Below are positions 1-64,000 of a DNA stretch of 64,000 nt, piece after piece. Within the stretch, counting starts at the first letter, position 1, and each line of letters starts with the position of its first letter. Location: positions 434,001 through 498,000 of the forward strand of contig OX596001.1 in NCBI GenBank assembly GCA_951394045.1, given 5' to 3'. Made by a program: the position numbers and the translations under genes. The notes under the pieces were generated by a model. The model did not search any database. It saw nothing but the letters and a program-made list of their open reading frames with translations, and was not told the origin of the DNA. This DNA comes from Nitzschia sp. DOCU1. Taxonomy: Eukaryota > Bacillariophyta > Bacillariophyceae > Bacillariales > Bacillariaceae.

Positions 1-222
1 TCGGAGAGAACAGAAGCGAAAAGAAAAAGCCAGATGGCTCTCATCTCCACGGCGGCAACGCTACTACTGGAGGAACGAAACAGAGGCGTGTCATCGTCGG
101 GATATCCACTGAGACGATACCGGTCGTAACAGCCTGTCCACTATCACAGATAGAACATTGACTACAAGTAGCCCATACGCAATCGGTGTGAAAATCTACT
201 TGCAAATTCTTCAACACCAAAA

Positions 223-1005
223 ATGAACAAGATACTTTCGGCCCTGCTGGTGTTTCTGCTTCCATCCTTGACCGTTGCATTTGCCCCTGGTCATTCCTTG
301 TCGTTGACTCTCACCAAGGGACAGGGCAGGCGTTCTTCTTCCGTCCAGAAGATGACTGCTTCCTCGCTCGTCGAGCCTACTCAACGAGACGCTAAATACG
401 GCGGCAACATGGCACAGTATTTGGTAGATTTGCACGATTCACAAGCCACCTTTGATTTTTGCGGGGGTATGATGTTTCAACTCGTGCTCAGTGATGCTCT
501 ACGCGAACACTTGTCGAATGTGGCGGCTGGTTACAATGACAACGACAACAAGTCTTCTGGAGGAGGCGTTTCTGTCGCTGGCGCTAGTACCTATCGGATG
601 CATCAATTACCAGGGTACGAGAAATCGGCATCAGTCGACAATCTCGGACTATTTCATGGACGAGAGATTCGGCGTGTACCCTGGGCCAAGGGAGGCATGG
701 GGTTTGTCTTGCATTTGAGTTTGGCCAATGGCGAGGATCCGGAAGGATGGACCCAGCAAGAAATTGCGGGATACGATGGCTGGGGTCACGACGTAGGTCG
801 GGATTGGAGAAAGGGAGATCGACTCGAAAAGGAAGGATTTGCAGACTTTCGAAAAAAGTTTGGACCCGATTCATTCTCATTGAACCATCGATTCTATTTG
901 CACTGGGACATGCTGAACCGTCTTTGGCTGTCGGCAGAAGATGGATGTGAAGGCACGCCTGCCGATGTCAACCCTATCCAAAGCTTTTTCCGAGGACTGA
1001 TGTAA
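223..1005 (+). CDS. Hypothetical protein with plastid-type presequence
   Basis: Single-exon ORF of 260 residues starting at an ATG. Residues 1-20 form a hydrophobic signal peptide ending in 'TVA', followed at once by 'FAPG'. This matches the A-F-x-P step of diatom plastid bipartite presequences, and a Ser/Thr/Arg-rich stretch follows it. The mature part has Trp/Asp/Gly-rich segments ('GYDGWGHDVGRDW', 'HRFYLHWDMLNRLW') and 'GGMMFQLVLSD'. I recognise no domain or catalytic motif, so no function is assigned. Import across the complex plastid envelope is inferred from the presequence. The gene is isolated; its downstream neighbours are sulfotransferase-like sequences on the other strand. Confidence 0.75.
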   Translation: MNKILSALLVFLLPSLTVAFAPGHSLSLTLTKGQGRRSSSVQKMTASSLVEPTQRDAKYGGNMAQYLVDLHDSQATFDFCGGMMFQLVLSDALREHLSNVAAGYNDNDNKSSGGGVSVAGASTYRMHQLPGYEKSASVDNLGLFHGREIRRVPWAKGGMGFVLHLSLANGEDPEGWTQQEIAGYDGWGHDVGRDWRKGDRLEKEGFADFRKKFGPDSFSLNHRFYLHWDMLNRLWLSAEDGCEGTPADVNPIQSFFRGLM

Positions 1006-1433
1006 TACAATCTGCCATTACTCGAAGGCAAGCTTTGCATCCCATGCAGTCAAGAATACAGCCATATTATCGAATCACGGCGATTTCCTAGGCATTATGC
1101 CGTCTTTCCGCCCCCTCTCGAGCGGTCAAGGTAGCCCGTAATTTAGACATCCAAATTCTAGCTGAACTACTACTCGAGCCGACTTGACTCCAGTGTTATT
1201 GATGGGGAGGTGCTGCTTTGTATAAGTGCTACGGCACAGTATTCGTAGAGTGGAACTACTCGCGCTCTACTACTTCAGATGCTACTATGAGAAGAGTACA
1301 GCTGCTGCTGCTGCAGAAAGGGAATTGACATGCTTCTCGTGCTACGTACTACCATTACCTTGGAGAACCTCCTTTTCTCAACTACCCCTCAGCAATAGAT
1401 CGTTTTCACTTCGCATACGTTTGCTAGACCAAA
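1006..1433. other. Intergenic; contains 3' flank of a decayed gene copy
   Basis: No gene seen. From about 1190 the minus strand resembles the sequence downstream of the copy at 3714-4876: shared 'agtagagcgcgagtag' and 'gtagcacttata'. The duplication therefore included 3' flanking DNA. Confidence 0.5.
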
Positions 1434-1735
1434 TGTAGTAATCATTCGTTTGTGAAATATCCAAGATGCGATTGGCAAGTTCGGGATGGTTCCAAATACA
1501 TTCGTTGGATTTGTCGAATAGTTTGATCGGTGGTACGATACACAGTATTCATCTCGATGCATTTGTGCTGTAAGAATTGTGGCATGGCGTCCAACATGGA
1601 TATTAATAGGAATCGGCTTGGAAGCATTTCAGGACGGTATTGAGACTCTTGGTCCATTCCGGGTCAAATCGGCCCTCTAATTGCATAAGACAGTCGTCGA
1701 ATCGTTGGTTAAGTTATTGCTGCTGCCCAAAAACC
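1434..1735 (-). pseudogene. Fragment of sulfotransferase-like gene (3' part of last exon)
   Basis: Minus-strand sequence aligns by eye with the last exon of the copy at 7009-8318. It covers the region from 'DDCL(V/M)Q(V/L)E.RFD' through 'NTV(M/L)KCF', 'QFLQ.K.IE' and 'NRILDI'. The frame shifts between 'NTVLKCF' and 'QFLQ', and no upstream exons are present. It lies only about 50 bases beyond the stop of the intact gene at 1789-3156. It is most like the 'KCFQPIP' subtype (copies at 3714-4876 and 7009-8318). A relic of a tandem copy truncated by recombination is inferred. Confidence 0.8.
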
Positions 1736-1788
1736 AAGTACGACAAGACGATTATTGGATCAGATTCTTCGTCGTCTTGAGCGACTTT

Positions 1789-3156
1789 CTACCTTGCTGC
1801 AAGTCCCAACAAATCATTCTTGCTTCCCATGCATTCGTCGCAAAAACTATAGTAATCATACTTGAGGAGAATTTTGAGCACACGATCCGCCGCCGTTTGA
1901 TTCGTCCATATGCACTCCTTGGTCTTGTTTCGAGGCTCGTTGGTGTCCCGATGAACGTATTCCGTCTCAATTCGTTTGCGTTGCAGATACTGACTCATGT
2001 ATTCCAGATAGGGGTCCATGGGAATGGGATTGAAACATTTCATGGAAACATTAGAAAATTTCAACAATCCCTTGCTGAATCGACTTGTGTATTTCAGACA
2101 TTTTGTTATTTCTTTCTTCAGATCTTTGGCCTTGCAATTGAATTTCTGGTGAAAGTAATTGCATAGTGACATCAGGTGGTCCAAAGGTGTCCGACAGGGA
2201 ACATGTAGTTCCAGGGGCCATATGTTGGAAATGCTGCGCCATCCATTGTACGATTCTTCCAGGGACACATAATCACAATCCTCAAATCCGATTTCCCTGG
2301 ATTGGCAGAAACAATGCATGGAGTCAGGTGAATGAGCAATATCGGTCCGCTTAGACGTTCGACACATGATGCTAGTATTAGGGTGATAACTTACTGCATA
2401 ACAGCGGGCTCCACACGACCGCGACTGAATTTGGGGTACTTGTAAGAAACTAGGTCTGGACCCCCGGCGTGAGCAGGGTCTTTTTGCGTGCTAGCCTGCA
2501 CTCGCTGGTTGTATCTATAGGCATCATAACTGTATCTGATCAACATCATACATTTGCAGACGCATAGGATTGTTTGAGTGGGATAGCTAGCTGCAGTCAC
2601 TCAACACAGACAACAATCGTCCTTACCCCTTGTGGCCGCATACTCGTTCGAAGTGAGCTGCTAGCTCGCCATTGATTTCGGTTCCAACAGTCTTGGCGAT
2701 GTGGACATGTCCAAAGATTTTGTCGTATGGAATGTATCCAGTCGTAGTAGTATTTTCCCCCACAATCGCTTCTTGTATGGGTTGTGGCGGTGGCGGTGGC
2801 GGTCGCCATGGCGACGGTGGTTGTGGTGATTGTTTCCAGGGGTCATATCCAGTTGTCGTGGCACTGGAATTTGTAATATTGCCTGTTTCAACAACGACAG
2901 CAGTTGATGCTGTATGTTTCATGGTGGAAGATTTACTATTGAGGGAGATAGAAATCAATAGCAAAACAATATTAACAGTGAAGGCAACGGCATGGAACAT
3001 TACGCCAGAAAACCGTGGGAGCGATCCCGCTGCCGATGCGCTGCCCTTCTCGCCCGTCTGCCGACACTCCACATTATTAGCTACGTGCTCGGAGGGCAAG
3101 AACTTGGTCGTTTCCTCCTCGTCATCTGGCTGGTAAGGCATGTTCCAATAAGGCAT
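1789..3156 (-). CDS. Type II membrane sulfotransferase-like protein, copy 1
   Basis: Three exons: 3156-2627, 2535-2395 and 2296-1789. Both introns are phase 2 with GT-AG ends, and the spliced product is 392 residues. Order: acidic tail 'DDEEET', membrane helix near residues 50-70, Ser/Thr/Pro-rich stalk with a proline run, 'GYIPYDKIFGHVHIAKTVGTE' core. The loop around K155 resembles the 5'-phosphosulfate loop of PAPS sulfotransferases (HIPKTxGTS). In exon 3 'VPCRTPLDHLMSLCN' resembles the 3'-phosphate motif (RDPxxRxxS), and there is a conserved Cys-rich C-terminus 'YYSFCDECMGS'. A Golgi lumenal sulfotransferase acting on glycans is inferred. Exon 1 is nearly identical to that at 10867, in opposite orientation. 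Substrate unknown. Confidence 0.8.
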
Positions 3157-3243
3157 CTTCTAGAAGCAATGAGGTACAACTGCTACTACATGCTTTGATT
3201 GTCATTTGCTAGCTGCATGTTCCGGAATGGAGCAAGAGGGAAC

Positions 3244-3267
3244 CGCGAAATCTGCTTCCAACGGACG
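3244..3267 (-). promoter_or_regulatory. Shared upstream motif of sulfotransferase-like genes
   Basis: On the minus strand this reads CGTCCGTTGGAAGCAGATTT followed by CGCG. It begins about 110 bases before the ATG at 3156. The same string lies at the same distance before the ATG at 49790, and weaker matches precede the genes at 8650 and 10867. It may be a promoter element or simply conserved 5' UTR. Confidence 0.5.
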
Positions 3268-3713
3268 GTCCTAACGGACTACGCCGAATGAAAATCCAAT
3301 GAACCAATGCGTAGAGGCCATCACACATAGGGTGTCAGACTACATACAGTAATACATATATATCTTGACCATTCGATCGTAGTTCCACCATGTTGACAGA
3401 CAGCAACATTCGATGCTTTTACCTAGCATACTAGCCTTCAGTCTCCTTGATGGTGAGATGTTATATTTTATAAGTGCTACAGCTAGAATAGTCGCTGAGC
3501 GAAAAGCTACTCGCGCTCTACTTCTACGAATACTACTCACTGGCGAAAAGTGTAGTACCTCGGACAGCGGCAGCACTTGCTGGAACAAAAGAAAAGGCAT
3601 ACGCATGCTTCTCGTTTCTAGTACGTATACCGAGACAAAGACCCCCTTCTCCCCTAGCAGTCCTCAACAAATCATTTTCACTCCCCATACATTCCCCACA
3701 CCATCGGTAGTAA

Positions 3714-4876
3714 TCATACGTTTGTAAAAATCTCCAAGATGCGATCCGCAAGGATGGGTCGGCTCCAAATACATTCGTTGGTTTTGTTGCGTGGCTGATT
3801 CGTGATCCGATGCACATAGTTCGTGTCGATGCGCCTGCGTTGTAAGAATTGTGCCATATAGTCCAAATAGCCATTCATAGGGATCGGTTGGAAGCATTTC
3901 AATACCGTATTGGGAATCTTGGTCAATTGTACTTTAAATCGGCTATCAATCAAGACGAGACATTCCTGGATCTGTTGTTTGAGCGTTTGCTTCTTCTTGT
4001 TTTGGCAATCAAAGACGACATGACGTTCGTTACATTGGGACATAAAATGTTCCAGAGGATCTCGACAAGGTACATGAAGTTCTAGAGGTAGGGGCCTAAT
4101 CATTTTCGACACATTTCGCCATTGATGCCAGGAAGCCTCCAGGGAGATGAAATCACAATCTTCCATTCCAATTTCCCTTGCAGTACGAGCAGTAGAAATA
4201 ATATCAATGCTGCATGAGGGTTGTTGTTTCGCCGTCCTCTGCACGGTAGCAAAAAGTTCTTATCACATGACTTGTGGTTTGACCCGACCACGATTGTAGC
4301 CCTCGTAGACTTTGGAAATAACATCCTCTCCAACTACCTCTTCAACATGAGTGGAGTTACTTTGTTCGACACGCTGGTTGTACTGAAAGAAATCATAGCT
4401 ATAGCTGATCGCACACAACGCCCTTGCATCGTGAGAAGACGGACGACGCCGTTCGTTTGAGTGCGTTCCACTTACCCCTTGTGCCCACAGATCCGTTCAA
4501 AATGAGCTGCCAGCTCTCCATTGATTTCAGTTCCGGCAGTCTTGGCCATGTGGACATGACCAAACACCTTGTCGTAGGGAGTGTATCCAAGAATAGTAGC
4601 ATTGATAACATTCCTTCCCACATTCGGTTCTTGCGATGGCTCTACTAGCAATAGTGGTTGTAGCTTTTTGCAAAAGGAAAGTACAAACAAAATATTGAAT
4701 GCCGACGAAGCAATAAGCAGTTGATGAATATAAGAGGGCACAAGTGGGCGCGGACGTTGTGTACTGCGTCGTCGAAGTTCGTCGTCGCCCATGGTATTGC
4801 TATTACCCATGACTACTGCTTTATCATTCCTCAACGCCGGCTGTCGTTGTCTGTCTCGTTGCTGAGAACTCATCAT
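3714..4876 (-). pseudogene. Sulfotransferase-like copy 2, probably inactivated
   Basis: Exons by homology: 4876-4476, 4404 to about 4267, and 4176-3714. The short tail, helix near 'SAFNILFVLSFC', PAPS-like loop 'HVHMAKTAGTE' and 'VPCRDPLEHFMSQCN' are all present. There are two lesions. The second donor, which reads ATGTG|GTACG in the sister at 7009-8318, reads ATGTG|ATAAG here, so the GT is lost. In addition, one extra T in the run before 'ACAAAC' shifts the frame after 'RILEIF', giving a stop at 3714 and losing the conserved C-terminal 'YYRWCGECMGSENDLL', still legible in another frame to about 3665. A rare non-canonical splice or a short functional tail cannot be excluded. Start: the first ATG of the frame is at 4876, with another at 4873. 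Confidence 0.7.
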
Positions 4877-5393
4877 TGTCCACTTTGTGCACAACTTTGC
4901 CGTCGTTTTGTTGCCGACCCAAAAGGAAGAAGCAATGGAATTTGTGAATTTGAAAATTCATTACGTTGTGCGCAAAGTGACATATTCATCATGTCATACA
5001 TACCATATGTACAATAACAGGTATCTTTCTTCTCTATTCGACAGAGTCGAATACCGGCCAGGATCGATCCAAATAGTCGAATATTCTGGACACGACGTTG
5101 GTATCTATTTTTAATCCCCCGTGTCGGCGACAGATCTCAGTTCATTGTTGCGTCTCGATCACAGAATAAGACGGCTACGATGAGTAGTTCCTTCGCATGA
5201 GTATCCCTTAAAGATTTTTTTCAATTCGATGGCAACATCTTTTTGGTGCGGTCGTGCTGTCGTCGACAACCACCAGTGCTGCATCATCGACGTCATAATG
5301 TGACCTTGACTGATTGATTGATTGATTGATTCATTCATTCATTGGTTCATCTTCGTTGTTCCCCCACCAACAAAAAATGAGCTACTAGTATTG
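4877..5393. other. Intergenic
   Basis: No gene recognised. It contains the leader of the minus-strand copy at 3714-4876 and, at the far end, a short TGAT/TCAT microsatellite. Confidence 0.5.
5311..5344. repeat. Tetranucleotide microsatellite
   Basis: Five TGAT units run into TCAT/CATT units. It lies just downstream of the membrane protein gene that ends at 5394. Confidence 0.9.
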
Positions 5394-6713
5394 TTATTGA
5401 ACATAACCGGCAAATAGTTTGGCCGACAGCGGATCCAAACACATTCCCAATCCCACCAACACGGCCAACATGATGAAGAAATTCCAAAATTGTTTCGTCT
5501 TGCCATATCGTATTCCTCGATAGGTTTGTTGGCTTAGCTCTCGAATAAACAACAAACCAACTCCTACTTCCACTGCATCCGTCACCTCTCCAATAAACAA
5601 ATGATACGAGACGGCAATACTGGCCGACAAAAAGGCACAGATGACTTCCAAACCCGCCAAACAGGCAAACAGAAAACTCGCCCAACCCAATTTGGGGGCA
5701 TCTCCCATGGCACGCCCGGCTTGTAACATGTCAGGCGTTAAAAAGATACCCAACATGAAAAAGGCCACAAAGGCATCCATGGTATTGGTAAATTCGGCTT
5801 CACAGGTGAAATTATCATAGGGCATGGCTTCCTCCTCCACACATGTTTGATGAGAAATCATGACGGGTATGACTCCCGATTGAAAATCCCCAATGGCTTC
5901 AGTCGCAAAGAGTCGATAGGCAAAGAGTTGAAACATGATAATCACAGTTCCCACGACGCGTTCCCAAAATCCGGCACGTTTTTGGGGATGATCGGCAAAG
6001 ACGGCCCAAGCATGAGTAGATTCACCATATTCGGGATAATCACTATCCAAGGAAATATGAGCCGTGCCGGCTGCCAGCGATTGCAAATCATTGCGTTGTA
6101 AAAAGACGCGTAGCATCGCGATTTCCGAAGGAGTGAGCGGGTCAATCGAATTATAATTGTTGGATGTTGTTGTTGCTGCTGTAGCGTCATTGAGTAAATC
6201 TTGATAGTAAGCGGCGAGAGGAATATTGGTGGGCGGTGGCTTTTTCTCTCTGTCGTCGTCATCGTCGTCTTGAGTAATGGTGGAGGTGGGTTGACTCAAT
6301 TGGGATTGAATGTAGCCGGTATTGTAATTGTCGTGAACGGGACCTTGTGCTGCCCCCGCCATGCCATATGCGATAGTATTGCTGTTCGCAGTAGTGGTGG
6401 GAGCAGGTGGACGATAAGTCTCATCGCCGCTGGATGCTGTTGGAGCAGGTGGCTGCTGCTGCTGAATCCCCACGTTCATGACGGTAACATTGTCATTTGC
6501 GAGATAGTAATCGTTTGACGTGGCATTGTCCATTCTAGCAAACTTCTTCCCTGTTTGGGGTAGTCGTCCAAGGAAAGAAGAAAAGGAAGGATATGTCGAC
6601 ATTCGACCTGGGGAGGAGAGAGGCTCACCACTGGTTTGGCGTTTGCTTTGCCCAAAAATCTTTGGTGGATGCCAATGAATGGACCGGTCGCGGCCATGCT
6701 CGTTCTGGAACAT
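5394..6713 (-). CDS. Multi-pass membrane protein, unknown family
   Basis: One open frame. The N-terminal half is low-complexity (Gln, Pro, Thr, Asn and a run of six Asp) and likely cytosolic. The conserved-looking part begins at 'PLTPSEIAMLRVFLQRNDLQSLAAGTAH'. About five hydrophobic segments follow: 'VVGTVIIMFQLFAYRLFA', 'MDAFVAFFMLGIFLTPDML', a long pair 'WASFLFACLAGLEVICAFL' and 'ASIAVSYHLFIGEV', and 'FWNFFIMLAVLVGLGMCLD'. A Cys pair and N-glycosylation site ('TCVEEEAMPYDNFTCEAEF') suggest one extracytosolic loop. No transporter or enzyme signature is seen. The start is uncertain: in-frame ATGs at 6713, 6602 and 6533, of which 6533 ('MDNATSN') is the most conservative. It sits between the two arms of the sulfotransferase cluster. 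Confidence 0.75.
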   Translation of the reverse strand: MFQNEHGRDRSIHWHPPKIFGQSKRQTSGEPLSSPGRMSTYPSFSSFLGRLPQTGKKFARMDNATSNDYYLANDNVTVMNVGIQQQQPPAPTASSGDETYRPPAPTTTANSNTIAYGMAGAAQGPVHDNYNTGYIQSQLSQPTSTITQDDDDDDREKKPPPTNIPLAAYYQDLLNDATAATTTSNNYNSIDPLTPSEIAMLRVFLQRNDLQSLAAGTAHISLDSDYPEYGESTHAWAVFADHPQKRAGFWERVVGTVIIMFQLFAYRLFATEAIGDFQSGVIPVMISHQTCVEEEAMPYDNFTCEAEFTNTMDAFVAFFMLGIFLTPDMLQAGRAMGDAPKLGWASFLFACLAGLEVICAFLSASIAVSYHLFIGEVTDAVEVGVGLLFIRELSQQTYRGIRYGKTKQFWNFFIMLAVLVGLGMCLDPLSAKLFAGYVQ

Positions 6714-7008
6714 TTCGTTTTCCTCATGACTGAAGATGGGCCGTCTTGTTTGATACAAGAGTCGACTACACCGACCAAAAGAGGGAATGGCCAAGCATGT
6801 CCAGGAATGAATCGAATGAATCCATCAAATCACGGGCATTTCCCGCCAAAAATAGTGAAATCAGCTTTCAGGAAAACCCGCCGCGATGCATGGTAGCAAC
6901 CAAGAACAAAGGAATGGCATTTACCACTGCGACGACCGACCTCTTCTCTTTGTCCTTATTCACCATTGAGATAGACGACAGACAGCCTTGAGGAATGGTG
7001 GAGCAGTA

Positions 7009-8318
7009 ATGGATGATAGGAATATCATTTGTGATGACGACGAAGAAGAAGTTGACCGGCTGCTTCCATTGTCACCTGGGGAGGACGACGACGACCAAAG
7101 CGGAAGAGCTTTAGGCAATCGCAAAAATCAATCGAGTTTCAATGTGCAATTACCACTGCAGCAACGCAGTATACCACGTCCACGCTGTCTACTGCCATCG
7201 TGTGGTATTCATCGACTGGCCCTTCTTTCCTTGATACTCAATGTCGTCTTGGTGATTGCGATTGGTCGACTTTGGTCGTGGAAACCATCAGTATCACCAC
7301 AAACGTCATCATGGCGACCGCCACCACCACGACCCATGCAGGAAGCGGGAAACGATACTGGGAATACTACATGTTCTGGATACATTCCCTACGACAAGGT
7401 GTTTGGTCATGTCCACATGGCAAAAACTGCCGGAACTGAAATCAATGGAGAGCTGGCAGCTCACTTTGAACGGGTATGTGGGCACAAGGGGTAAGTGGGA
7501 CGCACTCAAACGAACGACGTGGGCCGTCTTCTCACGATACAAGCCCGTCGTGCGCGATCAGCTATAGTTATGATTTCTTTCAGTACAACCAGCGTGTCGA
7601 ACAAAGTGACTCCAATCATGTGAACGAGGTGGGTGGAGTGGATGTTATTTCCGAAGTCTACAATGGTTTCAATCGTGGGCGGGTCAAAGCACAAGTCATG
7701 TGGTACGTTTTTTCTTTGTTCTCTCATGCCGACAAACTACGAAACAACACTCAAGCTATTTCTACACATACTACTAGGGAAATTGGAATGGAAGATTGTG
7801 ATGTCATATCCCTGGAGGCTTCCTGGCAAAAATGGCGAAATATATCGCGGATATGGCCTCTAGAACTTCATGTACCTTGTCGAGATCCTTTGGATCATTT
7901 CATGTCCCAATGTAATGATCGTCGTGTCGTGTTTGATTGCCAAAACAAGAAGCAATCCCTCTACCAACAAATCGATGACTGTCTCGTGCAAGTAGAGGAG
8001 CGATTTGATTTTAAATTGACCAAGATTCCCAATACCGTCATGAAATGCTTTCAACCGATTCCTATAGATGGCTATTTGGACTATATGACACAATTCTTAC
8101 AACGCAAACGCATCGAGACGCAGTATATCCATCGGACCACCAATGAATCACGCGACAAATCCAAGGAATGCATTTGGAACTTTCCTGACCTAGCAAATCG
8201 CATCTTGGAGATTTTACAAACATATGATTACTACCGTTGGTGTGGGGAATGTATGGGGAGTGAAAATGATCTGTTGAGGGGCAGCGGTGCTGGTGAAGAT
8301 GGGGGGCGTCCAGGCTAA
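7009..8318 (+). CDS. Type II membrane sulfotransferase-like protein, copy 3
   Basis: Exons 7009-7490, 7562-7702 and 7778-8318 splice in phase 2 to 387 residues. The tail is very acidic ('DDDEEEVD', 'GEDDDD'). A membrane helix lies at 'LALLSLILNVVLVIAIG', followed by a proline-rich stalk. The PAPS-like loop 'HVHMAKTAGTE' spans residues 134-144 (Lys139). 'CRDPLDHFMSQCN' begins at about residue 242. C-terminal 'YYRWCGECMGSENDLL' is intact. Together with the broken copy at 3714-4876 it forms a subtype marked by 'DCQNKK', 'KCFQPIP' and 'YNQRVEQS'. The usual caveat applies: sulfotransferase activity is inferred from two short motifs and topology. Confidence 0.82.
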
Positions 8319-8649
8319 TGGTAGTACTTGAGAAACGAGAAGCACGCCAATTCCTTTTTTGTCCAGCAAGAGCTCTACTCTTCTCGCTAGTGGAAGTACA
8401 GGCCCGGATATAGTCTAGAGCTAGTAGCAACGCCGGTACGTAACGGTGCCATATAGTAGTCGTCTTACTACGTGACCGCTACGTTAGTCCAACTAGTAGT
8501 CGTTTTTAATCCCGTGCGTGCGGTGAGCGAATGACCGCGCGAAGGTAAGTCGAATAAGTCGCCTTTTAATCCCGTGAGCCATCACTCCGGAACCGTTGGA
8601 AGCAAATATTGAAGTTTCCGAACATGTTCCAATCCTGTCGCGACCACTA
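8319..8649. other. Intergenic between copies 3 and 4
   Basis: No gene. The first 100 bases ('gagaaacgagaagcacgcc', 'tttgtccagcaag') resemble the 3' flank of the inverted copy at 3714-4876. An upstream-motif match lies at 8593-8607. Confidence 0.5.
8593..8607 (+). promoter_or_regulatory. Partial match to shared upstream motif
   Basis: CCGTTGGAAGCAAAT differs by one base from the motif upstream of the genes at 1789-3156 and 49790-51152. It lies 43-57 bases before the ATG at 8650. Confidence 0.4.
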
Positions 8650-9856
8650 ATGACGATCTCCCATATGGTGCAGGGCCACTTTCGTTGTATTCATACATCG
8701 AAAGCTTTGTCAGACAAAATGAGCCACAGGAATTGCTGTATCATCATCGACGAAGAGGCTGAGGGCCTACTTCGTCATGGCAAGGCTGCCACCAACGACG
8801 GCAGTAGCGAACGAAATCGGCACCGAAGTAGTTCCAAGGCGGGACCTATTCGGATTCGTCGAGCCCACCGCTTGTGCATTTCACGTATGATCGTTTTCCC
8901 ATTCTTCACATTCATCGCAATTTTAATAGGACTGATCTTCCTGTATAAGAGCCCCGACTGGTTGAATGATCTGTCATTGGCCGGCAGCGCAAACGAAAGA
9001 TCTTCAAAAGGATATGTTCCATATGACAAGATTTTCGGATATGTACACATGGCCAAGACTGCGGGCACTGAGATGAATGGTGAACTAGCAGCTCATTTTG
9101 AACGAATATGCGGTAACAAAGGGTAAGTCCTCCATGCTTCTGGGCTGTGTACCATCGTTCCGCACAAAAAATAAAGAAACTCAACCGTTCCGTCACAGAT
9201 ACAGCTATGATGCCTTTCAATTCAACCAACGCGTCAAATTAGCAAACAGTACGAATACGAGGAACGTGGGGGCAGGCGACTTGATTTCGTTACAATACCA
9301 AAACTATAACAGAGGAAGGGTGCCCACGAGGATAATGGATGAAATCGGTTTTGAGAATTGCGATGTTGTGTTTTTGGAAGTTGAATGGCAACGATGGAAA
9401 AGCATTTCTTCCGTGTGGCCGCTGGAGCTTCATGTCCCTTGTCGAAATCCCTTGGAACATCTCATGTCGCAATGCAATTTTCTGAGGAAAACATTTCACT
9501 GTGAGGCAGACAATCTCGAGGACGAAGTGACGGGATGTCTGGTGGAAATCAATAATAGATTCCACAAAAACTTGGCGGCGCATTCCAATGCTACCTTGAA
9601 ATGTTTCAATCCCATTCCGATGGACCCTTATTTGGAGTATATGAGTCAATATCTGCAACGCAAACGAATTGAGACGGAATATGTTCATCGCGACACAAAC
9701 CCACCTCGAAACAAGACCAAGGAGTGCATATGGACGAATCAAACGGCGGCGGATCGTGTATTAGAGATTCTTCTTCGCTACGATTACTACAGCTTTTGTG
9801 AGGAATGCATGGGGAGCGAGGATGACCTGTTGGTGGAGAAGGGAGTCTTCCAATAG
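8650..9856 (+). CDS. Type II membrane sulfotransferase-like protein, copy 4 (one intron lost)
   Basis: Exons 8650-9122 and 9199-9856 give 376 residues. The first intron has the family's phase 2 GT-AG form. The second intron, present in every other copy, is missing: the frame reads 'RVPTRIMDEIGFENCD' straight through where relatives splice 'VMR|EIG'. A membrane helix lies at 'MIVFPFFTFIAILIGLIFLY'. The PAPS-like loop 'HMAKTAGTEMNGE' is present. 'CRNPLEHLMSQCN' and 'YYSFCEECMGSEDDLL' are intact. The subtype is 'KCFNPIPMDPYLEYMSQYLQRKR', shared with the copies at 1789, 10867 and 49790. The start could instead be the ATG at 8719. Function is inferred as for the other copies. Confidence 0.8.
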
Positions 9857-10719
9857 AAGTAACAAGCGACACTACTGCACTCTTCTCTACCTAGAGTCAA
9901 GAGTAACAAGAGCGTGAGCACTTTCTTCTCTCAGAATACTACGCCTTTTTTCTCTAGAGTCAAGAGTAACAAGAGCGAGAGTATTTTTTACTCTGCGAAT
10001 ACTGCGACATTCCAAGTAGTGAAAGCAAGGTCTATTCCGCTCGAAATACGCGCAGCAGTCTGCCATCACACTCCCCGGCCCGCCCTTCCCGCCACAGACA
10101 GTACTGTAGCCCGGGAAGCTTTACAATTCGGCGGGACAGTGATCTGTTGACGATGAGGTCGTCAAGGTATATTATAGTATTGCCAGTCCTTGGTGAACGA
10201 GGAAACAACTAAGCACGACGACCTGAAGCAATTCCGTTTCTCCTCTCGTAGACTAGTAGATGGTAGTATCCGTAGGCATAGTCAAAGCAGAGGCGGAACG
10301 AGAGTAGTTTGTGAATGCAGGGCTTGACCGTAGCACTCAAACGGCAAGCCGCACCAGCAGCACCTCTCGTCTATCTTCAGCAACGAGAATGAAGGAGTCC
10401 AACAAGTCGGTTCGACTATGGCAGTCTCAGCTATGAAAGTAAGAGATAAAAATGCAGCGGACGTGGCTAAATTACAAGTTGCATTGACCGTTCGAAAGGG
10501 GCCGGGACGACAAGTTGAAATCTTCTAGAAATACCGATGACCTAGCAGAGAAACCCGAAGGTGAGTCCCATCTGGGAACGAATGAATCGAATCGAACATC
10601 GTTCTCGAGTTCGAGTATAGGTGATACTGTATGTACCCCAACATACCATAAATATTAGTATCCCTGCATGCGTGCGCACCAACGGTTCGATTTTTTCCTT
10701 CGGCGCAGTCGTGTTTGGG
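9857..10719. other. Intergenic, about 0.9 kb
   Basis: No gene recognised. It holds a duplicated 63-base unit at its start and otherwise unremarkable sequence. Confidence 0.5.
9891..10005. repeat. Two-copy tandem repeat, 63-base period
   Basis: The string ctagagtcaagagtaacaag recurs at 9891 and 9954. Similarity then continues through 'agcg.gag.a' and '.ctctg/c.gaatact'. It is in the 3' flank of copy 4. Confidence 0.75.
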
Positions 10720-10738
10720 CCGTTGGGTGGAGATTTCG
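10720..10738 (+). promoter_or_regulatory. Diverged match to shared upstream motif
   Basis: CCGTTGGGTGGAGATTTCG matches CCGTTGGAAGCAGATTTCG at 16 of 19 positions. It lies about 130 bases before the ATG at 10867. Confidence 0.4.
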
Positions 10739-10866
10739 AGGGGAGCACAGCCAGAAAAAATGACTGAAAAGTGAAAGCTCTAGCGAGACATGTACTACTG
10801 TGTATGAACTCTCTACTAGCTGTTGCACATCGACATCATTGCTTTTAGAAGACACCTTGTTGGAAC

Positions 10867-12252
10867 ATGCCTTACCAGCCAGATGACGAGGAGGAAACGA
10901 CCAAGTTCTTGCCATCTGAGCATATAGGTAATAATAATGTGGAGTGTCGGCAGACGGGCGGGAAGAGTAGCACATTGGCAGCGGGATCGCTCCCACGGTT
11001 TTCTGGTGTCACGTTCCATGCCGTTGCCTTCACTGTCAATATTGTTTTGCTCTTGATTTCTATCTCTCTCAATAGTAAATCCTCCACCATGAAACATACA
11101 GCATCAACTGCTGTCGTTGTGGAAACAGGCAATATCACAAATTCCACAGGCACGACATCTGGATTTGACCCCTGGAAACAATCACCACAACCGCCGTCGC
11201 CATGGCGACCGCCACCGCCGCCACCACAACCCCTACAAGAAGCGATTGTGCGGAAAAATACTACTACTACGACTGGATACATTCCATACGACAAAATATT
11301 TGGACACGTCCACATGGCCAAGACTGGTGGAACCGAAATCAATGGCGAGTTAGCAGCTCACTTTGAAAGAGTATGCGGCCACAAGGGGTAAGAACAATCG
11401 TTGTCTGTGTTGAGTGACTGCAGTTAGATATCCGAGATCGTTTACCACGAAATTGTCATTCTTCAAACGCTCTCAAATTATTCAATGCGTCTGCACTTGT
11501 ATGACGGTGGATCAGATACAGTATGATGCCCATCAATTCAACAAGCGAATTCGGGCTAGAATGCCGAAAGACCCTATTAAAAACGGGGGTCCAGACCTAA
11601 TTTCTTACAAATACCATACGTTCAATCGCGGTCGAGTGGAGCCCAGAGTAATGCGGTAAGTCGTCACCCTACTTGCATCAGACCGAAGAACAAATATTGC
11701 TTATTCCCCCCACCCCATACATTTTTTCTGCCATCAAGGGAAATCGGCTACGAGGATTGTGATTATGTGTCCCTGGAAGCAGTCTGGCATTCATGGTCTA
11801 ACATTACCCAGATATGGCCCCTGGAGCTACATGTTCCCTGTCGGAAACCCTTGGATCACTTTATGTCGCAATGCAACTACATGAAGAAAACCTTTCACTG
11901 TGGGGCAGAAAATCTCGAGGACGAAGTGGAGGGATGTCTGCTGGGAATGGGTAGATTCCACAAGAACTTGACGACGCTTTCAAACGCTACCTTGAAATGT
12001 TTCAATCCCATTCCCATGGACCCATATCTGGAGTATATGAGTCAGTATTTGCAACGCAAACGAATTGAGACGGAATACTTTCATCGGGACACAAACCGAC
12101 CTCGAAACAAGACCAAGGAGTGTATATGGACGAATCAAACGGCGGCGGATCGTGTATTGGAGATTCTTCTTCGCTACGATTACTACAGCTTTTGTGAGGA
12201 ATGCATGGGGAGCGAGGATGACCTGTTGGCGGAGAAGAGAGTCTTCCAATAG
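10867..12252 (+). pseudogene. Sulfotransferase-like copy 5, frame-broken in exon 2
   Basis: Exons by homology: 10867-11387, 11516-11655 and 11739-12252. Exon 2 is 140 bases instead of the 141 in the other copies. The start of exon 2 reads ATACAGTATGATGCC where relatives have ATACAG(T/C)TATGATGCC, so one base is missing and the spliced sum (1175) is not a multiple of three. Everything else looks intact: tail, helix, loop 'HVHMAKTGGTE' (the GG form closest to classical sulfotransferases), 'CRKPLDHFMSQCN' and the C-terminus. It is nearly identical to the inverted copy at 1789-3156 over exon 1. It may be a young pseudogene, an assembly error in a TT pair, or use another donor (a GT after 'HFER' would restore the frame). 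Confidence 0.65.
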
Positions 12253-12707
12253 CAGTATAGTAGTGGTTGTACTAACGGGCGAGAAGTACGCCAATTCCGT
12301 TGCTCAGCTTCTGCACTACTGCTCTCTTCCTTAGAGATAATAGTGCCGTAGTACTACTGCTGTCGGCTCGAACTACGCGTAGTGATGTCACTGAGCACAA
12401 ACGTCTCCCCTATTGTGGTAGCCCATCGAGTCGAATGATTCGGCGCCTGGCGCATTGCCCGGGTCAGTTTTTAGTCGATCGCTGGCATGGCTCTATTTAT
12501 TTGACGCCCTCTCTGAAGTCTGAAGTTTTAACCCCCCTCACAATGGCGATGGGGAAAGCCTCTCTTGAATACCCGGCATGCACACTCTGTCTGGCTGGGA
12601 TTCTATTGGGTCACCACTATTGAATTCTGAGTTTTATTGGTAGTGATCGTTTTCACTTCGTTCGCTAATAAGAAGAAGTGTTAAAAAAGAGAGAACAGGA
12701 TTTCGCC
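12253..12707. other. Intergenic
   Basis: No gene recognised. It includes the 3' flank of copy 5 ('gagaagtacgccaattcc', as downstream of copy 3) and the leader of the glycosyltransferase gene. Confidence 0.5.
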
Positions 12708-13841
12708 ATGAGTCCCCCTTGCATCACCAAAGGCAAAAAGAAGCCTGTTGTTCGACTCCGGTATTGGACCACGATGGTTGGCATTTTGACATTTATGTTT
12801 GTGTATTCGATTATTGGATCTTGGAAGCTTTCCAAGGAGCTTCTTGTGACATCCTCTGATGCGGCTACTGCCATTCAGCATCATCCACCCTGTCGAAATC
12901 CTCCACCCACCAATTTTGAATTCTTGTGTCAAGACCCGGCGGTCCATTTCTTAAAAATCACTTCGCCGCCCATCCAAAAACCCAAGATTTTGTGCTTGGT
13001 ATTGACGCAATCGGCCAACCATGCCACTCGGATGCAAGCCGTAGTAGACACATGGGGCAGGAAATGCGATATCTTGATTGGCGCGAGTAATGCCACCGAT
13101 GCTGCCTTGCACACTTATCACATTGAATCTCGAGGAGGATATTGGGGTATTTGGGACAAGTTACTGCAAACCCTCAAACAGATTTTACAAGGCCAGTTGG
13201 GGGAAGCCCAAGACTTTGAGTGGATTCTCAAAGCGGACGATGACACCTACGTGATTATGGAGAATCTACAATCCTTTCTAGCGAATATTTCACACGACAA
13301 TCTCAATCAAAAGGAGCCACGCATCTATGGTCGTACCATGGCATGGCCCCGTCTCAAACGATTTCAAGACATGACGGGATGGTTTGGAGACACATTGAAC
13401 CGGGACTTTGGCAAGCGATTTTATTCCAAATTATCAGTCGATGAAACGCTCCGCTTTTCCCATGGCGGGCCTGGATACATTATGAATCGCGCCTACGCTC
13501 AACTTCTGGTGGATGCGTATTTCGACACCAGCGGCAATGCCATCAAGGGTGAAGTGGCGGAGGATATTGCCAATGCTGTTACCATGCTTTATCATGGAAT
13601 TCGTCCACGCAGTACCTTTGATTTGGATACAGGAAAAGAACGCATGCATCCCGAATCTCCGCAGACCATGTATCAGGATCCTATTTGGATGGAACGAATG
13701 CATCATGGAATGAAAGCGTCGGTTCACGGCCCAGGAGAAAAGTGTTGTTCTCCCACAAGCATTAGCTATCACTATGTGGCAGACTTTCAAATGCGTCTCT
13801 TGGACTATCAGCTTTACCACTGTCCACGATCTTCCATCTAG
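12708..13841 (+). CDS. Core-1 type beta-1,3-galactosyltransferase (GT31)
   Basis: 377 residues from the ATG at 12708, single exon. A short basic tail is followed by a membrane helix ('MVGILTFMFVYSIIG'), a type II Golgi topology. Then comes 'ILCLVLTQSANHATRMQAVVDTWGRKCD', the GT31 opening. The DxD-like metal site 'ADDDTYVIMENL' has its Asp triplet at 177-179. 'YWGIWDKLLQTLK', 'SHGGPGYIMNRAY' and 'VAEDIANAVTML' follow in the order found in animal C1GALT1 (T-synthase). The animal enzyme adds galactose to O-GalNAc; in an alga the acceptor may differ. The C-terminal Cys pair 'GEKCC..' also fits the family. It sits next to the sulfotransferase cluster, so a shared glycan pathway is possible but unproved. 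Confidence 0.88.
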   Translation: MSPPCITKGKKKPVVRLRYWTTMVGILTFMFVYSIIGSWKLSKELLVTSSDAATAIQHHPPCRNPPPTNFEFLCQDPAVHFLKITSPPIQKPKILCLVLTQSANHATRMQAVVDTWGRKCDILIGASNATDAALHTYHIESRGGYWGIWDKLLQTLKQILQGQLGEAQDFEWILKADDDTYVIMENLQSFLANISHDNLNQKEPRIYGRTMAWPRLKRFQDMTGWFGDTLNRDFGKRFYSKLSVDETLRFSHGGPGYIMNRAYAQLLVDAYFDTSGNAIKGEVAEDIANAVTMLYHGIRPRSTFDLDTGKERMHPESPQTMYQDPIWMERMHHGMKASVHGPGEKCCSPTSISYHYVADFQMRLLDYQLYHCPRSSI

Positions 13842-14313
13842 CTTTTGTATCGTGGGTAGAGTCGGATGCAGCGGAATCAACGGCGAGAAGTCGAGGGGAG
13901 GGAATGGGAGGCAGCTCTGCTCTCCGAGAATTGGAATAGAATCAGGAGGATAGAAGCTCAGCAGCTCCTTCCGAAGCACAAACCAGGAGTGCTCCCTTTC
14001 CACTTTTAGAGTGCTGTCGAGTCCAGTGTGACTCTTGTGGTATTCTAGCTCTAGCTGGAAAAGGCAGGTATTTGGTCATTGATACCCTTCCAGACGCGAC
14101 GGCGCTTTGATTCCAATAGTTTGATTGAATCAAGTGGATCGATTTCATTCGAGTGAGTCGTAGCTCGTATCCTTTTTTTTAGGTTCCGCATTGACAACAT
14201 TCCACGTTTGAAAAGATGGCTCGTCCCAGATCTTCGTTCATGGCATTATCGCATAGGAACTGGAAGACAGCAGCAACCACAAGGGTGTGAAAGGAAACCC
14301 AAAGAACAACAAT
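13842..14313. other. Intergenic
   Basis: Nothing recognised. Contains the leader of the kinase gene at 14314. Confidence 0.5.
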
Positions 14314-15549
14314 ATGAGCGAAGAATCTTCGTATCTTCCAGCGTGGATCAGCGATACCGAAATTGATCCTCGTTGGATTGAAAACGTCACGGACCTACGT
14401 GGCGTTGCGAAATGTTGTGTCCAAGACATTAGCAACGCGGGACGTCGACGGGAGGACATTCGAGAGGGAGCCACATTGAAACTGGACATTACGTTTCACA
14501 GTGATACAACACCACCACAAATGTCGCTGGTCATCAAACAAGTTCCACTGGCTGGACAGGCGCAAAGTCGACTGCTGGGGTTGGCCCGAGAAGCCTTATT
14601 TTACAAGCATTTGGCTCCCAAAGTCATGGCTTCACATGACACGATTATTCCAAAGATTTATTATGCGTTTGGTGACATGGTCTCGGGAGCCAAACTCGTC
14701 TTGATGGAAGACCTTTCCACCTCCTACATTGATTCAGGAATTCTCTTTGGCCCTGGCAATCCCAATAATTGGACTCGTGATTTGCCGGCCATGCTCTCTC
14801 AATCCTATCCACAAGGGCCACCACCCTCGAGCTTTCAAGTCGCCAATGATACTTTTTTAGCCATTGCGCAAGTCCATGCCACCTTTTGGAAGGATTCTTC
14901 GTTATTGGAATGCTCCTATTTGCGATGCGCCCAATGGATTCAAGGTCGGGACAAGTCGAGCTGGGAAGGTTCGCAAGCCTTTATTCAGGGTATTTGGAAC
15001 AACTTGCAACAAAACAATGCCATGGATACTGTGATTCAATGGGATCCGTTGGTACGGGCATGTACCACCCAAGCCATGGCAAACATTTCCTGGGAGGCCC
15101 AATTAAAACGACTCAATACTGCGACTAATTGGACGTTGGTCCACGGTGATTTTTGGCCTGGAAATGTGTTGGTGTCCACCACGAGAACCAGTGACTTGAA
15201 GCTACTTGATTGGGAAATGGTGGGACTTGGAAGTGGTCCTCAAGATTTGGGACAATACGTCCTGAGCAATATGGATCCTCAAGAACGACGAGATTGTGAA
15301 CGACAATTGGTTCAAAATTATTACAATGAACTTGTCAAGTGCGGCGTTTCCCCTGACGAGTTTGCCTGGGACGAGTGTTGGAAGGAATATCAAATTGGTG
15401 GGATCGAGCGATGGCTTTGGTTTCTAGTGTACTTTATAGGTCAAGAAGGTCCGTTGCTACAATGGGCTCAATTCTTTCATGATCAAATCCTAGCTTTCTT
15501 GAAAGATCACGACATTCGACCCGAAGATCTTGGCCAGCCGAGGCCCTAA
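14314..15549 (+). CDS. APH/CHK-like small-molecule kinase
   Basis: 411 residues in one exon. N-lobe: 'MSLVIKQVPL' (ATP-contacting Lys) and 'EALFYKHLAPKV'. Hinge: 'LVLMEDLS'. Catalytic loop 'LVHGDFWPGNVL' at about 275-286 with the Asp at 279 and Asn at 284. The metal-binding 'LLDWE' has its Asp at 299, followed by 'GPQDLGQYVLSN'. This order is that of the aminoglycoside phosphotransferase fold, closest to the ecdysteroid-kinase-like/CHK group (DUF1679) that phosphorylates small alcohols. Substrate is not predictable, and aminoglycoside resistance should not be assumed. No targeting peptide or membrane segment is evident. Confidence 0.8.
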   Translation: MSEESSYLPAWISDTEIDPRWIENVTDLRGVAKCCVQDISNAGRRREDIREGATLKLDITFHSDTTPPQMSLVIKQVPLAGQAQSRLLGLAREALFYKHLAPKVMASHDTIIPKIYYAFGDMVSGAKLVLMEDLSTSYIDSGILFGPGNPNNWTRDLPAMLSQSYPQGPPPSSFQVANDTFLAIAQVHATFWKDSSLLECSYLRCAQWIQGRDKSSWEGSQAFIQGIWNNLQQNNAMDTVIQWDPLVRACTTQAMANISWEAQLKRLNTATNWTLVHGDFWPGNVLVSTTRTSDLKLLDWEMVGLGSGPQDLGQYVLSNMDPQERRDCERQLVQNYYNELVKCGVSPDEFAWDECWKEYQIGGIERWLWFLVYFIGQEGPLLQWAQFFHDQILAFLKDHDIRPEDLGQPRP

Positions 15550-16588
15550 ATTTGGCCAAAAGAAAAGGTTATGAAGGATTTCGTCCAAACTTGGCTGCAA
15601 AAAGTTTGATCCTTCATTCTCCTCCAAGTGTAAATCTATAAGTGTAAATCTGCTACCAGGTACAATTAGACTGTTACTATTAGGCTGAGCTACACAGACA
15701 AAGCGGCCTCTTCCCAATGGCGTCGTTTTGGACCGAGTCACGCCATAGCTGCAGTGGGGGTAGTCGAACGAATCAACGCAAGTATAATTACTCAATAGGG
15801 CATAGTTTTCGGTCGTGTAAAGCAATAAAATTGCTGCAGAACACTCTATGTCGTAGTCGACGTAATCTACCGCGGAAAAGTAGTCGAATGTGCTATAATT
15901 CTTCCAAAAAGGGTTATATCTTTTTTTCATGAGGAACTGTCTCCCTGTTAGATTCGCCGTAGAAGTCGGCTCGGGCATTGTTTTTATTATGGGTTACGTT
16001 CGCGGCGATGTCGCACGTTTGGCTCTTCATGACACTTTTCAGTCCAGAGATTAAAGTTATTACATATGCCTTTTGGTCGCGGATGGGATAAATAACCGTA
16101 TGGTTAACTTTTTCGAATAACACCGAAACGCCATGCTGGAAAGTTGTTATTTGCGGATTACAACGCATTTGGTGGTGGCAGGCTACTTTCGTGCACGTTG
16201 GGTTGGCCTACCCGACCAGTGCGCAAGAGGCTACCACGCGGATTGCGTGTCGCCGCTATCCGGCATGCTCATGTAGCATGTGGCGTCTGGCGTGTATCCA
16301 TCCCCCCGTTTCCGTTCGATGGGCATCTTTCTTCGATCAAGAAGAACCTCCCGAGAGACCCTCATTTTCGCGCTTCCTTCGAGACGCCGCAGGAGATACT
16401 GGGATTTCTATCTTTTGGATTCATTACTGTCAACCTGGGTTCTACCAGAGAGCCGTCTGAACGATCAAGAGTGAGATTCGGAACTGGATTCCAAAAGTGG
16501 AAAAGCTCATCTGTCGCATTTTCGCCCCTGGTAGTCGCTCGCATGTTTCTTCAGCGTTTCGCTATCAGTCAACGAATAACACCTTAAG
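15550..16588. other. Intergenic, about 1 kb
   Basis: No gene supported. A 162-codon minus-strand frame overlapping the kinase 3' end and a 147-codon plus-strand frame at 16144-16587 have no recognisable features. The latter lies in the GC-rich leader of the gene at 16589. Confidence 0.45.
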
Positions 16589-19500
16589 ATGTCGGCTCCC
16601 CGTCCTGTCCACACGTTATCCAGAGAACTCCGGGAGACTCCGGACGAGGCGGAACCCAGCTATTCCTACGAGGATAGTGCATTTCTAGGCGGCCTGGAAG
16701 ACGATGTGGAAGATGAGTTCCACCGGCGTCTAGCCAGCAACAGTAAACAACGAGACAGTTCAGGAGCTGCAGTAGGAGGTGGGCCTTTAGGCCCAGCTTC
16801 TAGTCAAGTGGGAATCGGTGGCGCTGCTTTAGGTGCTGGAGGGGGAAGCAGCTTTTGGAGAACGGATATGCCAGTAGGGGCTCTCCCTTTGCAACCTGTG
16901 ACCCTAAAGGAGCGAAAAAGTTCGGGTGGGTTATTAGGAGCCGCACTGCAGTTGCATTCTCAATCTAGCAATGTTTCGGATGGGGCTTCCTCTTCCAATC
17001 AGGCGAAAGCCGGCAAGGATAAGAGTTCTGCCAAAATAAGCAACTCAAATGGAGAGCCTTCGGTAGGTGTTTGTGGCGTGCTATTGTTGTTCAACTCTGG
17101 CAGGAATCTGCTGCCTTTCCCATTTGAAATCGCTTATCGCCTGTTCCTTTGTTTCCTTATCCCCTTTTCTTGTATCATTCAGCGCGTCAACTCGAACGGG
17201 ATCACCGGGACTCCCCAGGACTATCGAAGAGCGGGTTCCAATGTCAGCCAGGGATCGATAGGAAGTGGCGGGGGAGCAGCAAGCAATCCTTTGCGAGATA
17301 CCAAAAAGAATATTTCCAAGCAGCGTGCCGAAGCCCGGCGATTAAAACTGGACAGCCACCTAAACGAGGTCGATATCGGTCATGTGGTCGAAGTCCCAAC
17401 AACAGTTGCGTCAATGAGTCCTCTACGGACTAGCGCAGTAAATGGAGATCATCCTGCTGGTAGCGATGATGCGCATTCGCATTATACCAATGGTGCAGGT
17501 ACGACAACTACGAAAGATGGCGCGGAATCCTTGGCTTCAAACGATAGTAGCGATGCAGGCAGCCCCAGTGCCGCGACTCGTAGTACCTCGGCGGCGAGCA
17601 GTACGACGGGGGGGCTGTTTTATGGCGGCAACAAATCCACTCCGAATCGGTCGAGTGGGGGTGGCGTCTTGTTTGGCAAGTCTTCCAGTCTCATCTTCCC
17701 CACTGGTGTCGAACCTCCTACGGGAAACGACACAACAGTAGACTCGGGGAATAGCAAGCGACACAAGATCAACATTTTGCTCGATCAATGTGAGACAATC
17801 CGATTTCCATTCAAGAAAAAGCTTATGTTAACTTCTCTGGGCTTGACGGCGGCCGATATTCCTGTGAAGGATTTGTATGGGACCAATCTAGGAAATTCTT
17901 TGCACAAGCTTTCGCTTGCTGGAAATCGGCTTTCGACTATTCCACCCAAGTTGGTAACGTGCCTCCCCACTCTGAAAACGCTAGATCTTTCCCAATGCGA
18001 GCTTCATCAACTTCCGGAACGATGGAATTTGCCACAGCTTAAACGCCTCAATCTATCCCACAATCGACTGACTGACTTCCCAGAGGAGGTACGTGGGCGA
18101 GGATGCTTTCATTGCCTCACTGAATCTCCTTTTGCCTTATCTAACAACGTTTCCGCCATCAGAGTATGCTAGAGGGACTCCCAGAGCTTTCCGAACTTAA
18201 TATGTACGGCAACAAAGTTAGCGTAATTGTTGTCCCAAACAACCCGAAGCTCCTTTCAAAATTGGAAACTCTGAATCTCGGCTACAACGATCTTGCCTAT
18301 ATTCCGGATGATTTGGATCGTCTGAAGAGTTTGAGGACGCTCAAGGTCATGAACAATTTTTTGGAAAAGATTCCCATGCGCGTTTGTGACATGGAGCTCA
18401 AGACGATAGACGTATCCAGCAATCCAGTCATTCAGCCACCAATTGAAACTTGTGAGCGAGGAATTTGTAGCATGAAGCGCTATTATCACTGCTTGCGGAT
18501 GGAGGAACAATCCAAGCAAAAGGCGCTAGAAGCTCTTCAGTCGAAGGCATCTCGACAGAACAAGAAGCAGCCTAAGACGAAGAGCAAAATGTTCACTCTA
18601 GCAAAACCACAACGGATCATGCAAATCAGCCTTGGACGAAAATCATCGGAAGACTCCGGGTCCCAAACGAATTCCGCCTTGCCTGGCGAGACGACGAGCA
18701 GCGCACACATAACGGAAGCTAGCACCCGAGAGTTTGAGAAGGCCACTCCCACTACGCAAAAGCGATCCGTAAGCATCAATGTCCCCCCTGTTTTTTCCGG
18801 CCCCCCGAAATCGAGATCGGCGGCATTTTCGCTGGATTCTCATGATGAACCGAGAAGAGCAACGAGCTTAGATTCTAGTTCACTCGCGCAGCGATCTGCA
18901 GGTGAAGCCGTCAAACATGTCAGAATGCCTCCCACCCCCGAGATGGAAACTTCAAACGCTTCAGTGGAAGGTGCTTCAGTCGAAGAGCTGAATCTTGTCA
19001 ATAATTTTGATGAAGTTACTGTAAACGACACACTGAAAGTTATATTTGTCGGCATGGCCATGGCTGGGAAGACCTCCATGATCAAGCGATTGATTGAAGG
19101 GGAGAATGCTATCGTCCCAAAGCGTGATGAGCGAACGGTGGGCGTTGATATCTACGAATGGGACCCCAAAGACGACCGGCGTTTCGAGCATATTGATAGC
19201 CGGATTGACCTCGGCGACAAGGAGCTCGATGAACTGTGTGGAGATGTGAATGTCAAGTTTAGCGTATGGGATTTCGCTGGCCAGCACGTCTACCACGCAA
19301 CGCATGAGCTTTTCTTTTCGCCCCGCGCCTTGTACGTCCTCGTTTGGGATATGGGCGCCACAAATCCTGCCACCAAGGCTCGGAAATCGGATTTTGAGGC
19401 CCAGAAAGGCCCCTTCTCGCTGAACTACGATTCGGACAATGACTCTGACGATGACGACGATTTTACCATGGAGGAAGAGCTGATAAGGGCGGACAGAGCC

Positions 19501-22401
19501 TTGAAACGCGATATCGACGATAAGATCCAGTTCTGGGTGGACTGTATCCAATCCAGCGCTCCCGGGGCGGCCATCCTTCCAGTTGCCAGTTTCGACGACC
19601 TTTTCGCGACGAATCCTCAAGAAGCAAAGCGACGATGTAATATTCTGAAACAACGACTTCTGGAACATGAAGCCAGAAGAATAGCAGGAATCAAACAGCG
19701 TCTCAGCGCCTATGTTGAGAACAATCGGGCCAACGACGAGGGTGCCCTGAGGTTACGAAAGCTCCTGTGCGACTACACGCGACCCAAGCTTATATTTGGC
19801 GACACCGAGGACGATGCGGTAATTCGCGTTAGCGGAACCAAATACACTGGGTTTGCGGACTTGACAGAGCGTATCATCAACATTGCTACCGGCCGTGAGA
19901 AAGCTCAGATGAAGTATCCTATCTTCCGTGGTCACGTGGGGGCTCGAATCCCTCGTATGCGCTTGGAAGTTCGGGAAGCAGTTCGACGAATGCGAGATCG
20001 CTTCAAGGTCGTTGAATGGGGCTTCCTCATCAACCAGTTAAAGGGTAATGGGCTGACAAACGCGGAGGACATTAGTGACGCGCTCCACTTTTTGACCAAT
20101 ATCGGAGAGCTCTCGTACTTTGGCGGCGTCAACCCTAGCAGAGATGATTCGATTGAAAATGTGGACGACGAATGGGCTAAGAACTCTAAGCGGGCATCAA
20201 TGTCACTGATGGGGAGCGGAGATGACGTTTCAGCACTTAGTGAAGACGAAGATTTGGATGACGAAACCGACGATAATCCATACCTATCCATCGACAATAC
20301 TACCATGACGATGCCCACTACTGAAACTGGCTCCATTTCGACACTCGGTGATACTCTTTCGGGTGGTCTCTCTCAGTTCGTCTTTTTGAATCCGCGATGG
20401 CTAGTTGCCGCAGTTGCATGCATTTTACGGCACGACCTTGACCGAGAAATACAAGAGACCCGCCGCGCCTTGGCGCATGGACACAAATATATCAAACGAG
20501 GTGATAGCTTCTACGAGGCAAATTTGAATTGCCCAGTCATCACAGCAGATGATGCGTGCATGCTCTGGCAAGCAAAGAAATTCACGAAAAAGGCCGCCGA
20601 GAGAGTCGAGGAATACTCGAACAACATGCCAGTAAAGCCATTCGAATTCTTGCAACTTCTACTTATTCGATTCGGCGTCTTTGTTCCCATTGATCTTGGT
20701 ATCGAGAAGGCTTTTCTTGGTGGCAAAGAGTATGCCCGTCGCCTGTCTAACGACGATGACAAGCCCGAGGAAATCACAATCGGCCAATCCAATTCGATCC
20801 TAAAGGCAACTTTCTTCTTTCTACCCAGTCTGCTAGGACCAGGCGAGCCTGCCGAGGCGTGGACATACAAGAGCACCGATTCATGGAAAGCAACGCTTTG
20901 CCATTCTGTTCTTTTCCCAGACGGTGTCCCCCCTGGCCTCATGGAACGGATCAATGCTTCCGTCTTGAGCAACATCTACGCCATCGCTCACAGGCAAGAA
21001 CAATTAACGTACCGAGGCTTCGACGGAACCCACGTGGCTACACATGAAGGCCAACTGACGGTCAAAGAAGTGCTGTGTTGGCGAACGGCCTTCCTGGTGA
21101 AGGTGGGAATGCAACTTGGAGGCGAGAACAAGGAGAGTATTGTCGAAGTTTTCTGCGGCCTTGTCGACAAGGAATCACATCTCTGTGTCGGCAGCGATTC
21201 TATGCTCTCGGGAATGAGACGCCTTGTCACAAGCGGCAAAGGGCAAGAAGGTGATGGCGGACGAAAGATTTGGAAGGGTGGCTACCTCATCGTTTTGAAA
21301 GCCGTCCAAAAGGTAATGGACGAATACGGTGGCCTTGAGTACGAGAAGCAAGGCTTCTGCCCCGAATGCATCTCGAAGAAAGCTGTGGCCGAAGCCGCCT
21401 CATGGGACTTCACTCAAATTCGAAATGCAGTGAAAGATGGAGAGACGGTAATGCGTTGTACCCATGGTCACCGAGTTGATACTCGACTCGTCGCCGGGCC
21501 CTTGGGGAACCTCCAACCTAGACCAAGCACGGGCATTAGCCAAAACAACCAAGACCCAGTCGTCCCTATCCATGACTTGCTTAGAGCAGTTGTGGTTGTC
21601 GGTTTGTGGGACGGACATTCGAAGTCCAGGAAGGTCATTCGTGTCGGATCTGGCTTCATTGCCGACAAGAAGAGAGGCCTGATTGTCACTGCTAGCCATA
21701 CTTTGATGAACATTTGGGGCGACAAGAGCACACCCTTTGGAGAGAATTACTACGGGCTACGGAATGGCAAGGTCGTCATCGGCATCATTCCGAGGACGAA
21801 AGGCGAGGATACTGGAACCGAAGCAGTCTTCCGTTACTTTGCCAAGATTGTCGCTAAAGATCCATTCATCGATCAAGGAGTCTGCCATTTGGATGCTTGC
21901 GTCCTGAAAATCACAACCAGGATGGAGAACGACGTTGTAGGAAACGGAGAGGGGTGTGGAGATCAGCCGGAACGCCTCCTCCTCAACAATCCGATCGCCT
22001 TGAAGCAGGAGAAGTTGCACCAATTGAAGATAACGGATAAGTGCCATTTGGAGGAGCAAGTCCGCATCGTTGGCTATAACCAAGGCGGCGAGGGACTACT
22101 GGGGCCTGGTGTGAGCCTCAATCGATACGTTGACTTTGCTCGAGGATACATTTCAAAGATTTATTCGGCCGGAGAAAGCACCACTAACGATGACCAACCT
22201 CGTCACCGGTTCAAGCCGAGGGAAGAGATCGTCGTCATTTGTCCGACCATCGGAGGCCACAGTGGTGGACCCTGCGTCAACCAGCAGGGAGAGGTCATTG
22301 GCATTCTCAGCCGCGCCGATCCCGCCGAAAACCATCGTTGCTACTTGGTTCCCACCTATGAGTGGAGATCACTTCTCAGGGAGGCCAAGAATGCCCTCTA
22401 G
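16589..22401 (+). CDS. LRR-ROCO GTPase with C-terminal trypsin-like serine protease
   Basis: Exons 16589-17062, 17183-18088 and 18163-22401, phase 0 introns; 1872 residues. About 1-400 is Ser/Gly-rich and disordered. Leucine-rich repeats run from about 410 to 560 ('LHKLSLAGNRLSTIPPKL', 'LKRLNLSHNRLTDFP'). A linker leads to the Roc G domain: P-loop 'GMAMAGKTS' (757-765, Lys763), 'TVGVDIYEW', G3 'DFAGQ' (830-834). COR follows from about 1048, with 'FLNPRWLVAAVACIL'. A CPEC...CxHGH element lies at 1525-1561. From about 1603 comes a trypsin fold: 'GSGFIADKKRGLIVTASH' (His1639), 'HLDACVLKI' (Asp1704) and 'IGGHSGGPC' (Ser1827), with 'GEVIGILS' after the Ser. ROCO proteins are nucleotide-switched dimers, usually with a kinase or death-type partner domain. 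A nucleotide-gated protease is inferred. The G4 motif was not identified. The first intron is 120 bases and stop-free, so intron retention would keep the frame. Confidence 0.85.
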
Positions 22402-22696
22402 CTACCAAAAGTAGAGGCCTAAGTCTTGTAGTACGATTCTGAATTCTTGAAGCACCACCGCTGTCTTCGCTAGCAAGCTGGTATGAAGAAGGGGACTGCC
22501 CCCTCGACCCAAATTCAAGACGCTACTAGCTCGTCGTCCTACCTTTAGAAGAACTCTTTACTACGCCTATACCCGGCCAGCCCTCTCGGTGTAGTAGTAA
22601 AGAGACATGAAACACCAGTAACGTTTGGGGCGGACTTCCACGCATCGTCGTATCACGTAGTAGCCCCTTTCCTACCGTGATCCGGTCTGGGCGGCA

Positions 22697-22719
22697 CTGC
22701 ATGCATGCATGCATGCATA
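22697..22719. repeat. GCAT microsatellite
   Basis: About five self-complementary (palindromic) GCAT units in a row, followed by two 'agctgcat' units. Confidence 0.85.
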
Positions 22720-22840
22720 GCTGCATAGCTGCCCATAGGACTCGCTCGACTATGCCGCAGAGAGCGGGAAGCAACGCTATCGCCTTCTTTGCCACCAAAA
22801 TTCCATCATGACAGCGTTCCGACTGGCACATAATTCAGGG

Positions 22841-23008
22841 CCTCAAGACTGCGACATGTCCGATCAAGAGACAACAATTATGCTGGACCAAACCGACGTT
22901 CAAAAACGAATGAGATGATTGGGGCGGAGAATTCTGGTTCTAGAGATAGCGGTCGAGTGTTGTCCAGCCAGATTATATTGGGAAAATCCTCAAGACTGCG
23001 ACATGTCC
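22841..23008. repeat. Pair of 21-base direct repeats
   Basis: The string cctcaagactgcgacatgtc (plus one c) is at 22841 and again at 22988. Weaker similarity follows each copy ('..aacaag.agac', 'ctggacc', 'cggtcaacga/gacgttcaa'). It may be a diverged 147-base tandem duplication. Confidence 0.7.
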
Positions 23009-23275
23009 TAACAAGAAGACTATAAATACGACAATTAACCTGGACCTTCGGTCAACGAAACCACCTTTGGGTAAAGCGAACTTGAAGAAAATGGGCGATT
23101 GTGGTGGCGAAGGGCGGCAATCTCTCGGAGTAGCGTTTACATGGTATGACTAACTCGAGTGCAGCACAAGGCATGCAAATACACTACCGGTATCGTCCTC
23201 TCTACTAGCTAGTAGTGTACCAGGTATGATAAAAGAAACAACTTGTGTGTGTAGCAGTAGCAAAAGTCCTTGTTT

Positions 23276-23839
23276 CTATTGCAATTCTACTCGTCTTCGT
23301 ACTCGTCGGCACGTAGCTGTACCATCCGCACATCGCTTGGATTTGACGGCAAAGGGAAATTCGGGCGCATCCCGAATTTGTGGAATCACCGCCATCATTT
23401 GCGGACTGTAGATTTGAGCATAATCACGACACGCTTGCACAAAGGCAATTTCTCCATTCCATTGCGTGCATTTACGAGCCACACTGGAAATATCTTCCGG
23501 GCTCATGCCTCGTCGGGCAGCGGACAATGTGCATCGAATCGTCATGTATCGGTGCTTTTGGCGTTGGGGAGATGTGTGTTCCAAGCCTCGCAAATCTTCC
23601 AGGGAAGTAGCACCTCCTCGAGCCAAATGGCGGGCTTCCATTTTGAAGACGCACAATTCATTAGGAGAATACCAGAATTCTCTCAAGTCTTCAAAGGCTA
23701 GAGGATTGGCGGGGGCCGATGCGACGGCAGCCGAAAAGCGGACTCGTCGCTTTGGTTCTGGTTGTTGTTGTTGAAAGGCTTGCATAATGAACAAAAAGTC
23801 TTCTCGGGTAGGGATATTATCGTCTGATGATGAATACAT
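23276..23839 (-). CDS. RVxF-motif orphan family protein 1
   Basis: 187 residues, single exon, ATG at 23839. Near residue 31 'KRRVRFSAAV' fits the RVxF docking motif for protein phosphatase 1. Then come 'LREFWYSPNELCVFKMEAR', 'RGLE..SPQRQKHRYMTIRCTLSAARRGMSPEDISSVARKCTQWNGEIAFVQACRDYAQIY', and a basic C-terminus. The protein at 35607-36461 has the same elements in the same order ('LWYSVEELHQFRVEVRG', 'RHRWMTVQC', 'GMNPDKVAAISREC'), and the one at 39692-40273 has the first two. No enzyme motif is seen. A PP1 regulatory role is only a motif-based guess. The family looks algal-specific, but I could not search. Confidence 0.75.
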   Translation of the reverse strand: MYSSSDDNIPTREDFLFIMQAFQQQQPEPKRRVRFSAAVASAPANPLAFEDLREFWYSPNELCVFKMEARHLARGGATSLEDLRGLEHTSPQRQKHRYMTIRCTLSAARRGMSPEDISSVARKCTQWNGEIAFVQACRDYAQIYSPQMMAVIPQIRDAPEFPFAVKSKRCADGTATCRRVRRRVELQ

Positions 23840-25035
23840 GTTGATTGATTGATTGATTGAAAGTGTGTTGTCGTCGTTGCTTTGTGTTTGTATAGAGTTG
23901 ATAGAGCAACTGAAATCGAGGGCCAGCCAAAGTGTAATTTGTGAGCCGAGAGATGGAGTGATAAAAATCGATCGATAATCCCGGCTCCATCACACGGTAT
24001 TCATCCACACCACGATCGGTACGGAACCTTCGTTCTATGACTCCGTTATCTCGTAGCTTGCCATAGGTCGAAATCCCTCGAACTATTTGCAGAAAATCCG
24101 GTACTCGTGGTACGTTAACTTGGAACCCCGTGTTTCATGGAGAAAGCGCAGAGCAACTCTATGTACCCGAAAAATGCATAGCCCATGCAGGACCATAATG
24201 TCGCAGTTCGACAAATGCATTATAGCCCACAATGGCGACTCCTACCTCTCACATGAAATACCCCCATTGTGCTATGCAGACATACTGACAACTCCACTTC
24301 TGGAGCGGTTATCAATTTCCCCCAAGCTTTAAGTACTGTGGAATCAATGTCCGTGGGCAATACTATAGGAATTCGACTTGTCCAGTGAGTTAAGAACAAC
24401 TTGAGTTCCGCATCGGCAATCGAAGTACCCCATGCTGACTTTGTTATCGCAAAACAAACCAGTTAAGTTCTGGCGCGGTTGTCAAGTTCGCCCAACCCAT
24501 ATATTTTAGGGCATCGTTGCCCTAACGTTAGCTTAATTATTTCTGTCTCAATGTCAGCTGGGCACTATTCCCTAATGCCTCTGAGCAATCCTGCTCGGAG
24601 CCAAGAGAACAACGCGATTACAACTTTTCCTCTGAAAAAGGGACCTTTTCAATTGCACTTTCTCATGACACCAGTTTGTTGGGTACATATCACAAATGGC
24701 TATCTACAGCCGTACCTATACTTCGACGTCCGGCCTTCCCTCCAAAATCCCAATCCCACCAATCCCGAGCGCACGGCCAGCCATTTTCGCGCGTTTTGAC
24801 CATGGCGGCCATTCCTTCTTTTTTGCCCCGAACCCTTTTTGCGGAAACCAACGACTCACTTTGAACGCGAAGAGCGGAAGGTTACGATTGTTATTGGCGG
24901 AATCATAACTGGCTGTCATTGTCATTGTCGACTCCTCCTCTTGTCATTGTCAAGTCGTAAAACGACGTTTGCTTCCAGTCTCTTTGTGGCACTATCGCGT
25001 TTCTACACATCTATCATCTACATAAATCATCAAGT
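23840..25035. other. Intergenic, about 1.2 kb, between divergent genes
   Basis: No gene recognised. Open frames here are short and compositionally unlike the neighbours. A short TTGA microsatellite lies just upstream of the gene at 23839. Confidence 0.5.
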
Positions 25036-26721
25036 ATGAGCAGTTATTCCAATGGCACAACGGCACCACCGGCCCCACTGAGTCGACCCACTTCTACGGC
25101 GAGTTTCAGTGATCATTCCAGTCATGACAATGTCGTGGTACGAGCGACCGAAGGTTGGCTGGAGTTGTTTTTGACGACACCCGAAAAATTTAAGTTTGGG
25201 CAATGGAAAGAACAAGTCCGAGATCAAAGTTTGGTCAGTCATGTCACACAACCATTGTTTGAATATGTGGCACAATTTGTGCCACCGACCGTGGCACCCA
25301 ATGTGTTGACCTTGTTTGGACTGGCGACCTTGGGTCAAGCATGGTATTTGACGTATCAGTACGGACAATATTATGGGGGAGCGTGTACGTGGTTGGCAGT
25401 GGTTGCTATACTCATATTTGGTGCGACATCGTTCTTGACGGAAGCTCATGCCGATCGGATTCGACAACGCAATGCTTTGGGGGTACTCTTCAAATATAGT
25501 TGCGATTGTGCGGCGACCGTCTTTTTGGCCATGTTGACATCGTATTGCCTTGGTGTGACCACGACGGAATCGCAATGGCATGTCGTACAAATATCGCAAC
25601 TCGTTCTGTTTTTAAAACATTTGAGTGCCTTTCATCGCAATGCGGGAATGAGATATCATTTTTTGAGTGGACCAGGAGAAGTCTTGTTGACCGCCGTGGC
25701 TTTATTGGCCGTTCGAGCGACTTTGGGTTTGGAGTGGGTGTTGAATTTATATGAAACCTTGGTGACATCGGTCTTGTATTCTACTACGATGGAACAAACG
25801 ACGGCCAAGAATTTTATCAATGAACAAGCCTTGGAAAAATACAAACGTGATCCACACATCGTCGGAAGTGAATTCATCATGGTCATGTATTATTCCATAT
25901 ATGTGGTGGCCGTTACCAAATCTTTGCTATTGAAAGAACCTCATGGTTGGTCCCGATTTGGCTTGTCGGCTAGTTTGCTCATGCGAGTTGTACCTGCATT
26001 GCTATTACATGTCAATGTCTATGGATCCGATGTCAATGATAATACAGAAATGCAAGTGGCCGATGTCATTTCCGATGGATTGTTCATGGCCGTCTTGACC
26101 AGTGATATTACCTTGGCCAAAATGGCCGGCCGAGAACTTCATCCATGGGTTGTCCTGATGAGTTTTGCAGCCGTTCTCAATCATGGAACGATTTTGGCAT
26201 TGGTGGGTGTCTATTATATTGCCGTCTTCGCCGATTTGTGTGCCTACTTGAACATGCCACTCTTGACGACCTGTCGCAATGTTTATTGCGATGGTATATA
26301 TGATTTGTGTCATGTCGGACACAAGCTGCTTTTTCAAAAAGCCTTGGGTTATGGCAATCGTTTATTTGTCGGTGTCGTGGGGGACGAAGATGCCAATAAT
26401 TATAAACGACCACCCATTATGACTGCGGCCGAACGATGTGCCGAAGTCGAAGCGTGCAAGGCTGTCACTAAAGTCATTCCGAATGCACCGTGTTTTGGTA
26501 TCACCAAGGAATTTTTGGAGGAACATCAAATTCATGTCGTGGCGTATGGTCAAGAATATTTGGAACGATATCCCAATCCCAAGGATGATCCTTATTATAG
26601 AGTACCACGCGAAATGGGAATTGCTCGGCCATTGCCACGAACAGAAGGATTGAGTACAAGTGATTTGATTCGGCGTATTCAAAATGCACGGCCAGCCGAT
26701 GAAAAGAAAAGTCCTACCTAA
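25036..26721 (+). CDS. Fusion: degenerate CDP-alcohol phosphotransferase domain + phosphoethanolamine cytidylyltransferase domain
   Basis: 561 residues, one exon. Residues 60-390 are multi-pass and align with eukaryotic choline/ethanolamine phosphotransferases: 'VAPNVLTLFGLATLG' corresponds to 'NxxTxxGL'. In place of the catalytic DGxxAR...G...D...D it has 'EAHADRIRQRNALGVLFKYSCD', so the DG pair and the middle Asp (Lys here) are lost while the final Asp remains. Residues 410-550 are a nucleotidyltransferase of the ECT type: 'YCDGIYDLCHVGHKLLFQKA' (HxGH at 426-429), 'VGVVGDEDANNYKRPPIMTAAER' and 'RTEGLSTSDLIRRI'. The second half would make CDP-ethanolamine from CTP and phosphoethanolamine (Kennedy pathway). 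The first half probably anchors it in the ER membrane as a pseudo-enzyme. Only one cytidylyltransferase domain is present, against two in animal PCYT2. Confidence 0.85.
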   Translation: MSSYSNGTTAPPAPLSRPTSTASFSDHSSHDNVVVRATEGWLELFLTTPEKFKFGQWKEQVRDQSLVSHVTQPLFEYVAQFVPPTVAPNVLTLFGLATLGQAWYLTYQYGQYYGGACTWLAVVAILIFGATSFLTEAHADRIRQRNALGVLFKYSCDCAATVFLAMLTSYCLGVTTTESQWHVVQISQLVLFLKHLSAFHRNAGMRYHFLSGPGEVLLTAVALLAVRATLGLEWVLNLYETLVTSVLYSTTMEQTTAKNFINEQALEKYKRDPHIVGSEFIMVMYYSIYVVAVTKSLLLKEPHGWSRFGLSASLLMRVVPALLLHVNVYGSDVNDNTEMQVADVISDGLFMAVLTSDITLAKMAGRELHPWVVLMSFAAVLNHGTILALVGVYYIAVFADLCAYLNMPLLTTCRNVYCDGIYDLCHVGHKLLFQKALGYGNRLFVGVVGDEDANNYKRPPIMTAAERCAEVEACKAVTKVIPNAPCFGITKEFLEEHQIHVVAYGQEYLERYPNPKDDPYYRVPREMGIARPLPRTEGLSTSDLIRRIQNARPADEKKSPT

Positions 26722-27423
26722 TCATGGGATGTATCACAAAAACCGAGCATGGCTACTCTTTTCCAGCAATGCATGTATTCTAGTAGAGAGATTCTACGTT
26801 ACTGTAAGACCTATTAATCAATCAACTTTACTCCTCATCTAGCTAGTAGTAATCCATACTTGAGGAAAAGCCGAAACACTTCATCAGTAGCCTTTGACTT
26901 TGTCCATGTGCACCTCTTGGTCTGGTTTGCTTGGAGGCTCGTCGTTGGTGAGATGCTGGATGTAGTTCGTCTCGTGCATTCGTTCGAGTTTTTGCGTTGC
27001 AAAATCCTATTCCGGATAGTAGTACTTGCCACGGTACGACTTTTTTGGATCTTCCATGTCACGCTTTGCTCAAGCAACACGATTCCCGGGTTGGTAACTG
27101 GGTACCATCGACCAACCTAACAAGAATGCTGGCCATTGATAGTACTAAGGTCCTGGCACACAACAAAGTTCCCTCCACCACCGGAATGTAGAGCGTCTGC
27201 TTGCATGCGTATGTAGTTGAAAAAGTTCTTGGTTTACTAATTGGCACATTTATCATTGTTCTAGTTTCTTTTACGTTTAAAATCACATCCATGCATTCGA
27301 TTCGAAGCCGTCTCTCACCAGGTGCAAATACCAGTCGGGCCAATTACCCTTGCCGAGGTGGTGCACACCTCGACTCTTGTCCCTACCAGCCCTGGGAACG
27401 TACACGAGGGCTACAATCTCTCC
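26722..27423. other. Intergenic with a gene remnant
   Basis: Apart from the sulfotransferase remnant at 26845-27005, nothing is recognised. Confidence 0.5.
26845..27005 (-). pseudogene. Worn remnant of a sulfotransferase-like last exon
   Basis: On the minus strand it runs from 'ttgcaacgcaaa' through '.accaacgacgagcctcc', 'aagcaaaccagaccaag', 'tgcacatggac' and 'ctcctcaagtatg.attacta'. This follows the codons for 'LQRKRIE...DTNEPRNKTKECIWTNQ...LLKYDYY' in the copy at 1789-3156. Indels break every frame. It lies about 14 kb from the main cluster, so copies have been scattered along the region. Confidence 0.65.
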
Positions 27424-28543
27424 TTAAGCATCCTTTCCGGGAGGGGAATCACCCGGTGGGGGACCGGGCGCTGGTTGCATACCCGGCGGCGGGGGGCCTT
27501 GTGGCATTGGATGGGCTCCAGGTGGTGGAGGTCCGTGGCTAGGTGGATGATGATGGTGGGGCGGAGGTGGGTGGTGAGGATGATGACCCGGTGGCGGTGC
27601 CATGTGAGGATGATGCATCGGTGGGCCATGCCCCTGCTGCTGGGCGTGGTGTTGCTGCTGCTGTTGTTGCAGCTGCTGCAACTGAAACTGCTGCCATTGC
27701 AATTGCTGAAGCTGTTGATTGATGAACTGATTCTGCTGGTTCAAATCCGCAGGCGCCATTCCCGGCATAGCGCCGGGCATCATAGGCTGCATTCCAGGCA
27801 TTCCGAAGGCCATGGGCATACCAAAGGCCATGGGAGCCATCGGGGCCGGCATGAGCTGCGGCTGAGATTCGTTGAACTTGGACGAGCTGTGGCTACTCAT
27901 GCGAAGGCACATGCTGGGATCATCGCGCAAGAATAACTTGTGGTAATAACTGCCCATCTTGGAGGCAAAAAAGGAGAATCAGGTCAGTTCAAAAGACAGG
28001 AGCAAGACCGACAACAACGTTAATTTGAATGGTCTTGACGTACCTCAGGACCTCGCGTGACGCGGGTAAAACCCCATCGATTCAACTTGCGTGTAAACGA
28101 AGTAAACTTTGTTGCTTTGAAATACCTCGGCAAGACATTAGCAGCAAACTTCTTCTTCTTGTAAATAATGAAGGAACGCCCGTGGGGCAACCAGGCGATA
28201 GTGTCGGCGTCGTCCTCATTCGACAGGATGTCCATGAGCTGATTGAAGGAGACACACGCAAAGGCAGGGTTAACTGTTAGCGATATAATAACACAAAGCA
28301 ACTTCACACAAAGAGTTCCACATAACCTACCACTTGTGGAAACGTCTTGGGGGCCTCATCATCGAGTTCCTTGATCAACTTGGAGTCCCCAGGCTTGGCC
28401 TCCACCAGAGTGGGGGCATCTTCGTCTCCTTCAGCAGCCACTTCTCCATCGTCTGATTTAGATGCTGCGGCCTCTTCAGATTTCACTGCAGCAACGGGCT
28501 CTTTGCCTTCGTTGGGCTTGGTGTCAGTTGCAGGTTCGGACAT
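27424..28543 (-). CDS. Heat shock factor-type transcription factor (HSF-a)
   Basis: Exons 28543-28331, 28238-28044 and 27957-27424 join in phase 0 to 313 residues. The N-terminus is acidic. The HSF DNA-binding domain runs from about 66 to 145: 'KTFPQV|LMDILSNED', 'IAWLPHGRSFIIYKKKKFAANVLPRYFKATKFTSFTRKLNRWGFTRV', 'GPE|MGSYYHKLFLRD' (bars mark introns). The rest is Met/Pro-, Gln- and His-rich, with a Gln-leucine helix ('LQQLQWQQFQLQQLQ') that may trimerise, then poly-Pro/His. A nuclear DNA-binding role at nGAAn arrays is known for the family; target genes are unknown. It is divergent from a second HSF gene at 29843. Confidence 0.9.
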
Positions 28544-29842
28544 GGTCGATGTCGCAAGAAGTTGAAAATGAATGTCTTGACGCTATTCAAAGTGATGTCC
28601 TTCGGATAATGAAAGTCCCGTCGCTTCTCTTGCCATGAAAGTCGCAGCGGCGTCTCTGGAGCATCCCAACGCCACATCACACCTGACTTCACTCTTTTGG
28701 TACACATTTTACACTGTGCTACGGGGCGAGGTTGTCAAACTTTTGAAATGACGAGGTCGGAGGGCGGAGATTGCGCTACTTAAAAAATTGACTTTTCTTC
28801 GTGTGCGCATAATTGAAAAATTGATATATCTACGTATTCGAACATCTGAAATAATGTTCCTTCGATATATTTTTATCTGATGGGTGGGATGGTGACGAAT
28901 TCATTGAAAACGTACTAAATGTACATGAGATGACGTGCGCGGAGGTTGACAAAGTCGAGTCAATCGACTGTGACTGTATGCATAGCGCCAGGTGCTCAGC
29001 TGTAAGATGCGAGTCTTAACTACAACAGTAATTATGGGCCACAAAGCACGTGCAGTAGCCAAAGTGAGCCCAAAATCCGCTCAGTCGACCAATTCGACAA
29101 CAACTTACCCATTGCGTCGAGTCCAGTTCACAAAGTTCTCTGACACAAGTCGGCTGTGGCGATATATCGGCTTTCAAGGGAATATCGATCCGTTGCACAA
29201 ACACCACTGACATCACGGCTTCGGGATGGAAGTGTCGATTCTTCAACGATGTTTCATACATTACGCTACGGGATCTCTATATATCATTCTGGGTTCTTCG
29301 AGAACGAAGAAGAATAGGAGTTCTCAGCTTCTGAAACAAGTTAGCAGCAATTTGCGCCATATTGAAGAAGAACATGAACAATATCTCGTACGGACTTTAC
29401 TTAGACGTGGCCTCAACAGAAAGAATAAAATCGATTCCACCGCTTTTGGAAATGATTGCTTTAGAGAACGAGATATTAATGCACTCCGGAAGGTTTCCAT
29501 AAGGAACAAAACCGAAGTCCTAGCAGTGCGGATGAGAAGTCCAACTTGACGTGGCCAAGCGCTACTGGTTTAAAAAGGAATTCTAATAGTACGCACGCTA
29601 CAACCATCACTGGGATGATCAGTCTCGTCTCACAAAGTTGACGGAACGCTGCATGAACACTTGTGCAGAACTGTTATGGTCGTGGCGGCGGATAATGAGA
29701 ACGCTGATGCGAGACGCATTACTACGATTTCCTACATCCGCCGCTACTCGTACTACCGGTAGTAGAGGGTGCAAAGCGCTCTTGAAATCGGATTCCATCC
29801 TGATTTCAAGGACTTCCCGATAGAGCGGCACTTGTCTCGCCG
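28544..29842. other. Intergenic between divergent HSF genes, 1.3 kb
   Basis: Likely holds both promoters. A 107-codon plus-strand frame (29226-29549, basic, 'SSQLLKQVSSNLRHIEEEHEQYLVRTLLRRG') is possible as a small gene, but I recognise nothing in it. Confidence 0.45.
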
Positions 29843-31983
29843 ATGCAAATAAACGAAGCCAGAGTTGTATCGCACAATCACGATTCGAACGACGACCGAT
29901 ACTGCTATAGCACAATTCACATAATTGCGCCATTACAACTTATGCATTCATTTCTCCACATCGATCAGCAAACACCATTGAGATATTCCGGCAGCCGCGA
30001 CGTGATCCTTGCAAACAGCACCAATCTTAATCTACATCGAGGGGAGCACGAAACCAACGAACAGCAGTACCTTTTCAACCGGCGGGAGAAGCACGCAGTG
30101 GGGCCGAATTTCATCGCTTCATCCTTTCCACACATGCAGCAGCAGCCACCGAATTGGAACGACCTTGCGCTATCGCGGAGTCTCTCGGACAAAGATATCG
30201 TAGCCAGCTTCCCGCAGCAGCTGATGGAAGTTCTGTCCAACGAAAGTTTGTCTGACATTATAACATGGCTTCCCCACGGATTGGGATGGATAATTTTGGA
30301 CAAGAAACGTTTCGCGGCAGAAGTGTTGCCAAAGTACTTTGAGAAAAAGTCCAAGTGGACGAGCTTTACCCGCAAATTGAACAGATGGAACTTCACGCGA
30401 GTGACCAGGGGCGACGAGGTGGGGGCGTATTACCACCCGTAAGTTTTAGGCGGACTCGATTTTCCCATAAAATCGTACCTCATCCTTCTGTTGTGCAACC
30501 CTTTCTTGATCATTGTGCCATGCGCAGGTTCTTTCAGCGGGGAAAGAAGGACTTGTGTGCGCAGATGGCCTGCATGGCCTCTAAGACGCCGCAGAGTATG
30601 GAGCCTTTGAACCCGGTGGCGCTTGGGCTTGCTACGCCGAAGATGATTGAGCAGGGTCTCTTACAAGGAATGATCCCAGGTAGTAACCAGTTCATACATG
30701 GGTCCAACGTCGCCACGGAACAGGCGCGACCCCCTCAGGAACTAACATCCATGGGGAATAGCGCACGGTCACTTCACTCTGAAACCGTTGTCTCAAATTC
30801 CTTCGCTGCGGGTCGGCCAAATATGCCTCAGCATCTGATCAAGGGATCTTCCTCATCGGGTAGGGCATTTCCATCGTCAGTGTCGTCATCCACACACGCA
30901 TCATCAGAGGCTTCGCTCCAACACCAACCAACGTTGCACAGGGGACAAAAGGAAGGCGGCACGGATTCACCAGACTCTGATTTCAATGCTGGCGATGCCT
31001 CCGGGGCCCTTTCCCCTAACCCATTAGCACTCCACATTGACGCATACCTTCGGCAACAAGCGCAAGCCGCGGCAACGTCTAGTACTATCACCTCTTCAGA
31101 GTCACCGTCAGTGAGGGATCGAATCGTAGCCGAATTTCATGCCAAAGCAGCAGCCGCGCAGGGTAGTTTCGGCCAGCAGCTTCTAAATAACACTGGATTT
31201 CGCCTCCAACAACGTCGCTTCGAGGACACTCTTACAATGACACCAACGAACACCAGGATGGTTCCAAGTACCAGCGGGGGGCGCAATCTTGGCCATGATA
31301 GTAACTCAACGAGTACTGGGGGGCACGGGTCGTCTACATCATTAAGCCAAAGAGGGAACGAGCCGCCCGATGAGCAACAAAAGATTAGTCCGAGTTTGTT
31401 TGACTCGACCAGCTCAGACCAAAGTAGCGAAGATGGTGGTAACCAGTATTCCATGATGTCGCAGCATCTTCAACAACAGATATTCCAACAGCTTCTCAGA
31501 CCGCAACACCACCAACCGCAGCAACAACAGGCCGAAAGCTCCAACGACAGTCGCCGAAGTATGTTTGGCTCATCCAGCTCGGACGGAATTAGCGAGGATG
31601 CTGGCAACAGCAATTCAAGCGTGTCGCTGCCGCTACAGCAAGAGAAATATCAACAACTACTCCATGGGCATTGGCACCAACAGCAGCAGCACACCAAAAC
31701 TGTCAACACTGAGGAATCCGAAGTAGCCCGCAGCACAACCCACCATCATTATCATCGAGGAGCCGGTCCTGGTACGATTGTTGCTAATCCAGTGGAAGGT
31801 TATCGAGCGGGAAATTCTTTCCAGCACCAAGGCGCTGTTGCGGGGATGAGCTCGATAGCAAACCTTCAGAACAATTATATCATGGCGGTCATGATGATGG
31901 ATCAAAAGAATGGCATGCAGCAGCAGCAACAACAACAACAAGACCAGGGCGGCACGTCTTCGTCCAGGCCAAATGAGTCGTAG
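29843..31983 (+). CDS. Heat shock factor-type transcription factor (HSF-b)
   Basis: Exons 29843-30438 and 30528-31983 splice in phase 2 to 683 residues. The DNA-binding domain lies at about 122-210: 'ASFPQQLMEVLSNES', 'ITWLPHGLGWIILDKKRFAAEVLPKYFEKKSKWTSFTRKLNRWNFTRV', 'GAYYHP|FFQRGKKDLCAQM' (bar marks the intron). The long tail is Ser-, Gln- and His-rich with no clear HR-A/B heptads. Tail motifs 'SLFDSTSSDQSSEDGGNQYSM' and 'SMFGSSSSDGISEDAGNSN' form an internal duplication. The first ATG is used, and a later one ('MHSFLHID') is possible. Intron placement differs from HSF-a, so this is not a recent tandem copy. Confidence 0.88.
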
Positions 31984-32105
31984 TGGCCAACTGCAACAAT
32001 TTGATGATGCTGCAGGCATTGAATGAAGCAAAGTTTGATATGAGTGGATCATCCCTGGGGGGTACAGATAAATAGATTTATCCATAGACAACGCATCACT
32101 CTCTC

Positions 32106-33194
32106 TTAGTATTCTCGTCGGTAGAAAGCTTGAAGAATGTTGAGGCTGCAACTTGCGTGTTCGGCCCAGCTAACATTTCGTAGGTTGCGGTCTGTCAAGT
32201 CATAGTTGTGGTCTTTGAGGCGATTCAAAAAGGCCTCGGACGCCAATCCAGGGAGGAAGACGCCCATGACATGGTTGGATTTGGACTTTGCTGCGCCGCC
32301 AGTCTCTATTTCTATATCCTTGCGTAAGGATCGAGCTTGCTCTAGATACTCTATAGCTCGATTGGCAATGTCACGAACGGCATTACGAAGAGCTTGAATG
32401 CACTCTGCGTCACCTTGCCCTAGAGCGGAAAGTAGATATCGAGGACTCTTGACACCGTACCGTTCGCATAATTCTTGGGGAACGATGAGCTTTCCAGTAG
32501 TGCTCATCACGGGGATTGACGTTCGCAACGCATTTGTCAAGCCATGCGCTTTGCCCAGAAGTTTGGCAGTACGATGAGCAATCGGATACTCTCTTTCAAA
32601 TAACCCATCGCTTTCCAAGATGAGTTGCATCAAGCTTCCACAACTCAAAACAGCGTGGTTCTCGAGTGCCGCAAGGTCAGGATATTGCTTGAGATCCAAG
32701 TCCTCAAAGCGGCCCTTGAGAATGTCATCAAAGTGACACTTGCTAAAATTGTGCTGCTGTCTGAGATGAGTTAGAAGTTGAAGGGTTGGGTGGTCCCGAT
32801 GCTTTGATGAGGCTTCATTGGGACTAGTAGAAGAGGTATTCGCATCATACACAGCAGTGTCAATTCCTTCCTTCCACCATTTCAAGTGATCGACAGGAGG
32901 CGAATTCGCAGGAATCAGAGCAGTTGTTCCAAATCGAAGTCCAGTCTCTACCCAGAAACTTCTCACTGCGAAATACGCAATCTGCATTTCGTTGGTGCCG
33001 AGCATCTTGCCTGGAAGATACCCCGCCGGATCATGGCGTCGAACGTTGGACACGGCATTGTCCAGAGCAGGCTGTAACGTGCTATCGCTGCAAGTAGGCT
33101 TTTGAATCAATGACAGAAAGGTCCGGTATTGAGATTGCTTGCTTTGGTTTCTGAGAGACAACTTCAGAACTGAAGCAGTTTTCGTCTGCAACAT
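32106..33194 (-). CDS. NDUFAF6-like complex I assembly factor (phytoene synthase fold)
   Basis: 362 residues from the ATG at 33194. The N-terminus ('MLQTKTASVLKLSLRNQSKQSQYRTF') is basic and free of acidic residues, as in mitochondrial presequences. The body follows the squalene/phytoene-synthase-like NDUFAF6 family: 'AYFAVRSFWVETG', 'KWWKEGID', 'ENHAVLSCGSLMQLIL', 'LGKAHGLTNALRTSIP' and 'GKLIVPQELCERYGV'. The DxxxD prenyl-transfer motifs of true phytoene synthases are absent, so an enzyme role is unlikely. NDUFAF6 supports early complex I assembly in mitochondria. Upstream in-frame codons to 33383 are non-ATG or less plausible. Divergent from ispH with a gap of 480 bases. Confidence 0.8.
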   Translation of the reverse strand: MLQTKTASVLKLSLRNQSKQSQYRTFLSLIQKPTCSDSTLQPALDNAVSNVRRHDPAGYLPGKMLGTNEMQIAYFAVRSFWVETGLRFGTTALIPANSPPVDHLKWWKEGIDTAVYDANTSSTSPNEASSKHRDHPTLQLLTHLRQQHNFSKCHFDDILKGRFEDLDLKQYPDLAALENHAVLSCGSLMQLILESDGLFEREYPIAHRTAKLLGKAHGLTNALRTSIPVMSTTGKLIVPQELCERYGVKSPRYLLSALGQGDAECIQALRNAVRDIANRAIEYLEQARSLRKDIEIETGGAAKSKSNHVMGVFLPGLASEAFLNRLKDHNYDLTDRNLRNVSWAEHASCSLNILQAFYRREY

Positions 33195-33675
33195 GGTACA
33201 GGTCTGTAGAAAGGGATCAACTACCGTAATAAAAGCGAACGAGGCGTTCGATGGCTTTATCGTGCGTTTGCGCCGCGATGAGAAAAATGGTCCAAAAGGC
33301 CAGAACCTGTGACAGGAATAAACGGAACACGAATGAAACGTCATCACGAAAGGGACACGATTGAGTGGAATCGACTGACTCACTCATTCATGGAGCATAC
33401 GTCATCACATACGACTCGGTCGACCTGACGTGGTTGAAGTTCTGGAGATCACTTGGCGGGAAATAGCCAATCATCCACTCGGTGATGATGTGCGGCGATG
33501 ACAGGTGGAACGTAGTGAGAAAGAACATGCACCGCGAAACTGGCTCGCCGTATCCTTCAAAGCTATTGCGATACCTCATTGATGCTTTGCCCGGTCATAG
33601 AATCTCTCCCATTACCAAGGTTTGATACTCGTACTTGAACGATTGAACGAAGTATTCTCAAAGATATCCATCAGA
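33195..33675. other. Divergent promoter region
   Basis: No gene. Separates NDUFAF6-like (minus) from ispH (plus). Confidence 0.5.
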
Positions 33676-35358
33676 ATGAAGTTTTCCACAGCGTCTCTCT
33701 TGGGCTTGGCAGCCGCCGCTCCCTTTGGCATTCAAGCCTTCCAACCCGTCAGAACGCTTTCGGCCGCACCTTCGACTTCCCTTTACAGTACCGCCGAAAA
33801 GCAAGACCAGCAAGAGCAGCAGTCATCAATGTCGGGCATGAGCAAGAAGAAGGAAGATAGGCTCAATTTTATGAAATCCGAGAAATTCCACCGACGTGGA
33901 TTCAAGGAAGTCCGAGATCAAGTCGAAAGTGCAATCCAACAGCAGTTCCAATCTGACTTGGTTAATGATTTGAAGTCTTCAAACTATGTCGTTGAAAAGG
34001 ATGGCGTCAAGGTATACTTGGCCAAGGTACGTCGTTTGTTTCTGTGTTTATGGCACTTGCCAGATGATTGAATATTGGCCGTTCACAGATATCATCAACT
34101 CATCGAATCTTTTTATTTTTGGATCTTTGTGTATTAGGATTTCGGGTTCTGTTGGGGTGTGGAACGAAGTATTGCATTGGCTTATGAGGCCGTGGAACAT
34201 TATCCCGATAGGAAGCTTCACATTACTAATGAATTGATCCACAACCCCGAAGTCAACGATCGACTGACTAGCATGAACGTTAATATGATTCAAAAACTTG
34301 GAGAAGGCAAGAAGGACTTTTCCACCATTAATGACGGAGATGTTGTTATTCTTCCGGCATTTGGCGCTTCGTACGAAGAGATGGAAATGCTGGACAAGAA
34401 GGTAAGTCGTTGGTGGAAGATCAACAACTAGGAATTACTCTGTGGGTGTGAAGAGTAGACCTGACCCGATGTTCCTGTTGCGTCGATAGAATGTGGAGGT
34501 GGTTGACACGACTTGCCCTTGGGTCAGCAAAGTCTGGAATACCGTTGATATTCACCAGCGTAAGGGAATGACTTCGGTCATTCATGGCAAGTACGGACAC
34601 GAGGAGACGGTTGCTACGGCTAGCTTTTGCGAAGACTATATTTGCGTCAAAAACATGAAAGAGGCCGAAATGGTAGCAGACTATATTGTCAACGGAGGAG
34701 ACCGCGACGAGTTTTTGAAGTACTTTGAAAAGGCCATTTCTAAGGGATTTGATCCGGATGTGCACCTAAAGAAGATTGGCTTGGCCAACCAAACTACCAT
34801 GTACAAGAAGGAAACAAAGGCGATTGGTCAGCTCCTGCAAAAGTCCATGATGAAGAAGTATGGACCGGCCGAAGTCAATGAACATTATGCTGAGTTTGAT
34901 ACCATCTGTGATGCTACCCAGGTGAGTCCTTGACGGTGCGGAAGGGTTATCTCACAACCTCGGGCCTATTGCTCAACTGTGTATTTCTCTTGGGTTTCTC
35001 TACACAGGAACGACAAGATGCTGTGAGTGAACTTGTAGAGAATGCGGAAACATACGGGCTAGATTTTATCCTCGTCGTGGGGGGCTTTGACTCGTCCAAT
35101 ACTGCCCACCTTCTGGAAATTCCGCACAACGCTGGTATTCGAAGTTTCCACATCAACCGAGCAGACTGCATCAAAGCAGACAATACTATTACGCACCGAA
35201 CAGTTGATGGGGAGATTGTCACAGAACCCTTCCTCCTCGACTTGACTAAGGATGTCGTCATGGGGGTGACCTCGGGAGCTTCCACTCCCGATGCTGCCGT
35301 GCAAGACTCGCTCAGCCAAATCTTTTTGCTCAAGAAACTTCACAGCGAAGCGGCGTAA
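33676..35358 (+). CDS. ispH: 4-hydroxy-3-methylbut-2-enyl diphosphate reductase, plastid
   Basis: Exons 33676-34026, 34138-34401, 34490-34921 and 35008-35358, all phase 0 with GT-AG ends; 465 residues. The last step of the MEP pathway: it reduces HMBPP to IPP and DMAPP with a 4Fe-4S cluster. The three cluster cysteines are at 'DFGFCWGVE' (122), '[11 protein letters not shown]' (214) and '[13 protein letters not shown]' (345). Also 'HGKYGHEET', '[13 protein letters not shown]' and '[11 protein letters not shown]'-like '[14 protein letters not shown]'. The presequence '[24 protein letters not shown]' has a signal peptide and the A|F-x-P step for plastid import. The N-terminal extension matches the plant/cyanobacterial form of the enzyme. 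Confidence 0.95.
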
Positions 35359-35606
35359 GCGCCACCTGGCAACAACACGAATCACACGCACGACACACAC
35401 ATAGATCTTCTACGGGTATTATACTATATAGGCATGATTTGTTTCGCTATGGTATTAGTAGAGTGGTGATCGTAGCTGAACTTCAGGGACGGTGTGTCGA
35501 GATAGATGGTAGCACACACAAACCTCATAAGCACCCTACTATACGTGCACTTCTACGAGTACGAAATATAGGAATAGCTTGTTTCGCTTCTATCGGTAGG
35601 GACTAT

Positions 35607-36461
35607 TTACAGCTGAACTACGGTTGCCGCTAGCACTGACCTTGGCTGCACCATGGATGGGGCGTCGAGACGTCGGCGCTTGTTAACCTGCTGGAACTTT
35701 GACGACGATGATGTTTGCTCATCACCACCGTTCTGCCTCCTTTTACGCATGGCAAAGGGAAAGGTCGGTGGTATACTATCCAGCGAGGGCAGATCCCTCA
35801 AAACGCTTTCCGGGATAGGATAGACAGCCGCATAATCATAGACCGCTTGGAGCACTCCGATTTCGGAACTACACGCTGAGCATTCTCGAGAGATAGCAGC
35901 CACCTTGTCAGGGTTCATCCCCTTTCGAAGAGCGCTTCGAATACACTGGACTGTCATCCATCGATGTTGTAATCGTTCACCGGAACTGTAGATCTCCAAA
36001 CCACGTGGAAGCTGGGACTGGTTCAATCGGTAGTCCTGAACGAAACCACGTACTTCCACGCGAAACTGATGAAGTTCCTCGACGCTGTACCATAATCTAG
36101 AGTAGTCCTCTAGCAAAAGAGGATTTTGTGATTTGTATTCCGTGGCTTGGTCACTAAAGCGGACGGAACGGGCAAGTGGCTTCTGTGCCGGCAGCGGTGC
36201 ACAGCATTCGCTGACCATACTGGTTTCAAGCGGAGAAACGGAGTGCAACGGAAGCCATTCCTTGGAAATAGAGGCGTCTATTGTTTCGTCATTGATTAAT
36301 GTTGGTTGTTTCATGGTGTAAGAAAGGTTAATGTTGTCCATCTCTATCATTGCCAGTTTATGCTTTGTGCGGATGAGGTTTTTATGTAGTAGTCGCGACG
36401 GCAAAAAAGAACGCCAGCTTCCCAGAAATGCGTGCAAGGAACCGGTTTGTGCTTCGATCAT
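35607..36461 (-). CDS. RVxF-motif orphan family protein 2
   Basis: 284 residues from the ATG at 36461. Later ATGs at 36350, 36341 and 36314 would give forms closer in length to the relative at 23276-23839. The RVxF-like 'LARSVRFSDQ' is followed by 'LLLEDYSRLWYSVEELHQFRVEVRGF', 'RGLEIYSSGERLQHRWMTVQCIRSALRKGMNPDKVAAISREC', 'GVLQAVYDYAAVY' and 'PPTFPFAMRKRRQ'. This is collinear with the 23276 protein almost to its end. The basic C-terminus 'KRRRLD' could be a nuclear signal. No catalytic motif. Divergent from the sulfatase. Confidence 0.72.
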   Translation of the reverse strand: MIEAQTGSLHAFLGSWRSFLPSRLLHKNLIRTKHKLAMIEMDNINLSYTMKQPTLINDETIDASISKEWLPLHSVSPLETSMVSECCAPLPAQKPLARSVRFSDQATEYKSQNPLLLEDYSRLWYSVEELHQFRVEVRGFVQDYRLNQSQLPRGLEIYSSGERLQHRWMTVQCIRSALRKGMNPDKVAAISRECSACSSEIGVLQAVYDYAAVYPIPESVLRDLPSLDSIPPTFPFAMRKRRQNGGDEQTSSSSKFQQVNKRRRLDAPSMVQPRSVLAATVVQL

Positions 36462-37196
36462 GTTCCGTGTAGAATTTGCGACTGGTTCTTGGCTTTGCCT
36501 GGATGCATTCGTGGTTGTTGGTTTGGCACTCAATGGGACCAACAGCGCGAAAAGCGACTACCGTAATGACCGAGTGACTGCAGACAGATAAGTCAAGGCT
36601 GCGTTTGATATTTTGTCCTGCAGTCATTCTTCCGAGGTGGTCATTCTCCTGGCTTATTTGCAACATCTGGAGAGAGAGAGAGAGAGAGAGAGCTCCTATC
36701 TACCATAGGCTTACATATCATATGCCTAAACAAAAGACGAGCTATGATCGTCGATGGAAACTTTGCGAGTAGATTTGACAGATTTGACAGATTTGACCAA
36801 ATCCAAGACACTTCAAGATAGCAAGTGTGGCCCGGCTGCTTCCACAAAATTAATAATCGAAATTTGCTTCCAATGCGCAGCCCCAATTTATTTCAAAGGG
36901 ACAAGATCCAACAAGGGGTAAAGGCAGTGCTGCGTGCTCTGCATCCTGCTGGGGGTCTTCAGTCTCTTGATATAAATCGCATAGCAGTTGCAATGAAAAT
37001 ATTGCTTATTACTGGGGAGATGGCTCGGCCATTGCGGAGATTCATTCGATTAAAAATTCCACGCGCGCGATGAATGAATGTTCCCATCCGTTGAGAGTCA
37101 GTCATGGAAAGAAAAATACGAAGACGCACCATCGACGATGATGGATAGCTACACCTTCACCGCAAATATTGTCCAGACAGCACTGTGTGTTGTGCA
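36462..37196. other. Divergent promoter region with AG repeat
   Basis: No gene recognised. An (AG)n run is at 36669-36692, and three tandem 'agatttgac' units lie near 36770-36800. Confidence 0.5.
36669..36692. repeat. AG dinucleotide repeat
   Basis: About eleven AG units. It lies 210 bases before the ATG at 36461, on the promoter side. Confidence 0.9.
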
Positions 37197-39131
37197 ATGA
37201 CAACTCCGGCGTTACCGAGCTTTTTGTTCATGCTTTCAGATGACCTTGGGTGGGCAGATTTCAGCTACAACAATGGGACGGCGTTTACCCCCAACATTGA
37301 TCAATGGGCCCGCGCTGAAGGATCCGTGCTGCTGCAAGATTTCCATAGTGGGGGCACCGTATGTTCACCAACACGTGCGACCGTTTTGACTGGCCGGAAT
37401 CACTTTCGAGATTGTGTGGACTTTGTTTATGGTTGCAGCGACATGTCCTCTTGCGTCCCAAACTTTGAATTCGCGCCTTCCCGTACTTTTACTGTTGGAG
37501 ATGCTGTCCGAAGTGCCTACCCGGACGAGTACGACAAAGGTGGTGCATATTTTGCAGGAAAGTGGCACTTGGGCTCGTTTTTCAACGATTCCGAGGCGTA
37601 TGGTGGGCGTACGTCATCCCCGATGACACACGGCTTCACTAAAATGAACGCAACGCTGAAATCGGCGCCAACCGCCACACTGAACTGCTACTGCAAAGCC
37701 GAGTGGCAGGAACATTGTGAGTTCGGTCACTATGGTGAAGGATATTCACGCCATCCTGAGTGGGAGAGTTGTCATAATTATTGGTGGGACGATCCCATGG
37801 CTCCCCACGGAGTCACGAACTTGACTGTGCCCACGCCTGCCGACGATTCCTTGTATCTGGCAGACGCCTTTTCACGATTTCTCGCCGAGCGCAGTCTGCA
37901 GCAAAAGCCATTCTTGGCTCAAATCAGTTTTCATAATTGTCACATTCCGTTTATTGGATCACAGGCAGCCAAAGAAGCTTGCTCCAACGGAGTAACGTGT
38001 CGATCACCAGCCCCGGGAGCACCGGCCTACACGGACGAAGAATTAGACTACTATGCCTGTTTGACCGAGTTGGACAATGCCGTCGGGATCATCTTGAATG
38101 CGCTGAAGCAGTATGGGTACTACGACAACACCATGACATGGTTTACCTCAGACAATGGACCCGAAAAGAATTGTCCTCCAATCGGCATCTGCAAGAATGC
38201 AGACACGGATCCACAACGACCCAACGAAGCACCAGGATCTGCCGGTCCGCTAAGGGGGCGCAAACGCGATATCTATGAGGGTGGACATCGGGTGGCTGGT
38301 ATCGTATCATATCCAGCAGAAGTGAGAGGCAATGGAATTTCTTGGGAAACAGTCGTTACGATGGACTATCTCCCGACCATAATGGAAGTTTTGTCTGTTG
38401 ATCGCCCTCCTGAACAGCAATCCTGGGCCCTTGATGGACGTAGTATCCTTCCACTGTTACGGAATCACACAGGATTTCGTTGGAACGATACGGATGAGGG
38501 ACCTCGGGGTATTGGCATAGGCTTCAAGGATACCAAGCTATCGGTATCGAACGGATGGGGCTATCGCTATGGCAGGTGGAAGTATGTACAAGGTAGTACA
38601 AGTTGTACGACCAGCGAGTGTCGCCAACCTCAACTCTATGACTTGGTAAATGATTTGGGAGAACGAAGTGATCTGGCACAGGTATTCCCTGACGTTTTGG
38701 CGGATCTTATGCAGAGATTTGATGATTGGCACCAATCTATTCTACATTCGAGGATCTATGAATCGAACTGTTCTAAAGCGAGTGGGTCCATTGTAATACC
38801 AGCTGAAGCTGAATCCACCCCGCCCACTGACATTCCCGAGTCCACCCCACCAACAGATAGTCCCGATGAAAAAGAGTCGATTTCTCCGTCTTTAGTCAGC
38901 GGTACCCCGCCGCCTGGCCCATCGTGCGCTGGGTACAATTCCCCGTGCACATCTTCTTCCAGTTGCTGCTCTAATCGATGCCTGTTGAATGCATGTCAAA
39001 AGACGATGGACACCGACAAAGTGTCCATGACAAGGGGTAGAGGCGGCGCAGCTGGACGAGCCAAGGAAGGTATACTATTTATAAGACAAATCCAAGAACA
39101 ACGAGGATCGATTCGTGGAAATGACGAGTAA
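37197..39131 (+). CDS. Type I sulfatase (arylsulfatase-like)
   Basis: 644 residues, single exon. Metal-binding 'FMLSDDLGWADF' comes near the start. The formylglycine signature 'VCSPTRATVLTGR' (Cys56) is complete. 'GKWHLGS', 'ISFHNCHIPF', 'TWFTSDNGPEKN' and 'PLRGRKRDIYEGGHRV' give the remaining active-site residues of the family. Hydrolysis of a sulfate ester is therefore well supported; the substrate is not. After the catalytic part come two 'ESTPPTDxP' linkers and a small Cys-rich module ('CAGYNSPC...CCSNRC...C') of adhesion or knottin type. Oddity: 'PSFLFMLSDD' begins seven codons after the ATG, so no signal peptide is visible although Cys-rich modules suit secretion. An upstream exon may be missing. 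Confidence 0.88.
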   Translation: MTTPALPSFLFMLSDDLGWADFSYNNGTAFTPNIDQWARAEGSVLLQDFHSGGTVCSPTRATVLTGRNHFRDCVDFVYGCSDMSSCVPNFEFAPSRTFTVGDAVRSAYPDEYDKGGAYFAGKWHLGSFFNDSEAYGGRTSSPMTHGFTKMNATLKSAPTATLNCYCKAEWQEHCEFGHYGEGYSRHPEWESCHNYWWDDPMAPHGVTNLTVPTPADDSLYLADAFSRFLAERSLQQKPFLAQISFHNCHIPFIGSQAAKEACSNGVTCRSPAPGAPAYTDEELDYYACLTELDNAVGIILNALKQYGYYDNTMTWFTSDNGPEKNCPPIGICKNADTDPQRPNEAPGSAGPLRGRKRDIYEGGHRVAGIVSYPAEVRGNGISWETVVTMDYLPTIMEVLSVDRPPEQQSWALDGRSILPLLRNHTGFRWNDTDEGPRGIGIGFKDTKLSVSNGWGYRYGRWKYVQGSTSCTTSECRQPQLYDLVNDLGERSDLAQVFPDVLADLMQRFDDWHQSILHSRIYESNCSKASGSIVIPAEAESTPPTDIPESTPPTDSPDEKESISPSLVSGTPPPGPSCAGYNSPCTSSSSCCSNRCLLNACQKTMDTDKVSMTRGRGGAAGRAKEGILFIRQIQEQRGSIRGNDE

Positions 39132-39691
39132 CGTGGGGTTGTTGGGATTATTAAGGTACATGCTTGAGTGGTGTGAGAAATTCTTCGCCATTACGATGAG
39201 CGAGATGTATTCTTCACTCGTTGCTGCTTCAATTGACGAAGCGATCCCAGCAAGCAGGATCGAATGAATCCTATCATGGGCAAAGATCTTTTTGCTTCTA
39301 CGATACTACCAGCACTAGTAGTGGGTAGAAGTAGCGAAGAGTTGCTCTTTCTATCAAAGCGAGCACTAGCTAGCGATATAAGTAGGATTGTCCTGCAAAG
39401 GAGATGCCGCAGCCTAACAGTTTAATTAGGCCAAATCCACAAATTCCTTTGCCAAGTGAGTCCCTACTCTGAATGTTGCACGTCCAAGTAGGCAGATCAG
39501 TGGTGTTGAGCCACTGCTACCGCCGCAATTCATCCTTGGATCCCGGTTTCTACTCTCTACTAGCATCGTTTGTCGTCTAGCTTGTCTATGAACACAACAG
39601 AAGAATAGTAACTGTAACTATTACAACATGCGAAATCTCTATGAGTTGAGTGTATGGGGATGTATGTATAAAAGTATATAGCGGAAAATTT
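39132..39691. other. Intergenic
   Basis: Nothing recognised between the sulfatase and the gene ending at 39692. Confidence 0.5.
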
Positions 39692-40273
39692 TCAAAAGAC
39701 TCCTTGAAGGCTTTGTTGGTGTCCCACAAAGAGTGCCCGATCCCGCGCCTCCCAGGTGCAGGAAGAGTAGCGGGCCGCGATGAAATCATCATTCAGGCAC
39801 CCGTCAAAGCGCCATTGATCGTCTTGTTCGTCCAAGACAGCCAGGATGGCACCTCGCATAATTTGGTGACAATGGTGGTTGTCATTGGGTGTTCTGTATT
39901 CTAAGCCAAAGTGGCATTCGTCGTCTTCATCCAAAGGAATTCGATACGACATCTTTTCCACGGTTTCAGCATTGTGGGCTCGCATAGCTTGATAGTCAGC
40001 GCGCTTGTACCAGCAAGCTCGCTTTTCTTCGGATGTGTATTCGGTTTTGTGCATGTATTCTTGTGTGTCATTGCTGCGGGCAAATCGGACTCGCCGTCTT
40101 TGCTGCGGTTGCTGCAATGACTTGCTTCTGGAGGAATCATCGAACGATTGTTCTCCCACTTCTTGGAGTCGCGGTTGCGACCAGGCATCGTATGAAGCCC
40201 ATGTTCCGATGCGGGGTTTGAATTCCACAAGACCGCTATTTTCCAAAGCAATGAATTCAGATCGGGGTGCCAT
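39692..40273 (-). CDS. RVxF-motif orphan family protein 3 (diverged)
   Basis: 193 residues from the ATG at 40273. The motif 'RRRVRFARS' is followed by 'HKTEYTSEEKRACWYKRADYQAMRAHN', which parallels 'YS.EEL..F..E' of the two relatives with the Trp shifted. The C-terminal half ('RTPNDNHHCHQIMRGAILAVLDEQDDQW') differs from them. 'RTP...H...MRGAILAVLDEQ' resembles an element found after such domains in other diatom orphans, by recollection only. No enzyme motif. Divergent from the ArfGAP gene. Confidence 0.65.
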   Translation of the reverse strand: MAPRSEFIALENSGLVEFKPRIGTWASYDAWSQPRLQEVGEQSFDDSSRSKSLQQPQQRRRVRFARSNDTQEYMHKTEYTSEEKRACWYKRADYQAMRAHNAETVEKMSYRIPLDEDDECHFGLEYRTPNDNHHCHQIMRGAILAVLDEQDDQWRFDGCLNDDFIAARYSSCTWEARDRALFVGHQQSLQGVF

Positions 40274-41072
40274 TGCTAATAGGTTGCGATTGTTGATAGC
40301 AATCAACGAGAAAGGAGATGGATGAAGCGGTGTAGCGGAACAAAATATGTGAGCAAAGATCTACCCCGCGAAGTTCCGAGAGCAAGCGCATTCTCGGAAA
40401 TCACGAACAACCGGGAAAAGAAAATTGTTCCGTGCGGCCTGTGGAGAGAATCTCTACGGCACTTCGTGTGGCCTTCGTACTGACGTTGCCCTCTACCGGT
40501 AGGAGAATGAACTTGCCGCCGCGCGGCGTTTGGGAAGCGTGATTGTCGATCGTGTTTCCATGCCAGCGCGCGGGCTTTTTCTGCACGCCAGATGGTACAG
40601 TAGGGGTCGTCGCGATTGTCGGACATGAAATGGACCAATCAGCTGGAGCTTCCGACAAGGGACTTCAACGAGGCAATAAAGTCAACTCTCCACGACGGAG
40701 TTGTCATTTTCAACTTGCCATCGAAATAGGACCAAGGCACCTACGAACGGATAAATTGATATTCCTTTCAGTGTGATAATATATGCCTTCTTTGACGCAA
40801 TCGGAGTATGTAAAGTGTAGCGTTCCTAATTCAAAGATTCATAAATCGCCGGAGAAACTACAATTTCTTTTCTTTCGGGTTCTTCTATTTCGTGTATTAT
40901 CCGAACGTTCTAAAAGATACTCCCAATCACCGAATTTTGCCATGACCATCGTCATGAATGACCTATCGCGCTGAGACGGTCAGAACCGTCCGTGTTGGTT
41001 TAGTGAGGGAAAGATCGGCATGGAGTTGTCTCGACAATTGGTGTCAGTTCATAGAACACATCGACGCTCGTC
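40274..41072. other. Divergent promoter region
   Basis: No gene recognised in about 0.8 kb. Confidence 0.5.
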
Positions 41073-43517
41073 ATGCACTCGGCCGTCCTGAATAATAATA
41101 CGTTTAACACTCAAAGGAAGAGTCTGTCTAATAAAATGGCGAAATCGCCGCAACGTCAAGCAGGCGGCGGCGAGGATGATACAATCTCGCCAATCAAGAA
41201 GCGGCTCAACGCTGTGACTGCACGGCCCGAGAATCAATTTTGTTGTGACTGCGGCGACAAAAAGCCGACTTGGGCGTCCATTATCGTACCACCCCCAGGT
41301 GTGACAGAAGACGAAAAATCCAACCCAATGGGTGCTTTTTGTTGTTTTCACTGCTCGGGAGCTCATCGACGGCTCGGCGTTCACATCTGCTTTGTACGGA
41401 GTATCACATTGGATGCATGTAAGTTTGGCGAAGAAACGGGACCGCTACAATTTTTTCACTCATGAAAGTGTATTGATATTGTTGTACGATCCACAGGGAA
41501 GGAAAAGGAGGTACTAGCCATGGAAATTGGAGGCAATGATCGAGTCAATGAGGCCTTTGAAGCCAATCTGCGTCAATCCAGCAAGTCGTCTGCTGGCGTA
41601 GAAAAACCAGACCCGAAATCGGATTTGGAAGTCCGCGATAGGTTCATCAAAGCCAAATATCGGGAGCGATTGTTTTTTGACGCCATGAAATATGAAACGG
41701 GGGATGTAATATCCAACCAGGATGCGCTTCAGGATGGCGGAGGTTCACCAAAGTTCGATCGAAACATTTTCGTGGGAATGTCTACAGAAAACTTCTTTTC
41801 GCCGTCCAAAATGGAGTTGTTCGCGTCATCGGAAGAGCCGGAACCTACTGCCAACAGGCCAATGTCACTTCCTTGCATTCCGGATATGGGCCAGATGTCG
41901 CCGGAGGAATTTTCTCTGAAGTCATCCAAAGTAGATATCGAGGACATTTTGCTTTCAGACGACCCAGAAGGTGGTTCATCGGCAGCCAACAGGAACACAA
42001 TTGGAAAGCAAATGAGTGGAAACAACGACGATGAGGATAACGAGTACCATATTCCTTTGAGAGACGATCGTACTCAAGCAACAGAGCAGTCAGCGTCGGC
42101 TTCCTCAAAGATGTCGACATCCAATCACACGGCCTCTTCACGCAGTCGACGAAGCTCGGGATCAAAAAGTCCGACGCCAGAAGGACGTTCATCTTCCCGC
42201 CCTAGAGTTCGAAGAACCCGCAGCTCCCATGACATGTCAGAAAGTAAGCCAGGACAAGGGCCCGACCTCCCTCGAGATCCAAATCGTAAATCTCGCCAAT
42301 CCAAAAGCCCGACCAGAAGTAGTGGTAGTGGGCATCGATCCAGTTCAAGATCGCGGTTATCGCAAGAAAGAGACTCTTCTTCCGGCGGTATGCGTCGTAG
42401 TGCAAGTGGCCCTTCGTTGGAGGGCGAAGCGGCATCGTCTCAGAATTCTCGGGTGCGCCGAGTGTCAAGCGGCCTATCCCTCGGAAAGGCCAGTGGTATG
42501 CGCCGTAGTGGAAGTGGTCATTCGATCGATAATATCAGTGAAATGCGACGAAGTGCGAGTGGTCATTCGATCGAAAAAAGCAATAAAATCAGTGAGATGC
42601 GGCGGAGTACCAGCGGCCACGGATTGGACGAAGGAATTTCGGCTAGGTCTGGAAGGCGTAGTGGGAGTGGAAACACGCTTGCTCGCAGCGGCGGTGGTAG
42701 CGGAAATGCCTTGTCGTCGGTTTCCTCGCACAGCAAAAGTCGGCGTAGTGCTGACTCGTTGAATGCTTCCTTGCACCGGAAGGGGCGGAAAAGTGTCGAA
42801 CCTAGTTGTGGGAATCGGAACGCGACGTTTGATGCAGTTGGCAACACTTCTCCTACCGAGAACCCCTTGCTGGCGGGATTCGACGAGCAACAGTCAAATG
42901 GCAGTTCCATGTTGTCGGGAAGGCGAAAGATGGTAGTCCCAAGCAAGTATGCTTTGGAAGAGTACGAGACTACGTTGGAAAAACCTGGCTGCCCTTCTGT
43001 TTCGGGCGCGGATGGCGATGCAGGTCGCAATGAGAATGTTGCTTCTGCCGCAACGCCAAGTCGACCCAGAAGCGCCCGACGAATCTCCGATCCATTGTCA
43101 AGTAGAAGTTCGAACGAATCGAAGAGTCAATCAAGATCTTCGAGATCCGGGGCTGTAGGCCAACCCCAGTGCGGATCAACGACTCCTCCCCGTCGTGCCA
43201 TACAACGAGTGGCTAGTCTCTCCCGCCTGGGAGCACGAAACTGCAGTCTGGGCAGCTCTAGTACACATGGACCGAAGTCGCGATTGATCCGGAAGCAAGC
43301 CGCCGCTGCTAATGAAGCAGCCAACGCTGACAAAATGCTCCTTTTGTTCGCGGCATCTCAGCAAGCAACGGAAAAGGTCACTGAAAAGGTGGTCCACCAA
43401 GAATGTGAAACTGAAGTCACAATGCTCAGCCCCGATGCATCCGCGCCCGCGAGTACCCGTGAACTTTCCGAGGAAGCGCGCAAGGCCATTGCAGACTTGA
43501 AAGGCGTATTGCAGTAG
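41073..43517 (+). CDS. ArfGAP zinc-finger protein with long Ser/Arg-rich tail
   Basis: Exons 41073-41418 and 41497-43517 splice in phase 1 to 788 residues; an ATG at 41139 ('MAKSPQ') is an alternative start. The ArfGAP domain lies at about 45-140: 'FCCDCGDKKPTWASI', 'FCCFHCSGAHRRLGVHI' (finger plus the arginine finger in 'HRRLG'), 'RSITLDAW|KEKEVLAMEIGGNDRVNEAFE'. It would stimulate GTP hydrolysis on Arf in vesicle traffic. The spacing between the two CxxC pairs is about 30 residues rather than the usual 16, with an insert 'PPPGVTEDEKSNP'. The tail is disordered, with repeats of the form 'MRRSxSGHSI', likely phosphorylated. Confidence 0.88.
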
Positions 43518-44106
43518 AGCACCCCACGTTGCCATATTACAGCTGTAACCATTCCAGATACTATGACTATACCATTTGTTTGATTTAATTGACCAGACAC
43601 ATCCCCCGCTCTATCTAGTAGTTGATGATTAAGAACTTGCTCTCGCGATGCAAAGACGGTCATGAGAGACAGAGTTTCACCCTCGGGCAACGCTGGTGAT
43701 GCAACGCCGCAGCGGGACAAGATGCAGCGCACTGCGAGTCTCGCCACTTCAAAAGCAACAGAACACATTTTATGCTAACGCTGCATTCGGTAGCCACCAA
43801 TGGGGCAGTCCAGGTTGATAACGTCCTTCGCCTCTTTTTGTCGTCACAACCCATAACCCGACATCCTCCCCAACCAAACAGTCACCGATACCCGTAGAGT
43901 GAGAGTTGGGTAGGAACTTGGTTTCCCTATATCTCTCGTCGTTGGTAGTAGAGAAGTGCCCGCCTCTGGGACGCACTATTGCGCATATACTGTTGCGTCC
44001 CTTGTCATGCTTCACCAACCACGCCCAATAGGGTAGAAGGGAGGATATTTCTCACATTTTGATCGCCCAAGGATCTAATCGTATTCGTCGTCGTGGCGAA
44101 TGCGGC
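43518..44106. other. Intergenic between convergent genes
   Basis: Nothing recognised. Confidence 0.5.
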
Positions 44107-45618
44107 TCATATTCTTCTTTTCGCCTTGAGCCAACAATCGTCGAGTCTCATCGTTGCTGGATGCGAAATGACACCAGGTTTGTCCACCGAAAATTCAAAG
44201 TTGGTAATCAAATACGGTAACACTGAATAAAGCTCGGCATTGGCAAGCGATTGTCCCACACAGTTGCGCTTGCCCAAGGCAAAGGGGAACATGGCCCGTT
44301 TCATGGCATGTTGGTGATTGTCATCTGATGCACCACTCTTTAACCAACGAGAAGGAACAAATTCAAAGGGATTATCAAATAACGCTGGATCACGGTAAAT
44401 GGCAATTTGAGACATGAACAGGACAGTTCCCTTGGGCACAAAGTAGCCGCCAGCTTTTGAAATGTAATCTCGACCGAGCTGACGAAACCCAGCTCCAGTG
44501 ACCGCGGGATGAAGTCGCATCGTTTCGGTAATCACAGCCTTGAGATAGGACCAAGAATCAGCACCAGTGTTGTCGTCTTCACCGTCTCGTTCCGATTTCG
44601 TGTTCGTGAGAGCTTGTCGTAGTCGATCTTGTTCTTCAGGATGCTTGGCCAGCTCTAGCAATGCCACAGCCATGGTGTATCCTGTTGTATCATGACCAGC
44701 AAACAAAATAATGATTATATCCGCCGCTCGTTCTCGGTCATTTTGATATATGGGATTTTTCATAATAACATCAATGACGGTATCCGGCGTGGGCGATGGG
44801 TTGTTTCGGTAATGGTCAATGACTTGAGCGGCAAAGAGTTGAAGGTTTTGTAATCCCACAATGGCGCGTTGACGATCTGGAAGCATCCACGTGGCAAACT
44901 TTCGGAGAGGGTTGAATCCTTCCTTCATGGAAAACTCTTGAAACGCCGGAGTCATATCCTCCATGAGCCGCGTCCGTTGCTCTCGTGTCGTAGGAAAGTC
45001 TAACGCCGCTTGACAGATAATTTGGACAGTCATATCGATCAATTCCTTTCCAACGTCAAAGTAAACTTCTTCACTGTCTTGTTGATCATGGCTCGTGAAT
45101 CGTTCTCTACTAGTAGCCCATTCTTGGACCACTTGCATGGCGATTTCATTCATGGCATGAATTCGTTTCGGAGCAAAGGCTAGATTCATTGGCTTGCGTC
45201 GATGATACCATGCATCGCCATGTGAAATAGAAGCCACATTTGGTCCTCCAGTAAACTTGCTAATGGCATTATAAAAGACGGCTGGTTTGGTAGTGGTAGG
45301 ATCGCGGAAAATTTCACGAATATCCTCCACATTGGCAATCACAACCGCCATGGGAACACCAGGAATAGGTAGTCGAATTCGAAAGATTCGACCACATTCT
45401 TGAAAGCATTTCAGGGTGAATTCTTTGGATCCACCATTGACAACGGCAAGGAGAGTTTCCAAAGTGCTTGCCGAGGCCAGTGGGGGATATTCTCGCGGTT
45501 CCGAGGATCGACAACGACTCTTGCTGCTGCTCCAGCTATAGTACGCAATGCCGGCGGCGGTAGTCAGGGCGACCAGCGGAAGCAGCCCCTGACGATCTTT
45601 TGAAGTCGCAAGAAGCAT
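44107..45618 (-). CDS. Cytochrome P450 monooxygenase
   Basis: 503 residues from the ATG at 45618, single exon. An N-terminal anchor ('LLPLVALTTAAGIAYYSW') suggests ER or plastid-envelope membrane. I-helix oxygen site 'FAGHDTTGYTMAVAL'. K-helix ExxR 'ETMRLHP'. The heme-thiolate loop 'PFALGKRNCVGQSLANAE' fits FxxGxRxCxG exactly. 'FVPSRWL' is the PERF-like region. All catalytic elements are intact. Subfamily and substrate cannot be judged without comparison. Divergent from BUB3. Confidence 0.93.
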   Translation of the reverse strand: MLLATSKDRQGLLPLVALTTAAGIAYYSWSSSKSRCRSSEPREYPPLASASTLETLLAVVNGGSKEFTLKCFQECGRIFRIRLPIPGVPMAVVIANVEDIREIFRDPTTTKPAVFYNAISKFTGGPNVASISHGDAWYHRRKPMNLAFAPKRIHAMNEIAMQVVQEWATSRERFTSHDQQDSEEVYFDVGKELIDMTVQIICQAALDFPTTREQRTRLMEDMTPAFQEFSMKEGFNPLRKFATWMLPDRQRAIVGLQNLQLFAAQVIDHYRNNPSPTPDTVIDVIMKNPIYQNDRERAADIIIILFAGHDTTGYTMAVALLELAKHPEEQDRLRQALTNTKSERDGEDDNTGADSWSYLKAVITETMRLHPAVTGAGFRQLGRDYISKAGGYFVPKGTVLFMSQIAIYRDPALFDNPFEFVPSRWLKSGASDDNHQHAMKRAMFPFALGKRNCVGQSLANAELYSVLPYLITNFEFSVDKPGVISHPATMRLDDCWLKAKRRI

Positions 45619-46058
45619 TTGCAATGGTAACTAAGAAAGTGACTTTGGCACAGGAAGGAGGGAGAGTTATGAAGGCCAACAACAGAACTGGTGGTCGTCT
45701 GGTTCCTCTCACATTGCATGCAATAATCTCATTCTTTCATTCCCGAGATGACGTCTCAGAGACTGTGTCAGTCGCGTTCAGTCGTCAGCCTCCAGCCAAT
45801 CAACATGAATGAGCGAGATGACGTGGTCTGTCGACCTCTCCGACTGATTTTCTCTGGAGGGAAGCGAATGGTCTTGCCGTCGTCCATGCACCAACCTCAT
45901 TTTGAATTTCGAGGGATGTTCGGCAATGGCGGCGGCTCGCAGTGCAACACCATAAAAGGATATATCCATGCACACACTCCTCCCGCTGTATCCATCTTAG
46001 TCTGCCTCTCTCTACTTTGGAGTGCTGCTTTCCTTCATACAACAATCTGTATAGTTCC
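45619..46058. other. Divergent promoter region
   Basis: No gene. Lies between the P450 (minus) and BUB3 (plus). Confidence 0.5.
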
Positions 46059-47340
46059 ATGACGACCCAGCCTCCTCCAGAAGCCAAGTCTTTGGCTGTC
46101 TTTTCCGATGGCATTTCTTCGCTCTCGTATCTCAGCGTTTCGAGCAACAAGCCTTCGTATGTCGTGGCGACTAGCTGGGACGGGACGGTACAAATTCACG
46201 ACAGCTCGGCATTGGGATCCAATTCTTCTTCTGCCGTCTTGACTCAAAGTATGGAATCGGGGCCTCTGTTGAGCTTGGCAACACCCATGACGGCATCGGT
46301 GGTAGCTACAGGGGGAATGGATGGATCAGGTAATTATGCTTCTAGTAGTACGTTGAGATGTTATCATTTTGGATTGGATAACTAACGACCCGTTCTCTTT
46401 CTATTTGTATTTCGTTCAAATTCCTGATTTCTCCATCATCGTCAGTCAAACTCCTGGACTATGCCACCAGCCGCATCACTCGTCTTGGTCGACACTCCAG
46501 CAATCCCTCCGAAGCGGGATCTTCTGCCAATGCCTGTTCGTGTCTGGGATTCATGGATGAAGAAAAAGACAATAACATTCTAGCTAGTGCTAGCTGGAAT
46601 CGTCAATGTTGCTTGTGGGATGTGCGGGCCAGTACGGGTACGCCAGTGGCGACACTGGAGTTGCCCGGCAAGGCCTTTTCCATGGATGTGGATCCAACAC
46701 ACAATCGACTGGTCGTGGCCACATCCGGACGACGCCATGTAGTCATTGATTGGAAAAAAGGAGGAGGTGCTGCTGAAATTGTATTGGATCGCGAATCGTC
46801 TCTGAAATTTCAAACACGAACCATTCGGTTCTTTCCAGATGGACGAGGCTTTGCGTTGGGGAGTGTGGAAGGCCGTGTGGGAGTGGAATTCTTGGAAGAG
46901 CTACCGGGACTACCCGCACATTCCATGACACGCTATGCCTTCAAGTGTCATCGGGTAAATGATACTGTGTATCCAGTCAATTGCATTGCCTTTCATCCGC
47001 GCTATACTACCACATTTGCCACTGGGGGTTGCGATGGATCAGTTGTCTTGTGGGATGGAGGAAACAAGAAAAAGGTGAGTGCACTCTACATTCAACAGTT
47101 TCGTACCTATCATTGTCCGAATTGCCTTGGATGTATGTGTTCTCAACAAATTGTTTGTTACAGTTGACTACGCTACCCACCTTTGCGACTTCTATTTCGG
47201 CCATTGCGTTTAATCACGATGGATCGGAAATGGCAATCGCATCTAGCTATACCTTTGAAGATGGGGACCGTGAGCATCCGCAAGATGAACTCTTTGTCAG
47301 AAAGATTTTGGATTCGGAGTGTGTACCCAAACCAAAATAA
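46059..47340 (+). CDS. BUB3: Spindle checkpoint WD40 protein BUB3
   Basis: Exons 46059-46329, 46446-47074 and 47164-47340 give 358 residues. WD repeats fill the protein: 'VVATSWDGTVQIHD', 'LASASWNRQCCLWDVR', 'ATGGCDGSVVLWD'. The C-terminal block 'YPVNCIAFHPRY.TTFATGG.DG...LWD..NKKK|LT' and 'SISAIAFNHDGSEMAIASSYTFEDGDREHPQDELFVRKI.D.E..PKPK' is diagnostic of BUB3 rather than its sister RAE1. BUB3 binds GLEBS motifs of BUB1/MAD3 at kinetochores and reads MELT phosphates on KNL1. Both introns have GT-AG ends and restore the frame. Confidence 0.92.
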
Positions 47341-47461
47341 TTGGATTTGCGCCAGTTGTATTTGGGTCGATTACAGAGCAGACCACGTTTTGACAGCTGA
47401 TTTAGAGTAGCATTAGCAAAGTCTAGCTACAAGTAGTAGTATTTTCGTGTTTGATCTAGCT

Positions 47462-49297
47462 CTACAATGTTTCGCCAATGTAGGCTCGTATATTATCTGG
47501 CAAATCGGTCTGCAATGGATGATGCCGCGACTCTCGAGATATGCCTTGAAGATAGTTGACTGTAGCATGGGCTGCAACCGTGGAGTGCGTCTTGGTAGTA
47601 GACGCCTGCCTAGCAGCAGTCGTACCGGGTGTGGGTGCTGTCATTTCGTCCTTGGTGTTATTGCCGAATTCGGCCGAACTTGTTGTATTGTATAGGAACT
47701 GACGGGGCGTCAGAAGAAAATGAGGTTCGTCCACAAAATGCACGATCGGACTATGGACCCCTCCCAAGGTCCGAGCTGCCCGGGCATGAAACCCTTTTGG
47801 TAAGTGCGACGGTAAACTGAGTTTGGTGACTTCTGAAACGACATCTGGACGGCACTCGTCTGAAACAGTGACATAACGGTGATAGCGCCCATTGAGACCT
47901 GTCACAAACGGCTGCAGTCTTGGCGCCAGTTGAATGGCTGACTCTAAAAATGCCGCGTCGGCAATTTGGGGAGCCCCAAACGTCCATAGATGAAGTTTAC
48001 GAACGGGAACGTTGGGGTAGTTGACAACAAGATCCAGAGCCAAATGTGATGCTAGACTTCCGCCCAATGAATGCCCTGTCACGTGAACCACTCGCCCTTG
48101 TTGCAGCGCCATTGTAGTTACTTCTTGTAGAATGGATAATAGATGCTTACCCCGGATTTTGCAACCTCCTTTGCGCCTTGGAGATATAGATAGAGACGCC
48201 AGTGTATTGAGTGATTCTTGGTCCGTGGCTTTAACGCTGGATTGGACAACTTCGGAACGATTGGCCTCGTTGCCGTCGTCATCCTGCCCTGTCCATTTGC
48301 CTGAAAGCTTGTCTTCCCGACCTGTACAATTTCCAAAATATTCGTGAAGTGGTTTGAGATACCCCGGGGTATGCTCAGCTGGTAGGCAATGGGGTTTTTG
48401 CTCAGGGCAGAGCCGCAGAACGGACCCTCGATCAACACGGATCAGCGCATTCAAGAAACCTCGATGTACAGAACCTTGAATCGTGCTGGATGAATTGCCC
48501 CCGCCTCTTGGCTCTTCGCGGCCACCATGATAAAAACTGGAATGATTTGCAGGTTCAAAGGTTTGGATATTCGTTACTGCGTCAGCTGGGGAGGCCGTTC
48601 CCGCAAAAGAGACAATCAGGGACCCATCTTCCATTGTTGAAACAAGAACGTCTGTATCGTGAAATTTGACACCTGCCACTCCCCGTTCATACCAATTAAA
48701 AAACTCGTATTGGAAAGTAACTTTATGGTTTGAAATAGCGTAGCGTTTTCCTTTCTTCTTGGAACGTTTCTGCCGGGTTGTTGCTTCAGGTATTGTGATA
48801 TTGCGGCCAATGCCTAGCTGCGTCGACCGGCTTTTCGTCGTATCCCCTATCCGATGCTTCGATATGAACCGGGAAACAATATTTGCTCCCTCCAACAGCG
48901 ATTGGGTCAATTTCACACCAAGACGCCAACTGTCATCTAATTGTCCCGATCTTGTATCCAATGTTAGCGAAAACCCAGTCGTATTGTCGGGCAAGGCTCG
49001 CTTGTGAAACTCATAGTAAGACATGCTGGACAAAATCATAATGCGGTAGGCGAGCACTGGATTGCGTCGTCGCTGACGCCAAACTCTTTCCAGCTTTCTC
49101 CCCAATCCTCGTGGTTCGACCAAGGACCGGCAATCATTCTTCTTTCGGACGACTGCCGTTTTTCTGTGTTTTGTCCTCGGCTTGGCGGCTGCCGATCCTC
49201 GCTCGCTTGCTTGACCGGAAGAATGGCCCACTACAAAGAGAAGCAAAAGAAGCCGAAAAAGCATTTTCCAAAAGAGATTTTCCCGGTGACTTTCCAT
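47462..49297 (-). CDS. Secreted class 3 (alpha/beta-hydrolase) lipase
   Basis: 611 residues, ATG at 49297. A signal peptide ('MLFRLLLLLFVVGHSSGQA') follows a short basic start; the ATG 12 codons in would also serve. The nucleophile elbow 'VTGHSLGGSLASHLALDL' has its Ser at about 410. 'VSTMEDGSLIVSFAGTASPADAV' matches the oxyanion strand of fungal-type lipases ('vvvaFRGT'). Asp and His candidates lie in 'TVSDECRPDVV' and 'GGVHSPIVHF'. A variable insert with many acidic residues sits before the elbow. Acts on acylglycerols or related esters; exact substrate unknown. Convergent with BUB3, 121 bases apart. Confidence 0.87.
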   Translation of the reverse strand: MESHRENLFWKMLFRLLLLLFVVGHSSGQASERGSAAAKPRTKHRKTAVVRKKNDCRSLVEPRGLGRKLERVWRQRRRNPVLAYRIMILSSMSYYEFHKRALPDNTTGFSLTLDTRSGQLDDSWRLGVKLTQSLLEGANIVSRFISKHRIGDTTKSRSTQLGIGRNITIPEATTRQKRSKKKGKRYAISNHKVTFQYEFFNWYERGVAGVKFHDTDVLVSTMEDGSLIVSFAGTASPADAVTNIQTFEPANHSSFYHGGREEPRGGGNSSSTIQGSVHRGFLNALIRVDRGSVLRLCPEQKPHCLPAEHTPGYLKPLHEYFGNCTGREDKLSGKWTGQDDDGNEANRSEVVQSSVKATDQESLNTLASLSISPRRKGGCKIRGKHLLSILQEVTTMALQQGRVVHVTGHSLGGSLASHLALDLVVNYPNVPVRKLHLWTFGAPQIADAAFLESAIQLAPRLQPFVTGLNGRYHRYVTVSDECRPDVVSEVTKLSLPSHLPKGFHARAARTLGGVHSPIVHFVDEPHFLLTPRQFLYNTTSSAEFGNNTKDEMTAPTPGTTAARQASTTKTHSTVAAHATVNYLQGISRESRHHPLQTDLPDNIRAYIGETL

Positions 49298-49680
49298 GCT
49301 CGAGTTCCTGACTGGAGAACTCCCTATACCAGGAGCACTGATCCGACCTTGGGCCTCTCTGTCATTGTAAGATATTTAAGCTGCAACTTTCGGAAACGAC
49401 GTGCCAGTTTCAGGACGAAGAAGGGTTCAAGACGAGCATTCTAAGAGAGAAAACAACACAAAATAACTGCCTACCAAAGAAAGACAGTAGTAACAGTAAA
49501 CGATTTGTTTGGGACGTCATAGTAGTAGTTCATGCCGCCGGTCGGTGTGTGGGCGGCAAAGCGACGAGAGTCAGAGAGCGAGCCACTTGAAGTTCCTTGG
49601 ATTTGTGGGTCAAACCACTCGAATGAATCGAATTGAATCAATCGCCGCGCGCGCGCACCATGACCGGTACATATTCTGTG

Positions 49681-49703
49681 CGTCCGTTGGAAGCAGATTT
49701 CGA
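49681..49703 (+). promoter_or_regulatory. Shared upstream motif of sulfotransferase-like genes
   Basis: CGTCCGTTGGAAGCAGATTT plus CG, starting 109 bases before the ATG at 49790. It matches the copy upstream of 3156 in sequence and distance. Confidence 0.5.
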
Positions 49704-49789
49704 AAAGTGACAGAGCTGGCAAACTGACTGTGAAAGCAATCGAAGAAGTAGATAACAATTGCGATGGTACTATCTCTTCATTTTGGAAC

Positions 49790-51152
49790 ATGCCTTATTG
49801 GGAGATGCTTCACCAGCCTGCTGACGAGGAGGAAACGATCAAGTTCTTGCCCTCTGAGGAACATGTAGCTGAAGTGGAGTCGTGTGGTGGGCAGGCGGCG
49901 TGGAAGAACAGACCCTGCACGTCGTCGTCGGCGGCAGCCAGATCGTCATCGCTTCCACGGTTTTCTGGTGTCATGTTCCATGTCGTTGCCTTTACGGTGA
50001 ATGTTATTTTGATTTGGGTTTATATCTTCCTCAATAGTAAAGACCCCAGCACGACGAAGCAGACAATATCGACCACTGTCGTTCCTGGGGCAGGCACTAC
50101 TACGAATTCCAGTGGCACTACTAATACCACAACTGGATATGTCCCCTACGACAAGATTTTTGGACATGTCCACATCGCCAAGACTGCTGGAACCGAAATT
50201 AATGGCCAGCTAGCAGCTCACTTTGAACGAGTATGTGGCCACAAGGGGTAAGAAAAAGAATAATTGTTTATGCTGCTGTTGCTGAGTGCCTCCTGCTGGT
50301 GCTACCACTACGCGGCCCACCATCTCTTCTTTGTTTTTCTTCTCGCCCACTCAAATGATTCCATGCATTTGCTACCGTACATACTATGATGTTGATCAGA
50401 TACAGTTATGATGCCTATAGATACAACGAGCGAGTGCAGGCAAGCGAGCTGAAAAACCCTATACATGCCGGGGGTGAAGACCTAATTTCTTACAAATACC
50501 CCAAATTCAATCGCGGTCGTGTGCAGCCCGATGTTATGCGGTAAGTCAGTCATTCTTGCATCAGGTATCGAAGATCTGAATGGACCAAAGAACAGCTATA
50601 GCTCATGGTTATCCCGCCCCATGCATCCAAACCCCAAGGGAGATCGGATTTGAGGACTGTGATTATGTGTCCCTGGAACAAGCCTCGCCTACTTGGCTCC
50701 GTATTTCCAAAATGTGGCCTCTGGAATTACATGTTCCCTGTCGGAATCCCTTGGATCACTTCATGTCACAATGTAATCACTATCACCACACATTTGATTG
50801 TAACGTGGATGGTCCCCGTCTAATGCAAGAGATTGATATTTGTCTGAAACATTTGAATCGATTCAGCAAGGAATTATTGAATGTGTCGTCTATATCGGTA
50901 AAGTGTTTCAATCCCATTCCCATGGAGCCCTACCTGGAGTACATGAGTCAGTATCTACAACACAAACGAATTGAGGCGGAATACATTCATCGCGACACCA
51001 ACGTGCCTCGAGACAAGAGCAAGGAGTGCCTATGGACAAATCAAAAGGCTGCTGATCGTGTGTTGAAAGTTCTCCTCACGTATGATTACTATAGCTTTTG
51101 CGACGAATGCATGGGGAGCAGCGATGATTTATTCTTGGGATTTGGAGGATGA
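49790..51152 (+). CDS. Type II membrane sulfotransferase-like protein, copy 6
   Basis: Exons 49790-50247, 50400-50540 and 50639-51152, phase 2, give 370 residues. Order: 'MPYWEMLHQPADEEET' tail; helix 'FHVVAFTVNVILIWVYIFL'; Thr-rich stalk; PAPS-like loop 'HVHIAKTAGTE' (Lys near 131); 'CRNPLDHFMSQCN'; 'KCFNPIPMEPYLEYMSQYLQ'; 'YYSFCDECMGSSDDLF'. It is the same subtype as the gene at 1789-3156, 38 kb from the main cluster, and keeps both introns and the upstream motif. It was therefore copied as genomic DNA, not from mRNA. Activity inferred as for the others. Confidence 0.83.
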
Positions 51153-51602
51153 GCAAGAAGAACAACAACAAGAAGGTAGTACTACTACTAGACGAAGAAA
51201 CTACTACTTACTACTTCTCCCAGATGAAGTAGACAAAACTCTCGTCCTTGTGGTGAGTCTACTACTAGGACTTGTACCTTCAGTTGTATTGCACTGTAGA
51301 ATTCACACTATCCACTTTCGCAACCACTCCGTGTCACGAGAGGGGATAAGGATCGATCTCAATTGATTCATGGCGTCCTGCTGCGTTGAATCAAACGGAT
51401 CGTATTTTGCCACAGAATTTACGACGTTTGGTGTACGTACCTTTGGTACAGCGTGAAAACTCCCACCAAGGATACGCCGCGCGTTCATTCCCTCCTCGCT
51501 TCGCTTCCCTCTTCGAGAGGCTGCTGGTGCGAATGCGAGACAAAAGATACTTTTGACAAACTGACGGGGAAAAGTGGACTCTTTGTCCATCTAAGAAGCA
51601 AC
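51153..51602. other. Intergenic with first copy of a duplicated 5' module
   Basis: No gene. Contains the repeat described at 51386-51515. Confidence 0.5.
51386..51515 (+). repeat. Duplicated 5' module, copy 1
   Basis: Shared with 52608-52780. Both have 'gaatc.aacgg.tcgtattttgccac', then 'ggta(c)', then 'tgaaaactccc.ccaag', then codons for 'RVHSL..S'. It lies upstream of the dehydrogenase gene. In this copy the 'KTPTK' frame starts at GTG and runs into the gene. Confidence 0.65.
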
Positions 51603-52412
51603 ATGACGACTACTACTACTGCTACGCCTCTGGATATTACCAAGATGATCCCTCTTATCACAGGAGGTGGCAGTGGCCTCGGTTGGGGCTTTGCCGAGGA
51701 ATTCTTGAAAGCTGGCGCCCCCAAGGTGATCATTACCGGTCGCCGCCTTGCAGTTCTGCAAGAAGCAGCCTCCAAATATCCCACCAAGGTCGTTTTCAAA
51801 GTCAGCGATGCTGGCTCTGAAAAAGATCGTCAAGAACTCTTGGAGTGGATTGAAAAGGAGCATCCCGACTGCAATGCTCTTATCAACAACGCCGGCATTC
51901 AACGCCGGATTCCGCTCGTGGAAGATACAGCTTCCTGGGCCGATCGTGCGTTGGAGATTGAAATCAACTTGGCAGGACCCATTCATCTTTGCACGCTTTT
52001 CACTCCATTTTTCTTGGCCAAAAAGGGCGAGACTACGTTGATTGCCAATGTTAGTTCTGGTCTCGCTTTTGTTCCGTTTGTGGCTGGCCCCGTGTATGCA
52101 GCTACCAAGGCTGCTATCCACTCGTATACAATGTCTCTTCGGTACTCTCTGGAAGATACTAGCGTACGAGTCGTAGAAATTGTGCCCCCTGCCGTCAAGA
52201 GTAACTTGGGTGGATCGCACGATTTTGGAGAAGAATTGGACGAGTATTGTGCGGATGCGTTTCGCAAGCTCCAGGCGGGTGAATCCGAAATGGGTTTCAA
52301 GTTCTCGGACGTGGCACGTCAGGCAGATCGTGCTACGATACATGGAGCCATGGTGCGCTTGGCAGAATCCATGCACGTTCCAAAATATCCCTCGAATAGT
52401 ACTACTACATGA
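51603..52412 (+). CDS. Short-chain dehydrogenase/reductase (DltE-like)
   Basis: 269 residues from the ATG at 51603. The frame is open upstream to 51453 but without an ATG. Rossmann motif 'LITGGGSGLGWGFAEEF' with 'ITGRR' (Arg suggests NADPH). 'NALINNAGIQRR' is the NNAG motif. 'ANVSSGLAFVP' has the catalytic Ser, and 'YAATKAAIHSY' the Tyr165-Lys169 pair. 'VRVVEIVPPAVKSNL' follows. This is the classical SDR order, closest in feel to the DltE-type oxidoreductases. Substrate unknown. A second copy of its upstream sequence precedes the helicase next door. Confidence 0.88.
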   Translation: MTTTTTATPLDITKMIPLITGGGSGLGWGFAEEFLKAGAPKVIITGRRLAVLQEAASKYPTKVVFKVSDAGSEKDRQELLEWIEKEHPDCNALINNAGIQRRIPLVEDTASWADRALEIEINLAGPIHLCTLFTPFFLAKKGETTLIANVSSGLAFVPFVAGPVYAATKAAIHSYTMSLRYSLEDTSVRVVEIVPPAVKSNLGGSHDFGEELDEYCADAFRKLQAGESEMGFKFSDVARQADRATIHGAMVRLAESMHVPKYPSNSTTT

Positions 52413-52491
52413 ACCCGGAACGACGGTCCAGTACTACGAATTGGAAAGTACTATTAGGCCATGTTTTCTAGTCGGCGGATAACTCGACTAG

Positions 52492-52519
52492 TAGCTAGCT
52501 AGCTAGCTAGCTAGCTAGT
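52492..52519. repeat. AGCT microsatellite
   Basis: Six to seven AGCT units, self-complementary, able to form a hairpin. Confidence 0.9.
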
Positions 52520-52607
52520 CACACTGGACTTTGGGCTGTCGATTTCAGCACTCATCCACTCTCCACTTCTGCAACTGCTCGGCATATCAGTAGCCGTCGA
52601 CGTTCGG

Positions 52608-52780
52608 ATTCGAATCGAACGGGTCGTATTTTGCCACCACCTTCGCGCCTATTCGAAGCATGACCAAAACTCGCGTAGAAGTCACGTAGTGTTGGTACCG
52701 CCATGAAAACTCCCTCCAAGAGGCGCAACCTTGTGAACGACCATGACACTCGCATGCCGGAAACGAGAGTTCACTCGCTT
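52608..52780 (+). repeat. Duplicated 5' module, copy 2
   Basis: Matches 51386-51515 in order of blocks. Here the 'KTPSK' codons begin with ATG at 52703 and form a short upstream ORF. Confidence 0.65.
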
Positions 52781-52853
52781 CCATCATTCCTTGTGTTTTG
52801 GATCAGATCCAATCTTTTCGCGTATTCCTTCCATTCTCTATAGCGTGATTACC

Positions 52854-55393
52854 ATGTCCCGCAGCAATAATAGCAACTACAAGAGCAAGTCTGCTGCCGC
52901 TTCTGCTGGACTCGTCTACGCGGTCGCCAATGGTCCACAACCTGGAATTTACTTTGATTGGACACCGAGTGCGATTCAAGGCATTTCCAATGCTCAGTGG
53001 GAGTCTTTTCCGAGCGTAGCACAAGCCCAGCGCTATCTAGAAGCAAAAGGTTTGCTTCCGCCTCCAGCTTTGGCAGATGGATGGATTTCTACCAAGACAA
53101 AATCTCCCATTTTGTACACGCACCGTGACGACGACGACCACGACCACGACGACGGACAAACTACAATTCCTCCCACGGTCTCTACGGATTCGACTACCGG
53201 TAGTACTCTACCGCAACATCCACAGTCTCCTGCTAGTAGTACTGATGACACCGATGATATTGCCGAAACTACCAGATTGGATGCCATGCAACAACGTGCT
53301 GTGGATGCCGCCTTGGCAGGTCAAAATGTCTTTTTGACCGGAGTCGCTGGTACCGGCAAATCGTTGGTCACCAAGCTCATTTATCAACAAGCCTTGCAAC
53401 GTCATGGTGCTACTGCTACTATTCATACTGCTGGCAACAGTAATAACAAACGCCGTCGTGGTGTTCCACATGTCAAGGTAGCACTTACTGCTCCCACGGG
53501 CATGGCTGCCGTAGGATTAGGACCTACGGGACAAACCATTCATAGTCTGGCACGCGTCAAAATACCCCTGTTGCGAGCGTCAGATTTTGCCACGATGCAT
53601 CATCCTGCCAATGCTCTGCAGTGGCAACGTCTTTGCGTTCTCATCATGGATGAAGTCGGCATGTTGTCTGCCGACTTTTTGGATTGGTTGGACGTCAATG
53701 TTCGCAAAATTCGACGTCGGCCTTTGGAAGTATTTGGTGGCATTCAATTGATTCTAGTGGGAGATTTTGCTCAATTAGGACCCATTCCAGGAAACATTTC
53801 CATGCGTGCTGGCAGCAGCCAAGGGGATCATCATCATTTACCACCCTTTGAACCTACCCATAAAGCCGCCGATTGTTTTTTGGGCGTACAAGAAACTACG
53901 GCCTTTGCCTTTCAAAGTGCCGTATGGCGACAAGCCAACTTTTTGTCTGTCAACTTGACCAACGTCTATCGTCAATCCGATGGTGACTTTTGTTTAGCTC
54001 TCCAAGATTTACGGCAACAACAAATGTCGGAATTGGTTCAGAGTCTAGTCCAAAAGTGTAGTGTGGCATTGGAGGATTTCACACAACGCCAAAACGTCTT
54101 TGGCGCTGACGCAATACAAATTCCAAAGGGACTCTTGCCGACGCTCTTGTATACCAATAATCGTAATGCCGATCGAGAAAATGCAGGTACGAAACCTATT
54201 TGTCAGACTCGTGCGCGCATTCCATTCGGCACTCTGTGTAAATGCACTCACTCACTCACAACAAATATATACTATTAGATCGATTGGCATCTTTGACGAC
54301 CGAACACAAACGATTTGAGGCCATGGATTCGGTGCATGTTGACGAAACTGTTGCACCCCACACGTTGGGACAAGTCAAGGCGTTTCTCAAAACCAACAAA
54401 TTCTTTGAACAATGTCAGGCGCCCCAACAGTTGGATTTGAAAATTGGGGCCCAAGTCATGTTGGTGCAAAATTGCTCATCAGGAACCAAGCTCGTCAATG
54501 GCAGTCGAGGAGTCGTGGAACGCTTTGCCCTAGTGCCCTTGTTGAGTGACTTGAAAGGTCAAGAACAACGATTGTTGGGCCCTCAAGATTCCGAATGGTA
54601 TCCTGGATTTTGCTTTGAACAACTCAAATTTGGCATGACATTTGAAATTCATGGCAAAACTTTTAAAATCATCAAGTTTGTCAAGTATCCTCTGGTGCGA
54701 TTCTTGAACAATGAGGCTCGCATCATTTTGCCCACCACATTTGAACGAACCCTCTATCATCAAGGTACTTGTGTCCGAGTCCAATTGCCTTTGCGGCTAA
54801 GTTGGGCACTGACCATTCATAAATCTCAAGGTTGTACCTTGGATTGGGTCATTTGTGACTTGGCGGGATGTTTTACAGCAGGTCAAGCCTATGTCGCATT
54901 GAGTCGAGCCAAGAATATGGCTGGATTGCAAATTCGCAACTTTACGCCAGAAGCGGTCAAGACGAATCCATTGGTGGATCGCTTTTATCAAGCCTTGGCG
55001 TCGTCGTCGGATAATGCCATGGAAGAGTTTTTGGAAAAGGAAGCTGGATTGTGGTGGTATCCAATTTATTACGCTCCCGACTGGCTCCGCATGTTTCGGG
55101 AAGCATGTGGGACTCGCAAAGCTCGAGAAAACTCTCAACAGTTTTCCATGTGGGTGGCCAATTATGCACCTCCATCGAATTATCAAGGATGGAAGGGATA
55201 TTCGGACGAGCGTGGTAGAAGTGCCGTATCCACAACACGCACGCCGCCGCAACCAATCACTCCAAAGGATGCTGCCTCTGGTGCTGCGTTTCACCCCCAC
55301 AACAACATCAACAATAGCAGCAGCAGCCAACGGCACATGGTCACTCCGTCCTTGACTCAGTCGGCGGCCCCCGTTCTGCCCAATGCCAAGTAA
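52854..55393 (+). CDS. PIF1-family helicase with RNase H1-type hybrid-binding domain
   Basis: Exons 52854-54186 and 54279-55393 splice in phase 1 to 815 residues. Residues about 20-68 ('VYAVANGPQPGIYFDWTPSAI', 'SNAQWESFPSVAQAQRYLEAKG') match the RNase H1 N-terminal/viroplasmin domain that grips RNA-DNA hybrids. The helicase follows: Walker A 'GVAGTGKS' (Lys169), 'TAPTGMAAVGL.GQTIHSLARV', Walker B 'LIMDEVGMLS', 'GGIQLILVGDFAQLGPI', 'LSWALTIHKSQGCTLD' and 'AYVALSRAKNMAGLQI'. PIF1 enzymes unwind 5'-3', resolving G-quadruplexes and RNA-DNA hybrids in nucleus and mitochondrion. The domain pairing suggests an R-loop-directed helicase. Low-complexity tail after about 740. Convergent with the S16 gene. 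Confidence 0.9.
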
Positions 55394-55656
55394 AGTGGTT
55401 TGGAGAAGAGTACGATCGAATGTTGTTCTTTCGACTCTGGCACACCCAGGGTGCTGTACGACTTGTGTGTCGTATTCTCGACGGCAGCCGCCATCCTAGC
55501 TCGATCTCATATACACTCGAAACATATAGTCAAAGGATACGAGTAGATTATTGTATCAATATCTTGCCTATTATACATGGTCGATGTTGGGTGCACCATC
55601 CCTTTGATGTCCCAAAGAGAACATTGTACTCCAGTAGTTCCGTTGCGTCGCCACTT

Positions 55657-55977
55657 TTAGTTCTTTTCTTCTTGTTGTTCACTTCGTGGCTTGGCCTTTT
55701 GTGGATTAAAATGATGCGGCAAGGGCGGCAAAATTCCAAATTTGCCCAAGATCCAATTGACACGATCCGAAGGTTGGGCTCCCACACCCAACCAATATTT
55801 TAGGCGATCTTCCTTGAGGCGAATTTCTTTCATGCCCGCTCGATTGGCAATTGGATTGTAGGTGCCGACGATTTCCAAGAATTTGCCATCGCGGGGGGCT
55901 TGAGCGTTGGCGGCGACTAACCGATAAAAGGGACGATGGGCTCGACCAAACCGTTGGAGGCGTAATCGAACCACCAT
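55657..55977 (-). CDS. MRPS16: Bacterial-type ribosomal protein S16 (mitochondrial)
   Basis: 106 residues from the ATG at 55977. 'MVVRLRLQRFGRAHRPFYRLVAANAQAPRDGKFLEIVGTYNPI' and 'KEDRLKYWLGVGAQPSDRVNWILGKFGILPP' are bS16 throughout. It has no plastid presequence. Diatom plastid S16 is commonly plastid-encoded, so a mitochondrial small-subunit protein is the best reading. Mature-like N-termini are usual for mitochondrial S16. Divergent from another ribosomal protein gene, eS30. Confidence 0.88.
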   Translation of the reverse strand: MVVRLRLQRFGRAHRPFYRLVAANAQAPRDGKFLEIVGTYNPIANRAGMKEIRLKEDRLKYWLGVGAQPSDRVNWILGKFGILPPLPHHFNPQKAKPRSEQQEEKN

Positions 55978-56646
55978 ACTTTTTGATTGTAGTAAGAGAA
56001 AGAGGAGGAACGAACCCAACGGAAAGTAGTAGTAGTGTCTGGAGCGTACGCTCTTTGTATGTTCACATCACCATGGTCTTCATCATCATATCGTCGCGAC
56101 GGCGCGCGTCGTCGTCGGCCCCCAAACGCCGATTTTCGACTGATTCGATTTCAGTCATACCTTTCTACTAAATTTACTTCCACGTGGAATCATTTGGCGT
56201 GTAGGCCACCCAGAGCCACACAGCTCGTCGCTATTCGACACGTAGCGCGTAGTAGGAATTCTACAGGGTTGGCATCGCGGAATCAACACGCCGAGCAAAA
56301 AATCATCGCCAGCAAGAGCAGCAACTACTACTACTACACGAACAGGTGCGTTTGGACCATGGTGGTTTGGGTTTTTGGAAAATAGTGTTTTGGTTGGTGT
56401 AAGGAAGGCGATGGTGACATTGGAGGATGGACTCGTGGGGTGTTGTGGGAGAGGAGAGGATGGAAGGAGAAAAAAAGAAACTGGAATCATCGCTTCCTCC
56501 GGAATGGCAGCGCTCGCGGTGGACCCATGAGAACCAACAAACTCATCTATCGTCGTGACAGACAGTACACCAGCAGTATATCTTACCAGTGTTTCTTTGT
56601 TGTGTGTCTATTCCAGATTTTTTCTTTTCTAACAACAACAACAAAC
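55978..56646. other. Divergent promoter region of two ribosomal protein genes
   Basis: No gene. The eS30 leader may contain an intron (splice-like 'aacaggtgcg' near 56340), not resolvable here. Confidence 0.45.
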
Positions 56647-56850
56647 ATGGGAAAGGTTCACGGATCGTTGGCACGTGCCGGTAAAGTCAAGGGACAAACC
56701 CCCAAGGTGGAAAAGCAAGAAGAAAAGAAGAAAATGCCACGAGGACGGGCCAAAAAGAGACTTCAATACAACCGTCGTTATGTCAATGTTGTCACGGGTA
56801 TGGGTGGCAAGCGAGTGGGACCCAACTCGAATGCGGACAAGATGAAATAA
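56647..56850 (+). CDS. RPS30: Ribosomal protein eS30
   Basis: 67 residues: '[22 protein letters not shown]', '[23 protein letters not shown]' and 'GKRVGPNSN'. This is cytosolic 40S protein eS30 at full length. It begins directly with the eS30 part, without the ubiquitin-like FUBI fusion seen in animals. Very basic. In-frame codons upstream of the ATG have no relation to ribosomal proteins and are taken as leader. Confidence 0.93.
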
Positions 56851-57339
56851 ACAGTCATTCTGTATTTATATACATGTATTCAAGAGACTCGTTTGTTTGT
56901 TCGTGATTGTATCGTTCGTTTCCTATGGCTTGTTCTTGAGTGGGGTGGAAGAATCGTGAGGTTCTCATGGGATTGCGGTTCCGTCATATGACATGGCATG
57001 TAGCTAGAGTGGGAAACCTTCTGCATCAACTTTCATTCAACTAGTTCCCGTGATGTGGGTTATTGTTGCTTTCGTACAATTATCTTTGAGGGCGACGCCT
57101 GGGTGAGCAGATAGAGTGCCAGAGGATTTTGTTACTCCTCTAGAGTATAGTTCTATAGATCTTGCCTGCTCCTCTACTAGGTACTGAAGAAGCAAAGATG
57201 GCATAGCGGAGTCGTTCCGCCGCGATTTGTTCGGCCGCGTCCTAGTTCCCATGAGACGAGTCTAGAATCAGCTGGTGTGGTAAGGAAGTCCTTACTGCTA
57301 CAAATGTTTGGCTCATTAGCCATATTGCAATTAGTAGTG
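56851..57339. other. Intergenic between convergent genes
   Basis: Nothing recognised. Confidence 0.5.
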
Positions 57340-59976
57340 TTATGCGGGTGAAATGGTTTGGCACTTGGGGCAAAATACCAAGGAATACGAGACCGGGGCC
57401 TGCAGTCGGCCCTGGCAACCTCGGCAAATGACTACATGAGCCTGACCCGCTTGGATCGCTTGCCTGGTCTCCGACGTGCCACGTTCTAACAATTCACGGC
57501 GACGTGTATCGGAATCAATACTACTCACGGAGTTCTCGCGTTGGGTTCGGGGTCGCGGCTTGGTGTTTCCATGCGCCATCGTTGGATGGTGTTGATTGTG
57601 CATGAATCCAGGCCGGGCCCAGTCTTCCATGGCTTTTTCCTGAGAGTACAGATAGCTAGCTGGCTGATGCATCTCCACCGCTCCAGGCTTGGTTTGTTGT
57701 TTTACTTCTCGTTCGGATGCCTTGAGGGCCATTTCCAATTCTCGTTGTTCTTGTTCTTCCCGAATCTTCTCCAAGATACGGTATTGTTCGTCCGGATTGT
57801 CCGAGCCTGACGAACGACTGCCCGGGGTAGGTCCTGCCGTAAACATTCCAGCAGCTACAAAGTCAGTCATGTTCTGGTTGGAATTCTGAGCGAATTCAAA
57901 GGCCAACAACTCGTCCAAATTCGTTGAGGTTCGGCGATCGAGATCGAGTTGGCCAGCAGCACCGCTGGACATGCCAGATTCTTCTGCCGATAACTTGAGC
58001 GCCAGCATTAAATCCGCAAGAGAACTGTTGCTGCTCTCACGAGCCTGGGCCAAGGCATCTCGAGTGAAACTACTTTGCTTCGTATAAGCTTGTTGTTTTG
58101 GCCGGCTGGCCATGGTAGGCGGCGGTCCCCTGCTAGACGAAACAGCGTTGTGGAAGCCTGAGTCATAACCACGTTGTGAAGTGCTCGGATATGCCGAACC
58201 CATGCCGCTGGATACGCCCGTATCTTGCTTGGAGATTTCCAACGCCAACCGTAATTCGTCGTCCATGGAAGAATCGGCCGTACTATGGCTCTGCTCGGCA
58301 ATCGATGGATCTTCCGGCATGAAAGTAGAACGACTTCCTTGCATGACATGGCCTCCTCGCATCTGGTTGCTGTTGTTGCTGTATCCATAGTTGGGAATTC
58401 CATTATTCTGATAGCCGCCAACGCCACCCCCAGTAGCACCTCTGTTAGTATTGATTCGGTTGAGCTCTCCTGGGGTCATGGCAGAATGGGTACTGGAATT
58501 CAAACTGGAATTCAAAGACCTGTTTTGGCCACTATTCCTGCTGCTGCTGCTGTGGTTGCTGCCGTAACTGGGCCCCGCACTCGTCAATTGCATACTTGAG
58601 GGTCCCATGGGCCCCCCTCGAAGAAGTGGATCCATGGGATTATCCAACCAGGCATTAGGATCGCTACGATTTCTGCCTAACATGGATTCGTCATGCGAGG
58701 CAAAACGAGGAGGCTGAGTGTCCGAGGACGGACGCTTTCCAAAGAACGTTGAAGGTATCGATGGAACCCTCTTGGGGCTCTTGGAAGTACGCGCCTTGTT
58801 TTGGTTTGGTGCCGATGGTAATCCAATATGCGCGTCATTTCCAATGTTCATCATGTGATCCGGCGCTGGTTTGCTACTAGAAGATGATGACGTTGATGGT
58901 CCCGACGACTTGCGCAACAATTCCGTGGGGAAAGAACCCCCATCACTGGATCGATTCCTTTGGGTTTGCTGTGCGTGATTTGACTGACTGAGACCCATAT
59001 TATTAGGGTTGATGGAAGGTGGGCTACTGCCATAGCCGGGTGCAGGAGGTGGTTGCAGATGCTTGTCATACTCTCCACCACCAACAGAAAGATTCAACAT
59101 TTGTCGTTTGGCTTCCAAAGTTCGCTGTTGCTTTAGAGACGCCAATTTCTCTCGAACATCCAATACCCCCAAAGGTTCTGGGAACGCGCTACTAGATTGT
59201 TGCTGCTGCTGGGCTGCCGAATTACCGTAGGCTGCCTGGTACATGGCGGAATTCGGCCGCATGCCCGGCTCCGCAACATGAACTATTCCAGGCATTTTGG
59301 CTGGTACTGGGCTAATGGGCTTTGCAAGACTTCCGCCTCCTCCAGCCGCCTCTAGAGCCGCTTGATAAAAGCTCCCGCGGCCTGGATTTTGTTGTTTGGG
59401 AAGCATCATATTTCCTTTATCCTCTTCAATAGGTATTCCACCTCCTGGAACACCCCGGGGAGGAGTGTTGGGTGCTGGCTTTGGCGGTGCTTTGGATCCG
59501 CTATTAGTAGTACCGAGACCACTCGGAGGTGGCGGCTTTTTCTTTACTACTGCCGTCATGGATGGCGGCGGTGCTGCTGACGCCGGCGGCGGCTGTTTGA
59601 GTGTCACTGGTTGTGCTGGTAACTTTTGATCGTCCCCCATGCTACTTTCTTCGTCGGACCTGCTGTTATTTCGTTTCAGCCGTGCGGCTTCGTACGGTGT
59701 TACTTTTGGATTTCGTCTTCTTCGAGCACCCGAATCCTCCGTCGAAGTACTATCATTTTCATTGTGATATTTCAAGAGAGAATCATATAGCGTTTCACAT
59801 TTGGGAGCGGCTGCCACTGGCACAATTGGAGCGACAGAGCCTGGATCTGCAGCAACAAAGCTTCCAGTAGTATTGCCATGATATCCACCAACATAATCTC
59901 CTCCAGCTGCCGGAGCAGAAGACTGCTCCTGTGAAAATTGCTGTTGTTGTTGATGGGGATTATTATTGTAGTCCAT
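57340..59976 (-). CDS. Low-complexity protein with ubiquitin-interacting motifs and C-terminal zinc ribbon
   Basis: 878 residues, single exon, ATG at 59976. Most of it is disordered (Ser, Pro, Gln, Asn, with polyproline 'KKPPPPSG'). Three segments fit the UIM pattern acidic-x-LxxALxxS: 'DDELRLALEISKQD', 'LADLMLALKLSAEESG' and 'EQRELEMALKASEREV'. The last 30 residues 'VVICRGCQGRLQAPVSYSLV' and 'FCPKCQTISPA' hold two CxxC pairs, a small zinc ribbon of the LSD1/metacaspase-prodomain kind. UIMs bind ubiquitin helically, so an adaptor for ubiquitinated cargo is plausible but unproved. 'GGVVGYHG' and 'DSLLKYHNEND' near the N-terminus look ordered but unknown. Confidence 0.78.
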   Translation of the reverse strand: MDYNNNPHQQQQQFSQEQSSAPAAGGDYVGGYHGNTTGSFVAADPGSVAPIVPVAAAPKCETLYDSLLKYHNENDSTSTEDSGARRRRNPKVTPYEAARLKRNNSRSDEESSMGDDQKLPAQPVTLKQPPPASAAPPPSMTAVVKKKPPPPSGLGTTNSGSKAPPKPAPNTPPRGVPGGGIPIEEDKGNMMLPKQQNPGRGSFYQAALEAAGGGGSLAKPISPVPAKMPGIVHVAEPGMRPNSAMYQAAYGNSAAQQQQQSSSAFPEPLGVLDVREKLASLKQQRTLEAKRQMLNLSVGGGEYDKHLQPPPAPGYGSSPPSINPNNMGLSQSNHAQQTQRNRSSDGGSFPTELLRKSSGPSTSSSSSSKPAPDHMMNIGNDAHIGLPSAPNQNKARTSKSPKRVPSIPSTFFGKRPSSDTQPPRFASHDESMLGRNRSDPNAWLDNPMDPLLRGGPMGPSSMQLTSAGPSYGSNHSSSSRNSGQNRSLNSSLNSSTHSAMTPGELNRINTNRGATGGGVGGYQNNGIPNYGYSNNSNQMRGGHVMQGSRSTFMPEDPSIAEQSHSTADSSMDDELRLALEISKQDTGVSSGMGSAYPSTSQRGYDSGFHNAVSSSRGPPPTMASRPKQQAYTKQSSFTRDALAQARESSNSSLADLMLALKLSAEESGMSSGAAGQLDLDRRTSTNLDELLAFEFAQNSNQNMTDFVAAGMFTAGPTPGSRSSGSDNPDEQYRILEKIREEQEQRELEMALKASEREVKQQTKPGAVEMHQPASYLYSQEKAMEDWARPGFMHNQHHPTMAHGNTKPRPRTQRENSVSSIDSDTRRRELLERGTSETRQAIQAGQAHVVICRGCQGRLQAPVSYSLVFCPKCQTISPA

Positions 59977-61199
59977 GTTGACGAGGCGAGCAAGAGCTAT
60001 CCAGCAGGAAACAAGGAGATTTCGATGCTTCGCGCCTCAACGGATGACCCCAGCCACAAAGTCAGGGGCGGAAAGGAGAAGAAGGCGCTTTTGCTTTTAG
60101 CAGCACAGCTAATGTGCTCTGAACGACCCCTCGCTTGGATAATCTTCCGCAAGGCTTTCCAGCAAGCAATCTTTCACGTTGGCGATGCCAACCCGACACC
60201 CACAAGTGAGAATAAATTAGCTCCCAAAGGGATGAAAGCAAACCACCGAGACCTCGCGTTGGATCCAAAGTAAATATCACGGATCCAATCGACAAAAACG
60301 GGTAACGCCAACAAGGATTGGAGGAGGGATAAAGATGATGATATCAATCTGGAAGGATACTACCCTTGCTTTCGTTTCTTCTCAATTGACATACAGTCTC
60401 CTGCTGCTTCGGGCCTCCATGCAGGAAGGGTCCGGAATTGGTGAAGGTTGGGTGAAGCCGTACTCCATCAACAATGGTGTTGCCCCTCCCCCATTGTTAC
60501 TGCCTTGCAACGCCCGAAGTTCCGGTGGAGACCACGGCAATTTTCTCCGGGACGTTGGCACCGAATCCCCCAAAGATATTACGACACAGTGGAGCAAAAC
60601 ACGCTGCCAAAGATCCAATTTTGGGGGAATTGTCTTCACAAAGCTTTTCAGAAATGGACATTTTGATACTTATGGAACATTGGTATGCTGGATTTGGGTT
60701 TCACGCGGGCACAAGGTAGGCAGGACGGCAGCCGGCGGAGCGACATGCCACAGAAAGCAAATTACCATTTATATAAGCCTCCCCATTACCCATGGGATGT
60801 CGCAGTTCTAAGGAACTTTCGGCCTCACGATCGCATCCCCAGGAGGACACACCACGAATGGCGCGAGTCCGAGCTCGCCCCTCATGTACCGGTAGTTCCA
60901 TGTGTGTTGCCTATTTACCTTAGATAGGGGGCCGTTCGCTCTAAATGAAGAATTTGACTTTTATGTGTCATTGGAATGAACCATGCAAGTCGAGGCGGGT
61001 GAGCCACGGCAGCAAGACTCAACGCATGCCACAAACGTGGATTATAGAGAAGGTGCGCCACAACAACAAGCCATTCATTAGGAAAGGACCCTGGCTTCCG
61101 GGAAACAACAACATTATCATTAGCCACAACCACAACAACAGCAGCAGTGGCCGAAGCGTAGTATTGTGAAGGAGTATCCTAGCTAGAGCAAAAAAGGCA
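59977..61199. other. Intergenic, about 1.2 kb, divergent genes
   Basis: No gene supported. A 158-codon frame at 60335-60811 and overlapping frames lack recognisable features. Confidence 0.45.
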
Positions 61200-62276
61200 A
61201 TGACCGCCAGTTCAGAAGAACCTCGAACTCGACAACACATACGTGGTCACCGCCATCAATTGCTTTGGAGTGCCTTGGCCTTGTGTACCATGGGAATTAT
61301 ATGCCAATTACAGAATTTACAAGAATTTACCAACGGATTGAATGCTGGGAGTTTTTTGTCGCGGCAAAAAAAGCAAGATCATTTTTTAGGTGGTGACTTG
61401 TATATTCCCTCCATTGAATACCCGACGGACGATGGCGACGGCAACTCTGGCCACTCTCGAGGACCTTCCGTGTGGGAGGAGTTGGATTGCAGTCGTCCCA
61501 CCAAAGAAGCCGACTGGGAATGGTACAATACGGACCGGAACAACAAAACCTCTAGCAACGAGAAGCGCCTCTTGATTGCCATATCGGCTGGTTATGACAA
61601 GTACGCCGAACTCTTGCACTACAGCGCTCATCTCGCCAAAGTGTATACGCACTTGCACAATTCCAGTGCCGCCGTGGTCTTGCAGGGCAATTCTTTGACT
61701 TTGAAAGGATGTTCCCCACCGCCCATCTATACAACTCTCAATAAGATTCGACTTTTGTTTCATGCCGTCGATCATCGGGCCGAATATGATTATGTTTTGT
61801 TATTGGATGCCGATGCCTTGATTGTCAATCCTCTCGTGGATATTACCAGCCTGTTGCCCTCTCAATATTTAGTGGCAGCCCAACCGGTTCGACAAGGCGA
61901 AAGTCCCACGCCGCCCCCACCCTTTCGGGTCAATGCCGGTGCGACCTTGTGGAATTTGCATCATCCCAAAATCACCCAAGTAGCCATGCAATGGTTTCAA
62001 GATGCCAAGACGGCCATTGTCAAGGGAGACTATCGGGGAGACGAAAGGTATTTGCACGGTGCTTTGGAAAACTATGGCAAAAGTATATATCTTTTACAAG
62101 ACAGGGAATTTTCCTTTCGGGAAGGCACTATCATTCAACATCATTTGCAACATGGCACTTTGAAATGGGAAGATCGTAAATCCAAGTTTCAAAAAGCTGC
62201 CTTGCAAGTGTGTCAATCGGTGGTTCCTCCCGGAACGTGCGAAGCTGTTCCAGCCAAAGACTATCCCACGGAATAA
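61200..62276 (+). CDS. Golgi-type nucleotide-sugar glycosyltransferase (GT-A fold)
   Basis: 358 residues, one exon. A type II anchor ('LLWSALALCTMGIICQL') is followed by a stem. The catalytic part opens at 'RLLIAISAGYDKYAELLHYSAHLAKVY'. The metal site is 'DYVLLLDADALIVNPLVDI' (DxD). 'FRVNAGATLWNLHHP' and 'GDYRGDERYLHGALENYG' follow, then a C-terminal 'VCQSVVPPGTCE' Cys pair. The order 'LDxDxxIxN...N.G..L.....' resembles GT34/mannan-type and related families. The exact family is not assigned. It likely extends a cell-surface or secreted glycan. Confidence 0.8.
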   Translation: MTASSEEPRTRQHIRGHRHQLLWSALALCTMGIICQLQNLQEFTNGLNAGSFLSRQKKQDHFLGGDLYIPSIEYPTDDGDGNSGHSRGPSVWEELDCSRPTKEADWEWYNTDRNNKTSSNEKRLLIAISAGYDKYAELLHYSAHLAKVYTHLHNSSAAVVLQGNSLTLKGCSPPPIYTTLNKIRLLFHAVDHRAEYDYVLLLDADALIVNPLVDITSLLPSQYLVAAQPVRQGESPTPPPPFRVNAGATLWNLHHPKITQVAMQWFQDAKTAIVKGDYRGDERYLHGALENYGKSIYLLQDREFSFREGTIIQHHLQHGTLKWEDRKSKFQKAALQVCQSVVPPGTCEAVPAKDYPTE

Positions 62277-63347
62277 AGATGGAAACACGAACCAAAAACG
62301 TACTGCTTGTTTTGGAAATTGTTATTTTGCATAGCTGACGACACATGACGAACGAACGAACGAATGACGATAAGGAATGAACGAACGAAAGGAGGAATCG
62401 AAAGCACGGAGCACTACTATTGTGATACAGGCTTTTGGTGATGGCGGTGACTTTTCCCCTTGGCCATAGGTATTCTGCATACCCCATGCCATGATTGATT
62501 GTGCTAACTAGTAAGCTGCATGCTTCATCCGAGTATATGAATAGCGAATATAGAAGAAGCAATCACTACTACTACTCTACCTACAAGGGAAGCCCGCCCC
62601 CGAACATACATGCAGCCCCAGAGTAGATCGACTGACCATACTGCAAGAAACTTATGGTAGCTGGCCATTAATCATTGAAGAGAATGGCTAGCTTTTAGCT
62701 ATGCCCCAATAGTGGCACCGTTAGTCTACTGACCCCCTGGTTCTCTCGCCCAGTACACGGTATCCAGTTAGAAACTACCCTTGACAATCGAAGAGAACCG
62801 ATCTCTGACTCGCCAGAGTGATATAGTAAGCTATGCTGTCTGTAGTATGCTGCCGGGGTCTCTACTCTCTAGCGACTAGAGTACCTCTTTTACTCGCCGC
62901 GTGTTTTTCGACGCGTTCGACTCGTTCGACGGCTTCTGCCTTCCTCTATGTACAACTACCCGCGCGAAGTGCTGTTTCCCCGGCATGCGCGCATTTCATG
63001 CGGTCTTGCGTGGCGAAATACAGCGTGACCGCATTATACGCGCATGGCAAGTTCGAATAACTTATTAGAGTATGCATATTAATATAAGCTAGATTCGTCG
63101 AAAATTGAATCTTCTCTGCGAGCCCGCTCAGCCAGTTGTTTGCCGATCGCCACTTTTTGCGAAAGACAAAACTCGCAAGCTACTTTAGCGATTCTTCTTT
63201 CCGAATAGATACTGTACTGGTACCTGGTAGGTTCTATTGGTCTCGCATTTCCGCGAACATCCATCATCTTTTGTTGCCATCGACATCATCTTCCACCGGA
63301 TTGTTGTATCTTGAAGAACTTGTAGAAAGAGCAGCAATTAGTTGACC
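62277..63347. other. Intergenic, about 1 kb
   Basis: No gene recognised. Short GAAC/GAAT repeats at 62349-62390. Confidence 0.5.
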
Positions 63348-64000
63348 ATGCCAGCACCAGGCCGAAAGATATTTGGCTTTTTGAAGGGCTCCAAGCACAG
63401 GAGATCGTCGACAAAGGAGAGCGGTGAAGAAGTCGAACAAGCCAATGTCAAACTAAATCAACCGTCCTATGAAGAGGATGCCCAGCTTGAGTCACAACCA
63501 GAACCCGATATAGTTGCAAACGATTCGCATGAGGACGACAACTACCTTGGCCGTGACGAAGATAGCGCATTGGATCCTGCAGGAGGCGGAAGTGCCTTTT
63601 CAAGCCGCTCGATCAACCTCAAGCCAACGACGGCTACTCTTGCCGAGACATTTTCCTCCGGTGGATTTCAAGAAGTTATTGATTATGTCGAGTCTCGAGA
63701 AGAATCTGTGGAAGTTGAAAATAGCGAATTCTACTATTCCGATCCTGATTACGAACACACGCACCAGGGCGGGTCATACACTGAATTTGTCAATGGAACG
63801 GAAGAAGAAGAAACTGATACTTTGGATTATACTGATACTGGGCATGATGCACCATACATTAGCGACGACCACTCAGATACGCTTGCGGCTCACCATCAAC
63901 GAAAGGAATATAATTCTCTTGTTGTTGGGCTTGAGCATGAGCACACCGAATGGGAAGAGACTTCCTTGGGTTATGAAACGTGTTCAAGAACACTAAACAC
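63348..64000 (+). CDS. Acidic hypothetical protein, 3' end beyond window
   Basis: An ATG at 63348 opens a frame with no stop to the window end (217 full codons). It begins 'MPAPGRKIFGFLKGSKHRRSS', a basic, amphipathic start, and then becomes strongly acidic (many Glu/Asp/Tyr/Ser: 'NSEFYYSDPDYEH', 'TEEEETDTLDYTDTGHD', 'YISDDHSDT'). It looks disordered, with no domain yet. Codon use resembles real genes here, whereas the overlapping +1 frame at 63514-63996 is Ile/Leu/Thr-rich noise. Function unknown. Confidence 0.7.
   Translation, partial: MPAPGRKIFGFLKGSKHRRSSTKESGEEVEQANVKLNQPSYEEDAQLESQPEPDIVANDSHEDDNYLGRDEDSALDPAGGGSAFSSRSINLKPTTATLAETFSSGGFQEVIDYVESREESVEVENSEFYYSDPDYEHTHQGGSYTEFVNGTEEEETDTLDYTDTGHDAPYISDDHSDTLAAHHQRKEYNSLVVGLEHEHTEWEETSLGYETCSRTLN

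Follow-up and report, generated by a model that had tools for sequence, protein, structure and literature searches.

The 64,000-nucleotide window of Nitzschia sp. DOCU1 analysed here contains a gene (16589..22401, forward strand, as are all features below) for a ROCO-protease. With some confidence, we are inclined to see in it a diatom serine protease that is controlled by GTP and is probably located in the cytosol. As read from the translation and the predicted structure, one chain joins leucine-rich repeats (LRRs), a Roc domain with intact motifs, a COR region, a Cys/His element and an HtrA-type domain with a complete catalytic triad. An earlier note on this DNA had proposed an LRR-Roc-COR-protease in one chain with a full triad, and the motif positions, Pfam, Foldseek and the conservation among relatives bear this out. 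No signal peptide was apparent when the N-terminus was judged by eye.

Gene Structure

Conceptual splicing of the gene gave three exons and a product of 1872 amino acids. Exon 1 (16589..17062) encodes a conserved N-terminus (MSAPRPVHTLSRELRETPDEAEPSYSYE...), to which the database proteins P0004, P0034 and P0083 align from residues 1-4, and a low-complexity region; scanned alone, it matched no Pfam family. Intron 1 (17063..17182, GT..AG, 120 bases) is open in frame, and it is considered real because the predicted orthologue P0004 shows a gap where in-frame read-through would add sequence. The choice of start codon and intron 1 are thus supported, at the sequence level, by P0004, itself a predicted protein, whose alignment begins at its residue 4. 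Exon 2 (17183..18088) encodes low-complexity sequence and the first LRRs, which run on in frame across the join at intron 2 (18089..18162, GT..AG, 74 bases) into exon 3 (18163..22401), where the remaining LRRs, Roc, COR, the Cys/His element, the protease and the stop codon follow. From Roc to the protease the reading is therefore a single open exon. A transcript break between COR and protease, which would have spoken against the fusion, did not occur, as P0039 and P0103, database relatives marked by their source as complete transcripts, span LRR through protease in one protein. An artefactual fusion of two genes was ruled out by the single exon and the identical layout of these transcript-derived relatives.

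LRR, Roc and COR Regions

The LRRs (residues 395-560, 17891..18462), split by intron 2, comprise six LxxLxLxxN-type copies, one with C instead of N, and were recognised in exon 2 by the Pfam families LRR_4 (3.6e-12) and LRR_8 (1.1e-10). The Roc GTPase domain, with approximate limits at residues 748-960 (19024..19662), was identified by Pfam (7.9e-14) and by Foldseek matches to LRRK1/2. Its translation contains a G1 P-loop, GMAMAGKTS (residues 757-765, 19051..19077), and a G3 motif, DFAGQ (residues 830-834, 19270..19284). In the group of relatives here called clade A, P-loop Gly762 and Lys763 are present in all 96 rows reaching the P-loop, the Asp, Gly and Gln of G3 in 97/97 rows reaching G3, and Asp939 in 111/111 rows reaching G4. 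At the G4 position (residues 936-939, 19588..19599), translation and alignment show S-F-D-D replacing NKxD, and the missing Lys counts against GTP control; Roc domains are described as variable at G4-G5 (PMC6337361).

The COR region, comprising COR-A and COR-B (approximately residues 1015-1510, 19825..21312), lies directly behind a Roc domain that bears both G1 and G3, the arrangement that places the protein among the ROCOs. Its Pfam matches are weak, with COR-A at 5.9e-7 falling below the curated cut-off (29.9 vs 35.3 bits) and COR-B at 0.023, and COR-A also stays under the cut-off in P0039 and P0103, which counts against our preferred explanation. The identity of COR is instead carried by the predicted structure, as Foldseek matched the predicted Roc-COR to LRRK1 (8e05, 2.1e-19), LRRK2 and the bacterial LRR-Roc-COR protein CtRoco (6hlu, 2.1e-11), with which the core module is shared. 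This assignment rests on Foldseek, the VIA-align matches listed being to the protease domain. A poorly conserved insert is located near residues 1120-1195.

Between COR-B and the protease, the alignment revealed a CPxC...CxxGH element (C1526, C1529, C1559 and H1563; 21358..21471), present here as CPEC at 1526 and CTHGH at 1559. Its three Cys are conserved in 186/186 rows and its His in 184/186, across both clades, and it possibly forms a metal-binding knuckle.

Protease Domain

The HtrA-type serine protease domain (residues 1595-1872, 21565..22398) matched Trypsin_2 over the full profile (positions 1-144 of 144, 6.6e-13) in the Pfam scan of exon 3. The catalytic residues are His1639 (IVTASH at 1634; 21697..21699), Asp1704 (LDACVLKI at 1703; 21892..21894) and Ser1827 (GGHSGGPC at 1824; 22261..22263), each present in 186/186 rows. 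A profile alignment to HtrA (E 2e-9) matched all three, pairing them with the HtrA His, the Asp of DIAVLKI and the Ser of GNSGGP, respectively. When the protein was aligned by MAFFT with HtrA relatives encoded in this genome, the long inserts left the Asp unaligned; the profile alignment placed it. The predicted fold is a chymotrypsin-type double barrel close to HtrA, with the triad in HtrA context. As its residues align to those of HtrA, they would be expected to meet, and the prediction gave no sign of the opposite outcome, which would have undermined the proposal. A chance triad was ruled out by the conservation, the HtrA fold match and the profile alignment. The earlier description of a trypsin-like protease thus holds as regards a serine protease with a complete triad, while fold and profile alignment fit an HtrA/Deg-like enzyme better, and the domain is better named so.

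HTRA1, DegP and DegS-type proteases, which we take to constitute peptidase family S1C, have the same predicted fold and triad order, but the ROCO-protease differs in its fusion to a ROCO module, its long inserts between triad residues and its lack of a recognised PDZ domain: none emerged when each of the three exons was scanned against Pfam with E values up to 1 accepted, and the protein terminates after the protease. It is very improbable that the domain is a pseudoprotease that binds peptides without cutting them, as, besides the triad, GxSG is found in 186/186 rows of both clades and the pocket-region residues Arg1844, Asp1846, Tyr1854 and Pro1857 in 185/186 each. Regarding a prokaryotic origin of the protease half, a single scan of contigs of prokaryotic genomes with a seven-sequence alignment yielded 301 pattern stretches, 0 of them confirmed by tblastn; distant relatives are possible.

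Two Clades and Genomic Context

The same genome encodes a paralogue (clade B) with the same protease, a degenerate Roc domain and no recognised LRRs. Based on sequence, this sister gene seems to retain the protease while having lost most GTPase motifs, which points to cutting as the output. In clade A, the GTPase motifs kept in 96 to 111 rows, together with the invariant triad, make both activities look constrained. The persistence of the clade B protease beside a degenerate GTPase counts against the proposed mechanism, since GTP binding would be dispensable for some proteases of the family. It may accordingly be asked whether the protease is constitutive, or regulated by substrate as HtrA can be, with Roc-COR acting not as its switch but as a scaffold for dimerisation or a module for localisation. 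Such an arrangement, which we hold to be rather unlikely, would agree with clade B, where the triad is found in 72/72 rows although the P-loop Gly is altered in 65 of the 70 rows reaching the P-loop, Gln occupies its G3 column in only 1/71 (P0180, where no DxxGQ surrounds it) and 7/71 have the G4 Asp, and where the paralogue's Roc-COR still has a predicted LRRK1-like fold. However, a scaffold would need none of the GTPase motifs that are kept in every clade A row reaching them, and the P-loop Lys remains in 70/71 clade B rows, so that these proteins may still bind nucleotide.

The search for further ROCO genes in the genome detected no more than these two. There were 32 matches to the Roc model, most of them in short frames taken collectively for small GTPases, and two to COR-A at E up to 0.1, neither above cut-off. 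Among nine neighbouring ORFs scanned, no partner gene was seen; three had no family and six corresponded to EcKL/APH, cytidylyltransferase-like, fringe-like, sulfatase, lipase_3 and PIF1 helicase. With P0116 as query, 178 rows were obtained; the 120 that were listed included no non-diatom name, and most rows are without an organism name.

Relation to Known Systems

The earlier note knew of no described ROCO-protease, a statement overtaken by a 2024 report (PMC11378527) of a C-terminal peptidase domain (IPR009003) on three ROCOs of brown algae, termed group 3; these nest with ROCOs of other SAR species, some of which also bear a peptidase. Their likeness to the diatom protein is one of described layout, and no brown algal names occurred among the database rows listed for the latter. 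The mention is brief, and in the parts consulted it does not go into a triad, a fold, a Cys/His element, a mechanism or a clade of paralogues. It was the only ROCO-peptidase fusion found in the literature covered, chiefly open-access journals. Copy-number expansion is also described for brown algal ROCOs; no sign of it was seen in this genome.

Brown algal ROCOs have been proposed as immune receptors (PMC11378527), and trypsin-like peptidases are joined to STAND and other NTPases in bacterial conflict systems (PMC7159879, PMC8195603), a design of NTPase plus trypsin-fold peptidase shared with the ROCO-protease, although the NTPase class differs: the Pfam scan detected no NB-ARC or NACHT, and the NTPase is Roc. 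Both would suit an immune receptor or cell-death effector whose LRRs detect a pathogen or damage signal and then free the protease. The algal defence or cell-death role suggested earlier is nevertheless disfavoured, and we consider it unlikely, given the two ROCO genes, the absence of a brown-algal-style expansion and a clade A LRR identity of 0.69 (computed on the 3828/6441 row pairs in which LRR coverage sufficed), the same value as for the protease (0.69) and near that of Roc (0.71).

A related layout is that of LRRK1/LRRK2, in which a catalytic domain likewise follows COR-B in an LRR-Roc-COR protein. There, the output enzyme is a protein kinase with WD40 behind it; no kinase was found in the Pfam scan here, where the protease occupies the post-COR place.

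Proposed Mechanism and Significance

As a precedent, GTP binding has been associated with the LRRs swinging by about 135 degrees, with rotation of CORB and with a shift to monomers (PMC11052575). For GTP control of the ROCO-protease, the nucleotide state of Roc would move the LRRs and COR-B and shift the COR-B dimer equilibrium, as in CtRoco and LRRK2. With the protease tethered to COR-B via the Cys/His element, this movement could uncover it or order its activation loops, and the protease would then cleave a conserved intracellular substrate. The interdomain placement is putative (pTM 0.67), which was counted against the mechanism. The paralogue would probably either work independently of nucleotide or dimerise with the clade A protein. 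A more tentative and doubtful extension is a diatom two-protein proteolytic switch, in which a clade A GTP-binding LRR-ROCO protease and a conserved clade B ROCO protease, LRR-less and a pseudo-GTPase, joined via COR-B, would have both active sites opened or ordered by the nucleotide of the former alone.

How the nucleotide state of Roc-COR reaches the attached enzyme is an open question in the LRRK2 field, its mechanisms being unknown (PMC11052575). The Roc-COR module here bears another enzyme class than in LRRK2, and features common to LRRK2 and the ROCO-protease would therefore represent a general transmission mechanism, readable by a simple peptide-cleavage assay and with a natural control in the same genome, namely the paralogue with retained protease and degenerate GTPase motifs. 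Diatoms would gain a GTP-linked intracellular protease and, if the two-protein switch is true, a ROCO system with proteolysis as its output instead of phosphorylation.

Gene Structure and N-Terminal Region

The gene at window positions 16589-22401 (forward strand) comprises three exons (16589-17062, 17183-18088, and 18163-22401), which give a spliced product of 1872 residues in which each motif quoted in the earlier note was found at its given position. The proposed fusion within one exon was also confirmed, as exon 3 begins partway through the leucine-rich repeats (LRRs) and by itself encodes the 1412 residues up to the stop. The gene start is supported by P0004, a predicted orthologue, whose alignment to the gene begins at its residue 4; the same protein has a gap at the position of intron 1, even though this intron is open in frame. 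Intron 1 (window 17063-17182) spans 120 in-frame bases without stops, and if read through would add 40 residues, mostly hydrophobic. The N-terminus is otherwise of low complexity, except for two stretches common to orthologues (window 16589-16700 and residues about 320-335), around MSxPRPxHTLSRELRE...EPSYSYE and GKSSSLIFPTGVE, which are possible regulatory or binding motifs. Elsewhere in the window, positions 52743-54278 encode a PIF1-like helicase that also matches the RNase H1 N-terminal domain.

A Conserved Protease Triad in a Diatom Family

Profile-profile alignment against three HtrA-like proteins encoded in the same genome (E 2e-9, probability 96) placed His1639, Asp1704, and Ser1827, previously read as a catalytic triad, on the HtrA triad. 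Relatives were sought in three protein searches, which gave 271, 235, and 178 matches, the best 120 of each amounting to at least 187 different proteins. An alignment of 184 database proteins with the gene and its paralogue, 186 rows in all, was split into clade A (114 rows), the clade of the gene, an LRR-ROCO protease, and clade B (72 rows). The triad is kept in 186/186 rows, across both clades, as are Cys1526, Cys1529, and Cys1559 of the Cys/His element, with His1563 kept in 184. In unaligned rows of any length, the strict triad pattern was present in 108/114 clade A and 72/72 clade B rows. Three further rows from the third search, outside these counts, showed the strict pattern in one case, and all three carried TxxH and GxSG motifs with a full-length Trypsin_2 match; one of them, P0186, reads GHSGS at the Ser motif.

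Among the matches listed, the organisms named (a minority of rows) were Nitzschia, Bacillariaceae sp., Cylindrotheca, Pseudo-nitzschia, Mayamaea, Epithemia, Seminavis, Thalassionema, Thalassiosira, Skeletonema, Odontella, Attheya, and Chaetoceros. These are diatoms, as confirmed by lineage look-up for five of the names. Two members marked by their source as complete transcripts, P0039 and P0103, contain LRR, Roc, and Trypsin_2 domains, plus a COR-A match below the cut-off. A variant, P0185, has Roc, a weak COR-A, and Trypsin_2, with no LRR hit in the domain scan and an IQ calmodulin-binding motif (3.2e-5) N-terminal of Roc, suggesting a possible calcium input to part of the family. The database names of P0166 (Seminavis; "NADH dehydrogenase complex I, assembly factor 6") and P0007 (Nitzschia; "Miro domain containing protein") look misleading.

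The earlier note knew of no described ROCO-protease of this layout, but the layout is already mentioned in print: one study reports three brown algal ROCOs with an additional C-terminal peptidase domain (IPR009003), nested with ROCOs of other SAR lineages, some likewise with peptidase domains, and puts diatoms at a maximum of four ROCO copies each (PMC11378527). In the accessible portions of the literature searched, no description was found of the triad, the fold, the Cys/His element, the diatom family, or a pseudo-GTPase clade.

Two Clades Differing in the GTPase Domain

The A/B split received a support of 100 in an unrooted tree of 100 rows, containing 71 clade B rows (P0119 was omitted as short) and 29 of the 114 clade A rows, picked by hand; some long branches leave deeper placements unsure. 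Clade B consists of the paralogue, P0113-P0115, P0117-P0120, and 64 rows new in the second search. Among clade A rows reaching each site, Gly762 and Lys763 of the P-loop are kept in 96/96, Gln834 of G3 in 97/97, and the G4 Asp939 in 111/111, and 93/114 rows contain DFAGQ or DFGGQ. This retention of the GTPase motifs speaks for a nucleotide switch in clade A. In contrast, position 762 in clade B is occupied by Asp (50), Glu (14), Gly (5), Pro (1), or a gap (2), and, counted on ungapped rows, the G4 Asp is found in 7/71 and a Ser/Thr three residues before it in 16/71. The G3 region of clade B is poorly aligned in the 186-row alignment, where Gln occupies the Gln834 column in 1/71 rows (P0180, in a different context); in unaligned sequences the typical motif is DVQGA (31/72 rows), and DxxGQ occurred in 0/49 rows whose pattern frame could be located. 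The alignment counts agree with a pattern check of unaligned rows longer than 1300, which detected the P-loop in 88/90 clade A versus 2/62 clade B rows and G3 in 87/90 versus 0/62. Lys763 is kept in 70/71 clade B rows, and this clade may therefore still bind phosphate.

The paralogue (L011:2412-7604, on contig C14 of the same genome) has a degenerate Roc (GDARVDKTA, DVQGAS), an intact protease, and no recognised LRRs. A domain scan at E up to 1 yielded no LRR hit in it, and none of the other 71 clade B rows, some of them fragments, lists an LRR accession. Its structural model (mean pLDDT 83.0) matches LRRK1 (2.9e-20) and HTRA1 (9.2e-10). Adjoining it, an ORF at L011:7700-8851 (reverse strand) looks by eye as if it encodes an LRR protein that also carries a membrane segment and a proline-rich stretch. 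Searching the genome with exon 3 recovered, among 11 candidates scored, the gene itself, the paralogue, and one LRR-only stretch (G000:C4:1062358-1062621), which belongs to a very long open frame (2658 residues). With a threshold of E 0.1, COR-A was detected in the gene and the paralogue only, both below the cut-off.

Members of both clades were seen in this genome and also under the names Nitzschia inconspicua, Nitzschia sp. Nitz4, Cylindrotheca fusiformis, Mayamaea pseudoterrestris, and Bacillariaceae sp.; the other organism names have one clade each among the matches listed, which is no evidence of absence. The M. pseudoterrestris clade A and B genes (P0060 and P0173) may be linked, as their locus tags (MPSEU_000740300 and MPSEU_000739300) are close and their listed contigs are of equal length, whereas in our genome the two lie on different contigs.

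Conservation and Putative Function

According to PMC11052575, GTP binding converts CtRoco to a monomer, with an LRR swing of ~135 degrees and a CORB rotation of 30 degrees, and the LRRs of LRRK2 cover the kinase cleft. By analogy, the gene's product could be subject to similar nucleotide-driven control, with the difference that its protease stands where LRRK2 has the kinase.

Mean pairwise identity between clades A and B was highest for the protease (0.54), followed by Roc (0.41), COR-B (0.40), and COR-A (0.33), and this better conservation of the protease favours proteolysis as the output that both clades share. Within clade B, the values were 0.65 for the protease, 0.63 for the Cys/His region, 0.62 for COR-B, 0.56 for Roc, and 0.52 for COR-A. 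Within clade A, identity reached 0.69 for the LRRs (over the 3828 of 6441 row pairs with enough LRR sequence), 0.71 for both Roc and COR-A, 0.64 for COR-B, 0.57 for the Cys/His region, and 0.69 for the protease. The suggestion of an algal defence effector is disfavoured: LRRs as constrained as the enzyme they accompany, together with a low copy number, speak for a conserved intracellular role rather than that of an arms-race receptor.
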